Of a stretch of DNA of 64,000 nucleotides, positions 1-64,000 are shown piece after piece. Origin of the DNA: Bacteroidales bacterium (GTDB taxonomy: Bacteria; Bacteroidota; Bacteroidia; Bacteroidales; WCHB1-69); contig JAFPVR010000064.1 in assembly GCA_017395245.1 (NCBI GenBank), forward strand, positions 28,449 to 92,448, in the 5' to 3' direction. Position numbers and translations under genes: made by a program. The notes under the pieces are model-generated. The model had not been told where the DNA came from and did not search any database. It saw only the letters and a program-made list of their open reading frames with translations. Each line of letters starts with the position of its first letter. Position 1 is the stretch's first letter.

Positions 1-294
1 TGTGGCAAAACCGCCGAAATCAACCGTTTTTTGTTGACTGGACGCTTGGCCGGCGGTATTTACTTGCCCATGTGCCGGGTCCAGCAGGGCAAAACCTCGC
101 CGTGGGTGTTCAAACTGGGTGTCAAGATGGATTTTGCCATCACGCCGGTGGCAAAAGGCATGTCTGACGATACGATGCTTCCGGAAGCGACCTATCGGCT
201 GAACCAGTTCAACCTCATGTCGGGCGACGGCTGCCGTTTTGTGAGCTTCGGATTAGAAGCTGGAATCATGTATGTCTTTGGTAATAAAAACTGA
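1..294 (+). CDS. C-terminal part of an unidentified protein, possibly outer-membrane beta-barrel
   Basis: The reading frame is open from the left edge and stops at 292-294, so only the last 97 residues are visible. The segment alternates polar and hydrophobic residues and ends in GIMYVFGNKN, a strand-like finish seen in Bacteroidota outer-membrane beta-barrels. The next gene starts 5 bases later, so it is probably the upstream member of the same operon as the T6SS genes. I do not recognise the family. The barrel assignment is inference from composition only. Confidence 0.45.
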   Translation, partial: CGKTAEINRFLLTGRLAGGIYLPMCRVQQGKTSPWVFKLGVKMDFAITPVAKGMSDDTMLPEATYRLNQFNLMSGDGCRFVSFGLEAGIMYVFGNKN

Positions 295-299
295 TAAAA

Positions 300-1499
300 A
301 TGGCAAACGAACATAAAGAATGGGGTGCGGGCGTTTTTTCGCTGCTCTCCTGGTTTAGGCAAGAGAATGTCAAGAAAGCCAAGGTGATGGTTGTCGGGGC
401 GGGCGCTTTGGGCAACGAGGTGTTGAAAAACTTGGCCCTGTTTGGGGTGGGCAACATCTTCATCGTCGATTTCGACACCATCGAGTACTCGAACCTCACC
501 CGTTCCATCCTCTTCCGGGAATCCGATGCCGACAAGGGGTTGTATAAGGCGGAAGTCGCCGCAAGGCGCATCCGGGAAATCAACCGGAACATCAACGTGC
601 AGTACATCGTCGGCAATTTGAGCTCGGATGTCGGGTTGGGTGTCTACAAGCAAATGGACGTGGTGATTGGTTGTTTGGACAGCCGTTTGGCGCGACTCCA
701 GCTGAACCGCCAGTGTATGCGCGCCGGTGTGCCTTGGGTTGATGGCGGCATCGAGGATCTCAACGGCGTGGTGAAAGTCTTCAAACGCGGCGTGAACTGT
801 TACGAATGCGGGCTTTCGGACACGGCCAAGCACAACCTTTTCCAGAAAATGTCGTGCGCGGGTGTGGCCAAGCGCAACGAGGATGCGGGCCGCATACCCA
901 CGACACCCGTCATAGCCTCCATCATTGGGGCCATACAGACCCAGGAGGCGATGAAACTGCTTCATCCAGAGGAACTTTACAAGGGAAACTTGGCCTCCCT
1001 GTGTGGACAGTGGTTCCACTACGAAGGTATGCACAATAACGTGCGGGTTTACAAATCTTCGGCCTACAATAGCGACTGTCCCTCTCATGAGTATTGGAAG
1101 CCGGTGTTCAAGATTCCGCAGCTGTCGGCCGACATCACGGTGGAGGCATGCATCGCTCTGCTCAAGGATCTGCTCAATGTGGAGAGTGTGGAAATCAATC
1201 TTCGCAACGACCGTTTTGTGGACAAAATCGTGACGCGCAACGACAACCAGTGCTTCCGCCCGATGCTTCCCGAGTCCAAGATTCCGGACTATATCGACTC
1301 CGACCCGTTGCTCTACCGCCGCCTCAAGATGGATTTGAACCAGAACACCTACGAGAATATCGACGAGGAGTTCCCCTATCCGCATCTCACGCTTCGAGAG
1401 ATTGGCATCCCGTACTATGACATTCTCCAAATCACCACGGAGTCTGGCTATTTCTATGTGGAGCTGACCAAAGACGAGAATCGATATCCGTTTGTGTAA
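300..1499 (+). CDS. E1-like (ThiF/MoeB/HesA family) adenylating enzyme in the T6SS operon
   Basis: A 399-residue protein of the ubiquitin-activating E1 superfamily, which adenylates the C-terminus of a ubiquitin-like or sulfur-carrier protein with ATP. Visible features are the nucleotide-binding GAGALG (33-38), the DFD and SNLTR signature (57-68) that holds the ATP phosphates, CLDS around Asp128, and the RIPTTP helix-start with IIGAIQTQEA (about 199-218). A CYEC pair (168-171) and CPSH (261-264) could form a zinc site in which one usual Cys is replaced by His. Cys187 is a candidate catalytic cysteine. A C-terminal extension of about 130 residues is unlike MoeB or ThiF. It lies 5 bases after the upstream gene and 16 bases before tssG, so it looks co-transcribed with the T6SS baseplate. 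No ubiquitin-like partner, E2 or JAB protease is visible in the window. Confidence 0.85.
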   Translation: MANEHKEWGAGVFSLLSWFRQENVKKAKVMVVGAGALGNEVLKNLALFGVGNIFIVDFDTIEYSNLTRSILFRESDADKGLYKAEVAARRIREINRNINVQYIVGNLSSDVGLGVYKQMDVVIGCLDSRLARLQLNRQCMRAGVPWVDGGIEDLNGVVKVFKRGVNCYECGLSDTAKHNLFQKMSCAGVAKRNEDAGRIPTTPVIASIIGAIQTQEAMKLLHPEELYKGNLASLCGQWFHYEGMHNNVRVYKSSAYNSDCPSHEYWKPVFKIPQLSADITVEACIALLKDLLNVESVEINLRNDRFVDKIVTRNDNQCFRPMLPESKIPDYIDSDPLLYRRLKMDLNQNTYENIDEEFPYPHLTLREIGIPYYDILQITTESGYFYVELTKDENRYPFV

Positions 1500-1515
1500 C
1501 GTTTGTCCAGACATT

Positions 1516-2313
1516 ATGAGACTCAACGAGCAGCATATTCCAATTGGGGAGTTGAAAGCCGAAACATGGCTTAACACCTGTCTTCCGGACGCTCTTCCGC
1601 CCCATGTCAGCACGAAAGGAATCTTCTACAGCAACTATAGTGAGGATCTGTTGGAGGTAGAGGCGGCCGGTGACGGTTCCCGTCGCGTTACGCTGTCACG
1701 CGATGGGCTGTTCCATCTTCTACCGGAAGCTCTTTTCGTGGACGAGAACCGTCTGCAGGATCCTAAAAAGAAGAACATGCCATTCAAGCCCGAGAAAGAG
1801 CGGATTCTGAACTTTTTCGTTCCTTTTGACACGGAATACTTCAAAACCAGTCTCGAACTGGACAAGACGATAAGCGATATAGAGCGCGGCACGGTAGACT
1901 TGTTGCTGGAAACGCTCTGTGGCATAGACATGCGGACGGTTCAGAACCCGCTTGTTCGGAAAGCCGCTCCGTTTTTGTTGCAGGCGGCGGAAATACGTGG
2001 GGATTTCACGCTGCTCTCTCGCCTGATGACTGCAATTTCCGGATATAATACAGACATTCAGCCGGTTATGCGCCGGGTGACATTGTCGTCGGGACGGCGC
2101 ATAAGCCGGACGGAGATCAGGGTCGTTTTTAACATTCCCGGCCTGAGCAATGCGGAGTACAACCGGCAATATGACGCGATGGGGGAATTTGTGGCGTTTA
2201 TGGCGGAATGGTTTTTTCCGGCCGACATGCCCTGGCAATACGCCATTAAGGACAAAAACCATCCGTTTAAGCTCGATGGCTCAATTACGTTGGATTATAA
2301 TACCTATCTTTAA
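1516..2313 (+). CDS. tssG: T6SS baseplate protein TssG (subtype iii-like)
   Basis: A 265-residue protein between the E1-like gene and tssK. TssG forms, with TssF, the wedge of the contractile T6SS baseplate in the cytoplasm. The assignment rests mainly on synteny (TssG-TssK-TssE-TssF) and general resemblance, for example the late segment with RRISRTEIRVVF and FMAEWFFPADMPW, which fits TssG-like beta-rich C-termini. It is shorter than proteobacterial TssG, as is usual for Bacteroidota forms. A GTG at 1492 would overlap the E1 stop. The ATG at 1516 was preferred because the extra residues (MCNVCPDI) look unnatural. Confidence 0.6.
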   Translation: MRLNEQHIPIGELKAETWLNTCLPDALPPHVSTKGIFYSNYSEDLLEVEAAGDGSRRVTLSRDGLFHLLPEALFVDENRLQDPKKKNMPFKPEKERILNFFVPFDTEYFKTSLELDKTISDIERGTVDLLLETLCGIDMRTVQNPLVRKAAPFLLQAAEIRGDFTLLSRLMTAISGYNTDIQPVMRRVTLSSGRRISRTEIRVVFNIPGLSNAEYNRQYDAMGEFVAFMAEWFFPADMPWQYAIKDKNHPFKLDGSITLDYNTYL

Positions 2314-2319
2314 AATATT

Positions 2320-3228
2320 ATGCCTAAATTGAACAGAATAGATTGGAAGCGAGGCATGGAAATCATGCCGGAAACGTTCATTGGCGCGGAGGAATACCAT
2401 GACCAACTCAGTATGATAAACCGCCAGCTCGTGGTGCCGCTTGCATACGGGCTCGTGCCTCTGCAGGAATTCGAACTGAAATGCACGGTTCTTGACCAGC
2501 ACATTATACTTGAGAAAGTGAAAGCCACCATCATGAACTGTGACGGACAGCTCATTCATCTTACCGAAGGTGCGAAAATTCCGTTGCCGAGGGATGCCCA
2601 TGGCATCTATTATCTGGCCGTTTCCATCGAGGGTGACAAGCATATAGAGGAAAATGGGGTGCCGTATCTCGAAAAGGAGTACCGTTATCAAATCATAAAT
2701 TTGCTGAATCCGTATACGCCATCGCTGTTCCCCATCTTGAAATTGCATGCCGCTCACGGAGATTGGGAGGATATGGACTTCATCCCGCCTTGCTGCACGG
2801 TTAGCGCACATCCGGAATTTGCGAGAGTGTCTGAACTTTGCATACAATGGTTGAAGAAAATACTCTCCATTGCAGGCCAGAAAGATTATGGAGACCTTTG
2901 TTTTCACTTGGGCAATCTGTTGATTGACATGGCCAATACAACACAATGTGGCACCTCTTCCATGCTGATTACCAGTCTGAAGAAGGCCGTGCTCATCCTT
3001 TTGACGTATCATTTGCTTGACGAGTCCGACCAGGAGCTGCTGACGAAGGCAGAAGAGTTCGTCTGGCGCGATTATAACCCGAATACCCTCTTCGAGACCA
3101 TGCAGGATGCGATGTCCCTGATCCATTGCTCCATCGAATTTCTCGAACGTGCCGAGCCGAAGCCCGCGCCTGTGGTGGAGAAACCCAAGCCGGAGCCGGA
3201 AGAGGAGGAACTCACGTATATGCTGTAA
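2320..3228 (+). CDS. tssK: T6SS baseplate-membrane connector TssK
   Basis: A 302-residue protein whose N-terminus (IDWKRGMEIMPETFIGAEEYHD) matches the TssK opening, a W-x-x-G-M followed by PxxF and a helix. TssK trimers link the baseplate wedge to the membrane complex in canonical T6SS. It is much shorter than the roughly 440 residues of proteobacterial TssK, and it ends in a Pro/Glu-rich tail (about 280-298). It starts 6 bases after tssG and stops 3 bases before tssE, consistent with a tightly packed operon. The family call is from motif and neighbours. The shortened form is expected of the Bacteroidota subtype. Confidence 0.75.
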   Translation: MPKLNRIDWKRGMEIMPETFIGAEEYHDQLSMINRQLVVPLAYGLVPLQEFELKCTVLDQHIILEKVKATIMNCDGQLIHLTEGAKIPLPRDAHGIYYLAVSIEGDKHIEENGVPYLEKEYRYQIINLLNPYTPSLFPILKLHAAHGDWEDMDFIPPCCTVSAHPEFARVSELCIQWLKKILSIAGQKDYGDLCFHLGNLLIDMANTTQCGTSSMLITSLKKAVLILLTYHLLDESDQELLTKAEEFVWRDYNPNTLFETMQDAMSLIHCSIEFLERAEPKPAPVVEKPKPEPEEEELTYML

Positions 3229-3231
3229 ACG

Positions 3232-3666
3232 ATGAATATCAAAATACCTTTTCAACTGGTAAACGGAAGCGTGGAATTGGAGACGGATGTGAAAAAGTCC
3301 GTCGACAAGTTCATCGATTTGTTGGTGGCTACCCCGTTCGGTCAGTTCAAGGCAGATCTCGATTTCGGGTTTGTCTTCAAGAACTACCGGTTTCAGAATT
3401 TTGATGAAAAGAGGCGCACGGTGGCGTATTTGAAGGAAGAGGATTCCATGTGCGATTACAAAATCACGGGCACCAGCAAGAACCCCAAAAATTTCGCACA
3501 CGCCCTGAAACGGAATATAGAAAGTTATGAGCCGCGTATGCTCGTCAGCGAGGTCACAATGGATTACAATGCCAAGAAACACAATGTCAAACTGTTGATT
3601 TTGGGCCAAATCAAAGGGGACAAACCGCAACCCTACAGCCACGAGATCAACTTCTATGTATGGTAA
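3232..3666 (+). CDS. tssE: T6SS baseplate protein TssE (gp25-like)
   Basis: A 144-residue protein of the phage T4 gp25-like family, which helps start sheath polymerisation at the baseplate. The typical segment is visible: a helix (DVKKSVDKFIDLLVATPFGQF), the DFGF turn, then a charged helix with NPKNFAHALKRNIESYEPR and two final beta strands. Spacing to tssK is 3 bases, and its last 7 bases overlap the start of tssF, which suggests translational coupling. The length is normal for the family. Confidence 0.8.
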   Translation: MNIKIPFQLVNGSVELETDVKKSVDKFIDLLVATPFGQFKADLDFGFVFKNYRFQNFDEKRRTVAYLKEEDSMCDYKITGTSKNPKNFAHALKRNIESYEPRMLVSEVTMDYNAKKHNVKLLILGQIKGDKPQPYSHEINFYVW

Positions 3667-5477
3667 AGATTATGGACAATTATATGAACCAGCAAACAGG
3701 GAAAGAACTGCTCGAAAAGGCGATCAAACAATGGACCGAGGACGGGGTGTTGGACAGCTATGACGGTGGCGGTATGTCCACCGGCAAGAAATTCGACAAG
3801 GAGGAAGAGGAAGCGATTGCCCAAAACCTGAGGAAAGATCCCGTCATCAATCTGTTCATGACGGCGTTGGCCCATCAGACCAATCTGCTCCAGGAACAGA
3901 TTGCCGGATTGCGGACTGATTTGGTCAACGAGTTTATCCGAAAGACGGTGCCGTATTCTCTTACGCGCCCCGTGCCCGCGATGACCCTTATACAAGCCAA
4001 GATGGTGGAGGGTGCGGAGCCTTATTGCCTGTTGGACGACTCCCATGTAATTCAGTTGGAAAAACGCTCGAAAACCAAGATGAGGTTCAAAGAACTTGAA
4101 AAATTCTCGTTTGTGCCTCTTCTGAAAACCAAGATTCTTGACGCGGCAATTACTTCGGTCAGGAAAACCGGTCAGAACACGTTTGAACTGACGGTCTCCG
4201 GCACATCCACCGTTGGCGGACTGTCGGGTTGCTCGCTGTTCTTCCCCAACGTTAATCCTGCACGGGTTTCGCTCTCAATTGGCGGGGTCTCGTTGCCGGT
4301 TTTATCCATGATGGATTACGAGCGTTTGCCGATTTGCGCAGCCTTCGACATCAACCACTGCGTTTTCAACCGTTCGTTGCTTTACGGCACCACCGAGAGC
4401 TGGATGGATATGCTGGCTCCGTTTCAGCGCAGGCTTTTCTACGTGGGGGATTATGACGAGGCCAATACCGCTTCTACTCTCACAGTCCAGCTGGTTTTGG
4501 ATATGGCGGAGAATGTGAATTTGGCACCTCAAGATGTCTTGCTTAATTGTGTGCCGGTTGTGAATGTGGAGAAGGGTGCCGTAACGTTAACCGCCGACGA
4601 ACCCATCAAGCAAATCGCCACGGAGAAATCTGCGGATATCCAATCTCCTAAAGCTTCCGAATCGCATAAGAAGGCGGATAAGCGGAAGTCGTTTCTGCAA
4701 TTGCTGGCACCGGCAGAGTCATCGTATTCGCCGGAGCAAATCATGCTTCGCCGTTTTGGCGCAGAACGTTTTCATGCTGGGGAACTGTTGCAAAAAGCAC
4801 AGGCGCTTGTACATCATTATTCCTCCGATTTCTATGCCTTCAGGGCCTTTGCGGATGTCGATTTTGATGACAAAATGAATCTGTTGCGGCTTCAGTTGAA
4901 TGAGATTGAGGGAATCATCGGTGATGGCCGGACTGCCCATTCCGGTGTGTATGTCATGTTGCAGAAACGAGATCAGGATTGCTTTACATGTGGGCAGCAG
5001 CGGATTGAGGTCGCCTATCTGCTCACCGACGGCCCGCGTGCCAACGACATTGGCGAAGGTGGGGCAATTATCCTTCCTCCTATGCTGGATGCGAAGGAAA
5101 CCCGAATATTAATGCCCACGTTCGGGGGAACCGACGAAATGACGGACGAGAGTTCCCTGGATTTGACGGCGAAGTATTATCATCTGTCAAAAGACAGAAT
5201 TATTACCAAGGCGGATGTCAAAAACTTCTGTATTAAGGAGTTGGTCTGTTTCTATCGTTTAAGAAGCGACCAAATCAAAGGCATTGATGTGACGCGGGAC
5301 GATGAGGCTTCGTCGCAAACCATGGTGGTTACGGTTACAATAGAACCAAATCCCAATCAAGAGATTCCTGACGATCAGCTGAAAAGGATGGCTTCAGAAT
5401 TGGCGCAGAAAATCAACCTCCGTACTACTGGATTTTGTTCATATACGGTTGTAATCAAGGAACTTGATGTATGTTAA
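3660..5477 (+). CDS. tssF: T6SS baseplate wedge protein TssF
   Basis: A 605-residue TssF, the largest wedge component of the T6SS baseplate (phage gp6-like). N-terminal helices with ALAHQTNLLQEQIAGL are followed by PYSLTRPVPAMTLIQA, a conserved TssF feature where the first beta domain starts. A low-complexity charged linker lies around residues 310-345. Start codons at 3660 and 3672 are both possible. The 3660 ATG overlaps the tssE stop. The gene ends 7 bases inside the next gene. The order TssG-TssK-TssE-TssF fits Bacteroidota T6SS-iii clusters, and the sheath, Hcp, VgrG and ClpV genes must lie to the left of the window or elsewhere. Confidence 0.8.
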   Translation: MVKIMDNYMNQQTGKELLEKAIKQWTEDGVLDSYDGGGMSTGKKFDKEEEEAIAQNLRKDPVINLFMTALAHQTNLLQEQIAGLRTDLVNEFIRKTVPYSLTRPVPAMTLIQAKMVEGAEPYCLLDDSHVIQLEKRSKTKMRFKELEKFSFVPLLKTKILDAAITSVRKTGQNTFELTVSGTSTVGGLSGCSLFFPNVNPARVSLSIGGVSLPVLSMMDYERLPICAAFDINHCVFNRSLLYGTTESWMDMLAPFQRRLFYVGDYDEANTASTLTVQLVLDMAENVNLAPQDVLLNCVPVVNVEKGAVTLTADEPIKQIATEKSADIQSPKASESHKKADKRKSFLQLLAPAESSYSPEQIMLRRFGAERFHAGELLQKAQALVHHYSSDFYAFRAFADVDFDDKMNLLRLQLNEIEGIIGDGRTAHSGVYVMLQKRDQDCFTCGQQRIEVAYLLTDGPRANDIGEGGAIILPPMLDAKETRILMPTFGGTDEMTDESSLDLTAKYYHLSKDRIITKADVKNFCIKELVCFYRLRSDQIKGIDVTRDDEASSQTMVVTVTIEPNPNQEIPDDQLKRMASELAQKINLRTTGFCSYTVVIKELDVC

Positions 5478-5974
5478 GGCATTGTTTTCGTGTTTTGCTC
5501 GTTTCAGTGATGCTTTTGTGGACGGCACCTCCAGTTTCAGCGCAGACTGATGCTACTGCTGAAAACTGTGAAAAGCTGATCGACGAAGTCATTATGAATG
5601 CCCGTTTGAAATTGGGCTGTCCGTACGAGTGGGGTGCTACTGGCCCTAACCGCTACGATTGCTCGGGGTTGGTGAATTATGCGTTTCGCCAGGTGGGTGT
5701 TGTGGTTACGCGAACCACCAGTACGTTATGCATTGAAGGGGAACGGGTGTTTTTGACCAACATCAAGCGCGGCGACCTGATTTTTTTTGTGTCGGGGGAA
5801 TATCCTAACCGGAATATCTCGCATGTGGGCATCGCTCTTACGGATTACGATAATGGGGATTTCAAGTTCATTCATGCCTCGGCGGGCAACGGCTGTGTGG
5901 TGGTGAGTCATTTCACCGACTCGAACTACCAGAAAACCTACGGGGGTGCCAGAAGGATTATCAGCTGCGAATGA
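5471..5974 (+). CDS. Secreted NlpC/P60 peptidoglycan endopeptidase
   Basis: A 167-residue cysteine peptidase with a signal peptide (hydrophobic core about 7-18, likely cleavage after VSA at residue 24). The NlpC/P60 catalytic set is complete: Cys64 in YDCSG, His118 in ISHVGIAL and His135 in FIHAS. Such enzymes cut gamma-D-Glu-mDAP or related bonds in cell-wall peptides in the periplasm. The start overlaps tssF by 7 bases, so it belongs to the same operon. It may open peptidoglycan for T6SS assembly or serve as an effector. No adjacent immunity gene is seen, which favours an assembly role, but this is inference. Confidence 0.85.
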   Translation: MLRHCFRVLLVSVMLLWTAPPVSAQTDATAENCEKLIDEVIMNARLKLGCPYEWGATGPNRYDCSGLVNYAFRQVGVVVTRTTSTLCIEGERVFLTNIKRGDLIFFVSGEYPNRNISHVGIALTDYDNGDFKFIHASAGNGCVVVSHFTDSNYQKTYGGARRIISCE

Positions 5975-5980
5975 TACCCT

Positions 5981-6035
5981 GTAGAGACGCACGGCCGTGC
6001 GTCTCGGGTGGAGACGCGCCACGGCACGTCTCTAC
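5981..6035. repeat. Two copies of the 28-bp GTAGAGACG palindrome family
   Basis: Unit one (5981-6005) starts with the arm GTAGAGACG and core CACGGCCGTG but its right arm is cut to CGTCTC. Unit two (6008-6035) has a slightly changed left arm and an intact CGTCTCTAC right arm. They lie just after the T6SS operon and may serve as a transcription stop. Confidence 0.85.
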
Positions 6036-6039
6036 ATCA

Positions 6040-6240
6040 TCAATAATACTACGCACTTCCCCGCCACGCCTCCATGCAGTACGCATCGCTGTCGTGGTCG
6101 CAGCCACGGTCGCAGAAGGTTTCGCGCACGATGGGGATGAACTCCTCGACGGTTTCCGTCCAGCACCAGCCGCCATAGTCATGTTTGACCTCCTCAACCC
6201 GCATCAACGCCCGCTTCTTTTCGCTGTGCAGAATGGTATA
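6040..6240 (-). pseudogene. Duplicated 3' end of the secreted-protein gene at 6741-9191
   Basis: About 200 bases match 6738-6943 almost base for base. The encoded peptide repeats the segment HSEKKRALMRVEEVKHDYGG and the Cys-rich tail CDRGCD, with few substitutions. The Trp codon three residues before the end is changed to TAG. A frame reaching leftwards from about 6315 gives a new unrelated N-terminus, so it is probably an inactive fragment. Together with the palindrome on its left it mirrors the arrangement at 6692-6943. Confidence 0.8.
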
Positions 6241-6394
6241 CTTTGTGATGATGATTTTGTTTTGATTGTACAACAAGTTGTAAAACAGTCCTTTGCGCGA
6301 ATTAGGGCTTGTCAAAATGTGCTTTAACGGTGCCGAATCTTATAAAATTTTGCACTTTCGGCATGAGTTCAGAATACTTTTCGGAAAAAGATAG

Positions 6395-6402
6395 TATCTT
6401 TG
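6395..6402 (+). promoter_or_regulatory. Bacteroidota -7 promoter box TATCTTTG
   Basis: Perfect TAnnTTTG box followed by GC, just ahead of the ATPase remnant. No clear -33 element. It may be the surviving promoter of the lost gene. Confidence 0.5.
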
Positions 6403-6417
6403 CACCGACAAAAATGA

Positions 6418-6663
6418 ACTCGTCTATGGCAGAAAATCACGGACCATGTTATTGATTTATGTGAGATGAAGTATTGCCAGTCTGAATTTGTTGTCAGCGG
6501 TAGCTATGAAGAAAATCTCCGCCAGCGCAATTCTACCTTCGCCCATTTTACCAAAACGAAGGATGCGCTTCACACGGTACTCATCACCACATACGGGCTT
6601 AAGCGCAACCTCTATTCAGATAGCATTTACGCCACAGTGACGATGAATGAGCTTTTTGCGTAA
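6418..6663 (+). pseudogene. C-terminal remnant of a Bacteroidota AAA-type ATPase
   Basis: An open segment of 81 codons with no proper start. It resembles the C-terminus of the large family of Bacteroidota ATP-binding proteins of mobile or accessory character: ...VIDLCEMKY, SEFVV, SYEENLR, KTKDALHTVLITTYGLKRN and TVTMNELF before the stop. The P-loop half is gone. The promoter-like box 16 bases upstream suggests an internal deletion that joined the leader to the gene end. The family match is from memory of the conserved tail. Confidence 0.6.
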
Positions 6664-6691
6664 CTTATGCTGTACCCGTGATGCGCCACGC

Positions 6692-6735
6692 CGTGAGACG
6701 CGCCACGCCGTGAGACGCACGTCCGTGCGTCTCTA
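6692..6735. repeat. GTAGAGACG-family palindrome, partly rearranged
   Basis: Overlapping left-arm pieces (GTGAGACGC twice) are followed by core GCACGTCCGTGC and an intact right arm CGTCTCTAC. It sits 6 bases after the stop codon of the gene at 6741-9191. Confidence 0.75.
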
Positions 6736-6740
6736 CCGCA

Positions 6741-9191
6741 TCAATAATACCACGCACTTTTCCGCCATGCCTCCGTGCAGTACGCATCGCTGTCGCCATC
6801 GCAGCCACGGTCGCAGAAGGTTCCGCGCACGATGGGCAGGAACTCCTCGACGGTTTCCGTCCAGCACCAGCCACCATAGTCGTGTTTGACCTCCTCAACC
6901 CGCATCAACGCCCGCTTCTTTTCGCTGTGCAGAATGGTACATTTCAAGGTGAAGACGCGATCTTCGTCGTAACACAGGGCCTTGTCCAACCAGCCGTCCA
7001 CCCGTCGGTGTACGTCCGCCTCAATGGACTGTTCGTCATAGTATTCTTCCCCGTAGTTGTGGTAGCTGTAGTTCCAGCCGTTTTCGTAGTAACATAACGC
7101 CCACGCGTTGCCGATAGTGCTTCGGAAGAGTCCCACCGCGTAGGCGTAGGCGGCCTTGGCGCGGATTTCCGCCGAGGTGTCTGTCTCCGCTAACTTCCGC
7201 AACTGCAACATCAGTTGGCAGAAGGTGGCTTTGCGCGGGTTCCGGTCGTATTCCGCTGCCGGGTTGAACGACAGCCCGAAGTTGGCCTTGTGCTCCTTCA
7301 TGCTGATCCACCCTTCGGCGAACGGGTTGCGGTGTTCCCCGTTGATATAGTCGGCAATGTTTTGTTTTTCAGGGAAATCCGGCGACACCTTCCGCAGATA
7401 GACGAGCGCGGAGTCGTACCTCTCCAACCGCATGTATTTGGTTGCTATTAGCTCATTGTAGAAACTGAGGTCGCGGTAACTGTTTTGGAGGACGAACTTT
7501 TCCGCCGCCGTCCGGCTGCCCGACCGCAGAAACCGTACATATTGCTGTACATTAGCGATGCTGGTCGTGTCCATATAGTTGAAAAACTGGGTGTTGTAGT
7601 CGAAATTCTTCTGCCAGGTGATGGAGTCGGCCACAAGCACAAGCTTGCCGTTTGTCGTGTAAGAGTGGTCGTAATCGTATTCGGAGAGATACTCCTCCCG
7701 GTAAATCGGCGGGTGGAAATAGACGGTGCTCCCGAACAGTCCGACCCCTTCTCGGAGCATCCCTTTTCGTGCATAATTCCGTACTTTCTTCATGTTGTCA
7801 TCCGCCATGAACTCTTCGTAGAAGTTCAGGTAGGCCATGCTTTTGAACGCCATTCCGCGCTGCTCGAAGTGAGGGATGATCCCCAACAGGATGGTGCGGC
7901 GCAGAATCTTGATGTGGTGCAAGGCGGTGAAACTGGTATCCTCTGGGATGGCGCCGCCGATGTCATACTCCCACCAACAGGGCACGCCTTCTTTCTCAAT
8001 TTTGCGCACCAACCACTGCAGGTCGGGGAGGAGCACGGTTTCGTAGTTCGCGTCAATGTCGTTGCGGGTGCTGTTGAACACGAGTCGCATCATGCGGATG
8101 TTGTCCTTCACGGCGGGCGTTCCGCGCAGTTTATCGGCCTCGCTGATGAGCCGGTTGGCGGTGGCGTTCTCCCCATTGATGTAGGCGAGTGCGGCCTTCG
8201 CAGAGACCCACAAAGCGGGATTACGGTTCTTCCCGTCACGCAGGATCTCGTCAGCTAACGCGTTGAATGCCTCCGACTTCCGCGTGTCGGGAATGAGATA
8301 GCCTGCCGGGTCCGAGTAGTCAAAGTCGGGGGAGTACCGTCTTCGGCGGCTTTGGTCGAAGTAGGTGTTGACAAATTCCTGCACCATGAATTCAAAAGCC
8401 TTGCTGTCAGGCTCTTTCTCGTAGATTTTTCGCAATACCTCCACATCGTAGTGCAATCTTGGGTCATAGAATCCGATGCCCGCATAGACGATGGCGGCCT
8501 CCGCGTCGCGGTCGATCCGCCGCAACGCCCCCGCGTAGTAGTTCAGGCACTGCTTCCGCAAAACGCTCTCCGGAACCGCCTTGCCATAACGTTCCCAAAG
8601 GACAATGCAGCCTTGATAATCTCGGGCATAGAAACATTTTCGCATCACCTGCAACAGAAAACGGTTGCGGATCTCCTTGTCTTTGCAGCTGCGGATCGCG
8701 CCCTCGTCTAACGTCTCCACCTGCGAGATGCTCAGGTCATATCGGGGCAATTCGTCATCGTCATACCAATAACGCTCACCCGTCTTCTCGCTGTAATACC
8801 ACTCCGACCGCTCCCACACCGCCTGATGGATATAGTCCGAATCGGAGGTCTTCAGCAACGTCCAGTAGCCAAGCGCTTCCTTGTCGTTGTGGTCATACAG
8901 GTAACGGAAGAACTTGTTATCGGTCTGTTCATTAAGTATATACAGATCATACAACGCCGCCTCTACCTCTTCGCGCGACACTTTCCCCTTGACACGATTA
9001 TGCCAAAAGGTGATGTTCTCCTCGCGGAACGCCTGGTTGAGCTGCTGTTGCCACGCTTGGGCCGGACTGTTGTATCCCGTGTAGAAAAACCAGTGCCACT
9101 GCGGTTCGATGGGGTCGGGATAACCGCAAGGGAAGGCGGTCATGCAGTTGAGCAGCAGGATGCCGCTAATCAAAAAAAGCCTTGATTTCAT
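6741..9191 (-). CDS. Large secreted protein of unknown function
   Basis: An 816-residue protein with a signal peptide (MKSRLFLISGILLLN..., cleavage probably before or near Cys22 in FPCGYPD). The body is helical and rich in Trp, Tyr and acidic residues, with TPR-like helix pairs (for example the segments AAIVYAGIGFYDPR and LERYDSALVYLRKVSPDFP). No catalytic motif was recognised. The frame can be extended to 9311, but the ATG at 9191 precedes the signal sequence and gives a 26-base overlap with the upstream lipoprotein gene, so the two are likely translated together. Its last 67 codons are duplicated at 6040-6240. It could be an envelope-associated TPR protein. Confidence 0.7.
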   Translation of the reverse strand: MKSRLFLISGILLLNCMTAFPCGYPDPIEPQWHWFFYTGYNSPAQAWQQQLNQAFREENITFWHNRVKGKVSREEVEAALYDLYILNEQTDNKFFRYLYDHNDKEALGYWTLLKTSDSDYIHQAVWERSEWYYSEKTGERYWYDDDELPRYDLSISQVETLDEGAIRSCKDKEIRNRFLLQVMRKCFYARDYQGCIVLWERYGKAVPESVLRKQCLNYYAGALRRIDRDAEAAIVYAGIGFYDPRLHYDVEVLRKIYEKEPDSKAFEFMVQEFVNTYFDQSRRRRYSPDFDYSDPAGYLIPDTRKSEAFNALADEILRDGKNRNPALWVSAKAALAYINGENATANRLISEADKLRGTPAVKDNIRMMRLVFNSTRNDIDANYETVLLPDLQWLVRKIEKEGVPCWWEYDIGGAIPEDTSFTALHHIKILRRTILLGIIPHFEQRGMAFKSMAYLNFYEEFMADDNMKKVRNYARKGMLREGVGLFGSTVYFHPPIYREEYLSEYDYDHSYTTNGKLVLVADSITWQKNFDYNTQFFNYMDTTSIANVQQYVRFLRSGSRTAAEKFVLQNSYRDLSFYNELIATKYMRLERYDSALVYLRKVSPDFPEKQNIADYINGEHRNPFAEGWISMKEHKANFGLSFNPAAEYDRNPRKATFCQLMLQLRKLAETDTSAEIRAKAAYAYAVGLFRSTIGNAWALCYYENGWNYSYHNYGEEYYDEQSIEADVHRRVDGWLDKALCYDEDRVFTLKCTILHSEKKRALMRVEEVKHDYGGWCWTETVEEFLPIVRGTFCDRGCDGDSDAYCTEAWRKSAWYY

Positions 9192-10179
9192 CGGGATTGT
9201 ATTTTGAGAGTTGAACGGAATCCAGATGGTAGAGCACCACGGGCATCTTGCCGTAGTTCTTTTCCACCAACGCCTTGACATCCAAGATGGTTTTGGCGGA
9301 GACCTCCTCATGACGGATGTACTTCACCGCTTTCTCGGGAACGTCCCCGGTGATTTCATACATCCCGTAGCCCAGTTTTTTCAGTTTTGCGGTGTCGTAG
9401 TAGCAGTTGTAGCGGTCCAGCCGCACGAACGACTTGTTGCCGTCGAACTCCACGTCCCAACTGTAGTCGGGCAGGGCGAGCTTTAGCGGGAGCTTGTATT
9501 GCTTGAGGTATTTCACGTAAGGTTGCACATCCTTGAGGTCGAGGATAGCGTTCTGGGTGTTGAAGTCCTTGAAATCGCCGGTGTTGTAGCACATCAGCAC
9601 CCCGTAATCGACATCGGGCGGCGTTTGCGCGAGTTGGTGCAGCCGGATGGTGGAGGATATCTTGATGTCCTTTTCGAAGTAAGTTTTCAGCGCTGTCCGC
9701 ACATCCACAAGGAATTGGAAGTAAGCCTCTCGGGTGCTCGTGGTCCAGTCGCAGTCGAACTGCACCTCGTTGATAGTGATGTTGTTCTTCTTGCACATCG
9801 CGTAAATCCGGTGCGCCAGATGGTCGGTGAACGATTCATACTCCATAATCGCCTCGGGGGTGATGAACACCACGGGCACGATGTGGAAATCGCCAAAGGT
9901 CTCGTCCCTGTCGAACGAGATGGTGGCCACGGGCACGCATTTGTCCTCGTCGCGCCAGCCCCGGTTGGGCTCCACGTCGAAGAAGCGGATGTACATCGTC
10001 TGGATGTGGTTGTCGGTGAGAAACTGTCGTTCGTAATCGTTGGTGCTGTACCAGGTGCGCCAGAAATAGACGGCATTTTCGCCGTTGTACAGCGTGTTGT
10101 TGGGGTTCTTGTGCCGACAGCCGGCCAGCACGACCAGCAGCATGGTGGCGAGAGCAATGGGTTTTGCGATGCGGTTCAT
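9166..10179 (-). CDS. Lipoprotein of unknown function, possible TIM-barrel glycosidase-like
   Basis: A 337-residue lipoprotein. The start at 10179 gives a signal ending in LVVLAGC with the lipidated Cys at 20. An upstream extension to 10284 is open but lacks sense. Conserved-looking segments include TMYIRFFDVEPN, PVVFITPEAI, EVQFDCDWT and SSTIRLHQ followed by DYGVLMCYNTGDF, an order of beta strands with acidic ends that resembles a TIM barrel. I know this pattern from unnamed Bacteroidota lipoproteins. A glycoside-hydrolase-like fold is inference. Its 3' end overlaps the next gene by 26 bases. Confidence 0.65.
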   Translation of the reverse strand: MNRIAKPIALATMLLVVLAGCRHKNPNNTLYNGENAVYFWRTWYSTNDYERQFLTDNHIQTMYIRFFDVEPNRGWRDEDKCVPVATISFDRDETFGDFHIVPVVFITPEAIMEYESFTDHLAHRIYAMCKKNNITINEVQFDCDWTTSTREAYFQFLVDVRTALKTYFEKDIKISSTIRLHQLAQTPPDVDYGVLMCYNTGDFKDFNTQNAILDLKDVQPYVKYLKQYKLPLKLALPDYSWDVEFDGNKSFVRLDRYNCYYDTAKLKKLGYGMYEITGDVPEKAVKYIRHEEVSAKTILDVKALVEKNYGKMPVVLYHLDSVQLSKYNPDEIKAFFD

Positions 10180-10310
10180 AACGGTGCGGTTTGAAATCGG
10201 CGGCAAAGGTAGGAATTCCGCCGATGGCTTGCGCATGCCGGAAACATCTTTTGTATGAAATGCCGGGTTTGTTGTATGAAGCACTGTTTATTCGCCTATG
10301 TTCGAGAGCA

Positions 10311-10374
10311 AACGCCGGTGCAGGAATTCGCAAACGCCGGTGCAGGAATTGCCCAACGCTGGTACAGGCATGCG
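10311..10374. repeat. Tandem repeat, 22-bp unit, about 2.9 copies
   Basis: Units at 10311-10332 and 10333-10354 share AACGCCGGTGCAGGAATT. A third, degenerate unit covers 10355-10374. The region 10180-10476 otherwise holds only a terminator-like hairpin and one palindrome. No gene is seen in it. Confidence 0.85.
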
Positions 10375-10394
10375 TCGACGAGACATTCTCTGAC

Positions 10395-10423
10395 GAAAAA
10401 GGGGAACCCTCCCGGATTCCCCT
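10395..10423 (-). terminator. Terminator-like hairpin after the M16 peptidase gene
   Basis: On the minus strand AAGGGGAATCC and GGGTTCCCCTT pair with a short loop and are followed by a run of T. It lies about 55 bases beyond the stop codon at 10477, with a palindrome between. Confidence 0.65.
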
Positions 10424-10433
10424 TGCATTCAAC

Positions 10434-10461
10434 GTAGAGACGTGCCATGGCGCGTCTCTAC
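10434..10461. repeat. 28-bp GTAGAGACG palindrome
   Basis: Intact arms GTAGAGACG and CGTCTCTAC around core TGCCATGGCG. It is 15 bases past the stop of the M16 gene. Confidence 0.9.
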
Positions 10462-10476
10462 AATTCGGTAATCGGA

Positions 10477-13386
10477 TTAGTACCCGAAAATCTCCTCCAG
10501 GCTCAGCGTCGTCACCTTGCCGTATTTCTCCAAGCCCTTCAGGTCGACCTCGTCCTTGTTGCCGAGGACCACGACCACGCGCTTCTGGCCCTTGATGTAG
10601 TTCGCGTTGAAGGCCTTCACATCGTTGAGGGTCATCTTTTGGATGAGGTTGAAGTTGGTCCTGTCAAGAGGGGTCTTCAAACCCATCTCCTCGCAGGTGA
10701 GGTAGTAGTTGATGATGCTCATCTTGCGGGTGCGGTTGGTGCGGTACTGCGAAATCAGGGAAGTCTTGGCCAGGTCAAAGTTCAGTTCAGAGACCGGCAT
10801 GTTGTCCAACAGGTCGGTGAAGGCCTCCATGGCGTCGATCAGCTTGTCGTTCTGCGTGCCGATGTGCGTCATGTTGTAGTTCAATTTGCCCTTCTCGCTC
10901 GGCTCCACATAGTAGGCGGCGGCGGAATAGGCCAGGGAACGCTTCTCGCGGATCTCCTGGAAGACGATGGAGTTCATGCTGCCGCCGAAGTACTCGTTGT
11001 ACATCTCGATTTGCGGACTCAGCGCCCAGTTGGCCGGAATGGAGGTCGTGAGCTGACGGCACAGCGACTGCTTGGCGTCGTAGTGCGCGAAATAGACCTT
11101 GTTCTCCTTCGTGGCGAGACGGTCGTAGTCGGCACCCATCTTCGCGGGCTTCTTGGCCGGATGCACACTGTGCTTCTCGGTGATGACCTTCTGCAAGTCG
11201 TTGAGGCTCAGGTCGCCGTAGTAGAGGATGCGCTGCGGCTGGGAGGTCATCGTGTTGATTTGGTTGACGACATCCTGGGCTTTGATCTTCTGCACTTCGT
11301 CGTTGGTGACGAAATATCTGCGGATGTTGTCCTTGCCGAAGGAAGCATAACGCAGCATGTTCTGGAAGATGGTCTGCTGGCGCGATTTGGCGTCGTTACG
11401 GGATTTCAGCACGTCGCTGATGGAGTTCTGCACGGATTCCTCGGAAATCTTGGGATGGCTGAGGATGTCTTCCACGATGGCCATGGCCTTCTCCATGTTC
11501 TCGCTCAGACCGGAGATGCGGACAGTGGCGTATTTGGTGCCGAAACCGATGCTGTAGTCGCAGGCGAGGTCGTACATCTGGCGGTTGATTTGGCTCAGCG
11601 TGCGGTTCTCGCTCTCCAATTGATCGAGGAAGTTGTTGGTGATGCCCGCCTTCTTGTCATAGAAGGAGCCGTAGTTGTAGCGATACACCAGCGTGAAGCG
11701 GCCGTTGTCGGTGTTCTTCACATAGAGAATCTCGTTGCCGTTGGCCTTGCCCTTCTGCATGTCCTTGTTGAAATCCACAAATACGGGCTCGATGGGATCC
11801 ACCTTAATGTCCTTGACCTGTTTCAGGAAGGCGCTCTCCACGTCGCGGTTCATCACCACGGGCGTGATTTCGGGCTTCTCGACTTTCTGCACGTTGCGCT
11901 GCTCGCCCTGACGTTTGTAGACAATCACGAAGTTGTCTTTCTTGAAGGTGCGGTTAGCGAAATCGATGACATCCTGCTTGGTTACATAGCTCATGTTCTC
12001 GGTTTCGTTGATGACATCCTGCCAACTGCGGTGGGCGAGGTAGGCGAAGGCCATCGCCATGGCGCGGTTCGTGTTGCTCTCAAGGGAGGTCATGTCGCTG
12101 AGCTTGCGGTTGTTGATGGCGGCGGTGAGCAGATCGGCATCCCAGTTGCCGGATTTCAGAATCTCGATTTGTTCCAGCAGAAGGTCTTTCAGCTGCTCTA
12201 AGGTCTGCCCCTCTTTCGGTCTGCCGTAGAGGCGGAAGTAGGCGTAGTCGTTGAGGTCGCTCACGCCGGAGGATGCGCCCAGCGCTAACTGCTTCTGGTT
12301 GATGTTCTCGTCGATAATACCGCAGGAACCGTTCATCAGCACGGCGTCGGCCATCTCGGCCAAGAGGACGTCGCGGGAACCGGTACCGGACTCGATGCGG
12401 TAGCCGATTTGCACGTTCTCGGGCTCAAGACCGTACACTTCCACTACTTTCACCTCACGGATCGGTTTCTCATGCACGTAGGTGAAGTCGGGGATGTATT
12501 TCGGCTGAATCTTTCCGAAGTATTTGTCAATCAGTTTGATGGCTTGTTCGGGGTCGAAGTCGCCCGCCATGGCGATACAGTAGTTGTTCGGCACATAGTA
12601 GGTGTTGAAGTGTTTGTTGATGTTGGTCAGTGACGGGTTTTTCAGGTGCTCGATAGTGCCGATGGTGGTCTGCGTGCCGTAAGGATGATTCGGGAACAGT
12701 GCCAAGTTCATCTGCTCGTAAGCGGTGCGGCTGTCGTTGGCCATGTTCATGTTCTTCTCCTCATAGACGGCCTCTAACTCGGTGTGGAAGAGACGGAAGA
12801 CGGGGTTGGCGAAACGCTCGCCCTCAATCATCAGCCAGCGCTCCAGCTCGTTGCTCGGAATGTCCTCCTGATAGACGGTCATGTCGTTGGAGGTGAAGGC
12901 GTTGGTGCCTTGTGCGCCGATCATCGACATCATCTTGTCGTACTCGTTCGGGATGGCGTACTTGGAAGCCTCGTACGACACGGAGTCGATCTGATGATAG
13001 ATGGCCTTGCGCTTGGCGGGGTCGGTGGTGTGGTTGTACACCTCGTAAAGCTCCTCGATTTTCTTGAGCTCTTTCTGCTCCTTGGCCCAGTCGAGGGTGC
13101 CGAAGTGGTTGGTGCCCTTGAACATGAGGTGCTCCAAGTAGTGGGAAAGGCCCGTCGATTCGGCCGGGTCGTTCTTGCTGCCCACGCGCACGGCGATGTA
13201 GGTCTGGATGCGCGGCACGTCCTTGTTCACGGACATGAAGACCTGCAGCCCGTTATCCAGTGTGTAGTGGATGACGTTCATCGGGTCATTCTGATAGGTC
13301 TCCTTGTGGTAATTCTGCGCGAAAGTGCTGAAGGTCAGGAGACAGCAGACCGCCAGCAGCAGCGTTGCGATAAAGTTACGTTTCAT
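10477..13386 (-). CDS. M16 family zinc metallopeptidase (pitrilysin-like), secreted
   Basis: A 969-residue periplasmic or outer-membrane peptidase with a signal peptide (cleavage near FAQ, residues 22-24). The inverted zinc motif HYLEH is at 82-86, with the third ligand expected in the ELEAVYEEKN helix around residue 210. The length fits two tandem M16 modules, each of two repeats. The second module lacks an HxxEH, as is usual for its inactive half. M16 proteins of this type degrade peptides. A small protein gene lies 78 bases upstream in the same direction. Confidence 0.9.
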   Translation of the reverse strand: MKRNFIATLLLAVCCLLTFSTFAQNYHKETYQNDPMNVIHYTLDNGLQVFMSVNKDVPRIQTYIAVRVGSKNDPAESTGLSHYLEHLMFKGTNHFGTLDWAKEQKELKKIEELYEVYNHTTDPAKRKAIYHQIDSVSYEASKYAIPNEYDKMMSMIGAQGTNAFTSNDMTVYQEDIPSNELERWLMIEGERFANPVFRLFHTELEAVYEEKNMNMANDSRTAYEQMNLALFPNHPYGTQTTIGTIEHLKNPSLTNINKHFNTYYVPNNYCIAMAGDFDPEQAIKLIDKYFGKIQPKYIPDFTYVHEKPIREVKVVEVYGLEPENVQIGYRIESGTGSRDVLLAEMADAVLMNGSCGIIDENINQKQLALGASSGVSDLNDYAYFRLYGRPKEGQTLEQLKDLLLEQIEILKSGNWDADLLTAAINNRKLSDMTSLESNTNRAMAMAFAYLAHRSWQDVINETENMSYVTKQDVIDFANRTFKKDNFVIVYKRQGEQRNVQKVEKPEITPVVMNRDVESAFLKQVKDIKVDPIEPVFVDFNKDMQKGKANGNEILYVKNTDNGRFTLVYRYNYGSFYDKKAGITNNFLDQLESENRTLSQINRQMYDLACDYSIGFGTKYATVRISGLSENMEKAMAIVEDILSHPKISEESVQNSISDVLKSRNDAKSRQQTIFQNMLRYASFGKDNIRRYFVTNDEVQKIKAQDVVNQINTMTSQPQRILYYGDLSLNDLQKVITEKHSVHPAKKPAKMGADYDRLATKENKVYFAHYDAKQSLCRQLTTSIPANWALSPQIEMYNEYFGGSMNSIVFQEIREKRSLAYSAAAYYVEPSEKGKLNYNMTHIGTQNDKLIDAMEAFTDLLDNMPVSELNFDLAKTSLISQYRTNRTRKMSIINYYLTCEEMGLKTPLDRTNFNLIQKMTLNDVKAFNANYIKGQKRVVVVLGNKDEVDLKGLEKYGKVTTLSLEEIFGY

Positions 13387-13464
13387 ACTGTTTGGGATTT
13401 ATTACTGTTTGATGAATTTTTCTGTGTAGCGCTCGTTTTCCATGAAATCATCACAATTCCGGAA

Positions 13465-13710
13465 TTACAAGGTTAACCACTGGTCCGGATCAATGGCCGA
13501 ACGGATGAAATAGCAGTTCTGGTGGTCCGAAGAGGCGTTGCTGTTTAGGACATAGTGCCCGTCCATCGTGATTTCAGCGGGCTCGTCAACGATACCTATG
13601 AACTTGTATTTGATGATGGAGGGTACCTGCTGCAGGTTGTTCTGCGCCATCTGGTCCCAAAGCCCGAGCAGGACAACCATGTTAAGCAATAAAAAAAGTA
13701 GTCTTCTCAT
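13465..13710 (-). CDS. Small membrane-anchored or secreted protein, unknown
   Basis: An 81-residue protein beginning MRRLLFLLLNMVVLLGLWDQ, a signal peptide or anchor, followed by a short soluble part with one Cys. The open frame extends upstream to 13854, but that part overlaps the divergent promoter region and the ATG at 13710 precedes the hydrophobic stretch. A minus-strand TATTTTTG box lies about 40 bases upstream of it. It may be co-transcribed with the M16 peptidase gene. Family not recognised. Confidence 0.55.
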   Translation of the reverse strand: MRRLLFLLLNMVVLLGLWDQMAQNNLQQVPSIIKYKFIGIVDEPAEITMDGHYVLNSNASSDHQNCYFIRSAIDPDQWLTL

Positions 13711-13808
13711 AATTTTACCTACTTCTGAAAATCTGATTGCAAGCGAGCGCAAAAATATACATTTTGTATATTCGGCGTGTCGGTGTTGATAAATATTGAG
13801 AAAAACAC

Positions 13809-13816
13809 TACCTTTG
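13809..13816 (+). promoter_or_regulatory. Promoter TTG-N20-TACCTTTG for the MBOAT operon
   Basis: The -33 TTG lies at 13786-13788 and the -7 box at 13809-13816, which is the Bacteroidota spacing. The first ATG is 28 bases downstream, which rules out the TTG start at 13796. Confidence 0.7.
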
Positions 13817-13843
13817 CCGCCGTTTTTACCAAACCACCATCCG

Positions 13844-15040
13844 ATGATGTTCACCGACTATGTGCTCTTTTTCGAGATTCTGCTGTTCACGCTGCTTTTC
13901 GCAGGATGCCGCTCACTTTTTCGGAAAGAAGGACTCAACCATATCCTGCTGCTCGGTGGCAATGTCTTGATACTGACGCATATAGTTTCTCCAAAGTCGC
14001 TCTTTCTGCTCTTCATCGTGGCACTGTTGGCCTACGGCGCGGGGCTGCTTTTGCGGAAACGGCACTCGGGCATACTGCTCGCGATAACCCTCACGCTGTT
14101 GATTCTCTTCTTTGCCGTCCGCAACTATCCGCTTGTGCAGTCGTGGCTTGGCAGCTGGTGGACCGACACCCTTGGCAAGCATTTTCTCTCGGTGGAGAAA
14201 ATAGGGCTTTCCTACATCCTTTTTCGTGTAATTCATTGGTTAGTTGAAAGTTATCGTGGTACGCTCCGTACCCGAAACTTCTTGGCATACGTCAACTACC
14301 TCTTCTTTTTCCCCACCTTTATGGCGGGACCTATTGACACGCTCAACAACTTTCACTATTGGATGTCGCACACGCATGTACGCCTCAATGTGCGGCGTAT
14401 GCTCGCGGGTGTCGGCCGTATCTTCTACGGCGCGGTTAAAACGCTACTTGTTGTCCCGCTGATAAAACCGTATGCGGTTGATTACCAGATGCTTATTCCG
14501 ATATTTGGGCCGTGGGGCGCTGTCTGCTCCGCCGCGCTGCTTTACTCATTCTACATCTACATCGACTTTTCCGGCTATTGCGACATCGCCATCGGGATGG
14601 GCGGCATGCTTGGGGTGCGCGTGCCCGAGAACTTCAACCGCCCTTACCTTTCGGATAATATTTCCGAATTTTGGAAACGTTGGCACATCACATTCTCCAC
14701 ATTCTTAAGGATTTACGTCTTCAAGCCCGTCATTGCGCTGCTCAACCGAACCTTTTTGCGGGAATATCGGATGGTGGTGTCGGTGACGGCCTATATGGTC
14801 ACCTTCCTCGTCTGCGGTCTCTGGCACGGCAGCACGTTGAATTTCGTGTTCTGGGGGCTGTGGCACGGATTAGGACTCTCTGTCTATAAGCTGTTTATAC
14901 ATAACAGAATGCCGAAAACGCCTACTTTGGTTCGAAAAATTTCCGCCACACTGTTCACATTTCTCTTCGTGACCGTCGGGTGGGTGTTTTTCAACTATCC
15001 TGTTGATAAATTGTTGATAATGTTTAAGTTGTTGTTCTGA
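13844..15040 (+). CDS. MBOAT family O-acyltransferase (DltB/AlgI-like)
   Basis: A 398-residue integral membrane acyltransferase with about ten membrane segments. MBOAT marks are clear: IDFSGYCDIAIGMG (about 248-261), the PENFNRPY and FWKRWHITFS block, and the invariant His in GLWHGSTLNFVFWGLWHG. Family members move acyl groups across the membrane onto extracytoplasmic polymers (D-alanine in DltB, acetate in AlgI). Start chosen at ATG 13844, after the promoter box. The TGA stop shares one base with the ATG of the next gene, so the two are coupled. The acyl donor is unknown, and no dltA or dltC is present nearby. Confidence 0.9.
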   Translation: MMFTDYVLFFEILLFTLLFAGCRSLFRKEGLNHILLLGGNVLILTHIVSPKSLFLLFIVALLAYGAGLLLRKRHSGILLAITLTLLILFFAVRNYPLVQSWLGSWWTDTLGKHFLSVEKIGLSYILFRVIHWLVESYRGTLRTRNFLAYVNYLFFFPTFMAGPIDTLNNFHYWMSHTHVRLNVRRMLAGVGRIFYGAVKTLLVVPLIKPYAVDYQMLIPIFGPWGAVCSAALLYSFYIYIDFSGYCDIAIGMGGMLGVRVPENFNRPYLSDNISEFWKRWHITFSTFLRIYVFKPVIALLNRTFLREYRMVVSVTAYMVTFLVCGLWHGSTLNFVFWGLWHGLGLSVYKLFIHNRMPKTPTLVRKISATLFTFLFVTVGWVFFNYPVDKLLIMFKLLF

Positions 15041-16158
15041 TGAAAGAGGTTTACCGGTTGAGATTTCTGGCCCGGATAGGGGTCGTGGTGATGGTTGCCG
15101 TTGCCTTCTGGCTCGTTGTTGCGCGGTTCATCCCGACGTTCCACGCTCCGCAGTGCCCGGAATGGGAAGGGCAGCTTTATACCATCCGCCACCAAGACCT
15201 TCGCGACAACAACCCGCTCTATACCAATCTGTTGCTGACAAGTGTAAAACGAAACGATGGCTGGTTGGTGCTGGGCACGTCAGAGACGAATGCGCGACCC
15301 AACGGCAACTATTACGACTTCCTGAACACCGACACAGCACTTCGGTGCGGATTTTCGGTCATCGCAGGCGCGGGCCGCACAGCCTGCACCTACTTCCCAC
15401 TGATTCAGAGTAATGAAAACGTTCGCGGGCTCAAGGTCCTCTTCTTCCTTAACCCCTCCTACGGTTGCGGAAAGCTTGCCTACAGCAATGAGGACTACTT
15501 TTCCCGCTACGTCTCGTCAGCCGTCTGTCGGGAAGTCAACCGTCCTGTGAATGAGGATGTTGAACGTATTCTGCAGGCGAATCTGTCGAAGCTGAACTGG
15601 GGTGTCAGGGTAGGGGAGTGGCTGGCTTGCCATACCGACCGCCTGCGTCGCAAGTATTCCCAGGATCTTGCTTTCTCACTCAATCCCAGCAAGTTCGGGG
15701 AAACACTGACTTGGCTCGACTCGGCCATGGTGTCTCGCCTTCCCGACAGTTGTGCCCGCCCCGACAGCAGCCGTTACAATTACGAGCTGAATGTAGGAGC
15801 CTCCTTCGACGTGCATTCCTACAAACTCAGGCCGCATCCCGAGTCGTCCTATCGCGCCGACGAGTTGCGCACGATGATACGGCTTTGCAAGGCTCGGGGC
15901 GTGGACATCGTCTACATAGCCGGACCCTACAACGAAATCGCGTACCGCAAGGTTTATCCGCAGGATCTGCCTGATATACAGCAGGTTTCAGCAGAGATAT
16001 TGAAAGTCTTGGACGAGGAGGGCGCCGCATATATCGATTGCACGGATCTTTCCGCAGAGCCGGGTGTCTTCGCCGATTGGCAGCACCATACGAGCTACGG
16101 TGCGTATCGTATCTATCAGAAAATCAAGAATTATGTTTTGGAAAAGGAAAACCGTTAA
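15040..16158 (+). CDS. DltD-like SGNH-type acyl-transfer partner protein
   Basis: A 372-residue protein with one N-terminal membrane anchor (about 11-28) and a large periplasmic domain. A GTSET motif (about residues 81-85) corresponds to the catalytic serine block of DltD/SGNH proteins, and the late WQHHTSYGA contains candidate catalytic His (with Asp upstream, FADWQHH). DltD works with the MBOAT protein DltB in D-alanylation. The one-base overlap with the MBOAT gene strongly suggests the same partnership here. A 39-codon gene starts inside its 3' end. The natural substrate polymer is unknown. Confidence 0.75.
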   Translation: MKEVYRLRFLARIGVVVMVAVAFWLVVARFIPTFHAPQCPEWEGQLYTIRHQDLRDNNPLYTNLLLTSVKRNDGWLVLGTSETNARPNGNYYDFLNTDTALRCGFSVIAGAGRTACTYFPLIQSNENVRGLKVLFFLNPSYGCGKLAYSNEDYFSRYVSSAVCREVNRPVNEDVERILQANLSKLNWGVRVGEWLACHTDRLRRKYSQDLAFSLNPSKFGETLTWLDSAMVSRLPDSCARPDSSRYNYELNVGASFDVHSYKLRPHPESSYRADELRTMIRLCKARGVDIVYIAGPYNEIAYRKVYPQDLPDIQQVSAEILKVLDEEGAAYIDCTDLSAEPGVFADWQHHTSYGAYRIYQKIKNYVLEKENR

Positions 16159-16252
16159 GGTCTTGGTGGTGGTTGCCGTCTTCGCGCTGGTGCTGCTGTT
16201 GCTGATGCATCGCGTGGAGGGCGACATTTCATGCCTGTATACAACATTCTAA
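16133..16252 (+). CDS. DltX-like membrane microprotein ending Y-T-T-F
   Basis: A 39-residue protein: basic start MFWKRKTVK, one membrane segment (VLVVVAVFALVLLLLM, about 10-25), then a short tail ending DISCLYTTF. It overlaps the DltD-like gene by 26 bases in another frame. Topology by the positive-inside rule puts the tail in the periplasm. DltX, the small protein of dlt operons, has the same size, topology and C-terminal Y-x-x-F-COOH, whose Tyr is reported to carry the acyl group between DltB and DltD. The match of position, size and terminus supports the same role. Function here is inference. Confidence 0.65.
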   Translation: MFWKRKTVKVLVVVAVFALVLLLLMHRVEGDISCLYTTF

Positions 16253-16253
16253 T

Positions 16254-16335
16254 GTAGAGACGTGGTGCACCGCGTTTCTACCTTAAATTGTGGTGCACCG
16301 CGTCTCTACATTGAATCGTGGCACATCGCGTCCTT
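16254..16335. repeat. Cluster of GTAGAGACG palindromes (one full, two partial)
   Basis: Full unit 16254-16281 with core TGGTGCACCG and one changed base in the right arm. A right half with the same core is at 16289-16309, and a decayed half (GTGGCACATCGCGTCCT) follows to about 16335. After these come four near-copies of TTTCCGC in 16350-16387. Confidence 0.85.
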
Positions 16336-16387
16336 ATGGCGTAAAAGAATTTCCGCATATTTCCGCGGTTTCCGCAGTTTTCCGCAA

Positions 16388-16418
16388 TAAAAAAGAGGCG
16401 TCGCACTGACGCCCCTTT
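16388..16418 (-). terminator. Rho-independent terminator of crt-hbd
   Basis: GGCGTC (16397-16402) pairs with GACGCC (16408-16413), and the stem extends by AG/CT. The A-rich left flank is the U tract on the minus strand. It starts 5 bases past the hbd stop. Confidence 0.85.
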
Positions 16419-16422
16419 TCGA

Positions 16423-17259
16423 TTAATACTTGTAGAAGCCTTCGCCTGTCTTGCGGCCGAGCAGACCGGCACGCACCATCTTGCGGAGCAGCGGGTGAGG
16501 ACGGTACTTCGGGTCGCCGAACTCCTTGTAGAGCACCTCCATGATGGCGAGGTTCACATCGTTGCCGATGAGGTCGGCCAATGCGAGCGGGCCCATGGGA
16601 TGGTTGGCACCCAACATCATGCATTTGTCGATGTCCTCGGCGGAAGCGATGCCGTCGGCCAAAATGCCCACAGCCTCGTTAATCATCGGGATGAGGATGC
16701 GGTTGACGACAAAGCCGGGAGCCTCGTTCACGGGAACGGGGGTCTTGCCGATTTCCGTGGTCAGATCGACGATGCACTTGGCGGTTTCGTCGGAGGTGAG
16801 CTGGCCCTTGATGACTTCCACCAACGCCATTCTGTCGGCGGGGTTGAAGAAGTGACAGCCGATGAACTGGGTCGGACGGCTCGTGCAAGCGGCAATCTCC
16901 GTGATGGAGAGTGAAGAGGAGTTGGTGGCGAAAATCGTCTCCGGCTTGCAGATTTTGTCGAGCTCCATGAAGACCTCCTTCTTGAGCTGCATATCCTCCA
17001 CGGCGGCCTCAATCACGAGGTCGGCGTCCGCGAATGTGGTGTAGTCGGTGGTGGTGGTGATGTTTTTCAGCAGAGCATCGACAGCCTCCTGGGTCATCTT
17101 GCCTTTTTCCACCAGTTTGCCATAACCTTTGGAAATGGAACCCATCGCCTTGTCGAGGCTGGCTTGGGTCCGGCTCTTCATGACCACGGGCATCTTAGCG
17201 GCAAACGCTTTCACAATACCCTTGGCCATAGTACCTGTACCTATAACACAAATTTTCAT
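16423..17259 (-). CDS. hbd: 3-hydroxybutyryl-CoA dehydrogenase
   Basis: A 278-residue NAD(P)-dependent enzyme that interconverts acetoacetyl-CoA and 3-hydroxybutyryl-CoA. The Rossmann start [10 protein letters not shown] (5-14), [11 protein letters not shown], the [13 protein letters not shown] block with the catalytic His, and the ending [11 protein letters not shown] are all family marks. Length is normal. It follows the crotonase gene by 33 bases, so both steps between acetoacetyl-CoA and crotonyl-CoA are encoded together, in butyrate formation or fatty-acid-type chemistry. Confidence 0.93.
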
Positions 17260-17292
17260 AATAATGATTTTAAGTTATTGATTGATAGATTG

Positions 17293-18072
17293 TTATTTGT
17301 TCTTAAACTGCACATCCTGCTTGTTAAGGAAGGCGTACATGCCGGCTTTCTGGTCTTTGGTGGCGAAGCACTTCCCGAACATGCGGCTCTCGTAGGCAAT
17401 GGCCTCGTCGGCGGGCAGGTCATACTCCTCGTTGATGCATTCCTTGGCGTAGCGCACGGCGATGGGGGCGTTCTTCACAATACGGTGGGCCATTCGAATA
17501 GCCTCTTTCATAAGCTCTTCCGGCTCATAAACGGCATTCACCAACCCGACACGCAGAGCCTCGTCAGCCTTGACGGCGCGGCCGGTGAAGATGAGCTCCT
17601 TGGCAACGCCCATGCCGGCAATCTTGGCCAGACGGTAAGTGCCCGAGAAGCCGGGAATAATGCCGAGGCCGACTTCGGGCTGTCCGAATTTGGCGTTGGA
17701 GGAGGCGATGCGGATGTCGCAGGCCAAGGCTAACTCGCAGCCGCCGCCGAGCGCGAAACCGTTCACCGCCGCGATGACGGGAATCGGCAAGGTCTCGATC
17801 TTGCGGAAAACGCCCGCCCCAATGGCTCCAAAGCGTTCGCCCTCCTCGGCGTTCAGCGGTTGCATCTCCGAGATGTCCGCGCCTGCCACGAACGATTTCT
17901 CGCCGTCGCCGGTGATGATCAGCACACGGATGCCGGGGTCAAGGTTTGTCAGGAAATCGTCCATCTCCTTCAGAAGGTTGGAGTTCAGCGCGTTGAGCGA
18001 CTTCGGCGCGGAGATGGTCAGCGTGCAGACCGCATCCGCCAGGTCTATTTTCAGGAATTCGTATTCTTTCAT
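17293..18072 (-). CDS. crt: Enoyl-CoA hydratase / crotonase
   Basis: A 259-residue crotonase-family enzyme that hydrates crotonyl-CoA to 3-hydroxybutyryl-CoA. FVAGADISEM and the GGGCELALACD oxyanion-hole segment are present, and Glu residues follow in QPEVGLGIIPGFSG at the catalytic positions. The start at 18072 lies 21 bases after a strong TATCTTTG box. An earlier frame start would fall inside the promoter. It is the first gene of a two-gene unit with hbd. Confidence 0.92.
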   Translation of the reverse strand: MKEYEFLKIDLADAVCTLTISAPKSLNALNSNLLKEMDDFLTNLDPGIRVLIITGDGEKSFVAGADISEMQPLNAEEGERFGAIGAGVFRKIETLPIPVIAAVNGFALGGGCELALACDIRIASSNAKFGQPEVGLGIIPGFSGTYRLAKIAGMGVAKELIFTGRAVKADEALRVGLVNAVYEPEELMKEAIRMAHRIVKNAPIAVRYAKECINEEYDLPADEAIAYESRMFGKCFATKDQKAGMYAFLNKQDVQFKNK

Positions 18073-18093
18073 AACCGTTATTTTTACGAGGGG

Positions 18094-18101
18094 CAAAGAT
18101 A
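18094..18101 (-). promoter_or_regulatory. -7 box TATCTTTG of crt-hbd
   Basis: Perfect box directly behind the terminator of the sigma-factor operon. The leader to the crt start is about 15-20 bases. Confidence 0.75.
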
Positions 18102-18130
18102 CAAAAAAAGTGCCTTTCGGCACTCTTTTT
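18102..18130 (-). terminator. Terminator of the sigma-factor operon
   Basis: GTGCC (18110-18114) and GGCAC (18119-18123) form a hairpin with loop TTTC, flanked by an A run and a T run, so it could act on both strands. Confidence 0.85.
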
Positions 18131-18643
18131 TTAACGTTTCTTCTTGCCCGTGTTCACGGGGCCGGTGTTATCTTCTTTTTTTACGGCATCTTTCTTTCTG
18201 GCGGTCAGCTGCCGTTTGTACTGATATTCAGCGTTGTACAAGTCCTGGAGATGTCTCGGCGTCAAGATGGTTTTGTATTTCTTGTAGTACGTAGTCTCAA
18301 GATTCAGCAGGGTTTTGCGCAACTCGAACTTCTGGTCCTGCAGGTAAGTGAGTTGTTTGTCACTCAACTTTTCGATGATTTCCTTGTTGGTGCCCGGAGC
18401 CCCCAAGACAATCTCCTGCTTCTGTAAGTTCTTGTGGTAGGTCTCCATCGCCTTCGCCTCGGCGTTGAGGTATTCCTCGTACACTTTCCAGAAACTTTGC
18501 GTCTCCTTGCCGCTCAACTGGACATGCGCTTTCATGTATTCGATGCGTTTTTGAATCATCGCCTTGGCGTTGCTCTCTTGGGCATAGAGGGCAGTCGTCG
18601 CGCATAACGCCAAAACGGTCAAAGTAATCCAAAGTTTTTTCAT
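18131..18643 (-). CDS. Periplasmic Spy/CpxP-like protein ('sensor of ECF-type sigma factor' type)
   Basis: A 170-residue protein with a signal peptide (cleavage near LYAQ, about 21-22) and long amphipathic helices, followed by a Lys-rich tail. Proteins of this design, last in a sigma/anti-sigma operon, are common in Bacteroidota and are usually labelled sensors of ECF sigma factors. A segment TILTPRHLQDLYNAEYQYKRQL resembles the LTxxQ-type repeats of Spy. A role in sensing envelope stress is inferred. It starts 18 bases after the anti-sigma gene. Confidence 0.65.
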   Translation of the reverse strand: MKKLWITLTVLALCATTALYAQESNAKAMIQKRIEYMKAHVQLSGKETQSFWKVYEEYLNAEAKAMETYHKNLQKQEIVLGAPGTNKEIIEKLSDKQLTYLQDQKFELRKTLLNLETTYYKKYKTILTPRHLQDLYNAEYQYKRQLTARKKDAVKKEDNTGPVNTGKKKR

Positions 18644-18661
18644 TGCAATAACGTTTATAGG

Positions 18662-18991
18662 TTAATAAATGTATTGGTAATAATCCATCATGGCAAGCTC
18701 CTCGCTGTAGTATTCTGTGGCCACGGATTCGAGGATTTCCTCCTCGGCGGTGCTCGCTGCAATCTGCTGCGTTTGCGTGATGTCCGTACCCTCGTTGGGC
18801 GTGTTGTACGTGAAGAATATGCCGGCTGCGATGGCAATCACTGCAACAGCGGCGATGGCGGAGGAGATAATGGTTTTTCTTTTATGCTGCTCACGCTTAA
18901 TGTTTTGCATGACCCGGCCAGGCAACTCTTCGAAATAATTCTCCGGTACCTGGTAACGCTCAGTCTTCTCTAAATTATCTAAATCAAACAT
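18662..18991 (-). CDS. Putative membrane anti-sigma factor
   Basis: A 109-residue protein with a cytoplasmic N-terminal part (YQVPENYFEELPGRVMQNI), one membrane segment (about 42-60) and a short acidic periplasmic tail ending in Tyr-rich residues. It sits 38 bases after the ECF sigma gene and is followed by the Spy-like gene. The YQVPENYFEEL start is typical of Bacteroidota anti-sigma-like partners. No zinc-binding ZAS motif is present. Confidence 0.65.
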   Translation of the reverse strand: MFDLDNLEKTERYQVPENYFEELPGRVMQNIKREQHKRKTIISSAIAAVAVIAIAAGIFFTYNTPNEGTDITQTQQIAASTAEEEILESVATEYYSEELAMMDYYQYIY

Positions 18992-19029
18992 AACGAATCA
19001 AAAATTACAATACAGTGACTGCGGTAACC

Positions 19030-19587
19030 TTAAAAGGTTAAACGCTCCGTGATATTTTTTTTGATTTTTTCGGCGGCGAAGTGGTAGGAGGCCTTGAGGG
19101 CGCTCTCGGAGGTGTCGAAAATTTTCGACATTTCCGCGTACGGAGTCTCGTCGTAGTAGCGCATGGTGAACACGGCGCGTTGTTTCGGCGGCAGCTTGGT
19201 GATTTCCTCCTGCAACACCTGCTCGATCTGACTCGGCGTGAAGGTGCTGTTGTCAGCCTGGCTCACCAACATGAAATCCGTGTAGGAATCGTCGTCGAGG
19301 TTCAGCAACTTTTTCTTCTTTTCGATATATGTCAGTGCTTCATTAACACAAATCCTTGTTATCCAAGTTTTTAAGCTGGATTCGCTTCTGAACCTGTCGA
19401 GGTTTCGCCAGATTTTGATGCACACGTTCTGGGTCACATCGTCGGCATCCTCGTGGATGGTCACGATGCGGCGCGCACTGTAATAGATGAGCTTCTGGTA
19501 TTTCTTCAGCAGCAGCTCGAAGGCTTTTTCTTTGGTCTTCTCGTTGTTGAAGAGCGACAGGATGAATTCGTCGGTGATTTCGGGCAT
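19030..19587 (-). CDS. ECF-type RNA polymerase sigma factor
   Basis: A 185-residue sigma-70 family regulator. Region 2 is seen around HEDADDVTQNVCIKIW and the region-2.4 segment SSLKTWITRICVNEAL. Region 4 is LPPKQRAVFTMRYYDETPYAEMSKI followed by the recognition helix. The start lies 15 bases after the stop of the transketolase gene, so read-through from that gene is possible. Downstream membrane and periplasmic partners suggest it answers an envelope signal. Confidence 0.9.
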   Translation of the reverse strand: MPEITDEFILSLFNNEKTKEKAFELLLKKYQKLIYYSARRIVTIHEDADDVTQNVCIKIWRNLDRFRSESSLKTWITRICVNEALTYIEKKKKLLNLDDDSYTDFMLVSQADNSTFTPSQIEQVLQEEITKLPPKQRAVFTMRYYDETPYAEMSKIFDTSESALKASYHFAAEKIKKNITERLTF

Positions 19588-19602
19588 TCTGTTGATTGTT
19601 TG

Positions 19603-20556
19603 TTATTTACGGCTTATGGCCTTCCGGCAGGCCTCCATGATGTGGTCTTTGTCGAGTCCGAAATGCGCCATCAGTTCGTCGGGGGTGCCGCTTTGGCCGA
19701 AGACATCGTCCACGCCGACCATTTCCACGGGGGCGGGCAGGTTGCGGCTGAGGCACTGGCAGACGGCGTCGCCCATGCCGCCGTTGAGGAAGTGCTCCTC
19801 GGCGGTGACGGCGCAACCGGTTCTGCGCACGCTGTTGATGACGGTTTCAACATCCAACGGTTTGATAGTCGCGATGTTGACAACTTCCACGGAGACGCCT
19901 TGCTCGCGCAGCGTGTCGGCGGCTTGCAGGGCCGGGAACACCAGATGGCCCGTGGCGAAAACCGTGACATCCGTGCCTTCCCGCATCATCTCCGCCTTCC
20001 CGATGACGAACGGTTTGTTCTCTTCGGTGAAGTTCGGTACGGCTGGGCGGCCGAAGCGCAAATAGACGGGGCCGTTGTATTCGGCCGCCGCGATGGTCGC
20101 CATCTTCGTCTGGTTATAGTCGCAGGGGTTGATAACCACCATGTTGGGCAACATCCGCATCAGTCCGAGGTCTTCCATCATCTGGTGCGTGGCGCCGTCT
20201 TCGCCCACGGTGATGCCCGAATGCGACGCGCCAATCTTGACGTTCAGGTTCGAGTAAGCCACCGTCATGCGGATTTGGTCGTAGACGCGGCCCGAGACGA
20301 AGCCTGCAAAACCGGCGGCGAACGGAATCTTGCCGCTCAACGCGAGACCGGCTGAGATGCCAATCATGTTGGCCTCGGCAATGCCGCACTGGACGAAACG
20401 CTCCGGATAGGTGGCCTTAAAGTCGCCCATCTTCACGCTCCCCGTGACGTCGGCGGTCAGAGCGAAAATATTGTCATTGTGCTGCGCCGCTTCCATCAAG
20501 CCGGCGCCAAAACCCGAGCGGGTGTCTTTCATCGTGTAATTCTCCAAATTTTCCAT
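19603..20556 (-). CDS. Transketolase C-terminal subunit (orphan half)
   Basis: A 317-residue protein covering the pyrimidine-binding and C-terminal domains of a split transketolase. GIAEANMIGISAGLA, the PYR-domain GITVGEDGATHQMMEDL, and a C-terminal swivelling domain with AVTAEEHFLNGG are clear. The N-terminal, diphosphate-binding half normally lies directly upstream. Here the upstream region is a short promoter gap and a divergent gene, so the partner must be elsewhere. It precedes the sigma gene by 15 bases. Confidence 0.88.
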   Translation of the reverse strand: MENLENYTMKDTRSGFGAGLMEAAQHNDNIFALTADVTGSVKMGDFKATYPERFVQCGIAEANMIGISAGLALSGKIPFAAGFAGFVSGRVYDQIRMTVAYSNLNVKIGASHSGITVGEDGATHQMMEDLGLMRMLPNMVVINPCDYNQTKMATIAAAEYNGPVYLRFGRPAVPNFTEENKPFVIGKAEMMREGTDVTVFATGHLVFPALQAADTLREQGVSVEVVNIATIKPLDVETVINSVRRTGCAVTAEEHFLNGGMGDAVCQCLSRNLPAPVEMVGVDDVFGQSGTPDELMAHFGLDKDHIMEACRKAISRK

Positions 20557-20601
20557 GCCAAAAAATTTGCGGCAAAAATACGAAATTTGAGAAAAGAGAG
20601 T

Positions 20602-20609
20602 TATCTTTG
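20602..20609 (+). promoter_or_regulatory. -7 box TATCTTTG for the large outer-membrane protein gene
   Basis: Perfect box 28 bases ahead of the ATG at 20637. A minus-strand TATTTTTG (20573-20580) serves the divergent transketolase gene, so the 80-base gap holds back-to-back promoters. Confidence 0.65.
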
Positions 20610-20636
20610 CCCCCAAATTCTTTTGGATTATTTTTG

Positions 20637-23600
20637 ATGAGGAAAAAGCTGCTTGTCGTATCGTTTGTCATCTCCCTGCTGATTCCTTCCGCGCTATTGG
20701 CGCAGACGGAGGGCACATGGCGGGTGCGACACGTTGTGGCCGATACCTTTATCTTGAAGTTGGATACCTTGTCGATAGTTCCGCAATCCTTTCAGATACA
20801 GGAAGTTGATAGAAATCAATACCGACTTGACCCGCTGACGGCCACCCTCATTCTTCTGGACTCGAACCTTATAGGCAAACGGCTTTTCTTTCAATACGAG
20901 GTCTTCCCGAATGACCTTTCGCGCCCCGTCACGCACAGGGGCGCACAGCTCATCGAGCCGCGAAGGAATGTGCACGAAATCATAGCACCGCCTTCCACGT
21001 CTATTCGTGATGTATTGAACGACAATGCGTTATATACCAACGGTGCCATTTCGCGCGGCGTGTCGGTGGGCAACAACCAGGATCTTGTGCTCAACTCCTC
21101 CCTGAACCTGCAGATTTCCGGCAAACTATCTGAGGATGTGGAGATTATGGCTTCCATTTCTGACAAAAACATTCCGATGCAACCGGAAGGGAACACGCAG
21201 ACGCTCCAAGACATCAGCAGTATCTTCATTGCGTTGAAAATCAAGGAGATGGCGAAGATAAACGCGGGCGATGTGGTTTGGACGATGACCGACGACAAGT
21301 TCCTGCGCGTCTCGCGGAATATGCTCGGGTTGGATGCCCGGGTGGCGTACAGCCCTTCGCAGAAGACGCGGGTGTTGAATGAGGCGGGGGGCGGCGTGGC
21401 CAAGGGCCGGTTCGCGCGGCAGACCCTCACCGTGCAGAACGGCGTGCAAGGTCCATATAAGCTCTACGGTGCCGACGGCGAGGTCTCTATCGTGATGATT
21501 GCCGGTTCCGAGCGCGTCTACGTTGATGGCCAGCTGATGACCCGAGGTGCGGAGAACGACTACACAGTCGATTACAACACGGCCGAGGTGACGTTCACAC
21601 CGAAGATGCTCGTCTCGGCAGAGAAACGTATCATTGTGGAGTTTGAATATAGTAACCGTCATTATTCACGATATAACCTATTTACACATAACGAGTTGGA
21701 GATTTCCGGGAAGCACCCTCTCAAACTCTATGTGAATCTTTTCCATGAGCAGGATTTGAAAAATCACTCCATCCAGCCCGAGTTGACGATGGAGAACATG
21801 CGCTTCTTGGCTGAGCTTGGTGATGCGGGCGGCACGGCCCTTTTTCCCTATTTTGACAGTGTTGCCTTTTCCCCTGATCGTGTTCAGTATGAAAAAGTGG
21901 ATACTTTATATAATAATAATATATATACTATTTTTAAATATTCAACGAATATTGATGCGACCCTTTATAATCCCGATTTCAGCTATATGGGGCAGAACAA
22001 GGGAAACTACCGGCTTGTGAGCAGTACGGCCAACGGGCGCGTGTTTGCCTGGGTGGCACCAGAAGACGACGTTCCGCAAGGTGATTATGAGCCGGTATTG
22101 GTGCTCACCGCCCCGACTTCGCAGCAGATGGCCACTGTCAGGCTGGATTTCGCTGCGCGTGAGAACACGCGTATACAGACGGAGGTGGCCGTGTCGCATT
22201 ATGATAAGAACACCTTCTCCAAGAAAGACAGAAACGACGATATCGGATTCGCGTACTTTCTGAATGTCAGCGATGTGGAGACATTTGCTTCTAAGATTGA
22301 CTCCTTGCCGTGGAAGTTGGAGAGTCAGGCGCAGCTGCAGTTCCTGCACAAGAACTTCACCCCGTTTGAATCGTTCAGGGATGTGGAGTTCGCCCGCCAA
22401 TACAATCTCGCCACCGACTATGCCGTCAACCGGGCGGAATGGATGGCGCAGGCCGGCATCGCACTGACAAAGCCTGGACGGCACCGCATCCAGTACGGGC
22501 TGAACTACTTCAACCGCGTCGGGGAGGTCAACGCGCTGCGCAACGAACTCAACACCGACGACCGCTGGCGCGATTGGTGGCTCCGCACGGGCACAAGCTT
22601 CCTGGCCACCCGCGACTCTGTTCAGAAAAGCCGCTACACGGTTTCGCGCATACAGCTTTCGAAGCAATGGAAACCGTTGACCCTGAATATTGACAATTTG
22701 CTGGAGTACAACGTATTCAGAGATTCGAAAAACGATACGCTGCGGTTGAACAGCTATGCTTTCAACGAATTGAATGCCGCTATTCAGAGTCCGGACAAGG
22801 CGAAGCACCAGTTCCTCTTGGGGTATAAGAACCGTGTGGAGTTCGCGCCTGATTCGCAGCAGTTGCGCCATCGGATGACCATACACGAGGTGCGGACGCA
22901 GTATCGGTTCACGCAAATCCAGAACCAGAGTTTCACGCTCAACGCCACCTACCGTTACCAGTCGCTTTTAGATTCTCTTAGCAAGCCAGCAGGTGAGCAC
23001 TATTTCGTTGGGAATGTGCAATATACTGGCCGATTCTTTCGCAACGCACTGATTCTCAATACGTACTACGAAACGGGCAGCGGTATGGAACTCAAAAAGA
23101 CCTTCACGTTCATCAAGGTGGCGAAAGGGCAGGGGACGCACGTCTGGAACGACTACAACGGCAACGGTATCGAGGAACTTGACGAGTTTGAGGTGGCTGC
23201 CTTCCCCGACGAGGCGGAGTACGTGAAAGTTTGGATTGCCGGCACGGAATACATCAATGTGTGGCAAAGCCAGTGGACGCAGAGTGTCCAGCTGCGTCCG
23301 GCGGCGGTGTGGGCGAACAAGAAAGGCTTCCGCAAGTTCCTCTCCCGCTTCTCCAACGTCTTGACACTCAACGCTTCCCTGAAACACAAGACCCGCATGT
23401 TCGTGCCGTTTGCCTGGAACGCCACAGAAGACACCAACCTTGTTGCCCAGCGGCTGACATTTACCAACACCTTCTCCTTCAACAACAGCAGTTCGCCCTT
23501 TGCATTTGACTTCATCGTGCAGAAGAATGCCAACACCCAGTGTCTCTATTATGGCCTCGAAACGAATACAGTTGATTACCAAGAGCTTGTTCTGAAAAGT

Positions 23601-24089
23601 ACGCCCACACCGCCCTTGTATCTGCAAACCTCGTTACAACATCGGAACACGCGCAACAGCTCCAACTGCTTCCCGACCAGGCAGTATTTGGTTGAGGCGT
23701 GGTTGGCTGAGCAGATGGTTCAGTTGCAGTTCCAGAACCGCTACACCGCTTCCCTGAAGGGCTTGTACGTGTACAAGAACAACCGTCAAGGGGTGGAAAA
23801 AGTACAGCGATATAATGCGGAGATGTCCTTCATCTACCGCATGTTGAATCTTGGAACAGTCTCATTGTCAGCTGAATATGTCTATCTAAAGGGTAATGTC
23901 GGGGAAAACTCAACCGTCTCCTATTTCATGTTGGACGGGCTGACGCTGGGGCGCAATCTCCTTTGGACGGTTTCGGGTCAGATTGCAGTCACGCAGTTCC
24001 TGCAGCTCGCTGTGCAGTATCAAGGTCGTGCCTTGCAGGGCCACCCGGTCATCCACACAGGCTCTGTCACGTTCAATGCTGTCTTCTAA
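20637..24089 (+). CDS. Large outer-membrane beta-barrel-like protein
   Basis: A 1150-residue protein with signal peptide (MRKKLLVVSFVISLL..., cleavage near LAQ). The segment SRGVSVGNNQDLVLNSSLNL, then LQISGKLSEDVEIMASISD and NIPMQPEGNTQTLQDI, is a block I associate with large Bacteroidota outer-membrane proteins, and it recalls parts of SprA/Sov. The second half is made of alternating strands ending in aromatic residues, as expected for a barrel, with a calcium-like loop DYNGNGIEELDEFE around residues 845-858. It lies upstream of the T9SS genes, but about 360 bases of repeat-bearing spacer separate them. A link to T9SS is speculative. Confidence 0.6.
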   Translation: MRKKLLVVSFVISLLIPSALLAQTEGTWRVRHVVADTFILKLDTLSIVPQSFQIQEVDRNQYRLDPLTATLILLDSNLIGKRLFFQYEVFPNDLSRPVTHRGAQLIEPRRNVHEIIAPPSTSIRDVLNDNALYTNGAISRGVSVGNNQDLVLNSSLNLQISGKLSEDVEIMASISDKNIPMQPEGNTQTLQDISSIFIALKIKEMAKINAGDVVWTMTDDKFLRVSRNMLGLDARVAYSPSQKTRVLNEAGGGVAKGRFARQTLTVQNGVQGPYKLYGADGEVSIVMIAGSERVYVDGQLMTRGAENDYTVDYNTAEVTFTPKMLVSAEKRIIVEFEYSNRHYSRYNLFTHNELEISGKHPLKLYVNLFHEQDLKNHSIQPELTMENMRFLAELGDAGGTALFPYFDSVAFSPDRVQYEKVDTLYNNNIYTIFKYSTNIDATLYNPDFSYMGQNKGNYRLVSSTANGRVFAWVAPEDDVPQGDYEPVLVLTAPTSQQMATVRLDFAARENTRIQTEVAVSHYDKNTFSKKDRNDDIGFAYFLNVSDVETFASKIDSLPWKLESQAQLQFLHKNFTPFESFRDVEFARQYNLATDYAVNRAEWMAQAGIALTKPGRHRIQYGLNYFNRVGEVNALRNELNTDDRWRDWWLRTGTSFLATRDSVQKSRYTVSRIQLSKQWKPLTLNIDNLLEYNVFRDSKNDTLRLNSYAFNELNAAIQSPDKAKHQFLLGYKNRVEFAPDSQQLRHRMTIHEVRTQYRFTQIQNQSFTLNATYRYQSLLDSLSKPAGEHYFVGNVQYTGRFFRNALILNTYYETGSGMELKKTFTFIKVAKGQGTHVWNDYNGNGIEELDEFEVAAFPDEAEYVKVWIAGTEYINVWQSQWTQSVQLRPAAVWANKKGFRKFLSRFSNVLTLNASLKHKTRMFVPFAWNATEDTNLVAQRLTFTNTFSFNNSSSPFAFDFIVQKNANTQCLYYGLETNTVDYQELVLKSTPTPPLYLQTSLQHRNTRNSSNCFPTRQYLVEAWLAEQMVQLQFQNRYTASLKGLYVYKNNRQGVEKVQRYNAEMSFIYRMLNLGTVSLSAEYVYLKGNVGENSTVSYFMLDGLTLGRNLLWTVSGQIAVTQFLQLAVQYQGRALQGHPVIHTGSVTFNAVF

Positions 24090-24090
24090 C

Positions 24091-24151
24091 AGTTAGTAGT
24101 TAGTAGTTAGTAGTTGGCGCATGACCTTATGTCAACGGTCAACGGTCAAAA
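24091..24151. repeat. Two heptamer tandem arrays
   Basis: AGTTAGT repeats 3.7 times at 24091-24116, right after a stop codon. GTCAACG repeats 2.7 times at 24131-24151. The rest of the spacer (to 24447) is AT-rich and carries one promoter box. No gene is seen. Confidence 0.9.
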
Positions 24152-24287
24152 TCATCTAAACACCACGAAATCAGCAAAATATAGCTATATTTACTCTTAA
24201 AACGCTGATATACAGTTATTTGTTCGTAAGTTTGTAACATTTTTTCAAAAAGGCGATTTTGTATGGGAAAGATTTCAAAAAATATGC

Positions 24288-24295
24288 TATTTTTG
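24288..24295 (+). promoter_or_regulatory. Possible -7 box TATTTTTG of the T9SS operon
   Basis: Box fits TAnnTTTG followed by GC, with a leader of about 145 bases before porP. No well-spaced -33 element is seen. Confidence 0.4.
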
Positions 24296-24447
24296 GCACT
24301 TCAAAAAATTAGGCTAGAAGTGTAAGGTGTAACTTTTTGCTTCGAAGGGTCGTATAAGTGGGGAAATGTATGAATAAAAAGCAATCAAGAGTTGTACAAT
24401 ACATTGATAGCCAAAGTATTAGTGTATAAAACAATTCGATATAGAAT

Positions 24448-25497
24448 ATGAGGAAAGAGATACAAAAAGTTGGTCTGTTGGTGCTTCTGGCAATGTCCGC
24501 GATGGTGTCGGGTTTTGCACAGGATGATGCACAATTTACCTTTTTTCCGTGGGTGACCTCCTATTACAACGCCGGCGGAATAGGTGAACAGCATAACACG
24601 TTGTGCTTTACCGCCGACTACAGCAACAAATATCTGGGTTGGAGCGACCTCCCTTCCACAGCCATTACGACAGATACAGCGAAGCACACGGCACCGCAAG
24701 ATTTCCTCTTCAGCATTGAATCCTACCTCAGGAAACTGCATGGTTCCCTTGGTGTGACGTTGGTGCGCGACCAGCTTGGCTACTACAAGAACACGGGTGT
24801 GAAGATTGGCTATGCGTACAAGCTGCGCGTGGGCGGAGGCCATCTCGGAATTGGTGCTCAAGTCTCTCTTTACAACCAGAAAATTGATGCCTCCGGCTTT
24901 AACCCCACTCAGGAAGGTGACCCCACACTTCAAGGATTGTCGGAATCTACATTGGATCTGGATTTCAGCTTCGGTGTGATGTACAAGTCCGACCAATGGT
25001 ATGCCGGCATCGGCTGGAACCAGATTACAGCCGCATTTGACACTTCCCAAGCCATGATTCGTTTGTCTGGCAACAGGGGCTCTCATCGTACGTCCCAACT
25101 TTATGTCCATGGTGGTTACGATTGGGTGGTGCCGTTCAACCCGAACTGGGAGATTCTGCCACAAGCCCTTGTGAAGACCGACTTCAAGACCTTCCAGTGG
25201 GAGATCCTTGCGTTGGCACGCTACAACGGTGTCTATTGGGGTGGTATCGGCTACCGTTTCCAAGATGCTGTCTCACTCGCTTTCGGTGCGCGTCCTTTCT
25301 ACAACTCCTCCAACATCTATCTGAAGGGACTTGATGTGGGTGTCTCCTATGGATTCACGGCTAACTCACTTGGCTACAAGAAGAACCGCAGCTTCGGCGA
25401 TGTGGAGGTCGTAGTGCGCTATTGCTTTGATATTTACAAGCCTGAGGTCTTCTCCGGCTACGGCAATTCGAGGTATATTTATAAGAATAGATACTAA
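24448..25497 (+). CDS. porP: T9SS outer-membrane protein PorP/SprF family
   Basis: A 349-residue outer-membrane beta-barrel of the PorP/SprF family with signal peptide (cleavage after GFAQ, about residue 25). The FFPWVTSYYNAGGIGE start of the mature part, the DQLGYYKNTGVKIGYAYKLRVG segment and the final LDVGVSYGFTANSLGY with a barrel end are typical. PorP-family proteins bind PorE-like or PorK/N complexes, or act with gliding adhesins. It is the first gene of porPKLMN, 53 bases before porK. Confidence 0.85.
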   Translation: MRKEIQKVGLLVLLAMSAMVSGFAQDDAQFTFFPWVTSYYNAGGIGEQHNTLCFTADYSNKYLGWSDLPSTAITTDTAKHTAPQDFLFSIESYLRKLHGSLGVTLVRDQLGYYKNTGVKIGYAYKLRVGGGHLGIGAQVSLYNQKIDASGFNPTQEGDPTLQGLSESTLDLDFSFGVMYKSDQWYAGIGWNQITAAFDTSQAMIRLSGNRGSHRTSQLYVHGGYDWVVPFNPNWEILPQALVKTDFKTFQWEILALARYNGVYWGGIGYRFQDAVSLAFGARPFYNSSNIYLKGLDVGVSYGFTANSLGYKKNRSFGDVEVVVRYCFDIYKPEVFSGYGNSRYIYKNRY

Positions 25498-25550
25498 AAT
25501 TAACAATCCTGCGTTAATAACCAAGTTATTGAAATTTAAAATCGAAAAAT

Positions 25551-26981
25551 ATGAAACGGGTAATCATTTTTCTATCAGCGGCATTCTTGTTCATGGTGTC
25601 GTGTAAAAACGGCGGCGACGGCCAGCTCGTCGGCGTTCAGGACCGTCCGGAGTTCGCCGATCTGGAACCTTACGGCATGGTCTACATCCCCACCGGCCAA
25701 TACATCATGGGTGGCGGCGACCAGGATGTCCCCTTCGCGTTGACCCAGCAGTCGCGCAACGTGACTGTCGCGGCCATCTGGATGGACGAGACCGAGATCA
25801 CCAACAACGAGTACCGCCAGTTTGTCTACTGGGTTCGTGACTCCATTGCCCACACCTTGCTCGGTGACGCCGAAATCACCGAAGAGGAAAAGTATGGCCA
25901 TTACCTGAAATACCAGAAAGGTGAGAACGAGGGTGAGATTATAGAGCCCAAGGTGATCAACTGGAAGGAGAAGATTCCGTGGAATTCTGAGAATGAGGAA
26001 GTTCAGTCGGCTCTTTCCCCGCTGTTCAGCAAGCTCAACACCCGCTTCTACCATTACAGCCAGAACCGCTTGAACGTCTCCATGCTCAATTATGAGTACT
26101 GGTGGATCGACTATCGCAACTACCGGGATCCCAAGAATCCCGATGAGTTCGGCGCCTCCACCAAGGAGTTCGAGAAGGAAGGCAGCGACCTGGGTGGCAT
26201 CTACGCCAACCGTCCCAGCAGCATGGGCAACGGCTGGCAGCGCTTCATCAAGCATGAGGTGGTCAACATCTATCCCGACACGCTGTGCTGGGCCCACGAC
26301 TTCGTCTATTCTTACAACGAGCCGATGATCCTGAACTACTTCAACAACCCGCAGTTCGACAATTACCCGGTTGTCGGTATCAGCTGGCGTCAGGCGAAGG
26401 CGTTCTCGAGCTGGCGTACTCAGTTGCGTATGTCCTGGCTGGCCGGTAAGGAATACGCCAATGAGCAGGAGTTCCGTCTGCCCACCGAGGCAGAGTGGGA
26501 ATGGGCTGCCCGCGGTGGTAACTCGCTCGCCTCCTACCCGTGGGGCGGCCCGTACACCACCAACCGCAATGGCTGCTTCTTGAGCAACTTCAAACCGCAA
26601 CGCGGTAACTATATCGCTGACGACAACTTCTATCCCGGCATCGTGGCCCACTACCATCCCAACGATTGGGGTTTGTTCGACATGAGTGGCAACGTGGCCG
26701 AGTGGTGCGAGGACGCATACGACGAGTCCGCCACCAACTTCACCCACGATATGAACCCGACTTACGTCTATTATGCCTCCAAGGACGACTCTCCCGTCAA
26801 GAAGAGAAAAGTCATCCGCGGCGGTTCCTGGAAGGATGTCAGCTACTACACCACGGTTTATGCCCGTACGTTCGAGTATCAGGATACCTGTAAGTCCTAC
26901 GTCGGCTTCCGCAACGTGCAGTCCTTCATGGGCCGTCAGCGCGGCGACAACAACAGCAAGAGTGCCTCGCACGTTTACTAA
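25551..26981 (+). CDS. porK: T9SS ring lipoprotein PorK/GldK
   Basis: A 476-residue lipoprotein (lipobox MVSC, Cys18) with a formylglycine-generating-enzyme-like fold: PTGQYIMGGGD, WMDETEITNNEYRQFVYW, RLPTEAEWEWAARGG, MSGNVAEWCEDAYD and RGGSWKDVSYY. PorK and PorN form the large periplasmic ring of T9SS attached to the outer membrane. The family keeps the FGE fold but has structural use. It is the second gene of the operon, with 54 bases to porL. Confidence 0.95.
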   Translation: MKRVIIFLSAAFLFMVSCKNGGDGQLVGVQDRPEFADLEPYGMVYIPTGQYIMGGGDQDVPFALTQQSRNVTVAAIWMDETEITNNEYRQFVYWVRDSIAHTLLGDAEITEEEKYGHYLKYQKGENEGEIIEPKVINWKEKIPWNSENEEVQSALSPLFSKLNTRFYHYSQNRLNVSMLNYEYWWIDYRNYRDPKNPDEFGASTKEFEKEGSDLGGIYANRPSSMGNGWQRFIKHEVVNIYPDTLCWAHDFVYSYNEPMILNYFNNPQFDNYPVVGISWRQAKAFSSWRTQLRMSWLAGKEYANEQEFRLPTEAEWEWAARGGNSLASYPWGGPYTTNRNGCFLSNFKPQRGNYIADDNFYPGIVAHYHPNDWGLFDMSGNVAEWCEDAYDESATNFTHDMNPTYVYYASKDDSPVKKRKVIRGGSWKDVSYYTTVYARTFEYQDTCKSYVGFRNVQSFMGRQRGDNNSKSASHVY

Positions 26982-27035
26982 AATCGGAAATTATTACAAA
27001 ATTCATAAAATCATTAACTTAAAAATTTCAAACAA

Positions 27036-27782
27036 ATGAGTAAATTAGATCAAATCGTTAGATCGAAAGCGTACAAGAATGGTATGGCGAAATTGTACGG
27101 CTGGGGCGCTTCAGTCGTCATCATCGGTGCCTTGTTCAAGATTCTGCACTTGCCTGGCGCAAACATCATGCTGATTTTGGGTATGGGTATTGAGGCCGTC
27201 ATCTTCTTCTTCTCCGCTTTTGAGCCTCTGCATGTGGAGTACAACTGGGCGCTGGTTTATCCCGAACTGGCCACCGGTACGGACATTGAGTTGGAAGAGG
27301 GCGAAAAGAAATCTCGCCGCGACAAGAAACAGCAGGTGAAGACCGACTCTCTGACCCCGACCCAGGCTCTCGACAAAATGCTTGAGGAAGCCAAAATTGG
27401 CCCCGAATTGATGGAAAGCCTCGCTTCCGGTATGCGCAACTTGAGCGACAACGCCCACAAACTGGCCGGTGTCTCCGACGCTGTGGTTGCCGCCGACAAT
27501 TACACTGCCAGTCTGCAGAAAGCTTCCGAGTCCGTTCGGAATCTGACTTTGAAATATGACAAACTCGCCGCTAACCTCGATTCTGATGGCGGTGCCACCG
27601 CCGCTTACATCGAAAGCGTGAAGAAAGCTACCACCTCTGTCAACCAACTGGCGACCGCCTACGAGCAGACAGCCAAATCCATGGCACAGTCCGGCAGCTT
27701 CAAGGAAGAAATGGACAAACTCACCGCTAATATCTCCAAACTGAGCAACGTGTATGGCAACATGCTCGCTGCCATGAAGTAA
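27036..27782 (+). CDS. porL: T9SS motor protein PorL/GldL
   Basis: A 248-residue inner-membrane protein with two membrane segments (about 19-36 and 42-59, containing GWGASVVIIGALFKILHLPG and an IEAVIFFFSAFEP with the essential-type Glu) followed by a long cytoplasmic helical tail. PorL forms the proton-driven pentamer of the T9SS motor with PorM. Length and neighbours are standard. Confidence 0.95.
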   Translation: MSKLDQIVRSKAYKNGMAKLYGWGASVVIIGALFKILHLPGANIMLILGMGIEAVIFFFSAFEPLHVEYNWALVYPELATGTDIELEEGEKKSRRDKKQQVKTDSLTPTQALDKMLEEAKIGPELMESLASGMRNLSDNAHKLAGVSDAVVAADNYTASLQKASESVRNLTLKYDKLAANLDSDGGATAAYIESVKKATTSVNQLATAYEQTAKSMAQSGSFKEEMDKLTANISKLSNVYGNMLAAMK

Positions 27783-27832
27783 TTCTACTCAGTTCCATTA
27801 ACCAAAATCACTAACTAAAATTTCATTGAGAT

Positions 27833-29461
27833 ATGGGTGCAACAAATTGTCCGGAAACCCCGAGACAAAAAATGATTCAGATGATGTACCTGGTGTATAC
27901 CGCCATGTTGGCCTTGAATGTTTCTGCAAACATTCTGGACGCTTTCGTGGTTGTGGATGACACCTTGGTAACCTCCACCACCATCTCCGCCAACCAGAAC
28001 AACAAGGACTATGCTTGGTTTACCCAGCAGAAGACCCTTCTGGGTGCCAAGGTTGAAGAGGCTGACAGTAAGGCCCAGCAACTGCGGAAGGAGACTAACG
28101 CTATGGTGAAATATATTGAGAAGATGCGCAATGACCTCATCTTCGCCGTCGACGGTGACTCTTTGGTTGAGAAAACGGTCGATGGCAAGAAAGTCAAAGT
28201 GGCCAAGGCCGTGGGCGATATCAAAAAGAAAGACAATTTCGATATTCCCACCGACTTCATGATTAACAAAGGCAATGCCAAGAAGCTGAAAGAGGAAATC
28301 AAGAAGTACAAGGCCAACATCTTGAAACTCGCCAAGAAGGAAGACCAGAAGCACCTCGAAGAGGCTATGGGTCTGAATGTTGACGCGAAATACCTGAGCA
28401 ACGACAAGAAGGAACAGGATTGGGAAACCCACAATTTTGACCACATCATCGCAGCAGCCAGCGTTACACTGCTCAACAAGATGATTGGTGAGGTCAAGAA
28501 TGCCGAGTCCAACATGCTTACCTATCTGAAAGCTTCCATCAGCGCTGACGACTTCAAATTCGACAACGTGACCGGCCGTTCTATCCCGAAATCCCAGATG
28601 GTGTTCTCGGGTGACTCCTACGAGGCCGATATCATCGTGGCTGCCTACGACAGCAAGTCCACTCCCGAGGTTTGGTACAAAATGGGTGTCGACACCCTTA
28701 CGGAAGCCGGTCTCGGCGGTGCCACCAAGCTGGAAGGCGAGAACGGTCTTGTGAAACTGAAAATTGGAACCAGCGGCACGGGCGAGCAGAAATATGCTGG
28801 TGTGATCAAGATTATGGATCCGAGCGGTCAACCGAAATACTACGGTTTCAAGGATAAATACACGGTGCTGACACCGTCCGCCACCATCGCGGCCGACAAG
28901 ATGAACGTGCTCTACGCCGGTATCGCCAACCCCGTGTCTGTGTCCGGTCCCGTCGCTCCCGACAAGTTGAGCGTCTCCTTCCCGGGATGTAACGCCACTT
29001 CCACAGGCGGCGGCAAATTCAACGTGACGGTTCCCGCTTCTATGATTGGCAAGACCGTGACGGCCACCGTGGCTGCGAAAGTGGGCGAGACCACCAAGAC
29101 GATGGGCAGCACCACCTTCCGCGTGAAGAAAGTTCCGGATCCGCGCGGCGTTCTGGGTGCCGGTATCCGCGGCGGCAAACGCTCTAAAGCTGAGCTGCTT
29201 GCCAACCCGATGATCCGTGCCACCATGGGCGACGACTTCGTCTATGACCTCAAATGGAATGTCAACTCATATCGCGTGATTATTATCAACAAGGGTATTG
29301 AGGAACCGGCTATCGTTTGTCAGGGTGCCGCGTTGAGTGACAAGGCCAAGGCCGCCATTCAGAAGGCTTCATCCAATGCGTCGATTTATTTCAGCGACAT
29401 CAAGGTCTCTTCCGAGGCCGGTCCGCGTACGTTGGATGAGTTCTCTGTCCGTATCAGATAA
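27833..29461 (+). CDS. porM: T9SS motor protein PorM/GldM
   Basis: A 542-residue protein with a short cytoplasmic start, the CPETPRQKMIQMMYLVYTAMLALNVS segment as sole membrane helix (about 14-33), a helical bundle, then three beta domains (from about 225). PorM dimers cross the periplasm and transmit rotation from PorL to the PorK/N ring. It lies 50 bases after porL and 21 bases before porN. Confidence 0.95.
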   Translation: MGATNCPETPRQKMIQMMYLVYTAMLALNVSANILDAFVVVDDTLVTSTTISANQNNKDYAWFTQQKTLLGAKVEEADSKAQQLRKETNAMVKYIEKMRNDLIFAVDGDSLVEKTVDGKKVKVAKAVGDIKKKDNFDIPTDFMINKGNAKKLKEEIKKYKANILKLAKKEDQKHLEEAMGLNVDAKYLSNDKKEQDWETHNFDHIIAAASVTLLNKMIGEVKNAESNMLTYLKASISADDFKFDNVTGRSIPKSQMVFSGDSYEADIIVAAYDSKSTPEVWYKMGVDTLTEAGLGGATKLEGENGLVKLKIGTSGTGEQKYAGVIKIMDPSGQPKYYGFKDKYTVLTPSATIAADKMNVLYAGIANPVSVSGPVAPDKLSVSFPGCNATSTGGGKFNVTVPASMIGKTVTATVAAKVGETTKTMGSTTFRVKKVPDPRGVLGAGIRGGKRSKAELLANPMIRATMGDDFVYDLKWNVNSYRVIIINKGIEEPAIVCQGAALSDKAKAAIQKASSNASIYFSDIKVSSEAGPRTLDEFSVRIR

Positions 29462-29482
29462 TCACTACAAAAAAATACAATT

Positions 29483-30424
29483 ATGAAAAAGTTCACATTA
29501 TTCGCCATGATGCTGTTAGCCGCCTGTTTCGCATTCGCACAGGATGATGAAGTTGACGGCAGCACGCTGGAGCAACCTGTCCGCAGGCCGGTCGAAACCC
29601 CTTGGGAACAGGTCAACACCGGTGATTTCACCGAACCCATCGCCTACACGCCTGTCCGCCAGGCTGACGTGATGTACTATTGGACAATCTGGCGCATCAT
29701 CGACCTGCGCGAGAAAGTCAACCATCCGCTCTACTTCCCGGCGGATCAAAAAGGAACTTGGAGAAGCCTCGGCCAGACCATCTTCGATGCCATCGATATG
29801 AGCAATCCCGAGAAAACGGACGATGTGCTCCCGGTCTATCAAGATGAGATGTGCACGATGCCCTACTCGCGCGATGAGCTTCAAGGTCTTGTCTCCATGA
29901 CCCAAACCATTTCCGATTACGATATTGAAACGGGTGAGGAAATCGGTACCAAGGAGCTTATCATCACCTTCGAGCCCAAGCAGATCACGCAGTACCGCAT
30001 GAAGGAAGTTTGGTACTTCGACAAGCAGTACTCCACTTTCCGGGTCCAGATTCTTCAAATCGAGCCGATGATTCAGTATGATCGCTCTGAAGGCAAATCA
30101 TCGAATTATGACGACGAGAGTGAAGACAGCGAAGACGTGAAGGGTGAGCTGGTGTTGAAGAGCCTGGGACACATTTACTACAATGAACTTCGTCCCTACC
30201 TGGCCCGCCAGGAGGTGTTCAACATGAAGAACCAGGCCGCCCGTCTCTCTTTCGACGACCTGATTACCTGGAAACGCGATTTCTCCAGCCTGATCTATAA
30301 GGAGTCGAATGTGTATGACCGTGATATTGAGGACTATATTGCCAATTCACGTGACCAGCGTATCGAATCGGAGCGCATCACTGACAAGCTGCGCACCTTC
30401 GAGCACGACCTTTGGGAATTTTAA
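29483..30424 (+). CDS. porN: T9SS ring protein PorN/GldN
   Basis: A 313-residue periplasmic protein with signal peptide (cleavage after CFAFAQ, about 20). Marks of the family are DVMYYWTIWRIIDLREKVNHPLYFP and MKEVWYFDKQYS with IEPM. PorN binds PorK in the ring. It is the last gene of the operon, and a hairpin with T run follows at 30453. Confidence 0.95.
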   Translation: MKKFTLFAMMLLAACFAFAQDDEVDGSTLEQPVRRPVETPWEQVNTGDFTEPIAYTPVRQADVMYYWTIWRIIDLREKVNHPLYFPADQKGTWRSLGQTIFDAIDMSNPEKTDDVLPVYQDEMCTMPYSRDELQGLVSMTQTISDYDIETGEEIGTKELIITFEPKQITQYRMKEVWYFDKQYSTFRVQILQIEPMIQYDRSEGKSSNYDDESEDSEDVKGELVLKSLGHIYYNELRPYLARQEVFNMKNQAARLSFDDLITWKRDFSSLIYKESNVYDRDIEDYIANSRDQRIESERITDKLRTFEHDLWEF

Positions 30425-30452
30425 TTCAAGAAAGACTTTTTCATAATTTCAC

Positions 30453-30485
30453 AAAAACGGACGTCGCGAGACGCCCGTTTTTTTT
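30453..30485 (+). terminator. Rho-independent terminator of the T9SS operon
   Basis: AAACGGaCGTC and GACGcCCGTTT pair around loop GCGA, followed by eight T. The T run merges with the next promoter box. Confidence 0.88.
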
Positions 30486-30492
30486 ATCTTTG
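30485..30492 (+). promoter_or_regulatory. -7 box TATCTTTG of the epimerase-like gene
   Basis: Perfect box 13 bases ahead of the ATG at 30506, so the leader would be only about 5-10 bases. Confidence 0.65.
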
Positions 30493-30505
30493 CCGAAAAA
30501 CAAAA

Positions 30506-31315
30506 ATGATTCTAATCGTCGGAAAATACGAACCTTTGGCAACCGAAATTGCTCGGAAATTCCGCGACATGCACTGCAGTGAAGGGGTGCAGGTCAGGAA
30601 CAGCACCCGCTTGCTTGACTATATTGATGCGCATTGCCACGAAATCGGAATGCTGTTCTATGTGGATAAGAAGCAGACTGGTGACGCTGATTCTTCTGCG
30701 CGTTTGGAGCATCTGCAACTGTTATGGAGTACGGCATCCAAACACGCCATACCGCTTTTTTTTCTTTTCTTTAAGTACAAATCCGATTATGCGATTGATA
30801 ATCAGTTGGATAAATATGCATTTTGGATTGATAAACAGTTTAGGAAACCGCCGTTCCACTACCTTTTCAAGATGAGCGAGCTGTATGGATTGGAAGACAA
30901 TGCCTCCGTGGTAGATGACTTTTACAGACAGATTGTCACGGCAGGCGCGGTTACGGTTTTGCGGCGGCGGGATGATGAAGATAATTGGGTTGAGCGGCAG
31001 TTGGATTATCTATATGTCACGGACGTGGGGCGTGTGCTGTATTGGTTTGCGACCCATCGTCCTGAAAGCGGGGTCTATGAACTGGGCGGCGGTTTCCCGC
31101 GTACGGATACCGCGGTCGTCGGCGCGATTTCCCGCGTTTTGAAGTTGTCCCCGCAAATCAGTTATGAAGAAATTTGGGAAAATTTTCCCCAAAGGGAACT
31201 ACCCTGTTTGGTTGTAGATTTGTCAACATTGAGGCGAATCGGTTATAAAAAACCGTTTTATACCCTTGAAAACGGGGTGAAATCCTATCTACATAGACCA
31301 TTTTTGCCCAGATGA
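30506..31315 (+). CDS. Degenerate ADP-heptose-epimerase-like (SDR) protein
   Basis: A 269-residue protein. The C-terminal half follows the ADP-L-glycero-D-manno-heptose 6-epimerase (HldD/RfaD) pattern: YLYVTDVGRVLYWFATHRP, SGVYELGGGFPRT, LKLSPQISYEEIWEN, then LRRIGYKKPFYTLENGVKSYL. The N-terminus MILIVGKYEPLATEIARKF replaces the family GGxGFIG dinucleotide loop, and the middle is about 50 residues short with no clear SYK catalytic set. It may bind a sugar nucleotide or partner without redox activity. It follows the T9SS operon after terminator and own promoter. Homology is from my reading of motifs. Confidence 0.6.
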   Translation: MILIVGKYEPLATEIARKFRDMHCSEGVQVRNSTRLLDYIDAHCHEIGMLFYVDKKQTGDADSSARLEHLQLLWSTASKHAIPLFFLFFKYKSDYAIDNQLDKYAFWIDKQFRKPPFHYLFKMSELYGLEDNASVVDDFYRQIVTAGAVTVLRRRDDEDNWVERQLDYLYVTDVGRVLYWFATHRPESGVYELGGGFPRTDTAVVGAISRVLKLSPQISYEEIWENFPQRELPCLVVDLSTLRRIGYKKPFYTLENGVKSYLHRPFLPR

Positions 31316-31388
31316 GATTTTAATAAACGGCTGTTGATAAAATTATTTCAAGAATTTTTTTTTTCGCCGTGGCATATCAAATATTTTA

Positions 31389-31396
31389 TATCTTTG
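31389..31396 (+). promoter_or_regulatory. -7 box TATCTTTG of recQ
   Basis: Perfect box 60 bases ahead of the chosen recQ ATG at 31457. Confidence 0.6.
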
Positions 31397-31456
31397 TACG
31401 TAAATTTAGAATAGATAAAAACCATTGATTTATTGTCGAATTTAGATTGTTCTGGC

Positions 31457-33658
31457 ATGAAGAGAATAACGGATAAAGCTATTTATCAGACGTTGAAATC
31501 GGTTTTTGGCTTCGATACTTTTAAAGGCGATCAGCTGAAAATCATCAAAACGTTGTTGAAGGGAAAGGACTGTTTTGTGATTATGCCCACCGGCGGCGGC
31601 AAGTCGATGTGCTACCAGTTGCCTGCATTGATGAATGACGGCACAGCCATCGTCATCTCCCCGTTGATTGCGCTGATGAAGAACCAGGTGGACGCCATCC
31701 GCACGTTTGGCACCGACCGCGGCATCGCGCACTTCCTCAACTCCTCCCTCAACAAAGCCGAGATTACCGAGGTGCGAAACGACATCGTTTCCGGCAAGAC
31801 CAAACTGCTCTATGTCGCGCCCGAATCCCTGACAAAAGAAGAGAATGTGAATTTCTTTCAGGATATTAACATCTCGTTCTACGCCATTGACGAGGCGCAC
31901 TGTATTTCGGAATGGGGTCACGACTTCCGTCCGGAGTATCGCAACATCCGAAAAATCATCCAACAGATCGGAAAAGATGTGCCGGTGATTGCGTTGACCG
32001 CGACCGCTACGCCCAAAGTACAGAGCGACATCCAGAAAAATCTCGGCATGGAAAAGGCTGAAGTCTTCATCTCCTCGTTCAACCGCCCGAACCTCTACTA
32101 CGAGATTCGTGAAAAGAATAAAGATGTTGATAAAGAGGTGGTTAAGTTTATTAAGAACCATCCTGGTAAGTCGGGCATCATCTATTGTCTGAGTCGCAAG
32201 AAGGTGGAGGAACTGGCCGTGCTGCTTCAGGAAAACGGCATCCGGGCGTTGCCTTACCACGCCGGTCTGGATTCCAAAACCCGTGTGCAGAACCAGGACG
32301 ACTTCCTGATGGAGAAGGCCGAAATCATCGTGGCCACCATCGCATTTGGTATGGGCATCGACAAACCCGACGTGCGTTTCGTGATTCACTACGACATGCC
32401 GAAGAGTCTTGAAGGCTATTACCAAGAGACTGGGCGCGCCGGTCGTGACGACGGCGAAGGACTCTGCATCGCCTTCTATGATCCCAAAGATCTCAATAAA
32501 CTGGAGAAATTCTCCGCCAAGAAGTCTGTTTCTGAGCAGGAAATCGTGAAACAGCTCCTTGCGGAGACGGCTTCCTACGCCGAATCCACCAACTGCCGCC
32601 GCAAACACCTTCTCCACTACTTCGGCGAGAATTATTTGGAGGAGAATTGCCACAACTGCGACAATTGCAACCATCCGAAACCCAAAATGGATGCTTCCGA
32701 ACAGATTCAGCTTATGTTGGAAGTCGTGCAGGCTGTGAAACAGCAGTTTAAGGAAGACCAGATTGTGGACATTATCCACGGCAATAAAACGACGTCCATC
32801 CTGAAGTTCCATCACGAGAAGCTCAAACAGTTCGGCGAAGGCATGGACTACGACGAAAAGTTCTGGTCCAATGTTATCCGTGTTGCCATTTTTGACAATC
32901 TAATTGCCAAAGACATTGAGAATTACGGCCTTCTGAAGATAACGGATAAAGGTAAGAAATATATGACAAATCCGTATCCAATCATGGCGATAAAGCCCGT
33001 CTCCGAAGAGGACGAGGATGAGGACGAAGCGGTGGATGCCGTCGCAGGAAATGTCGAGGATGCCTTTGACACGGTGCTCTTTAGCCTGCTCAAAGACCTC
33101 CGCAAGACTATCTCCAAGGAGGAAAACCTCCCGCCGTTCATTATCTTCCAGGATCCGTCGTTGGAGGATATGTGCATCCAGTACCCCATCACGATGGAGG
33201 AGATGACGCGCGTGACCGGCGTGGGCCCGGGCAAGGCGCAGAAGTACGGCCGCCGTTTTATCGAACTCATCAAACAGTATGTCGAGGAAAACGAAATCGA
33301 CCGACCTCAGGACTTTGTGCTGAAAACCGTTGCCAAGAAATCTGCCAACAAACTCTTTATCATTCAGGGTATTGACCATAAAATCAGTTTCGAGGACATC
33401 GCCATTGCCAAGGGCTTGGACATGGACGAGTTGCTGACCGAAATCGAACACATTGTGGCGTCTGGCGCGAAAATCGACATCTCCTACTATATTGATGAAG
33501 AGATAGAACCCTACCATCAGGAGGAAATCATCGACTATTTTGCCAATGCCGATTCCGACTCCGCCGAAGAGGCGTTGCGCGAACTCGGTGAAGACGAATA
33601 CACGATGGAGGAGATCCGAATTATGCGTATCAAATACCTGTCGGATGTGGGAAATTAA
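31457..33658 (+). CDS. recQ: ATP-dependent DNA helicase RecQ
   Basis: A 733-residue 3'-5' helicase. Walker A PTGGGKS (44-50), [13 protein letters not shown] (from 145), LTATAT, motif IV-VI with [10 protein letters not shown], then a Cys-rich zinc domain ([12 protein letters not shown] ... CHNCDNC), winged helix and an HRDC-like domain ([13 protein letters not shown]). A further acidic C-terminal domain of about 130 residues extends beyond E. coli RecQ length (about 610). The ATG at 31457 was preferred to the TTG at 31433. It unwinds recombination and repair intermediates. Confidence 0.95.
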
Positions 33659-33686
33659 GAATGCTGAATGTTGAATGCTGAATTAA
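33659..33686. repeat. Heptamer array GAATGCT x4
   Basis: Four 7-base units (GAATGCT, GAATGTT, GAATGCT, GAATTAA) directly after the recQ stop. Same family, opposite strand, as the array at 58898. Confidence 0.9.
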
Positions 33687-33697
33687 TAATTTAGAAT

Positions 33698-34486
33698 ATG
33701 ATGGAAGAGAACGAAGAAATTGTGAATGATCCTCAGGAAACGGTTTCCGAAGAGGTGAAACAAGAAGTTGAACAAGCCGTCACGAAAGAGGAAACGGTGG
33801 CGGAAGCTACTGTGCAGGCTGCGCAAAAACTGGAACCGGAGTCTATTCCTGTGGAAGAGCCCAAGTCTTGCGAGAAAAAGTGCAACTGCCAGATGGCGCA
33901 CTGGATTTTGGAGGGACTGTTAGCTGCGGCTGTGATTGCGCTGTTTATCCTGCATTTCGCCGGCAACGGAAAAAAGACCGCCGTCATAGAAAAACCGGCG
34001 GAAGTCGGCAACGGCGAAATTGTCTATATCAACATCGACACCATCAACGAGCACTATGAATTGATCAAGATTTTGACGGATAGTATCGATGCGGACAAAC
34101 AGAAGCAGGCTGTGGTGTTCCAGAACCGACAGAAGGCGCTGGAGCAGAAACTTGCTAATTTCCAGCAGAACTACAGTTCCGGTTCGCTGACCCCGCAGCA
34201 GGCGCAGTACGCCCAGCAGAGCTTGGAGGAAGAAAGTTCCCGTCTGCAGAGCGACTATGCCCAGGCATTGGAGTCGTTGGAGGCTCGCTATATCGCCGCG
34301 CAGAAGCAGATGAATGATTCGCTTCTTGCCGCTGCGAAGCGTGTAAACGCCTCGTATAATGCGTCTTACATTTTTGCCTATCAAGGCAGCGGTGGAAGCC
34401 AACTGCTATATGCGGATCCCGCCCACGACATCACCCAAGAGGTGCTCATTGAGTTGAACAAGTCGTTTAATAAGAAAAAGAAATGA
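33698..34486 (+). CDS. Membrane-anchored OmpH/Skp-like protein
   Basis: A 262-residue protein with an acidic cytoplasmic N-terminus, a Cys cluster (CEKKCNC, about 58-64), one membrane segment (about 70-87) and a periplasmic OmpH/Skp-like coiled coil starting IVYINIDTINEHYELIK. Skp-type coiled coils hold unfolded outer-membrane proteins. The cytoplasmic Cys cluster before the anchor is unusual for this family and could bind a metal. The first of two adjacent ATG codons is given as start. Confidence 0.75.
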   Translation: MMEENEEIVNDPQETVSEEVKQEVEQAVTKEETVAEATVQAAQKLEPESIPVEEPKSCEKKCNCQMAHWILEGLLAAAVIALFILHFAGNGKKTAVIEKPAEVGNGEIVYINIDTINEHYELIKILTDSIDADKQKQAVVFQNRQKALEQKLANFQQNYSSGSLTPQQAQYAQQSLEEESSRLQSDYAQALESLEARYIAAQKQMNDSLLAAAKRVNASYNASYIFAYQGSGGSQLLYADPAHDITQEVLIELNKSFNKKKK

Positions 34487-34491
34487 TTCCT

Positions 34492-34519
34492 GTAGAGACG
34501 TGACATGTCGCGTCTCCAC
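34492..34519. repeat. 28-bp GTAGAGACG palindrome
   Basis: Left arm GTAGAGACG, core TGACATGTCG, right arm with one changed base (CGTCTCCAC), between the OmpH-like and MORN genes. Confidence 0.88.
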
Positions 34520-34540
34520 AAAAGACGTAAGGAATATAAC

Positions 34541-35101
34541 ATGGAGAAAGAAACAAAACCTTTTGGTACACAGCATATTGTAATGCTAATTGTGGCTTTC
34601 GGCCTTTTGGCGGCGGCGTTGGCTTTTCTGGCCATCTCTAACCAAAACCAAAAGAAGCAAGCCATTGCCGACGAACAGGCTTTCTTGGATAGCCTGCACG
34701 TTTTCCCGCCTATCGATTTCGTTGATTCGCTGTATGGTCGCGTGGAGATGAAACGTTATGAGGATGAATCGCCTAAAGTGGTGGTTTACTACGTGTTGGA
34801 CAGCCTTGGCAATCCGACTGACGAGATCGCGCACGAGACTCATTTCTACGAGAACAAGCAGAAGTATATCGACGGTAACCGCGATGGGGATAGTCGTGAC
34901 GGTCTTTGGTACGCCTACTTCCCCGACGGCACCGTGCAGACAAAGGCTTTCTACGAGAACGGCAAGGAGGAAGGCCGCTATACAGTTTATTACTCCAATG
35001 GAAACGTCAGATATACAGGCGTTTATAACCATGGTGTGAAAACTGGCGAGTGGCGTTTTTATAATGAGGACGGCTCTTTGGCAAGGACTCAAACGTATTA
35101 A
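34541..35101 (+). CDS. Membrane-anchored MORN-repeat (YwqK-like) protein
   Basis: A 186-residue protein with an N-terminal membrane segment (about 11-30) and three or more MORN-type repeats near the end: DGLWYAYFPDGTVQTKAFYENGK, EGRYTVYYSNGNVRYTGVYNHGV and TGEWRFYNEDGSL. Such repeats make stacked beta-hairpins used as scaffolds. The earlier possible start at 34505 lies inside the palindrome, so ATG 34541 is preferred. Function unknown. Confidence 0.75.
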   Translation: MEKETKPFGTQHIVMLIVAFGLLAAALAFLAISNQNQKKQAIADEQAFLDSLHVFPPIDFVDSLYGRVEMKRYEDESPKVVVYYVLDSLGNPTDEIAHETHFYENKQKYIDGNRDGDSRDGLWYAYFPDGTVQTKAFYENGKEEGRYTVYYSNGNVRYTGVYNHGVKTGEWRFYNEDGSLARTQTY

Positions 35102-35157
35102 TGCACAGATTTTAGAACACGTAACAATTAAATAAATTAATAATCAAACAATATCTT

Positions 35158-36534
35158 ATGGAATTACCATTTGCAGAAGCGTGGAAAATCAAGATGGTGG
35201 AACCCATCAAGAAATCCACAAGAGAACAACGCGAAAAGTGGCTTGAGGAAGCCCACCAGAACATCTTCATGCTGAAGAGCGACTACGTTTACATCGATTT
35301 GTTGACCGACTCCGGTACGGGCGCCATGAGCGACCGTCAGTGGAGCGCGATGATGATGGGCGACGAGAGCTACGGCGGTGCCCGCTCTTTCTATCACATG
35401 AAAGACACTATTACGGAACTGACTGGTTTCGAGTATGTTATCCCGACGCACCAAGGACGTGCCGCCGAGAACGTACTGTTCAGCTACTTGGTGAAACCGG
35501 GCAATATCGTTCCTGGCAACGCCCACTTCGACACCACCAAAGGCCATATCGAGAGCCGAAAGGCCTTCGCTATTGATGTTACGGTGCCTGAGGCATACGA
35601 TACCCAGTTAGAGGTTCCGTTCAAGGGCAACGTCAGCTTGGAGAAGTTGGAGAAAGTGCTCCAAGAGAACAAAGGCAACGTGCCGTTCATGGTGCTTACC
35701 GTTACCAACAACACCGTTGGCGGACAGCCGGTTAGCATGCAGAACATCCGTGAGACCTGCGAACTCTGCCACAAGTACGGCGTGCCGGTCAACATCGACA
35801 GCGCCCGTTTCATCGAGAACGCCTACTTCATCAAAACCCGCGAAGAGGGCTATGCCGACAAGACCCTGCGTGAAATCTGCCTTGAAATGTTCAGCTATGC
35901 TGACAGTATGACCATGAGTGCCAAGAAGGACGGCCTCGTGAACATGGGCGGTTTCATCGCCACCCGCAAACAAGAGTGGTATGAAGGTGCGAAGCTGTTC
36001 TGCATCCCGTTTGAAGGCTTCCTGACCTACGGCGGTATGAACGGCCGTGATATGGACGCTTTGGCCGTCGGTCTCAAGGAGAACATTGAGTTCGACATGG
36101 TTGAGACCCGCGTCAAACAGGTTCAGTATCTGGCAGATAAGTTGGATGAATACGGCATTCCTTACCAGCGTCCTGCCGGTGGCCACGCCATCTTCGTGGA
36201 TGCGGACAAGGTGTTAACGAACATCCCGAAAGAGGAGTTCCCTGCCCAAACGCTCACCTGCGAGCTCTATTTGGAGGCCGGTATCCGCGCCTGCGAGATT
36301 GGCTATGTGCTCGCCGACCGCGACCCTGTGACCCGCGAGAACCGCTTCGGAGGCAACGACTTCGTGCGTCTCTGCATCCCGCGCCGCGTCTATACCAACA
36401 ACCACATGGACGTTATCGCCGCCGCCCTCAAGAATGTCTACGACCGTCGTGACACCATCAAGCGCGGTCTGGAAATCACGTGGGAGGCCGAACTGATGCG
36501 CCACTTCACCTGCCAGTTCAAACGTCTTGGATAA
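35158..36534 (+). CDS. tnaA: Tryptophanase
   Basis: A 458-residue PLP enzyme that splits tryptophan into indole, pyruvate and ammonia. PLP Lys257 lies in SAKKDGLVN, with YIDLLTDSGTGAMSD and THQGRAAE as family blocks. The close relative tyrosine phenol-lyase has Thr and Phe at two substrate positions. Here Asp125 (FDTT) and His449 (RHFT) match tryptophanase. No tnaC-like leader peptide or other regulator is visible in the 56-base upstream gap. Confidence 0.9.
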   Translation: MELPFAEAWKIKMVEPIKKSTREQREKWLEEAHQNIFMLKSDYVYIDLLTDSGTGAMSDRQWSAMMMGDESYGGARSFYHMKDTITELTGFEYVIPTHQGRAAENVLFSYLVKPGNIVPGNAHFDTTKGHIESRKAFAIDVTVPEAYDTQLEVPFKGNVSLEKLEKVLQENKGNVPFMVLTVTNNTVGGQPVSMQNIRETCELCHKYGVPVNIDSARFIENAYFIKTREEGYADKTLREICLEMFSYADSMTMSAKKDGLVNMGGFIATRKQEWYEGAKLFCIPFEGFLTYGGMNGRDMDALAVGLKENIEFDMVETRVKQVQYLADKLDEYGIPYQRPAGGHAIFVDADKVLTNIPKEEFPAQTLTCELYLEAGIRACEIGYVLADRDPVTRENRFGGNDFVRLCIPRRVYTNNHMDVIAAALKNVYDRRDTIKRGLEITWEAELMRHFTCQFKRLG

Positions 36535-36546
36535 CCGTTGGATACG

Positions 36547-37122
36547 ATGCTGATTGTAGGGAATGTTCTCGTTTCGGAAGAACTGATCGACAAGTGTTTC
36601 TGCTGCGATATTGCGCAGTGTAAAGGTGCGTGTTGCGTGGATGGCGACCTCGGAGCGCCGATAACGCCAGAAGAAGTGGCCGAAATTGAGGACTATTACC
36701 CTGATTTTCAAAAGTATATGACCGAAGAAGGTGTCGCCGTTGTCGAAAACGGCGGCACTTTCGTTTTCACCGGTGGTGACTCGTTTGATACGCCTCTGAT
36801 GGCGAGCAACAATGCCTGCGCGTACGTCTGTTTCGAGGACGGCATTGCCAAATGCGCCATCGAGAAGTGCTTCCGCAACGGGGAGATTCCGTTTCGCAAG
36901 CCGATTTCCTGCTACTTGTACCCCATACGGGTCAGCAGGGTAGGGGAGTACGAAGCGTTGAACTACGACCACTGGTCCATCTGCAAGACGGCGGTGGAGA
37001 ACGGCAACCGCCTGAAACTGCCTGTGTACCAATTCCTCCGAGAACCGCTGATTGCCAAATACGGGGAGGAATGGTACGCCGAATTGGAGGAGATGGTTAG
37101 GATTAGGAACAAAAATTCCTAA
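36547..37122 (+). CDS. DUF3109 family Cys-rich protein
   Basis: A 191-residue protein with many cysteines in pairs: CFCCDIAQCKGACC (about 19-32), CAYVC, CAIEKC and CYLYP. The family is conserved across Bacteroidota and probably binds zinc or an iron-sulfur cluster, by analogy with YkgJ-type proteins. It starts 12 bases after tnaA, with a possible alternative TTG at 36538, so it may be co-transcribed with tnaA. Function unknown. Confidence 0.8.
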   Translation: MLIVGNVLVSEELIDKCFCCDIAQCKGACCVDGDLGAPITPEEVAEIEDYYPDFQKYMTEEGVAVVENGGTFVFTGGDSFDTPLMASNNACAYVCFEDGIAKCAIEKCFRNGEIPFRKPISCYLYPIRVSRVGEYEALNYDHWSICKTAVENGNRLKLPVYQFLREPLIAKYGEEWYAELEEMVRIRNKNS

Positions 37123-37145
37123 TCCGCACATATCCATATTTTACG

Positions 37146-37153
37146 TATTTTTG
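37146..37153 (+). promoter_or_regulatory. -7 box TATTTTTG of dnaN
   Basis: TAnnTTTG box followed by CC, 27 bases ahead of the dnaN ATG. Confidence 0.6.
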
Positions 37154-37180
37154 CCGTTTGAAATAAAATTAAAAAACTAT

Positions 37181-38311
37181 ATGAAATTCATCGTATCGAG
37201 CGACTTGTTGTATCGCAATTTAAGTGCCATTAGTGGCGTGATGGGATCAAACAGCACCATGCCCATCTTAGACAATTTCTTGGTAACTATTGAAGGTAAT
37301 CAGCTGAAACTCACGGCATCCGACTTGGAGTCCACCATGACATCCGTCATCGAACTGGAGAATGTGGAAGGCGAAGGGTCCGTTGCGGTGCCCGCCAAGA
37401 TTCTGCTTGAGACGCTGAAGCTCATGCCGGACATGCCGCTGGTGTTCGCCATCGATACGGAGAACAACATCGTGAAGTTCACGTCGGCCAACGGCGAGTA
37501 TGGAGCCCCCTGTTTCCCGAGCGACGAATACCCGCAGGTCAAGCCGATTCAGGAGCCGCAGAGTTTCGACATCCGCGCCACCGTGCTGCAACGCGCCATC
37601 AGTAAGACGATTTTCGCTACCGGCAACGACGAGTTGCGTCCGAACATGATGGGTGTTCTTTGCGAACTCTCCTCCGACTGCGTGACGTTCGTGGCCACCG
37701 ATGCCCACAAGCTTGTGCGCTATCGCAATACGGAAGTCAAAACGGAGGATTTTTCATCGCTCATTCTGCCGAAGAAACCCCTTGCGCATCTCAAAAATGT
37801 CTTGACCAATTATACGGACACCGTGCACATTGATTATTCACAGACGACGCACCACATTCGTTTTGTATTTGGCAATGTGGAGCTTTATTCGTCATTGAAG
37901 GAAGGTAAGTATCCTAATTACGAGCAGGTTATACCGAAAGATAATCCCAAAATCTTAACTATCGGACGTGATGAGTTCTTGAAGTCTATCCGTCGTTTGG
38001 GCATCTATTCCAGCCAGTCAACCTTCCAGGTGCGCCTCTCTCTCGGGGAGACCGGTTTGAACATGACGGCTGAGGATATGGACTTCTCCTACAAGGGTGC
38101 GGAGAACATTCAGTGCGAGTATGTCGGCGAGCCGATGGAAATCGGTTTCAACTCCCGTTTCCTGCGTGAGATGGTCGAGAATCTGGATGCTGAGACTATT
38201 CAGATGTCGTTCTCGAAGCCGTCCCGCGCCGCTCTCATCACGCCGGCCACCCAGCACGACGAGAATGAGGATGTGCTGATGCTCATCATGCCGGTGACGC
38301 TGAATTATTAA
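37181..38311 (+). CDS. dnaN: DNA polymerase III beta sliding clamp
   Basis: A 376-residue clamp that keeps DNA polymerase III on DNA. MKFIVSSDLLYRNLSAISGVM, the PILDNFLV turn, FIAT-like FATGNDELRPNMMGVL and the ending MLIMPVTLNY are standard. Three clamp domains fit the length. The gene is away from dnaA, as is common in Bacteroidota. The ATG at 37181 fits the MKF start and the promoter upstream. Confidence 0.95.
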   Translation: MKFIVSSDLLYRNLSAISGVMGSNSTMPILDNFLVTIEGNQLKLTASDLESTMTSVIELENVEGEGSVAVPAKILLETLKLMPDMPLVFAIDTENNIVKFTSANGEYGAPCFPSDEYPQVKPIQEPQSFDIRATVLQRAISKTIFATGNDELRPNMMGVLCELSSDCVTFVATDAHKLVRYRNTEVKTEDFSSLILPKKPLAHLKNVLTNYTDTVHIDYSQTTHHIRFVFGNVELYSSLKEGKYPNYEQVIPKDNPKILTIGRDEFLKSIRRLGIYSSQSTFQVRLSLGETGLNMTAEDMDFSYKGAENIQCEYVGEPMEIGFNSRFLREMVENLDAETIQMSFSKPSRAALITPATQHDENEDVLMLIMPVTLNY

Positions 38312-38320
38312 TAACAGGTT

Positions 38321-38391
38321 GTAGATACGCAAGGCCTTGCGTATCTACGGACATGGAAATAATGTAGAGACGTGCCACGGTGCGTCTCTAC
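38321..38391. repeat. Two 28-bp palindromes between dnaN and rnpB
   Basis: Unit 38321-38348 has arms GTAGATACG/CGTATCTAC with a compensating base pair change and core CAAGGCCTTG. Unit 38364-38391 has standard arms and core TGCCACGGTG. Confidence 0.9.
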
Positions 38392-38406
38392 AATCGTAAA
38401 TTGAAA

Positions 38407-38744
38407 AAAGGAAAACCGAGTTGTCGCGGCCGCAAGGCTGAGGAAAGTCCGGGCAACGCAGAGCACCATACTTCCTAACGGGAAGGCACGCGCGAGCGTG
38501 ACAGACAGTGCCACAGAAACGATACCGCCCGCTTCGGCGGGTAAGGGTGAAAACGCGAGGTAAGAGCTCACGCCGCCGTCAGCGATGCCGGCGGGGGTAA
38601 ACCTTATGGGTTGAAAGACCAAATAAACCGGGGCTTGAGGGCTGCTCGTCCGACCCGGAGGGTAGGTTGATAGAGACCTGCGGCGACGCAGGCCCGAGAT
38701 AAATGACAACACAAAACAGAACCCGGCTTACGGGTTTTCCTTTT
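38407..38744 (+). ncRNA. rnpB: RNase P RNA
   Basis: The catalytic RNA that trims tRNA 5' leaders. The hallmark GAGGAAAGTCCGGGC lies at about 38440-38454, ACAGAA-type and GGTAAGAG segments follow, and the 3' part has AGATAAATGACAACACAAAACAGAACCCGGCTTA. The ends pair as P1 (AAGGAAAACC with GGTTTTCCTT), which fixes the limits, followed by a T run. About 338 bases is within the usual range for type A. Confidence 0.95.
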
Positions 38745-38745
38745 T

Positions 38746-39111
38746 TTACCACCTGGGTTTGAAGGCGTTCTCAATGTGGTTGATCTCCTGGCATTCAGGA
38801 CTGTTGACCACCGAGATGACATCAAACCGGATTTCCTTGGTCACACACTTGAACTTGGCGTAGTACATGGCGGCGCGGATGAGTCGCAGCTGTTTCTGCC
38901 TGTCCACAAACACCTCCGGTTCCCCGAATGCGGTGCTTTTGCGCGTTTTCACCTCCACAATGACGAGACAGTCATCGTTTTCTGCGATAATGTCCACCTC
39001 TAAATGTCCGCAGCGCCAGTTGCGTTCCAAAATTCTGTAACCTTTTTGAAGTAAGAGGTTTACGGCCATGTCCTCGCCTGCGAACCCCTGTAGTTGCTTT
39101 TCCGTTTTCAT
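38746..39111 (-). CDS. yraN: YraN/UPF0102 family nuclease-like protein
   Basis: A 121-residue protein of the YraN family, with a restriction-endonuclease-like core: GFAGEDMAVNLLLQKGYRIL, LEVDIIAE and VIVEVKTRKS (the D...ExK metal site), then RFDVISV. Exact role unsettled in the family; Holliday-junction or repair processing has been suggested. It converges on rnpB, with the stop only 2 bases beyond the RNA. Confidence 0.9.
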   Translation of the reverse strand: MKTEKQLQGFAGEDMAVNLLLQKGYRILERNWRCGHLEVDIIAENDDCLVIVEVKTRKSTAFGEPEVFVDRQKQLRLIRAAMYYAKFKCVTKEIRFDVISVVNSPECQEINHIENAFKPRW

Positions 39112-39149
39112 TTCTTTCTTTATTTTGTCTGTGAATACTAAAGTCGCGG

Positions 39150-39157
39150 CAAAGATA
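39150..39157 (-). promoter_or_regulatory. -7 box TATCTTTG of yraN
   Basis: Perfect minus-strand box 38 bases ahead of the yraN ATG. Confidence 0.6.
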
Positions 39158-39289
39158 ACATTTTTCTGCGAAATGCTCTTTCAAAAATTAACTATTCGGA
39201 CTTGAATAGTTAACGGGGTTTTTGCAACATGCTGAATTGCAGCTGATAATAAATTTTTTAAAATGCTTGACAAACGCATTTTTCTGTTG

Positions 39290-39297
39290 TATCTTTG
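39290..39297 (+). promoter_or_regulatory. Promoter TTG-N20-TATCTTTG of the DUF2851 gene
   Basis: TTG at 39267-39269 and box at 39290-39297 have the Bacteroidota spacing. ATG follows 20 bases later. Confidence 0.72.
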
Positions 39298-39317
39298 CAA
39301 CCTAAAACCACAAGAAA

Positions 39318-40625
39318 ATGAAAGAGGAATTTTTGCACTATGTGTGGCAGCATCGCCACTTCGACTTTTTGAAAGCGAAAACCACTGATGGACAGGCCGT
39401 CAGCGTTATTTTCCCTGGATATCATAACCACGATGCAGGTCCCGATTTCCTACAAGCTGTCGTCACGATTGATGATGTGCGCTGGGTTGGAAGTGTTGAG
39501 ATTCATTGCCGAAGTTCTGACTGGCTGCGGCACCATCATCAATATGACGACAAATACAAGTCTGTGGTGCTTCACGTGGTCTATGAACACGATATGGAGA
39601 TTCAACTGGATGAAAATGAGTTTGTTCCGACGTTGGAGCTCAAAGGGCTGATCCCGCAGGCGATGTTCGCCCGTTATGAGTCGTTGATGAGTGTGCCCGA
39701 CATGCTGCTTTGCCGGGGCCGTCTCCAGACGGTGGAACCGCTGGTAATTCAGAATCAGCTGTCGGGATGTCTGTTGGAGCGGATGTTGCGTCGGCAGGGG
39801 GAGTTCCAACATATTCTAGATGGTTGTCAGAAAGATTGGAACGAGCTGATATACAAGGTGCTGGCGATTGGCTTTGGGTGCAAGAAGAACGGCACGGCGT
39901 TTGAATTGCTGGCGCAGAGTTTGCCGTATCGGGTTGTACGGGCGCACCTCGCCTCTCGGCTGCAGGTGTATGCACTCGTGTATGGACAGTCGGGCATGTT
40001 GGATTTGGCGGATCGGGAGGATTACACGGAAAAGTTGCGTTACGAGTATGACTATCTGCGCTACAAGTACCGGCTCACGCCCATCGGGGCGCACCAATGG
40101 AACTGGCTGCGGTTGCGTCCTCAGAACTTCCCGACGCTCCGGCTTGCACAGTTCGCCCAAATGTTGTTTGAAACAGGCAACACCCTTGCTGACAAAGTGT
40201 TGAGGACCAGTATGCAAGGGGTGCGCACATGGCTTTCGGTGGCCCCCGATGAGTATTGGCAGACGCACTACCAGTTTGGAAAACCGACTTCGCGGCACGC
40301 CTCAGGAATGGGTACGGCTATTGTGAACTCGCTGATTATCAATACGGTGGTACCGATTCGATTCTTCTATGCCCGTTTCAACGGCGACGAGCCGATGCAG
40401 GAGGCTGCGCTGTCTCTGCTTGAAAACGTTGACTACGAAGATAATAAGACGACGAGGGCCTTTGTTGACAGCCCGTTCCCTCACCGTAGTGCGTACGATT
40501 CGCAGGCGCAGATAGAGCTTTTCGACCAGTATTGTTCGAAGAAGCGGTGCTTGGGGTGCAGTGTCGGGGAGAAAATCGTGCACGGGTGTAATGCCGCCAC
40601 CATCCCTCATGGGGAGCCTCCGTAG
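39318..40625 (+). CDS. DUF2851 family protein
   Basis: A 435-residue cytoplasmic protein of a family found widely in Bacteroidota. Conserved marks: MKEEFLHYVWQHRHFD, PGYHNHDAGPDFLQA, VGSVEIHCRSSDWLRHHH, VVLHVVYEHD, and a C-terminal CSKKRCLGCSVG (Cys motif). The N-terminal His/Asp/Glu pattern looks like a nuclease-type or hydrolase site, and the Cys motif near the end could bind metal. Function unknown. It has its own promoter and converges with the thioesterase gene. Confidence 0.85.
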   Translation: MKEEFLHYVWQHRHFDFLKAKTTDGQAVSVIFPGYHNHDAGPDFLQAVVTIDDVRWVGSVEIHCRSSDWLRHHHQYDDKYKSVVLHVVYEHDMEIQLDENEFVPTLELKGLIPQAMFARYESLMSVPDMLLCRGRLQTVEPLVIQNQLSGCLLERMLRRQGEFQHILDGCQKDWNELIYKVLAIGFGCKKNGTAFELLAQSLPYRVVRAHLASRLQVYALVYGQSGMLDLADREDYTEKLRYEYDYLRYKYRLTPIGAHQWNWLRLRPQNFPTLRLAQFAQMLFETGNTLADKVLRTSMQGVRTWLSVAPDEYWQTHYQFGKPTSRHASGMGTAIVNSLIINTVVPIRFFYARFNGDEPMQEAALSLLENVDYEDNKTTRAFVDSPFPHRSAYDSQAQIELFDQYCSKKRCLGCSVGEKIVHGCNAATIPHGEPP

Positions 40626-40633
40626 ATTGCGCC

Positions 40634-41014
40634 CTAGAATTTCCCCATGAACTTTGCACTGTCCACTACGAACCGTTCGTGGATGCCTTCGCCGATCAGG
40701 GTCTCCCCTTCGAAGCATTTCACCTCGAAAACGAGGCGGCGGCGATCCACCTCGGTGAGCTCGGCGTCGCAGCGGATGGTGGCGCCCACGGGACTGGCTT
40801 TCAGGTGCTTGATGTTGACGGCGATGCCGACGGTGGTGTTGCCTTCACCGATTTTGTCGCAGACGGACATGAGGCAGGTTCTCTCCATGAGGGCGATCAT
40901 GGCGGGGGTGGCGAAGACTTCCAGCGCGCCGGAACCATAGACTGCGGCGGTGTCTTTGTGCTCCACCACGAGCTGTTCGCTGTGACGGAGACCGGTTAGG
41001 TTGGTGTATTCCAT
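40634..41014 (-). CDS. Hotdog-fold thioesterase (FlK-like)
   Basis: A 126-residue protein resembling fluoroacetyl-CoA-type thioesterases: VYGSGALEVFATPAMIALMERTC, GNTTVGIAVNIKHLKASPVGATI and the final GEGIHERFVV. The hotdog fold acts on acyl-CoA. Thr/Glu/His at the positions expected for catalysis are present in TPAMIALME and GIHER. The ATG at 41014 was chosen; an upstream frame start at 41077 adds residues of low likelihood. Substrate unknown. Confidence 0.8.
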   Translation of the reverse strand: MEYTNLTGLRHSEQLVVEHKDTAAVYGSGALEVFATPAMIALMERTCLMSVCDKIGEGNTTVGIAVNIKHLKASPVGATIRCDAELTEVDRRRLVFEVKCFEGETLIGEGIHERFVVDSAKFMGKF

Positions 41015-41117
41015 ATTGTGAGGTTTTAGTTTATTCGTTGTCCCAGTGCTCGGTTTTGCCTCACCCTGAGTTGACACGTGTCGGGCCTGTAGCCCTCTTG
41101 GAAGAGTCTCAGGTATT

Positions 41118-41131
41118 AAGTCTCAAGTCTA
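41118..41131. repeat. Short heptamer array AAGTCTC x2
   Basis: Two units, AAGTCTC and AAGTCTA, overlap the 3' end of the peroxidase gene (stop at 41129). Same family as 53804 and 57006. Confidence 0.7.
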
Positions 41132-42340
41132 ATCATCCGTCAACGTTTCTAAGAACGCCTTCAAATCGGCAATTTCGTTCGGGGTGAGACGCACGCCGCC
41201 GTCGTTGACGTGGTGCATGAGCGGACTGATGGTCGGCGAGTTCTGTACTTCCGCGTTGTAGAACTCCAACACTTCGTCAAGGGTTTTGAAGCGGCCGTCG
41301 TGCATATAGGGCGCGGAAATGGTCACGTTCCTTAGCGATGGGGCGCGGTAGGCTCCGCAGTCGTGCGGATCGCCGGTGACACTGACGCGGTCGTGCGCGT
41401 CCGATGGTACGGCATCCAACCCATTGTTGTAGAAAAGGTTGGTGGTGAACAGCGGGCTGCCTGAGCTGCCGTGGCAGTGGAAGCAGTCGGCCCCCTCCTC
41501 GGTGGTAAAGAGGACGTAGCCGTGCAACTCCTGCGGGGTGAGCTGTTCCAACCCTTGCAGGTAACGGTCGAACTTGCTGTTCGTGGCGACCAGCGAGCGC
41601 ACGTACTGCGCAATCGCTTTCTGGATGCGCTCCATCGTGATTTCCTCCGTCCCGAAGGCTTTCTTGAACAACGGTGGGTATTTGCTGTCGGCTTTGATGG
41701 CGGCCACGGTGCGGGTTTCGGTGCTGCATAGTTCATCGTCCGCGATGATCGCCATTCGCACGATGTCCTCGATGGTGCGCTGGTTTGCGTTGGGGTTCTC
41801 ATTGGAAACCAGCCCGTTCCAGAGGTAGCCCTCGTGGTTGAAGACGAGATTCATGAGCGGCATGACGTTGTGGATGGTGGGTTTGCCCGTAGTGCGCCCT
41901 CTTGCTTTGCCGTCGGGGAAACGCGGATTGTCGGCGCCTATGTCGAAGTTGCACTCCTGTCGGTGGCAAGTGGCGCACGACATCAGCGAGTCGGGCTCCG
42001 TGCCGGTGTAGCCGCAAAGGTGCGGGTCGTGGAAGAGCAGCCGTCCGAGCTCCACCCCCTCAACGGTCATCGGGTTGTCGGCGGGAATGTTCAATATCGT
42101 TGGGAACCCTTTCGGGATAGGAATGTCGTAGGGTGTCGGCGGCTCCACGCGGTCGCGGCAGGAAGCGAGGAGCAAGGCGAGGATGAGGATGACGGTCGCA
42201 CCGCCCCACACTGCGGCTGTCGCCTTACGGGCTACGCCCCACACTGCGCTCCTACGTAGCTTGTGTGGGGTTAATTGCGCTTCGCGCGTTTTGCCTCTTC
42301 GAGGCTGCTTAAGGAAGATGTCTATATTATTATTCTTCAT
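41129..42340 (-). CDS. Di-haem cytochrome c peroxidase (MauG/CcpA family) with repeat-encoded N-terminus
   Basis: A 403-residue c-type cytochrome peroxidase. Haem sites are CATCH (122-126) and CFHCH (286-290), with DPHLCG and MHDGRFKTLDEVLEFYN as family blocks. A lipobox LLAS-C61 implies an outer-membrane-anchored periplasmic enzyme reducing hydrogen peroxide. Residues about 10-48 are encoded by a dispersed repeat (42204-42317), so the stretch before the hydrophobic signal is unusually long and basic. The ATG at 42340 overlaps the end of parC by 11 bases; no other ATG or GTG precedes the signal in frame. Confidence 0.85.
   Translation of the reverse strand: MKNNNIDIFLKQPRRGKTREAQLTPHKLRRSAVWGVARKATAAVWGGATVILILALLLASCRDRVEPPTPYDIPIPKGFPTILNIPADNPMTVEGVELGRLLFHDPHLCGYTGTEPDSLMSCATCHRQECNFDIGADNPRFPDGKARGRTTGKPTIHNVMPLMNLVFNHEGYLWNGLVSNENPNANQRTIEDIVRMAIIADDELCSTETRTVAAIKADSKYPPLFKKAFGTEEITMERIQKAIAQYVRSLVATNSKFDRYLQGLEQLTPQELHGYVLFTTEEGADCFHCHGSSGSPLFTTNLFYNNGLDAVPSDAHDRVSVTGDPHDCGAYRAPSLRNVTISAPYMHDGRFKTLDEVLEFYNAEVQNSPTISPLMHHVNDGGVRLTPNEIADLKAFLETLTDD
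42204..42317. repeat. Dispersed repeat CCCCACACTGCG...TGTGGGG...CCTCTTCGAGG
   Basis: Contains two CCCCACACTGCG starts, an inverted TGTGGGG, and a CCTCTTCGAGGCTGC hairpin. A second copy is at 56907-56983 and a degenerate one at 53731-53770. This copy lies in the 5' coding part of the peroxidase gene. Confidence 0.8.
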
Positions 42341-45101
42341 CGAAAAGGCCCAATTGCGTGCCCGCGACCTCGTTGTCCGTGGGAATATCCGATTTGTTGG
42401 CGGTAATGCCTTCGAAGATTTCCTTGGCGATTTCGTCATCCATGGAGGTGACGGACTCTTCCGTGTCGGGCTGTTCTTCTTCGACGGGCTCGGCAGGCTC
42501 CTCCGGTTCCTCGTAGGGTATCGGCTCAATGAAAGTGACAGATTTTATTTCGTTGAAGCTAAGCCGTTTACCTTTTGCACGGGCTGTGGTCATTTCCACG
42601 AACTCGGCGCACGGGATTATCGTGACGGTGTCTTCCGTGTCGGACTTTTTCGCGTGGTAAACGACTTTGATCTGCGGCAGGTAGTCGATGGAGTAGGCGA
42701 CGAGTTTAGCCGTGCCGTCGGTGGGGTAGAAATCAATCTTCTTAAGCAGCGTGTCAGGCTGGAATCGCTTGATAAAGTATTTCTTTTCCTTCTTGAGTTG
42801 GTAGACGGCGGTGATGACCATCGAAGGCTTCCACTTGCGGATAATCTCAAGGTCGTCCTCGAAATGCAGGGTGGTCTCGTATCCTGTGATACGGTAGTTT
42901 CCTGATTTATAGACGGAAATAATCTTGTCGTCCTCGTGGAAGGAGCCAATCAGCTCGCCGCGGCCGTCGGTGTTGAGGCGCATCACAGCGGATTCGAAAT
43001 AGACATCGATGGCGCTGAGCGTGGAGATGCCCTTCTGTGCCAGTGTGATGGAGGAGACGGGATAGCGGGTGACAATGTTGCCTAAGGCAGCGCGGTTTTT
43101 CACCGCCAACGTGCCGAAGTCAAAGTCGAACTCCCGCTTCTTGAGTTTGGGCTTGGGTTTCAGTTTCACGCGCACCACTTCGGCCTCGCCGTTCGGGTTC
43201 GACGTGAAATAGAGAACTTTGGCGCTGGTGCTGCCTTTCACAAGGTCGTATTTCTTGTCGCGGGTGACGCCGCCCACGTTGAAACGCTTGGCATACACGG
43301 GACCGTTCACGCCGGCGGAGTAAATCATGTTGTAGATTTGCCGCTCGTCACCGCGCCGGAACACCTCCGCGTGGATAATGTGCTTGCCCACAAAGTGCTT
43401 GTCAGCCACCTTGCTGATGGAGCATTGCCCGTTTTCGTGGAAGACGATGATGTCGTCCAAGTCGGAGCAGAGGCATGCAAATTCCACGTCGTCATCCTTC
43501 TTGAGGTTCGTGCCGATGAAGCCCTCCTTCTTGTTGACGAAGAGTTTCTGGTTTGCCACGGCGACTGTCACCGCGCTGATGGTATCGAAGCTCTTGATTT
43601 CCGTAAGACGCTTGTAATCAGTACCATATTTCTTCTTCAACTGAAGGAAATAGTTGATGGCGTAATCAACGAGATGGTCAAGGTGGTTCTGCACTTCGTC
43701 CATGTTGAGCTCAATCTCGGCAATCTTGTCCATCGCGGCTTTTATGTCGAATTTGGAAATCTTGCGGACGGGTTTTTCGCAAAGCGCAAGCACGTCGTCA
43801 CGGGTGATTTCCTGCCGGAAGAGGGGCCGATAGGGGTCGAAGGCGCGCTCGATGCGGTCGATTTGAACGTCCCAAGAGTCGGCGTCCTTCTCCAATTCCT
43901 TATAGATGCGCTTCTCGAAGAAAATCTTCTCCAAGGAGACCTTGTGCCATTGCTGTCTGAGTTCATCCAGCTCGATTTCGAGTTCTTTGCGCAGCAGGTT
44001 GAGGGTGTTTTCGGTGTTGATGCGCAGGATGTCTTTGACGTTGGTGAACACCGGCTTGCCGTTCCAAATCACGCAGGCGTTGGTGGAGTAGGTGATTTCG
44101 CAGTCGGTGAAGGCGTAGAGTGCGTCAATGGTCTGGTCGGGGGAGACTCCGGGCTGCAGGTGGAGGTAGATCTCGGCCTGCGCTGCCGTGTTGTCGTCTA
44201 TCCGCTTGATTTTCAGCTTGCCGTTATCGATGGCCTTGGTGATGGAGTTGGTTGATTCGGAGATGAGGTCTTCGGTAGTTGTGCCGTAAGGTATCTCGTT
44301 GATGACCAACGTCTTGTTGTCGACGATGCTGATTTTGGCGCGGTTACGGATTTTGCCGCCTTGCGCTCCGTTGTTGTAACGGCTCACGTCGATGGCTCCG
44401 CCGGTGGGGAAGTCTGGGTAGATTTCGAAGTCCTCGCCCTTGAGGATATGCACGGAAGCGTCGATGAGCTCGTTGAAGTTGTGCGGCAGGATGAGGGTGG
44501 ACATGCCGACGCCGATGCCTTTCGCGCCTTGGGCGAGCAGCAGCGGGAACTTGACGGGCAACGCGATGGGTTCGCGGTTGCGGCCGTCGTAGGAGACCTG
44601 CCATTCGGTGGTTTTGTGGTTGAAGACCACCTCTTTGGCGAAAGTGGTGAGGCGCGCTTCGATGTAACGGGGTGCGGCAGCGTCATCGCCGGTGAGGATG
44701 TTTCCCCAGTTACCCTGCGTGTCGATGAGCAGGTGCTTCTGTCCCATTTGCACGAGGGCGGCACCGATGGACTGGTCGCCGTGCGGGTGGTACTTCATGG
44801 TGTTACCCACGATGTTGGCCACCTTGTTGAAACGGCCGTCTTCCAACTCGTCCATGGAGTGTAGGATACGCCGCTGCACAGGCTTCAACCCGTCGTAAAC
44901 GTCGGGAAAGGCACGGTCCAGGATGACGTAGGAGGCATAGTCGAGGTACCATTCGCGGTACATCGACTGCGCGAAGATCACTTTGTGCAACCCCGAGTCG
45001 TCATGTGTTTCGTTGTCCGTATCTCCTTCTGGTACAACGATATCCGCAGCATTATCGTCTAATTCCTCGTTTAATTCTTCGTCTTCAAAATCTTCAGCCA
45101 T
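42330..45101 (-). CDS. parC: DNA topoisomerase IV / gyrase subunit A
   Basis: A 923-residue type IIA topoisomerase subunit. YVILDRAFPDVYDGLKPVQRRIL, HPHGDQSIG and AAAPRYIEARLT with the DNA-attacking Tyr146 are clear. An acidic N-terminal extension of about 35 residues precedes the catalytic domain. The C-terminal half is shorter than the gyrase beta-pinwheel with no obvious GyrA box, favouring ParC. The final acidic tail ends DEE. It is followed by the peroxidase gene with overlap, and no parE is next to it. Confidence 0.9.
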   Translation of the reverse strand: MAEDFEDEELNEELDDNAADIVVPEGDTDNETHDDSGLHKVIFAQSMYREWYLDYASYVILDRAFPDVYDGLKPVQRRILHSMDELEDGRFNKVANIVGNTMKYHPHGDQSIGAALVQMGQKHLLIDTQGNWGNILTGDDAAAPRYIEARLTTFAKEVVFNHKTTEWQVSYDGRNREPIALPVKFPLLLAQGAKGIGVGMSTLILPHNFNELIDASVHILKGEDFEIYPDFPTGGAIDVSRYNNGAQGGKIRNRAKISIVDNKTLVINEIPYGTTTEDLISESTNSITKAIDNGKLKIKRIDDNTAAQAEIYLHLQPGVSPDQTIDALYAFTDCEITYSTNACVIWNGKPVFTNVKDILRINTENTLNLLRKELEIELDELRQQWHKVSLEKIFFEKRIYKELEKDADSWDVQIDRIERAFDPYRPLFRQEITRDDVLALCEKPVRKISKFDIKAAMDKIAEIELNMDEVQNHLDHLVDYAINYFLQLKKKYGTDYKRLTEIKSFDTISAVTVAVANQKLFVNKKEGFIGTNLKKDDDVEFACLCSDLDDIIVFHENGQCSISKVADKHFVGKHIIHAEVFRRGDERQIYNMIYSAGVNGPVYAKRFNVGGVTRDKKYDLVKGSTSAKVLYFTSNPNGEAEVVRVKLKPKPKLKKREFDFDFGTLAVKNRAALGNIVTRYPVSSITLAQKGISTLSAIDVYFESAVMRLNTDGRGELIGSFHEDDKIISVYKSGNYRITGYETTLHFEDDLEIIRKWKPSMVITAVYQLKKEKKYFIKRFQPDTLLKKIDFYPTDGTAKLVAYSIDYLPQIKVVYHAKKSDTEDTVTIIPCAEFVEMTTARAKGKRLSFNEIKSVTFIEPIPYEEPEEPAEPVEEEQPDTEESVTSMDDEIAKEIFEGITANKSDIPTDNEVAGTQLGLFDEE

Positions 45102-45270
45102 AGGTGTTTGGTTTTAAGGCGCGAAGATACGAAAAATTAGGTTACGAGGCATATCTATCTCTTCGAATTTCTATGGAATCCCATAATTTCACATCCCTTA
45201 GAATGCCAAGAGGCCACGATCTTCCTCCGCGGCTCCGGCGTCAAAATGCCGAACCACACGTTGGCTCCGA

Positions 45271-45471
45271 TCAGCGGCCTTCCCCTGCCAGACTTCCCTG
45301 TCCGGATTGGGCGGACGGTGCCTTCTTCTTCGGAAGCCGCCCCGCCTTCTTCAACGCCGCATGCAGAATCCATTCGATCTGGCCGTTCGTGCTGCGGAAT
45401 TCTTCGGCAGCCCATTTCTCGATGGCCTCGAAGATTTCGGAATCCACCCGTAAGGCGAAATTTTTCTTCAT
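45271..45471 (-). CDS. Ribbon-helix-helix (Arc-like) small protein
   Basis: A 66-residue protein: FALRVDSEIFEAIEKWAAEEFRSTNGQIEWILHAALKKAGR is an Arc-type ribbon-helix-helix, then a Lys/Pro-rich tail. In many Bacteroidota it lies directly after an SPFH-domain gene, as here (66 bases apart, with a palindrome between). It may bind DNA and regulate its neighbours. There is no toxin beside it. Confidence 0.85.
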   Translation of the reverse strand: MKKNFALRVDSEIFEAIEKWAAEEFRSTNGQIEWILHAALKKAGRLPKKKAPSAQSGQGSLAGEGR

Positions 45472-45492
45472 AACGATGTGGTGTTCCCTCCC

Positions 45493-45520
45493 GTAGAGAC
45501 GTTGCGCGCAACGTCTCTAC
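45493..45520. repeat. 28-bp GTAGAGACG palindrome
   Basis: Intact arms around core TTGCGCGCAA, giving a perfect 28-base palindrome between the SPFH and RHH genes. Confidence 0.93.
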
Positions 45521-45537
45521 AAAGGGCGTTTCGGAAA

Positions 45538-46503
45538 TTATTGGTACAACGTCCCGGTATTGATGACCGGCGAGGCGGATTCATCCGCGCAGAGCACCAC
45601 CAACAGGTTGGAGACCATCGCGGCCTTGCGCTCCTCGTCGAGTTCCACTATCTTGTCGGCGGAAAGTTTCTTCAAGGCGAGATCAACCATGCTGACGGCG
45701 CCTTCCACAATCTTCTCGCGGGCGGAGATGATGGCGTCGGCCTGCTGGCGGCGCAGCATCACGCTGGCGATTTCTGCGGCGTATGCCAGATAGTTTATGC
45801 GGGCTTCCACGACCTCAATGCCGGCGATTTCCAGGTGTTTGCGCAGTTCGTCTTCCAACCGCTCGTTGATTTCCTCGCCACCCGAACGCAGGGTCACGCC
45901 TTCGTCATCACGGTCGATGTTGTCGTAGGCGTACAGACCCGCCAGCTTGCGCAACGCGGCATCGCTCTGCACCCGCACGAAGGGGTCGAAGTTCTTGGAG
46001 GTCGAGATGGCGTTCTCGGCGACTTTGAAGTCGGAATCTATTTCGAAGCAAGCCTTGTAGGTGTCGCTGATTTTCCACACCAAAACGAGGCCGATCATGA
46101 TGGGGTTGCCGTTCTTGTCGTTCACCTTGATGGGCTCCACATCCATGTTCTTGGCCCGCAGCGAGATTTTCTGCTTGCTGTAGAACGGGTTGACCCAGAA
46201 GAAACCGTTCTGCTTCACCGTGCCGGAGTACTTGCCGAAGAAAGTCAGCACCCGCGATTCGTTCGGCTGCACGGTGATGAACCCGGCGAGGTGCAGGATG
46301 TAGGTGATGAGCAGCACGAATCCGCTCACGATGGGCAGCAGGATCCAAGGCGTGACTTCACCTTCGGCGTCCGTCATGCAGTCGAATTTGGCGAAGCGAA
46401 CCACAATCCAGATGAAGAAAACCAGCAGCGCCAGGTTGAGGAAAAGGTGCAGGAAACCGTTGTTTCCTGATGTCATTTGTTTGTTGAACTCTTTGGATTC
46501 CAT
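45538..46503 (-). CDS. SPFH (stomatin/prohibitin) domain membrane protein
   Basis: A 321-residue protein with two membrane segments (about 18-36 and 52-72), then an SPFH domain: ITVQPNESRVLTFFGKYSGTVKQNGFFWVNP, VLVWKISDTYKACFEI, LEIAGIEVVEARINYLAYA and ALKKLSADKIVELDEERKAAMVSNLLVVLC. Members oligomerise at the inner membrane and organise membrane domains or proteolysis. The RHH gene follows. A TATCTTTG promoter box precedes it. Confidence 0.9.
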   Translation of the reverse strand: MESKEFNKQMTSGNNGFLHLFLNLALLVFFIWIVVRFAKFDCMTDAEGEVTPWILLPIVSGFVLLITYILHLAGFITVQPNESRVLTFFGKYSGTVKQNGFFWVNPFYSKQKISLRAKNMDVEPIKVNDKNGNPIMIGLVLVWKISDTYKACFEIDSDFKVAENAISTSKNFDPFVRVQSDAALRKLAGLYAYDNIDRDDEGVTLRSGGEEINERLEDELRKHLEIAGIEVVEARINYLAYAAEIASVMLRRQQADAIISAREKIVEGAVSMVDLALKKLSADKIVELDEERKAAMVSNLLVVLCADESASPVINTGTLYQ

Positions 46504-46554
46504 AACTTTACGATTTAAATTTGTGATTGAAATAATATCATTTTAATATCACAG

Positions 46555-46562
46555 CAAAGATA
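46555..46562 (-). promoter_or_regulatory. -7 box TATCTTTG of the SPFH-RHH unit
   Basis: Perfect minus-strand box about 52 bases ahead of the SPFH ATG, back to back with the fucosidase promoter. Confidence 0.65.
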
Positions 46563-46601
46563 CACTTTTTTTAATACGATACCCTCCTTGCGATTTTTTT
46601 T

Positions 46602-46609
46602 TATTTTTG
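46602..46609 (+). promoter_or_regulatory. -7 box TATTTTTG of the fucosidase gene
   Basis: TAnnTTTG box followed by CC, 19 bases ahead of the ATG at 46629. Confidence 0.6.
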
Positions 46610-46628
46610 CCATGAATTCTTTTTGCGT

Positions 46629-48179
46629 ATGAAACGATTTTATTTTCTCGTCTGTATTCTCCTCTTAGGTCTAACTGTTGAGGCGCAGAACCACGCTCCG
46701 AAGCCGAAACCTGCCGATCTGCCGAAACCTTACGGCCCCGTGCCGACGGCCGCGCAGGTGGCCTGGCAGCGGATGGAGATGAACATGTTCTGCCATTTCG
46801 GACCCAACACCTTCACCGGACTGGAGTGGGGCGAGGGTACGGAGGCGGAGGACATCTTCAACCCCACCGCCCTCGACTGCGACCAGTGGGTTTCGGTGGC
46901 AAAGAAGGCCGGTTTTCAGGGGATTATCCTCACCGCCAAGCACCACGACGGTTTCTGTCTGTGGCCCAACCCCATGAGCACGCACACCGTGCGCGAGAGC
47001 GCGTGGCGCAACGGACAGGGTGATGTGCTGAAGGAACTTTCCGAGGCCTGCAGCAGGGGAGGGGTGAAGTTCGGGATTTACATCTCTCCGTGGGACCGCA
47101 ATGCGCCTACCTACGGTACGGATGCTTACAACAAGGTGTTTCTCAAGACATTGCGAAATGTCCACACGAACTACGGTCCCATCTTCGAGCAGTGGTTCGA
47201 CGGAGCCAACGGCGAGGGTCCGAACGGCAAGAAGCAGGTCTATGACTGGAAGAAGTTCAATGCACAGACGAAGAAGTTACAACCCAATGCGGTGATTTTC
47301 AGCGATGTGGGTCCGGGATGCCGTTGGGTCGGCAACGAGGAGGGCACCTGCGGGCGCACCTGCTGGTCGCGGCTCGATGTAGAGGGTCGCGAGCCAGGGA
47401 AAAACGCCCCGTCGCAGGACACCCTCAACGTGGGCAACTACAACGGTGCGTGCTGGATTCCCGCTGAAACGGACGTCTCCATCCGCCCGGGCTGGTTCTG
47501 GCGCGAGAGCGAGCACCCGAAGAGCGTGCAGGAGCTGCTGAAAATCTACTACAACAGCGTGGGCCGCAACTCGTTGCTGCTGCTCAACGTCCCGCCCGAC
47601 AACCGCGGCCTCATCCCCGCCGAGGACTCGCTGCGTCTTATGGAATTCCGCGCCGCGTTGGACAGTATCTTCGCGCACGATTTAGTGGATGAAGCAGCGG
47701 AAGGGAAAGGATATTTCGGGATTTATGTGTCAAATGTCCGCAAAAGCAACCATAGGCACTGCCTTTGCTGGGATAACATCCCTGCTTATATGAACGGGCA
47801 TGAAAACAACTGTAATTCTTTTCGATATAGCCCATTCCATCTAATTGGAGACAACCATTACGACAACTATTGGGCTACCGACGACACCGTTACGACTGCT
47901 TGGGTGGAATTGATATTCAATGAGCCGCAGACCTTCAACCGCGTGATGCTGCAGGAGTACATCCCGTTAGGCCAACGTGTGGAGAAGTTCCATGTTGAGG
48001 TAGAGGACGAGAACGGCAGCTGGCGCACCATCGCCGAGGAGACCACCATCGGCTACAAACGGATTGTGCTCACCGAGACAGTTACCACGAAAAAGGTGAG
48101 AATAGTCATTGACAAGAGTCGAGCGTGCATCGTTCTAAACAGGGTAGGGCTATTCTTAGACAACATTTACAAGGAATAA
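46629..48179 (+). CDS. Alpha-L-fucosidase, GH29
   Basis: A 516-residue glycosidase that removes fucose from host or plant glycans. Signal peptide (cleavage near VEAQ, about 17-20). GH29 marks are MNMFCHFGPNTF, ILTAKHHDGFCLWP and the nucleophile Asp191 in QWFDGANGEG; the catalytic domain ends near LLLNVPPDNRG. A C-terminal discoidin-type (CBM32-like) domain follows (about 385-510). There is no susC/susD pair beside it, so it is not part of a visible PUL. It converges with the M48 gene with 5 bases between stops. Confidence 0.95.
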   Translation: MKRFYFLVCILLLGLTVEAQNHAPKPKPADLPKPYGPVPTAAQVAWQRMEMNMFCHFGPNTFTGLEWGEGTEAEDIFNPTALDCDQWVSVAKKAGFQGIILTAKHHDGFCLWPNPMSTHTVRESAWRNGQGDVLKELSEACSRGGVKFGIYISPWDRNAPTYGTDAYNKVFLKTLRNVHTNYGPIFEQWFDGANGEGPNGKKQVYDWKKFNAQTKKLQPNAVIFSDVGPGCRWVGNEEGTCGRTCWSRLDVEGREPGKNAPSQDTLNVGNYNGACWIPAETDVSIRPGWFWRESEHPKSVQELLKIYYNSVGRNSLLLLNVPPDNRGLIPAEDSLRLMEFRAALDSIFAHDLVDEAAEGKGYFGIYVSNVRKSNHRHCLCWDNIPAYMNGHENNCNSFRYSPFHLIGDNHYDNYWATDDTVTTAWVELIFNEPQTFNRVMLQEYIPLGQRVEKFHVEVEDENGSWRTIAEETTIGYKRIVLTETVTTKKVRIVIDKSRACIVLNRVGLFLDNIYKE

Positions 48180-48184
48180 CCTTC

Positions 48185-51019
48185 TTAGAACGGAATAAAC
48201 CCGATGCCCAACTTGAGCCCGAAACAGTAGGCGCCGAGGATGCGGGAACGGGCGTAATTGTCATAATGCAAAGTGGATTCCTCGTAGTAAAGGGATGCCT
48301 TGTCCTTCATTTTGGAAAAAGCCACCTGGTAGCCGCCGAAAGTGGTGCCGAGACTTGCGCCTAACGTGAGTTTGAGGCGGTTCAGGAGGATAAAATCATA
48401 ACCATACTCAAGTTTCATGCCGAAAAGGTTGCCTTTGTTCTCGATGATTTCTTCGTAGGGTTCTGTTGTTCCTTCAATGATGCCCATCAGCAAACCTTCG
48501 GTATCCATCTTATAGTGATAGAAGAAGCCGTCGAACTGGAACTTCAGGTAGTGGCCGAGCGGCGCGAAACGGTCGCCGAGGTATTGCTTGTAGTAGGCGT
48601 TGAAGCCGTGTGCGACGACGTTTCCGTAAAGTTCGGCTTCGCGCCAATCGGTGGATCCGTAGTATTGGTGTCCTATCCGAAGGCGGCAGTCGCTGCCCTT
48701 GAAGGGCGAGTTGTAGTAGTTGTAACCCACGCCCACGGTCCCTTTCTTCCAGACCATCAGTTCGATATTGGGCGAAAGGATGTAGTTGAGACCGAAATAG
48801 CGTTTCGCCCCGTCGCTCATGTTCCAGCCCGAACTCACGGGGTTGGGGTTCAGCCATGCGGGGGAGAAGTATCCCTCCATGTTCAGAATCACATGGTTGC
48901 CCAAGAAGTTGTACATCTTCGGCTTTACATAGTCCTCTACTTGCTGATACACATAGCCGTTGATGTAGGCCTTGCGCATCACCTCCGAGTTGCTGTAGTG
49001 GCCGGAGGCCTCCGTCTTGCCATCGATCACGTCAACGACGCGGAAGTTCACGTCCACGTCGTGCTGGCGGAGGCACAGCACGCTGATGACCACGGGGATG
49101 GAGTAGGGGAAGGCGGGTGCAAGCCAAGGCAAAGTGAGTTTGTTGCCGAAGAAACCGCGGCCCGGGGCGTCGGTCACGTGCGCGAAACAGAGCTTGCGGC
49201 TACCTAACTCGGCGGCGATGTCGTCGAGGTATTCGGAGGTATGGTAACGCATGTCAATACCTCTGGCATTGGTGAAGTCTTGGTTCCACTGCCGCATCTT
49301 CATGAGGTTGTTGTAGGCCTCTGTCTCCGGCTTCGAAAAATCCATGTCGAGGGTCACCGGCGTGATGTGGTTGCGTTTGAGGGCGCGGCACATCAGCTTC
49401 TGCAGCCGCTTGGCATTGCGCTTGTCGGTGTCTAAATTCTTGATTTGTCCGTTCTTGTCGTAGGTCAGATAGATTGGGGTGGCGATGAGCATTGCGGTTT
49501 CGTTACCGATTTTGGCATCTGTGACTGCGTTCAAGACGGCTTCCATCTCGGCGTTCACCACCGCATCGTTCACCCAGGCCTTGAAGAGCGAGTCGCTATG
49601 GATGTCGACCAGCATGTAGTTGACGGTCTTGAACTTGGGGTCGGGCAGCACCTTGGCACTCATGTTTTGCTGTTTGATGCGATCGTACTTGGAGCTGGCG
49701 GCTGCGGGGCGCGTGGTGTCACCGCCCGATTTCGCGATTTCATCCATGGTGGTTCCCTGTGGGTAGTCGCAGAAGTCGACGAACTTCATCTTGTTCTTCA
49801 CGAAGATGTCGTTGATGAGGTCTTTGGCAATGTTTTGCAGATACTCGTCTTCGGGATTGGCTTGCATGGCGGCCCATGCTTTGCGCAGGGCGAGTACGGC
49901 GTATTCGTTGCGGCTCATCTTGGAGAGGAAGTAGTTGACCTGCTGTTGCTCGCCCTCCACATCGCGGTAGGGTTCCATGCATGCGCTGGGCTGCCCGGTG
50001 CCTTTGTGTTTGGAGGCCCCGTAGTAGGCAGTGGCCGAGGCGCGTTGCAGGTAGGCATTGTCGGGGAACGTCTGTTCCAACACATATATGTTATAGATGG
50101 CCTTGTCGTAGTCGTGGTTGACCAAAAACCGCTCGATGCAGGCGAAGCGGGCAACGTTGCGCAGGCTCGTGAACTGCTCTTCCGGTTGCACAAAAGTTTT
50201 GCGGCCTTCATTGGAGAACTTGCTCACCAAGCCATTGGCCAACGTGCGTCGTTTCTCCACGTTGGGGTGGGTGAGCAGCGTGTCGATCATGTTGGAGCGG
50301 TCGGGGATGTTGGCGACCGTCTTCAGAAAGTAGTTGTTGGGGAAATGGTAGAAGTCGGTCTCCACCTCGGAACGCTGGAACGGGATTTCGTCGAAGGGCA
50401 GGTCGGCGTAGAGCAGCACGTCGAAGATGCCGTTGATGATCTCGTAGCTGTAGGGGGAATCCTTGTAGTAGGTGAGCAGTCCGACGCGGTCAGCGGCGAA
50501 TTCCTGCTCGCGGGAGAACTGGTGGTAGCGCATGTAGCGGCTCACAGCGTCTTTGTCTTTGCTTTTCGAGTTGCCGGCCTTGCCGTGATGCTCGCTGTAG
50601 TGGGCAATCTCATGCGCCAGCACGAAGGCCAGTTCCGCCTCGTTGGTGACCTGCGCCAGCATCCCCATGGTCACCAAGATGGTGCCGTTCGGCAGCGAGT
50701 AGGCGTTCACCAGGGTGCTCTGCAGGATATAGACGTGGACTTCCTGCTGCAGCTGCGGGTGGTTGACCAGCAGCTTCTCCTTGATGTTGTCGAGATATTG
50801 GTTCATCTCGGTGCCATAGAGGATTCTGCCCTGATTGAGCATGGAGACGAGGAACGGGTTGTATTCCTTGGCCGACTTCGGGGTGTTCGCGGCCTTCTTC
50901 AGGTCGGCGGGGAAACTGCCCTGCGACTCTATCGGCGCGTAGTTGTAGACCGAGAGCTGCGGCTGGGCGAAACTCGTGATAGAACACAAAATTAGTATTG
51001 CCAATAACAACTTCTTCAT
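48185..51019 (-). CDS. M48 family metallopeptidase with long C-terminal barrel-like region
   Basis: A 944-residue protein with signal peptide (cleavage after FAQ, about 19). An M48 zinc site HEIAH (136-140) and EFAAD (third ligand Glu173) lie in the first quarter. Residues to about 420 are helical and resemble the BepA-type TPR part. The last 230 residues are strand-rich, with repeated GYNYYNSPFKG-like turns and a final GLKLGIGFIPF that looks like a beta-barrel closing strand. BepA-like M48 enzymes degrade misfolded outer-membrane proteins. The fusion to a barrel-like tail is unusual and may put the protease in the outer membrane. Confidence 0.8.
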   Translation of the reverse strand: MKKLLLAILILCSITSFAQPQLSVYNYAPIESQGSFPADLKKAANTPKSAKEYNPFLVSMLNQGRILYGTEMNQYLDNIKEKLLVNHPQLQQEVHVYILQSTLVNAYSLPNGTILVTMGMLAQVTNEAELAFVLAHEIAHYSEHHGKAGNSKSKDKDAVSRYMRYHQFSREQEFAADRVGLLTYYKDSPYSYEIINGIFDVLLYADLPFDEIPFQRSEVETDFYHFPNNYFLKTVANIPDRSNMIDTLLTHPNVEKRRTLANGLVSKFSNEGRKTFVQPEEQFTSLRNVARFACIERFLVNHDYDKAIYNIYVLEQTFPDNAYLQRASATAYYGASKHKGTGQPSACMEPYRDVEGEQQQVNYFLSKMSRNEYAVLALRKAWAAMQANPEDEYLQNIAKDLINDIFVKNKMKFVDFCDYPQGTTMDEIAKSGGDTTRPAAASSKYDRIKQQNMSAKVLPDPKFKTVNYMLVDIHSDSLFKAWVNDAVVNAEMEAVLNAVTDAKIGNETAMLIATPIYLTYDKNGQIKNLDTDKRNAKRLQKLMCRALKRNHITPVTLDMDFSKPETEAYNNLMKMRQWNQDFTNARGIDMRYHTSEYLDDIAAELGSRKLCFAHVTDAPGRGFFGNKLTLPWLAPAFPYSIPVVISVLCLRQHDVDVNFRVVDVIDGKTEASGHYSNSEVMRKAYINGYVYQQVEDYVKPKMYNFLGNHVILNMEGYFSPAWLNPNPVSSGWNMSDGAKRYFGLNYILSPNIELMVWKKGTVGVGYNYYNSPFKGSDCRLRIGHQYYGSTDWREAELYGNVVAHGFNAYYKQYLGDRFAPLGHYLKFQFDGFFYHYKMDTEGLLMGIIEGTTEPYEEIIENKGNLFGMKLEYGYDFILLNRLKLTLGASLGTTFGGYQVAFSKMKDKASLYYEESTLHYDNYARSRILGAYCFGLKLGIGFIPF

Positions 51020-51044
51020 TGCTTTTTTTAATTTTTTTAGTCTG

Positions 51045-51052
51045 CAAAAATA
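51045..51052 (-). promoter_or_regulatory. -7 box TATTTTTG of the M48 gene
   Basis: Minus-strand TAnnTTTG box about 25 bases ahead of the ATG at 51019. Confidence 0.6.
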
Positions 51053-51179
51053 ACAACTTTATCTATTTCTTAAGACGCAAATCTTCTGAAAAGTTGCGGA
51101 TTGTTTGTTTTTTTTCAGCTTTGTTTCTGGAAGGTAGAAAATTTAGGATATAGCATAAATAACACTCAAGAAAAAAGTA

Positions 51180-51187
51180 TACTTTTG
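51180..51187 (+). promoter_or_regulatory. -7 box TACTTTTG of the arginine deiminase-like gene
   Basis: TAnnTTTG box followed by CAC, 28 bases ahead of ATG 51216. Confidence 0.55.
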
Positions 51188-51215
51188 CACTTTGAATTTT
51201 TTATGAAATTTGGCA

Positions 51216-52469
51216 ATGAATAAAGTGAGAATTTGGACGGTAGCTGTCACCTTAGTCGTTTGTAATTCAATAAATTGTGCTTTTGCGCAGAAGAACAAGG
51301 TGGATTACCCGCAGGCTGAATGGTCTAAGGCGGCAGTCATCCTGATGCACACCCCCGGACAGGAACTGTTCAATGGGGTGATTCACCCTTTGGCGGGACT
51401 TTTCGAGGATTATTTCGATGTGGACAAGGCGGCTGCGGAACATCGGAACTACATCAAGATGCTGCAGAAGAACGGCATCAAGGTCTATACGGTGCGGCAG
51501 ATTTTGGAGGAGACGGGCATCGACAGCTTGCGTGCTCTGGCGGGCGAGCTGCTCCAATACGATGTCACCACGCTCGATGATGACGCGGCGGCTGATGCCG
51601 ACCGTTACAAGAAGGAGGTGATCGCCAAAATGAGCCGTGCCGATCTGATCCGCTGCATCCTGTTGCAACCCACGGTGGTGCTATACAAAACGGGTACGAA
51701 TACAGGTTACGAAGCCCAATATGTGCAAAATCCTCTGATGAATCTCTATTTCACCCGCGACCAAAGTATCACTACTCCGCGCGGCCATGTGATATGCAAC
51801 ATGAACTCCTTGCAACGGGAACCTGAGGCCGACATTATCAGTCTTTGCTACGCGCACCTCGGTCTGAAGCCGATTCTTCGTATCCAAGACGAGGGACGCT
51901 TGGAAGGTGGCGACTACTTGCCCGCCGGCACCCTGTCGTTTATCGGATGCGGCATGCGCACGAACGACGAGGGCATCCGGCAGTTGATGGAGGCGGACGC
52001 TTTCGGCCACGACACCGTGGTGGTGGTCCGCGACCACAAGTTCTGGCAGATGCAGATGCACCTCGACACCTATTTCAATATTATCGACAAAGACCTTTGC
52101 ACGCTGACTTCCAGTCGGTTGAATGCACAGAATGACGATCCGGAGTACGTTACTTGCGACCTATGGGTTCGTGCGCCCGGCACGAAAAAATACACCCTTT
52201 TGCAGAAGGACCGCTCATTTGTGGAATTCCTGCAGGATCGTTTTGAGATTATCCCCATCGACAGCGAAGATGAGATGCACTATGCCAACAATTTCCTGAC
52301 CATCGCGCCGCGTCACATCATGGCGGTGGGCGGTCAGTCGAAGGCCTTGCAGCAGCGCTTTGCCGAAGCCGGCGTGAAGGTGGAGTGGATCCCGTTAGAG
52401 AGCCTCATCAAGGGCTACGGCGCTGCCCACTGCATGACGCAGGTCCTGAAGCGGCAGGCACGCTGGTAG
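51216..52469 (+). CDS. Secreted arginine deiminase-family enzyme
   Basis: A 417-residue guanidine-modifying enzyme with a signal peptide (MNKVRIWTVAVTLVV..., cleavage near FAQ, residue 25). Family marks: LYFTRDQS, the RLEGGD block, MHLDTYFNIID with catalytic His, and late GAAHCMTQ with the nucleophile Cys406. Classical arginine deiminases are cytoplasmic and end in RCMSMP. Export is unusual and recalls peptidylarginine deiminase of Porphyromonas, though this protein looks like a free-arginine enzyme. No arcC, arcB or arcD is nearby. Substrate not provable from the sequence. Confidence 0.8.
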   Translation: MNKVRIWTVAVTLVVCNSINCAFAQKNKVDYPQAEWSKAAVILMHTPGQELFNGVIHPLAGLFEDYFDVDKAAAEHRNYIKMLQKNGIKVYTVRQILEETGIDSLRALAGELLQYDVTTLDDDAAADADRYKKEVIAKMSRADLIRCILLQPTVVLYKTGTNTGYEAQYVQNPLMNLYFTRDQSITTPRGHVICNMNSLQREPEADIISLCYAHLGLKPILRIQDEGRLEGGDYLPAGTLSFIGCGMRTNDEGIRQLMEADAFGHDTVVVVRDHKFWQMQMHLDTYFNIIDKDLCTLTSSRLNAQNDDPEYVTCDLWVRAPGTKKYTLLQKDRSFVEFLQDRFEIIPIDSEDEMHYANNFLTIAPRHIMAVGGQSKALQQRFAEAGVKVEWIPLESLIKGYGAAHCMTQVLKRQARW

Positions 52470-52496
52470 TCGCCGTTAGACAGGTAAGGGTACGGT

Positions 52497-52517
52497 TAAC
52501 TGCTAACTGCTAACTTC
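52497..52517. repeat. Heptamer array TAACTGC x3
   Basis: TAACTGC, TAACTGC, TAACTTC covers the stop codon of the methyltransferase gene (minus strand). Same family as the AGTTAGT array at 24091. Confidence 0.85.
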
Positions 52518-53702
52518 CACCAGCAGCCCCTTCAGGTATTCCCCTTCCGGGTGGAAGATGCTGACGGGGTGACAAGGGGCGTGCTGCAGGTGGCGCACCA
52601 CGCGGACGTTCTTGCCGGCGAGGGCGGCGGCGGAGAAAACCAACGTCTGGAAGTCGTCGCGGCTGATGGCCTGCGAGCAGGAGAAGGTGAAGAGCAGCCC
52701 GCCGGGACGGATTTTCTCCATCGTCTTGCGGTTGATGTTGCGGTAGCCCTTGATGCCTTGCTCCTTCACGCGGTGGTGCTTGGCGAAGGCCGGCGGGTCG
52801 AGGATGATGAGGTCGTAATAATGGTCGGGCATGCGGTCGAGGAAGGCGAACACGTCCTCGCAGACGGCATTGTGCCGCTGGGCGAAGTCGCCGCCCATGA
52901 GCCGCACGTTCTCCTCCACAAGGTCGATGGCCTTCTGCGAAATATCTACGGAATCTACTTGTTGCGCCCCGCCGCGCAGGGCGTATAGGGAGAAGCCGCC
53001 GGAGTAGGAGAACATGTTGAGGACGGTACGGTCCTTTGCCAACTCGCCTACCATGGCGCGACTGTCGCGCTGGTCGAGGAAGAAGCCCGTCTTCTGCCCG
53101 TTGAGGATATCGATTTTGAAGAGGATGCCGTTTTCGGAGGCGATGACTTCCGCGTCGGGCTGGCCGTAAATCCAGCCGCTGTTGAGAGCCGTCGTTTCCT
53201 CTTCATCGGTTTCAATGGCGGTTTTGAGGCAGATGGCCTGTGTATCGGGGATGAGTTCGGTGAGCAGTTCCGCGAGGATCTCACGCAGGCGGTACATGCC
53301 CATGGAGTGCACCTGCATGACGAGGTGGCGGCCATAGACATCGATGATGAGGCCGGGCATACCGTCGCCCTCGCCGTTGACAAGGCGGTACATGGTGGTC
53401 TGCGGGTTCGGCAGCAGGATCTTGCGCCGAAACTCGATGGCGTTCAGCAGCTTCTCGCGCCAGAAGTCGCGGTCGATGCTGCGCTGTTCGAAGCTGAAGA
53501 GGCGCACGGCGATGGTGGTGGGCTGGTAATGGCCCGTGGCGAGGTACTGGCGCTGTGCGTCATATACCTCCACGATGTCGCCGTCGTGTAAGTCTTTGTC
53601 TTTGCGAGCGATGGCGCCGGAAAAGATCCAAGGGTGCCGCCGCTGTAGGGATTTCTCCTTGCCAGGGCGCAGGGTGATGCGGGGGAGAGTGGAACTGTTC
53701 AT
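52503..53702 (-). CDS. Class I rRNA methyltransferase (RlmI-like, PUA domain)
   Basis: A 399-residue SAM-dependent methyltransferase. An N-terminal PUA domain (RPGKEKSLQRRHPWIFSGAI), a central part with GEGDGMPGLIIDVYG, then the Rossmann core FFLDQRDSRAM, VLNMFSYSGGFSLYAL and ILDPPAFAK with the DPP catalytic motif. E. coli RlmI makes m5C1962 in 23S rRNA. The promoter box ends only 4 bases before the ATG, so the message may be leaderless. Confidence 0.88.
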   Translation of the reverse strand: MNSSTLPRITLRPGKEKSLQRRHPWIFSGAIARKDKDLHDGDIVEVYDAQRQYLATGHYQPTTIAVRLFSFEQRSIDRDFWREKLLNAIEFRRKILLPNPQTTMYRLVNGEGDGMPGLIIDVYGRHLVMQVHSMGMYRLREILAELLTELIPDTQAICLKTAIETDEEETTALNSGWIYGQPDAEVIASENGILFKIDILNGQKTGFFLDQRDSRAMVGELAKDRTVLNMFSYSGGFSLYALRGGAQQVDSVDISQKAIDLVEENVRLMGGDFAQRHNAVCEDVFAFLDRMPDHYYDLIILDPPAFAKHHRVKEQGIKGYRNINRKTMEKIRPGGLLFTFSCSQAISRDDFQTLVFSAAALAGKNVRVVRHLQHAPCHPVSIFHPEGEYLKGLLVEVSS

Positions 53703-53706
53703 GCCG

Positions 53707-53714
53707 CAAAAATA
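53707..53714 (-). promoter_or_regulatory. -7 box TATTTTTG directly ahead of the RlmI-like gene
   Basis: Minus-strand box with only four bases between its last G and the ATG at 53702. Confidence 0.6.
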
Positions 53715-53730
53715 CGATTTTTTCGAAATA

Positions 53731-53831
53731 GCCTCACACTGCGCACTTCGTTCGCTTGTGTAGGGTTATTGAGGTTTCGTGTCGGCAAGTGAAGTGTTCC
53801 CGAAAGTCTTAAGTCTCAAGTTCTAAGTCTT
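53731..53831. repeat. Degenerate CACACTGCG repeat and AAGTCTT heptamer array
   Basis: 53731-53770 matches the dispersed repeat of 42204 and 56907 in reduced form. 53804-53831 holds four AAGTCTT/AAGTCTC heptamers. The spacer 53703-53848 has no gene. Confidence 0.75.
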
Positions 53832-53848
53832 AAATTTGAGTTAAAGTC

Positions 53849-54172
53849 CTATTGTTCAGTGTTATACGGCGCATTGTCCTCGGCCACGAGATTCTCAGTC
53901 GTTTCTTTTGGCTCATAAACGACAACTCCTTTTTCGTAAAGGTATTCGGGGGCAATGTCGATGGAACCATTCTCCCAAGTCACTGTCCAGCCATCCAATG
54001 TGATGTTGTGGAATGTTTGCTTATTCTGCAAAGGGCTGAAAACAGGGAACTGCTGGATAAGTGGCTTGCAGTCAAATGTTTTCACGCTGCCATTGTTAAA
54101 AGTCAGCCGTAGCATATAATTGTCAAGTGCTTCTGCAGCGACAACCCAAATAATATTATTGATTTCTTCCAT
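53849..54172 (-). CDS. DUF2442 family protein
   Basis: A 107-residue protein of the DUF2442 family: VVAAEALDNYMLRLTFNNGSVKTFDCKPLI and GWTVTWENGSIDIAPEYLYEKG. In many genomes DUF2442 and DUF4160 genes are adjacent, as here with 2 bases between them. They have been suspected to be a two-gene addiction-like or regulatory unit, without firm proof known to me. The tail beyond residue 90 is acidic and looks variable. Confidence 0.85.
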   Translation of the reverse strand: MEEINNIIWVVAAEALDNYMLRLTFNNGSVKTFDCKPLIQQFPVFSPLQNKQTFHNITLDGWTVTWENGSIDIAPEYLYEKGVVVYEPKETTENLVAEDNAPYNTEQ

Positions 54173-54174
54173 AA

Positions 54175-54432
54175 TTACTCTAAGGGTTTAATTGTGTTCA
54201 AAGGTTCTCCATTTTCCATTCTTCTCCAGTTTTCCCGTAGCTCATCTTTGTGCAAATCTAACCACTTATATACAAGTTCTAAAGCCCTTCTACTCATGGA
54301 TCCAGTCATTTTGCCTGTGGAGATGTCAATAAGAGCGCGGAATTCGTTGTACCTGACATGAAAATGTGGTGGGTTGTGGTCTGGGAAATACATGGTGATG
54401 ATAATGCCATAAAATCGACTAATTTCGGACAT
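54175..54432 (-). CDS. DUF4160 family protein
   Basis: An 85-residue protein of the DUF4160 family: ISRFYGIIITMYFPDHNPPHFHVRYNEFRALIDI, with the HNPPHFHV motif. It is first in a pair with DUF2442. A TATCTTTG box stands 36 bases upstream. The conserved His residues may bind metal. Function unknown. Confidence 0.88.
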   Translation of the reverse strand: MSEISRFYGIIITMYFPDHNPPHFHVRYNEFRALIDISTGKMTGSMSRRALELVYKWLDLHKDELRENWRRMENGEPLNTIKPLE

Positions 54433-54468
54433 GATAGACGTTTTTAGTGTTTGTTTTTTTTAGTGCGG

Positions 54469-54476
54469 CAAAGATA
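54469..54476 (-). promoter_or_regulatory. -7 box TATCTTTG of the DUF4160-DUF2442 pair
   Basis: Perfect minus-strand box 36 bases ahead of the DUF4160 ATG. Confidence 0.65.
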
Positions 54477-54538
54477 TAATTTTTTTGATATTAGTGTATG
54501 AAATTTTAATATTTATATCATTTTTCTAAGAAGAAAAA

Positions 54539-55690
54539 TCAATGCCATCCGTCAATGTCAATGCCGACGAAATCGCCGTTGATATCGAAGGTGTAGGCCG
54601 CCCACATTTTGTAGTAATCGATGCTCGGATAATACCAGATGCGGATGACGTAGTGCTCGTCCACGACCTCCAGGGAGATGAGCTTCCCGTATTTTTTGAA
54701 ATCGCGTCCACGACGTGACATATCGTCATGAATATAGGAAAGCATTTTGTTGATATGCGGCACTTTTTGCAAATGTCTCTCTGGAAGATCACCGCAGAAC
54801 AAGTTCTCCGCTCCTGTGAACAGCCATGTTCCATCTTGCCGATACCCTTTTTGAATGCTGTCGCTAAAAACTATGTAATACAGCTTGCCTTTATAGTTTA
54901 CCTCAATGTAAACATTCGTGGTGTCGTCAGGTCTCTCCACTTTTGTCCGCACTTTTTTGGGTAATTGGTTGTATGTTATGACCTTTTCTCGATACAGGGT
55001 TCCATTTCTGAAAATGCACTTACGGCTTAATCCATGCGGCTCCGTGCTGCGTCCTTTTACTGTGATAATTTCTGGACCGTTGACATAATAGTGCAAAATT
55101 TGACCTTTTGATAAATTGAGTACGGCATTCCAATAATCATCTCTGCCATCGCAAACCATTAAATATCTGCTGTTTAAACAGTCGTATTCTCCAGGGATGG
55201 CGAAGTTGATGCTCACACAAGTGTCGCCGTCTTCTTCCACATAAAAGATGTATTGACGGACGTATTGATAAAACCAGGGAGCCGTGAGGGCGCGTCGAAT
55301 AGTTTGAGAAGAGTCGGCTTTAAGATCCAGTTCTTTGGCTAACAAGATTTCAGCACGCTGAACCTCCTTCAGTCCAGCATGAATGGTAATGCCTTCTGAA
55401 GAGTTCGATGTATGTTCCCAAATAGACATGTAACCACGAAAGGGTTGGGTCACATGGTAATTCAGCAAAAAACCGACAATACCTTTGTCATTACGGCATT
55501 CATAAAACGTGATGCTTGTGTCGATATAGGAGCACAGTTGTTTGGCAATGGGGCTTTTGTAACTCGAGGTGTCATGCTTAACCAAAGAGATTTCCGTTAC
55601 GGGAATCGGTCGCAAGTGTTCCAACTCCTGAGAGAAAGTAGTCCCCATGGTCAGCAGTAGCAGTGTGGTTGCAATGATGAACTTTTTCAT
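54539..55690 (-). CDS. Secreted protein of unknown function
   Basis: A 383-residue protein with signal peptide (MKKFIIATTLLLLTMGTTFSQ, cleavage after FSQ, about 21). The body is mixed alpha/beta with a cysteine pair (LCSYID, FYECRNDKG) and a strand-rich second half of repeated YIEVNYKGKLYYIVFSD type. No enzyme motif was recognised. The gene stands alone with its own promoter-like box (55711-55718), between the DUF pair and a lipoprotein read the other way. Confidence 0.7.
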   Translation of the reverse strand: MKKFIIATTLLLLTMGTTFSQELEHLRPIPVTEISLVKHDTSSYKSPIAKQLCSYIDTSITFYECRNDKGIVGFLLNYHVTQPFRGYMSIWEHTSNSSEGITIHAGLKEVQRAEILLAKELDLKADSSQTIRRALTAPWFYQYVRQYIFYVEEDGDTCVSINFAIPGEYDCLNSRYLMVCDGRDDYWNAVLNLSKGQILHYYVNGPEIITVKGRSTEPHGLSRKCIFRNGTLYREKVITYNQLPKKVRTKVERPDDTTNVYIEVNYKGKLYYIVFSDSIQKGYRQDGTWLFTGAENLFCGDLPERHLQKVPHINKMLSYIHDDMSRRGRDFKKYGKLISLEVVDEHYVIRIWYYPSIDYYKMWAAYTFDINGDFVGIDIDGWH

Positions 55691-55710
55691 AAAAATGAGG
55701 CTTCAATCGG

Positions 55711-55718
55711 CAAAAGTA
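55711..55718 (-). promoter_or_regulatory. -7 box TACTTTTG of the secreted-protein gene
   Basis: Minus-strand TAnnTTTG box 20 bases ahead of the ATG at 55690. Confidence 0.55.
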
Positions 55719-55798
55719 CAAAAAATGTAAATCCTCTGTGCTCTCGCAAAATAAAACCACCCCTGCCATCGTTGTACTTCTCAAAAAAGAAAAACAAT

Positions 55799-56857
55799 AT
55801 GAAAAACACATACGTTAGTATCATTTTGATGGCACTCCTGTTTGTCGCTTGCGGGCATTCATCTAAAAAGGCGACCGTGGAGGAACCGGTTTCTGAGGAG
55901 GCTCTGTTAGAACAGACCGCTGAAGAAGAGAACCTTTCGGAGTTCCAGCGGACGCAGTTCGTCCCGACGTTGGAGTCTCCCATCTGTTCGGACACCAACG
56001 CGGTCTATTGCGCCACGTTGCTGTTCGCGTGGGATGAAGTTCGCAAAATCGTCGGCACGCCATTGACCATTCCCGACAAATACCACGATTTGAAGCTGCT
56101 CAATGCCTCCACGTCGTTTCGAGATGTGCTGAAACCTGGTGAATATGAGGCTGTTGGCGAAGTGAAAGGGGATTACATCTTCACTCGCGCCTCGTTTGAG
56201 AAAAAGCTGCCGTTTGACTACAAACTTCAGAAATATGAGCACAAGCTGAAGTTTGACGGGCAAAAGGTGGCCGCTTTCGGGGTGGAGGGCGACGACCATG
56301 AGGATATGAAACAAATCGTGGAAATTCTGTACTATAAAAACGACAAGAACTTCATTGTCAAGTTAAAACCCACGGATGAAGAGCACGAAATCGTCCTTTT
56401 CAAAACGGAAAAGAAGTATGGGACGATGGCGGAGATGACGGCCGCGACGGACAGTTTGATCCAGCTTGGGAAGAAAGAGCGGGTAGTGGCCAACAAAAAG
56501 TGGAAATATCAGTTTCTGAGTGATGACGTGGTGATGGTTCCTGATATAGACTTCGACATCAGTGCCTCTTTTGACAAACTGGTGGGCAATATTTTTGAGG
56601 CGAATACGAAGACGTATAAGATTCTGAAGGCATGGCAGCGGACAGCTTTCAAGTTGGACGAGGCAGGTGCGGAGGTGAAGAGTGAAGCGGAGTTTGAAGT
56701 CGTACTGCTCAGTATAGAGCAAGAAGAGGAAACGAAACCGACACCCAAGAAGATGATTTTCGACAAACCGTTTTTCGTGATGCTCCGCCGCACCGATGCT
56801 ACAAATCCCTATTTCTGTCTCTATGTGGCGAACCCGGAGCTGTTAGTACGGGAATAG
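55799..56857 (+). CDS. Lipoprotein of unknown function
   Basis: A 352-residue lipoprotein (LLFVAC, Cys19) with a Ser/Lys/Glu-rich linker and a Glu-rich low-complexity stretch (about 28-55), followed by an alpha/beta region with alternating short strands and charged helices. No known domain was recognised. ATG at 55799 precedes the signal; an earlier frame start (55772) would add residues before it. No clear promoter. A dispersed repeat and a heptamer array follow it. Confidence 0.7.
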   Translation: MKNTYVSIILMALLFVACGHSSKKATVEEPVSEEALLEQTAEEENLSEFQRTQFVPTLESPICSDTNAVYCATLLFAWDEVRKIVGTPLTIPDKYHDLKLLNASTSFRDVLKPGEYEAVGEVKGDYIFTRASFEKKLPFDYKLQKYEHKLKFDGQKVAAFGVEGDDHEDMKQIVEILYYKNDKNFIVKLKPTDEEHEIVLFKTEKKYGTMAEMTAATDSLIQLGKKERVVANKKWKYQFLSDDVVMVPDIDFDISASFDKLVGNIFEANTKTYKILKAWQRTAFKLDEAGAEVKSEAEFEVVLLSIEQEEETKPTPKKMIFDKPFFVMLRRTDATNPYFCLYVANPELLVRE

Positions 56858-56906
56858 TGTGAGGTAGCGTGTCTCTGGCACGCCGCCGACGCACGTGCGC
56901 GCCGTA

Positions 56907-56983
56907 CCCCACACTGCGGCTTCGCCTTGTGTGGGGTTAATTGCACTACGTGCGTCTTGCCTCTTCGAGGCTGCTCAAAGAAG
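56907..56983. repeat. Dispersed repeat CCCCACACTGCGG...TGTGGGG...CCTCTTCGAGG
   Basis: Near-identical in layout to 42204-42317: CCCCACACTGCGG, inverted TGTGGGG, a variable middle, then CCTCTTCGAGGCTGCTCAA. Intergenic here. Confidence 0.85.
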
Positions 56984-57005
56984 AGTTTTTTATAGTAAGT
57001 CTGAA

Positions 57006-57040
57006 AAGTCCCAAGTCTCAAGTCTTAAGTCTCAAGTCTT
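57006..57040. repeat. Heptamer array AAGTCTC x5
   Basis: Units AAGTCCC, AAGTCTC, AAGTCTT, AAGTCTC, AAGTCTT without interruption. The spacer 56858-57112 otherwise holds the dispersed repeat and one promoter box. Confidence 0.93.
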
Positions 57041-57077
57041 TTTTTCACCGCTCCCGCCCGTATATCCAAAAAAATCC

Positions 57078-57085
57078 TATTTTTG
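57078..57085 (+). promoter_or_regulatory. -7 box TATTTTTG of the DUF1846 gene
   Basis: TAnnTTTG box followed by CC, 27 bases ahead of the ATG. Confidence 0.6.
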
Positions 57086-57112
57086 CCTCCCGTATTTTAA
57101 GCCAATAATGAT

Positions 57113-58579
57113 ATGAAAATCGGTTTTGATAACGGGAAGTATCTGAAAATCCAGTCAGAGCACATCAAGGAGCGCATCGCGCAATTCGGACACAAACTTT
57201 ATTTGGAATTCGGCGGGAAGCTGTATGACGACTTCCACGCCAGTCGTGTGTTGCCGGGGTTCCAGCCCGACAGCAAGTTGCGGATGCTCACGCAGTTGCA
57301 AGACGATGCGGAGATTGTAATCGTTATCAGTGCCGTGGATATCGAGAAGAACAAGGTGCGCGGCGACCTGGGTATCACCTACGACGAGGATGTGCTGCGT
57401 CTTCGCGACATCTTCATCGCCCGTGGCTTCTTGGTCAGCGGGGTGGTGATCACCCACTACAACGGCCAGGCCAGCGCGATGGCCTACCGCCAGCGGTTGG
57501 AACGCCTCGGCATCAAGGTCTATTACCATTATATCATTGAAGGCTATCCCACCAATGTGGGGCTTATCGACTCACCCGACGGCTTCGGTCGGAACGAGTA
57601 TGTGGAGACGACACGCCCGTTGGTGGTCGTGACGGCGCCAGGTCCCGGCAGCGGCAAGATGGCGGTCTGCTTAAGCCAGCTCTATCAGGAGAACGAGCGA
57701 GGGGTGAAGGCCGGTTATGCCAAGTTCGAGACCTTCCCGATTTGGAACCTTTCGTTGAAACACCCCGTCAACATTGCCTACGAGGCCGCCACCGCCGACT
57801 TAGAGGACGTAAACATGATCGACCCGTTCCACTTGGAAGCATACGGCAAGATGGCCGTCAACTACAACCGCGACGTGGAGATTTTCCCGGTGCTGAACGC
57901 CATTTTCGAGGGCATCTACGGCGAGAATCCTTACAAGTCGCCCACGGATATGGGCGTGAACATGGCCGGCTACTGCATCTCCGACGATGCGGTGTGCTGC
58001 GAAGCTTCCAAAGACGAGATTATCCGCCGCTATTTCACCGCGCTGTGCAATGTCGTGGACGGTAAATCCACCGAGCAGGAGGTCAACAAGATATCGTTGC
58101 TGATCAAGCGGGCGGACATCACGGTGGAGGACCGCAAATCGATTATCGCGGCTCGCAAGCGCAAGGAGGAGAGTGGAGTGGCCTCGTCTGCCATCGAACT
58201 CGCCGACGGCACCATTATCACCGCCCAGACCAGCCCACTGTTAGGACCGAGCGCCGCGCTGCTGCTCAACGCCACGAAGCATCTGGCGGGCATCGACCAC
58301 GAGCTCAGGCTGATTCCGCAGGCCATGATCGAGCCCATCCAGCGCACCAAGGTGAACCTGCTGCACGGTCATAATCCGCGCCTACACACGGATGAAGTGT
58401 TGGTCGCCCTCTCCATGCTCAGCCTCAACGACGAGAACTGCCGCAAAGCCTTAGCCTGCCTGCCGCAATTGGACGGTTGTCAAGCACATACCACCGTCAT
58501 GCTCAGCGAGGTGGACCACAAGATTTTCAAGAAACTGGGGGTTGGGCTCACCTGCGAACCCATCCGAAAGGGAAAGTGA
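57113..58579 (+). CDS. DUF1846 family protein
   Basis: A 488-residue protein of the DUF1846 family, common in anaerobes and Firmicutes. MKIGFDNGKYLKIQSEHIKERI, LPGFQPDSKLRML, VVTAPGPGSGKMAVCLSQLY (P-loop-like GPGSGK, about 183-188), and GPSAALLLNATKHLAGI are family segments. The loop suggests nucleotide binding. Function not established. Its last 75 bases are repeated at 58696-58770. Confidence 0.9.
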   Translation: MKIGFDNGKYLKIQSEHIKERIAQFGHKLYLEFGGKLYDDFHASRVLPGFQPDSKLRMLTQLQDDAEIVIVISAVDIEKNKVRGDLGITYDEDVLRLRDIFIARGFLVSGVVITHYNGQASAMAYRQRLERLGIKVYYHYIIEGYPTNVGLIDSPDGFGRNEYVETTRPLVVVTAPGPGSGKMAVCLSQLYQENERGVKAGYAKFETFPIWNLSLKHPVNIAYEAATADLEDVNMIDPFHLEAYGKMAVNYNRDVEIFPVLNAIFEGIYGENPYKSPTDMGVNMAGYCISDDAVCCEASKDEIIRRYFTALCNVVDGKSTEQEVNKISLLIKRADITVEDRKSIIAARKRKEESGVASSAIELADGTIITAQTSPLLGPSAALLLNATKHLAGIDHELRLIPQAMIEPIQRTKVNLLHGHNPRLHTDEVLVALSMLSLNDENCRKALACLPQLDGCQAHTTVMLSEVDHKIFKKLGVGLTCEPIRKGK

Positions 58580-58595
58580 CACGCCGACCCAAGAG

Positions 58596-58681
58596 TATAT
58601 TCTCATCGGTCTATGAGAATATAGGCGTTGGCCCATGAGAATATATGCGTTGGCTTATGAGAATATATGCGTTGGCCCATG
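58596..58681. repeat. Hairpin plus 22-bp tandem repeats (3.2 copies)
   Basis: TATATTCTCAT (58596-58606) pairs perfectly with ATGAGAATATA (58613-58623). Units of 22 bases with ATGAGAATATATGCGTTGGC lie at 58611, 58633 and 58655, and a broken fourth starts at 58677. Confidence 0.9.
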
Positions 58682-58695
58682 AACGTATGTTCGTA

Positions 58696-58770
58696 AGCGA
58701 GGTGGACCACAAGATTTTCAAGAAACTGGGGGTCGGGCTCACCTGCGAACCCATCCGAAAGGGGAAATAG
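58696..58770 (+). pseudogene. Duplicated 3' end of the DUF1846 gene
   Basis: The last 25 codons of the gene (58505-58579) are repeated with very few changes, in the same frame relation up to a stop (TAG instead of TGA). Without a start it is not a gene. It is followed by a 28-bp palindrome. Confidence 0.9.
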
Positions 58771-58783
58771 GAATTTTCCATCT

Positions 58784-58811
58784 GTAGAGACGTGGTGCAC
58801 CGCGTCTCTAC
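58784..58811. repeat. 28-bp GTAGAGACG palindrome
   Basis: Intact arms and core TGGTGCACCG, the same core as the copy at 16254. Confidence 0.92.
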
Positions 58812-58822
58812 ATGTGTCCGTC

Positions 58823-58865
58823 CACAAAAAAAACAGGACTGTCACCAATCTGACAGCCCTGTTTT
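58823..58865. terminator. Bidirectional terminator between DUF1846 and DUF819 genes
   Basis: ACAGGaCTGTCA and TGACAGcCCTGT pair around a six-base loop, with an A run on the left and TTTT on the right, so both strands can end here. Confidence 0.88.
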
Positions 58866-58897
58866 GCAATGTCGTTTTTCGTCGTTAATTATTCTAC

Positions 58898-58946
58898 ATT
58901 CATAATTCAGCATTCAGCATTCAGCTTTCAGCATTCATAATTAGAA
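58898..58946. repeat. Heptamer array ATTCAGC x7
   Basis: ATTCATA, ATTCAGC x3, TTTCAGC, ATTCATA, ATTAGAA run without gap up to the stop codon of the DUF819 gene. Confidence 0.93.
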
Positions 58947-60110
58947 CACCCCCAGCAACCACGCGATCAGCACCCCCAGATAGTTGCCCGCGGCGTAGCC
59001 GGCGAGGCCGATGACGATGCCGCTGAGGAGCACCTTGCGGTTGCCCAAGGCCTCCACGATAGGCGGCACGAACGGCGGCGAGCAGAGCAGGCTGATGTGG
59101 CCTACGGTGAAAAGGTCGCCCTCCACCTTGAAAATCTTGCAGATGATGAGGTGCAGCACGATGGAGGTGAGCATCACGAAGACGATGAACCAGAGGATTT
59201 GCAGGGAACCTTTGATGTGGTGGATGTCGAACTTGGAGGCCACTACAATGCTGAAAATCAAGATGAAGAACATGCCCAGCTCGAAGGTCTTGGGCAGGGC
59301 GCGCACCTTCGGGCTGAAGGAGGCGATGATGGCGAGGGTGGTAATGGTCAGGATGACGACCAACTCATTGAGCTTGCCCGTGATGAGCAGCGAGAGTCCC
59401 GCGCCGACGGCCAGCATGCCGAGCGAGAGCAGGAATCCGAGCATCATGCGCCCGAACGTCTTGGGCTGCAGCATCCCCTTATAGTTCTCGAAACTTTCCG
59501 TTTCAATCTGTTCTTCCGGTTCCGTAACTTCAGTCTCTTCCTTGGCGGGCAGCAGCTTGCGGAACACCTTGTAGCCGCCGGCCACGATGAAGACGATGAA
59601 CGGGAGGGTGGCGATTTCCTCGAAGGTCAGCGTCATGGTGATAAGCGAGGGATCGACCTCCAGCATGTGGCCGAGGGCGGAGAAATTCATGGTGCCGCCG
59701 GTGTAGATGCCGGTCATCATGGCCGCCACGCGGTCGAACTGCGGGATGCCGGCGTTGCGGAAGAGGAAATAGCCCGACACCACGGCAATCAGGACGGAAA
59801 CCAGGCCGCCGATGAGCACCGCCATGGTCTTCGGCAGCGACTTCGTCCACAGTTTGAAATCCGAGTTGAAGAGCATCAGCGGGATGGCCAAAGGCACCGC
59901 GACGTTCATCAGTGTCTTCTGCATCGACTCGAGGGCTTCCGCGCCGGGCTCCGTGCCCGTGGGCAGGAATCCGATCAACGCCGCGATGATGCCCACGGCA
60001 TACGCCATAATGACGGTGCCGATGCTTTTTGCCCATCTGTACTTGTTGAAAATCAGGATGATAAGGATGGGGAAGACGAAGTAACCAATCAGGGTAATCA
60101 CGTTAATCAT
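58941..60110 (-). CDS. DUF819 family membrane protein (putative transporter)
   Basis: A 389-residue protein with about 11 membrane segments and an acidic cytoplasmic loop near the middle (KEETEVTEPEEQIETE, about 195-210). DUF819 (YjcL-like) belongs to the bile-acid/sodium-symporter-like fold; GTEPGAEALESM, YTGGTMNFSALGHML and SPPFVPPIVEALGNRKVLLSGIVIG (late conserved segment) fit. Substrate unknown. A minus-strand TACTTTTG box at 60140-60147 provides a promoter. Confidence 0.9.
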   Translation of the reverse strand: MINVITLIGYFVFPILIILIFNKYRWAKSIGTVIMAYAVGIIAALIGFLPTGTEPGAEALESMQKTLMNVAVPLAIPLMLFNSDFKLWTKSLPKTMAVLIGGLVSVLIAVVSGYFLFRNAGIPQFDRVAAMMTGIYTGGTMNFSALGHMLEVDPSLITMTLTFEEIATLPFIVFIVAGGYKVFRKLLPAKEETEVTEPEEQIETESFENYKGMLQPKTFGRMMLGFLLSLGMLAVGAGLSLLITGKLNELVVILTITTLAIIASFSPKVRALPKTFELGMFFILIFSIVVASKFDIHHIKGSLQILWFIVFVMLTSIVLHLIICKIFKVEGDLFTVGHISLLCSPPFVPPIVEALGNRKVLLSGIVIGLAGYAAGNYLGVLIAWLLGVF

Positions 60111-60139
60111 AGGCTTTGATATTATCGGATTTGAAATGG

Positions 60140-60147
60140 CAAAAGTA
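60140..60147 (-). promoter_or_regulatory. -7 box TACTTTTG of the DUF819 gene
   Basis: TAnnTTTG box, 29 bases ahead of the ATG at 60110. Confidence 0.55.
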
Positions 60148-60205
60148 CAATTTTTTTATATTTATTACCTGGTGCGGAGTTCGCAATCCATTTGCTGTTT
60201 TAATC

Positions 60206-62059
60206 TCAAGGCAACCAAATCGTGTCGTTCGTTGGAGTCATCATATTGCTGATACTGAATCCCAAAGGGTCCAAACCAGGTTCCTGAATGTTGACATGAG
60301 AGATCTTATGATGCTTGTCCATAGAAAGCACTGTGACGGCTTTTGTTTGGGTTGAATCTGTACCTGTATGTACATTGTAAAACAAGACAAAATCTTTTGA
60401 GGGAGAGTAATAATATATGTCAGCCTCGTCAGCTATGGCACTGGGAATAGTGCAGGTGTCCAGATGTGTGATATGCGAAAAGGCCATCAGCAGATCACCT
60501 TGTTTTTTGCTATCGTTAGTATGGATAAAGTAAAGCGTGTTGTCGGGGAATTCGGAGTGTTGCTGCAGAAGCTCTTCCTGATTAAACGCAAAATGGTAAT
60601 AACGATGGGCGTTTGTCCGGATCAGGGTTTTATATTCGTATTGGCTGATAGGGGCGTCTGTTGAATAGATAAGGGCGTTTTCAGGTATTTTGTCGAAAAA
60701 ATGATCTTGTGCGACAAGTTCTGTGACCGCAATACGGTTTTGTGTTTTCTTCCATTCTTTGCCTAAAAGGTCATTAACATAGTAAGACAAAACGGCACCG
60801 ATGAAGAAAAGTACACACCAAATTGCGCAAATGACCCGTTGGATAGGCTTTGTGGAACATATTTTGATGGATACGGTGATGATGAGGGCAAGAACCAACA
60901 TTATTCCGAAATAGGAATAAAAAGAGGTGACGTATGTCCGCATCGAGGTGGCATATTCCGAATTGTATTTTTCTGCTATGGCGATCAGGATGTGAGCGGA
61001 AAAAGCAAAAAGCAAGGCGGAAACAACACCTACGACGATTTTTTTCCAAGATAGTGTTTTAAAATCGGCTTTGTAGAGGATAAACCAAAGAAGGCAGCAT
61101 TGCAACAATGCGTTGATGTAAGCAAGTGCGGGAGCATGGGTGAGGATATAAAAAATATTGTTGTAATGACCGGAAACCAATGGAGAGTTTTCTGCCAGAA
61201 GCTCCCTTACATCGTCGAACCAATATGTTCTGCAGGGCAGTGTGTAAAAGGTGCAGTTGCTCAGAATCGTGAAGAAGTTGGCCAGACTGAAATGGTGGGC
61301 GATGGTGGCCCCGTCATATAAATGGATGTCGTCTATTGTCCGGGTCAAGTAAAGGCGATAACCCAGATAACAAACCATATACAGTGCTATCACGGCAATA
61401 TAGGGCACGATTTCCCTGTAGAACGACCTGCTTTTCAGGGTTTGGATGAAGCCTGACTGTCGCCAGTTCCGAATGAGGATATAGCAGCAGAAAAGGAGTG
61501 TGAAAACAAGATAGTTTTCATAAAACAGGTAAGAAATGAACAGGAGGAGTGCGCTGACAAGAATTCGCCAGTAGCCGTTATTTTCGGTGTAATTAATAAA
61601 AAGGAGTATGCCGCTCAAGAAAATCAGAAAACTGAAAGGAAAATAGAACGGGAACGCGGTGGGGAGGGAAAAGCTTTCGTGGCCGACAGACAGGCTGAAA
61701 ATAAGCAATAAGAAAGTGAGCGCCCCAATTCTCTGAGATTTGAAAATGCGATATATGATGTATGAGAAAAACAGATAACAACCTATCAAGGGAAGATATT
61801 GAACGGCCTTTGTCCATGCAAAACTGTCAAGGAGATATGGAATATAATAGAAATACTTGGTGAGGAGAAAATAAAATCTACCGGCGCATTGTGCATAGAT
61901 GTTGGCGTCTGTCAACCAATAGCGCCAACCGCAGTGGGCCGCGTTATAGTATTGGAAATCATCACAGTTGGTGAAACCGACTTGGAAAAACGGTAATAGA
62001 GTGATGATGGCAGTGACCGAATATGCCAAAATCCAAATGAATTTTTCTTGTTTAGTCAT
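60206..62059 (-). CDS. Multi-pass membrane protein, probable GT-C glycosyltransferase
   Basis: A 617-residue protein with about 11 membrane helices and a C-terminal soluble domain (from about 450). FTNCDDFQYYNAAHCGWRYWL after the first helix holds an Asp pair in the first periplasmic loop, the place where GT-C enzymes keep catalytic acids. Its ATG overlaps the end of the GtrB-type gene by 8 bases. In Gtr systems the membrane enzyme moves a sugar from undecaprenyl phosphate, made by GtrB, onto a surface polymer. That partnership is inferred from overlap. Start taken at 62059 rather than the frame start at 62086. Confidence 0.7.
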   Translation of the reverse strand: MTKQEKFIWILAYSVTAIITLLPFFQVGFTNCDDFQYYNAAHCGWRYWLTDANIYAQCAGRFYFLLTKYFYYIPYLLDSFAWTKAVQYLPLIGCYLFFSYIIYRIFKSQRIGALTFLLLIFSLSVGHESFSLPTAFPFYFPFSFLIFLSGILLFINYTENNGYWRILVSALLLFISYLFYENYLVFTLLFCCYILIRNWRQSGFIQTLKSRSFYREIVPYIAVIALYMVCYLGYRLYLTRTIDDIHLYDGATIAHHFSLANFFTILSNCTFYTLPCRTYWFDDVRELLAENSPLVSGHYNNIFYILTHAPALAYINALLQCCLLWFILYKADFKTLSWKKIVVGVVSALLFAFSAHILIAIAEKYNSEYATSMRTYVTSFYSYFGIMLVLALIITVSIKICSTKPIQRVICAIWCVLFFIGAVLSYYVNDLLGKEWKKTQNRIAVTELVAQDHFFDKIPENALIYSTDAPISQYEYKTLIRTNAHRYYHFAFNQEELLQQHSEFPDNTLYFIHTNDSKKQGDLLMAFSHITHLDTCTIPSAIADEADIYYYSPSKDFVLFYNVHTGTDSTQTKAVTVLSMDKHHKISHVNIQEPGLDPLGFSISNMMTPTNDTIWLP

Positions 62060-62996
62060 AGGACTCCTCGATTTCTTGGATGACATAATGCGGGCGTTGT
62101 TTCACTTCGTCGAAAATAAAGCCGATGTAATAGCCGATGGCACCGGTGACAAAGAGCTGGATGCCGGCAAAAGCGCTCAGGAAAATCACGATGGTGGTGT
62201 AGCCGGAAACGGGGGTGTCAATAATCCACATCACAATGGAGTAGATGATGAGGAAGATGCTCAACAAGACAAAGACAAGTCCGGAGTAGATGCCGATTTT
62301 CAGAGGGGCTTTGGAGAAAGAAGCGATGGCGGAGAAGGAGAATTTCAGCAGTTTTCTGTAAGAGTATTTGCTTTGGCCGGCGGCGCGTGAGGGAGCTTCG
62401 TAGCAGATGGAATCTTTTTCGAAGCCGATGTTCTGGACGATGCCGCGCAGGAAGCGAGTTCGCTCGCGGTAGTCAGTCCGCAGCACGTCGATGACCTTTT
62501 GTGACAGCAGGAAGAAGTCAGAGGCGCCGGGTTGAAGCTTGGCATCGGACATCTTGTTGATGATACGGTAGAACAATCTGGAACTCAAGTGCTTGCCAGC
62601 GCTCCCGTCGGCACGGTCGGTCCGGATCATGGTCACCACATCCTTGCCTTGCTGGTAGAGCGAGAACATCTGCGGCAGCAGTGCGGGCGGATGCTGCAAG
62701 TCGCTGTCCATGCATACGGCGGCTTCCCCACGGCAATGGTCAAGTCCGGCAATCATGGCCGCTTCATGGCCGAAATTACGGGAGAGATGGATGACCCTCA
62801 CCCGTTTGTCTTTCTCCATCAACTGTTTCAGTATCTGACGGCTGTTGTCCCGACTTCCGTCGTTGACGAACAGCAACTCGAAGTCGGCGGTGTCGGCCAG
62901 GGTGTCAATAACAGCGGATATCTCCCGATGGAAAAGTGGCAATACCGATTCCTCGTTGTAAACCGAAACGATGATGGAGTATAGGGGCTTTTGCAT
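62052..62996 (-). CDS. GtrB-type family 2 glycosyltransferase (polyprenyl-phosphate)
   Basis: A 314-residue enzyme with a GT-A domain ([46 protein letters not shown] as the metal site, and ERTRFLRG) followed by two membrane helices near the end (about 231-252 and 265-288). GtrB-like enzymes load a sugar onto undecaprenyl phosphate in the inner membrane. It overlaps the next membrane protein by 8 bases. The ATG at 62996 was chosen; 63029 is another frame start. No flippase GtrA is seen beside it. Confidence 0.92.
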
Positions 62997-63016
62997 ATTT
63001 GTCAAAAATGAAGTTG

Positions 63017-63024
63017 CAAAAATA
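63017..63024 (-). promoter_or_regulatory. -7 box TATTTTTG of the GtrB-type gene
   Basis: Minus-strand TAnnTTTG box about 20 bases ahead of the ATG at 62996. Confidence 0.6.
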
Positions 63025-63157
63025 CACAATATTCTCGAATAAGTATGTGATCTTGCATGAATTTTTCACAACGCAAAAGATAATGGCCAATGTTTTGATG
63101 TGGTCGCTACAAAATCCAAACAATTTTTTCCCTTTCCCGAAGTCCCGAAATTTTTTG

Positions 63158-63165
63158 TACTTTTG
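63158..63165 (+). promoter_or_regulatory. -7 box TACTTTTG of mutB
   Basis: TAnnTTTG box followed by CAG, 34 bases ahead of the mutB ATG. Confidence 0.6.
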
Positions 63166-63199
63166 CAGCCTCATTAATATAAAAAGAAAAAGAGTTAAT

Positions 63200-64000
63200 A
63201 TGCGTCCTGATTTCAGTAACGTCGACTTCAAGAAGCTCCCGCAAAACCCGACGGATTTCCGTCAGTGGGAGAAAGATAACAACATCATTTCCAATTGGAT
63301 GACCTCTGAGCAGATTCCGGTGAAGCAGGTCTATGGTGCCGACGATTTGCTCGGCATGGAGCACCTCAACTACGCCTCGGGAATTCCGCCGTACCTGCGC
63401 GGACCCTACTCGATGATGTACGTGTTCCGTCCGTGGACCATCCGCCAGTACGCCGGATTCTCCACCGCCGAGGAGTCCAACGCCTTCTACCGACGCAACT
63501 TGGCTGCCGGTCAGAAAGGTCTGTCTGTGGCCTTCGACTTGGCCACGCACCGCGGCTACGACTCCGATCACCCGCGTGTGGTGGGTGATGTGGGTAAGGC
63601 TGGTGTGGCCATCGACTCCATCCTCGACATGAAGATTCTGTTCGACCAGATTCCGTTGGACAAGATGTCCGTCTCCATGACGATGAACGGTGCCGTGCTG
63701 CCGATCCTTGCGTTCTACATCATCGCCGCCGAGGAGCAGGGCGCGACGCTCGACCAGCTGTCGGGCACCATCCAGAACGATATCCTCAAGGAGTTCATGG
63801 TGCGTAACACCTACATCTATCCGCCTGCCCACTCCATGAAGATCATCGCCGACATCTTCGAGTTCACGGCCAAGAACATGCCGAAGTTCAACTCCATCTC
63901 CATTTCCGGCTACCACATGCAGGAGGCCGGTGCCACCGACGACATCGAGTTGGCTTACACGCTGGCCGACGGTTTGGAGTACCTTCGCGCCGGTGTGAAC
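63200..64000 (+). CDS. mutB: Methylmalonyl-CoA mutase large subunit (N-terminal part)
   Basis: The first 267 residues are visible; the gene runs off the right edge. [89 protein letters not shown] and [17 protein letters not shown] are unmistakable parts of the catalytic barrel. The enzyme needs adenosylcobalamin and turns succinyl-CoA into methylmalonyl-CoA for propionate. The small subunit, often directly upstream, is absent here: a promoter and a divergent gene precede the ATG. Confidence 0.95.

Follow-up and report, generated by a model that had tools for sequence, protein, structure and literature searches.

Acyl transfer from an MBOAT to its SGNH partner has been described to run through a C-terminal FXYXXF motif that serves as an acyl shuttle and is carried by a separate protein in DltX or fused to the MBOAT in PatA (PMC12148441, PMC11035591). 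Formation of acyl-tyrosine on this motif was demonstrated experimentally for PatA, with acyl-CoA as the donor, and has been reported for DltX (PMC12148441). The same account, from 2025, states that MBOAT/SGNH pathways other than Dlt operate without a DltX-like microprotein and have the motif fused to the MBOAT. According to PMC5541007, there are a few Gram-negative bacteria with dlt genes, and their DltX proteins have the same topology with no sequence similarity, so that a Gram-negative DltX as such would not be new; the same source notes that dltX is often overlooked because it is so small. No title or abstract opening among the literature matches listed, a set that leaves most subscription journals outside its scope, describes a DltX-like protein in Bacteroidota.

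The window analysed here is a stretch of 64,000 nucleotides from a Bacteroidales bacterium of gut type (contig JAFPVR010000064.1). Three consecutive genes on its forward strand encode a DltB-like MBOAT of 398 residues (13844..15040, stop codon TGA at 15038–15040), a DltD-like SGNH acyltransferase of 372 residues (15040..16158), and a DltX-type microprotein of 39 residues (16133..16252; MFWKRKTVKVLVVVAVFALVLLLLMHRVEGDISCLYTTF). The coordinates and sequences given for this trio in the initial annotation are correct, as are its two statements on gene junctions: base 15040 is common to the MBOAT stop and the ATG of the DltD-like gene, and the 39-codon gene starts within the DltD-like gene. The overlap of these two genes measures 26 nt on the forward strand (16133..16158). 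The microprotein start lies before the stop of the DltD-like gene in all 36 named loci collected for this study (see below), and 22 of these loci have an overlap of exactly 26 nt as well.

The identification of the first two products as DltB- and DltD-like, also made in the initial annotation, is supported by both profiles and predicted folds. The MBOAT scored 94 bits against PF03062 and 185 bits (residues 8–383) against TIGR04091 (dltB), the latter below the equivalog cut-off of 375. A search of the PDB sequences with the family profile produced two matches at E≤0.001, both of them DltB, and alignment to three lactobacillar DltB sequences with hhalign gave an E value of 8e-40. The AlphaFold model, calculated from 25 sequences, has a mean pLDDT of 86.8, and the top three PDB structures matched to it are all DltB chains (best E 3.5e-13, TM 0.77). 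His281 (codon 14684..14686, forward strand) and His328 (codon 14825..14827, forward strand) align with DltB His289 and the catalytic His336, respectively, and are kept in 31/31 cassette MBOATs; this alignment covers 31 of the 37 loci, the other six having been omitted as frameshifted, partial, overlong or without an ORF. The cassette MBOATs form one clade, apart from the sampled DltB proteins and fused MBOATs, in each of two trees (99/97 and 100/99), both of which are unrooted and have long branches.

The DltD-like protein exceeds the PF04914 cut-off of 22.7 with 26.1 bits and stays below the DltD equivalog cut-off (21 vs 150 bits); the hhalign comparison with three lactobacillar DltD sequences was weak (53%, E 1.4e-4), and the PDB sequence search with its profile returned no match at E≤0.1. 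The AlphaFold model (29 sequences, pLDDT 91.2) was matched by Foldseek to DltD chains of four PDB entries in the first 12 positions, with a best E value of 1.4e-8 and TM scores of only 0.46–0.55 at rmsd values of 8.7–10.2. Ser81 (codon 15280..15282, forward strand), the predicted nucleophile within an LGTSE sequence, is present in 29/29 aligned proteins (of 37 known). Asp346 and His349 of the DxQH block (16075..16086, forward strand) are found in 28/28 readable proteins, a count that excludes L061 for a frameshift in its assembly. The protein would be anchored by one N-terminal helix, followed by a periplasmic domain.

The microprotein, which we assign to the DltX type from its conservation, selection and end motif, has one membrane helix and ends in DISCLYTTF. 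Tyr36 (codon 16238..16240, forward strand), the proposed acyl-carrying residue at position -4, is kept in 37/37 members (the 36 named loci and the window), and the final Phe in 36/37. The size and hydrophobic stretch of a small one-helix protein recur in all 37 members, and each of them carries more net charge on the N-terminal side of that stretch, the pattern of a predicted N-in, C-out helix. The likeness to the DltX end that was drawn initially thus stands for Y-x-x-F and needs qualification elsewhere: the first position of the hexapeptide (-6) is C in 24, Y in 11 and T in 2 of the 37 members, never the F of FXYXXF, and one member is without the final F. None of the 37 members reached the cut-off of 25 for the Pfam DltX family (PF12459), and five matched it at E≤10, the best with 18.2 bits, compared with 72.6 bits for a lactobacillar DltX. 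The hhalign comparison with two DltX sequences was weak and uninformative (probability 16%), NCBIfam gave weak matches to unrelated families alone, and the PDB sequence search with the microprotein profile gave one chance match. The microprotein nevertheless very probably works like DltX. The Cys two residues before Tyr36, found in 24/37 members and belonging to the clade of the window, might bind the acyl group as a thioester and so serve as a second carrier, or might adjust its release.

The window genome holds four MBOATs by PF03062. The other three end in FIYFRF, FIYFQF and FIYFQF, with the motif fused to the C-terminus; the window MBOAT ends in MFKLLF, without a fused FxYxxF motif. A YxxF end was seen in 0/34 cassette MBOATs with a readable C-terminus, which leaves out L061 (frameshifted) and L079 and L089 (no readable ORF). 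As a control, 18 loci were picked by hand from 136 plasmid records matching the MBOAT. The motif is fused in 12 of these loci, and one more MBOAT ends in FLYYRY; among the five without a fused motif, three have a separate motif-bearing small protein (L092, where it is annotated as DltX, L145, and L093 from Chloroflexota). In the other two of the five, both lactobacillar DltB loci, no motif-bearing small protein was found in the fetched stretch. At locus L146, a fused motif is accompanied by a DUF5989 protein ending in SPFLYAVF.

The distribution of the cassette is patchy. A search for the DltD-like protein in 40 genomes, including that of the window, matched 13, all from one genus (the window genome and 12 of 23 others). 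In a sample of the phylum, alignment A1 matched 1/395 genomes, that of the window alone, and in a sample of the order 8/393 genomes matched, again including the window genome, from five genera. A wider alignment (A4), run over named genome contigs, reached beyond A1 and yielded the 36 loci, which come from Bacteroidales (many of them from rumen), Flavobacteriales and other Bacteroidota; judged by title, all of these carriers are metagenome-derived or uncultured. Neighbouring families present in at least 4/36 loci occur among near relatives alone, in at most six loci, and among 14 fetched stretches the most widely distributed neighbour families were common to three. The lack of widely common neighbours is as expected if the donor and acceptor are general constituents of the cell.

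Compared with the Dlt system of Bacillota, the cassette has the same set of parts: a DltB-type MBOAT without a fused motif, an SGNH partner of the DltD fold, and a one-helix microprotein with an outward Y-x-x-F end. It differs in the order of genes, with X placed after D and overlapping it, whereas X precedes dltA in Dlt, and also in its C, Y or T at position -6, its separate MBOAT clade and its Gram-negative host. The loading genes differ as well. The absence of dltA and dltC, first remarked for the vicinity of the trio, holds for the genome in its entirety when curated cut-offs are applied: no dltC match was obtained at E≤0.001 and no DltA above its cut-off. Neither cut-off was passed in any of 19 other carriers, three of which have weak dltC matches (21.6–28.6 bits vs a cut-off of 52.35) and all of which have adenylation proteins below the DltA cut-off. 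The DltB residues that contact DltC, taken from PMC11035591, are largely replaced. In 31/31 cassette MBOATs, M302 is changed to Lys, M309 to Asn, and K312 to a residue that is neither Lys nor Arg; V305 is mostly Ile, and R317 is kept as Arg in 29/31. The three lactobacillar DltB rows are themselves not uniform at M309 and R317. On its loading genes and DltC contacts, the cassette, as judged from sequence, fails as a member of Dlt.

The observed absence of loading genes does not extend to one distant carrier. Genome G443, one of the 19 other carriers, has, in addition to this cassette, a complete operon resembling dltC-D-X-B-A (L147). The operon encodes a carrier protein that matches PF00550 weakly (19.5 bits vs a cut-off of 20.8), a DltD (PF04914 141.6 bits), a microprotein of 49 residues ending in EFVYQQF, a DltB-like MBOAT (232 bits vs 375) and a DltA-like ligase (433 bits vs 560). 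In an unrooted tree with long branches, the MBOAT of this operon is placed with DltB (100/96) rather than in the cassette clade (100/99). If the bin is clean, G443 operates both systems, which speaks against taking the cassette for plain Dlt. The start of the microprotein in this operon overlaps the DltD-like stop as in the cassette, and the arrangement of X over D is therefore common to a dlt-like operon.

Fused MBOAT/SGNH systems of the PatA–PatB and AlgI–AlgJ/X type share with the cassette the acyl-Tyr motif, an SGNH partner and Asn at the position of DltB M309 (6/7 fused MBOATs). They differ in that the motif is located on the C-terminus of the MBOAT itself rather than on a separate protein, and the SGNH partner of the cassette is set apart by its DltD fold according to Foldseek. 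Another comparable arrangement is found on the Chloroflexota plasmid AP024711.1 (L093), where a separate microprotein (47 residues, WIYQGF) lies beside an MBOAT without a fused motif and, as in the cassette, no dlt gene is annotated in the fetched stretch. Unlike in the cassette, X is placed before the MBOAT and no SGNH gene is annotated in that stretch; the placement of this MBOAT in the tree is unsure, with a long branch.

Taken together, the trio is likely to be a self-contained acyl-export relay of the DltB–DltD–DltX type, probably fed by acyl-CoA, that acylates an envelope polymer. A thioester in the cytosol, most likely acetyl-CoA or another acyl-CoA, would supply the acyl group to the MBOAT, and His328, with His281, would attach this group to Tyr36, close to the C-terminal end of the microprotein that faces outward. 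The MBOAT and the DltD-like protein would be tied together by the helix of the microprotein, whose tail may carry the acyl-Tyr across to Ser81. From Ser81, the DltD-like enzyme would pass the acyl group to a glycan or lipid of the envelope, where it would esterify a hydroxyl. For the acyl-Tyr chemistry and the three-protein complex, we infer their presence here by homology with PatA and DltX.

Such a relay depends on the small ORF being a gene. Its short length, its overlap with the DltD-like gene and the lack of any Pfam or NCBIfam match at E≤1 would all fit a spurious reading frame. The ORF is, however, present in 12/12 other genomes of the same genus with the DltD-like gene, always with 39 residues and a 26-nt overlap, in 7/7 further carriers from the order sample, and, overlapping the DltD-like stop, in 36/36 named loci; these sets overlap, many of the 36 named loci being from the same genomes. 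ORFs ending in Y-x-x-hydrophobic are found at the DltD-like stop in 35 of the 36 loci, and in the remaining one (L075) the ORF is present and ends in SCRYTSC, with loss of the final F. By comparison, 2 of 2011 other ATG ORFs of 30–60 residues in the same 36 loci end in YxxF. The search for small genes 3' of MBOAT/DltD-like pairs across Bacteroidota that the initial annotation had suggested thus found both the frame and the Y-x-x-F end to be kept. Coding was assessed on 23 members with the same overlap, in which the DltD-like stop is followed by 30 complete codons of the 39, and the overlap therefore does not confound the test. For these 30 codons, pN/pS was 0.35 (253 pairs) and 0.34 (49 close pairs), and for the last nine (codons 31–39) it was 0.08 and 0.04, respectively. 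Because most pairs approach saturation at silent sites, these values serve as upper guides and not as estimates. Within the ORF, identity was 0.68, 0.80 and 0.44 at codon positions 1, 2 and 3, compared with 0.27, 0.29 and 0.27 downstream. Without gaps, identity among the 23 members was 0.64 over the coding part and fell to 0.27, about the level of chance, in the 90 nt past the stop; in a gapped alignment it was 0.64 before the stop and 0.13 after it. The microprotein is therefore under purifying selection that is strongest at the motif and ends at the stop codon, and selection acts beyond the DltD frame. With frame, length, end motif and codon-position pattern conserved and the downstream DNA not, the view that this ORF is no gene has next to no probability, and a conserved cassette of MBOAT, DltD-like gene and 39-codon ORF is confirmed. 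The microprotein could still serve solely for assembly or as a structural tether, in which case the MBOAT would deliver its acyl group directly to the Ser of the DltD-like protein or to a lipid carrier. The acyl-Tyr is proposed here by homology, and the hexapeptide is not a full match to FXYXXF, which would suit a purely structural part. The concentration of constraint in the last nine codons relative to the post-overlap region as a whole, the invariance of the Tyr, and the fusion of the same motif to the MBOAT in two thirds of the control loci (12/18) speak against a mere tether, and we regard it as very improbable.

The relay reading leaves a choice of donor. Acyl-CoA (acetyl-CoA or another) appears the better candidate, if by no great measure of certainty, because DltA and DltC are not recognised, the DltC contacts are altered, neighbour families are shared among near relatives alone at the level of four or more loci, and PatA provides a precedent. 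The alternative is an acyl or aminoacyl group from a carrier protein loaded in trans, with an adenylating enzyme and a carrier encoded elsewhere in place of DltA and DltC. Contig C77 of the window genome, with an AMP-ligase adjoining a carrier protein of 79 residues, offers such a pair, and a ligase of this type (E≤1e-60) occurs in 11/13 cassette-bearing and 1/13 cassette-free genomes of the genus (Fisher p 2e-4; window genome left out). The ligase tracks the cassette in three to four of five independent pairs and the opposite is seen in none; the phylogeny-aware pairs test nonetheless gives a median p of 0.125, the limit with so few pairs. The ligase itself looks like a generic acyl-CoA ligase (highest NCBIfam score 200.6 bits vs a cut-off of 476), has a GNAT-like gene alongside in 11/12 fetched relatives, and has no match at E≤1e-60 in the carriers G014, G022, G599, G562, G443, G616 and G700. 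In G013 and G020, proteins that contain adenylation domains and span about 2430 codons are encoded at a distance of about 8 kb from it. Given its own GNAT-like gene, the small number of pairs and these nearby adenylation proteins, the C77 ligase–carrier–GNAT module more likely belongs to another pathway than to donor supply for the cassette. Two carriers lend the alternative further support: G443 with its dlt-like operon, and G616, where a protein with adenylation and carrier domains is encoded downstream of the cassette; a carrier-protein donor is thus possible in some carriers. As a general source, loading in trans is unlikely, the residues for DltC contact having been replaced in the cassette MBOATs.

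With acyl-CoA as the favoured donor, we tentatively suggest that the cassette may represent a third architecture for transmembrane acylation, namely a DltB/DltD/DltX-type trio freed of DltA and DltC, run on acyl-CoA, moving alone through Bacteroidota and decorating an envelope polymer other than teichoic acid, possibly with the Cys in place of the first Phe as a second carrier. Set against the 2025 account (PMC12148441), in which the motif outside Dlt is fused only, the cassette is a conserved Gram-negative counter-example. A trio without recognisable loading genes also provides a compact test-bed for the role of a separate shuttle and for donor choice, and its occurrence suggests that Bacteroidota have an envelope modification that has so far gone unrecognised.

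An inverted repeat with 21-nt arms that are 95% complementary (16251–16312; arms 16251–16271 and 16292–16312) begins at the stop of the microprotein gene, and its GTGGTGCACCGCGTYTCTAC unit is found again at 58784–58811 in the window. This unit is provisionally labelled REP-like. In the assembly of another Bacteroidota carrier of the cassette (genome G016; loci L012, L018 and L061), the MBOAT and DltD-like genes are frameshifted, unlike the microprotein frame, which is unbroken.

On contig C77 of the same genome as the window, an AMP-ligase, a 79-residue carrier and a GNAT-like protein are encoded together with two further genes (L039:3806–8741). The C77-type ligase, carrier and GNAT-like gene are grouped in 11 of the 12 fetched relatives, mostly at about 90% identity. 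Across the genus, the AMP-ligase is patchy, and its presence tracks that of the cassette. An adenylation-carrier didomain protein of 600 residues and a lipid A acyltransferase-like protein are encoded directly downstream of the cassette copy of genome G616 (L052:6406–9140); in G700, from the same genus, the next large open reading frame after the cassette is a different one.

The Bacteroidota genome G443 contains a dlt-like operon on contig C250 (L147:3125–7376), with the gene order weak carrier, DltD, 49-residue microprotein, DltB-like MBOAT and DltA-like protein. The microprotein terminates in EFVYQQF, and the catalytic His336 of DltB is replaced by an asparagine in the MBOAT.

On the plasmid AP024711.1 of Leptolinea sp. 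(Chloroflexota; L093:2807–4406), a 47-residue protein ending in WIYQGF lies 4 nt upstream of an MBOAT that lacks the fused motif, and no SGNH gene is annotated within the fetched stretch. On pTM1 of Tistrella mobilis (NC_017957.2; L146:804–3526), a small annotated DUF5989 protein ending in SPFLYAVF is located close to a GDSL protein and an MBOAT with its own fused FFYFDF. DUF5989 may represent a further family of separate shuttles.
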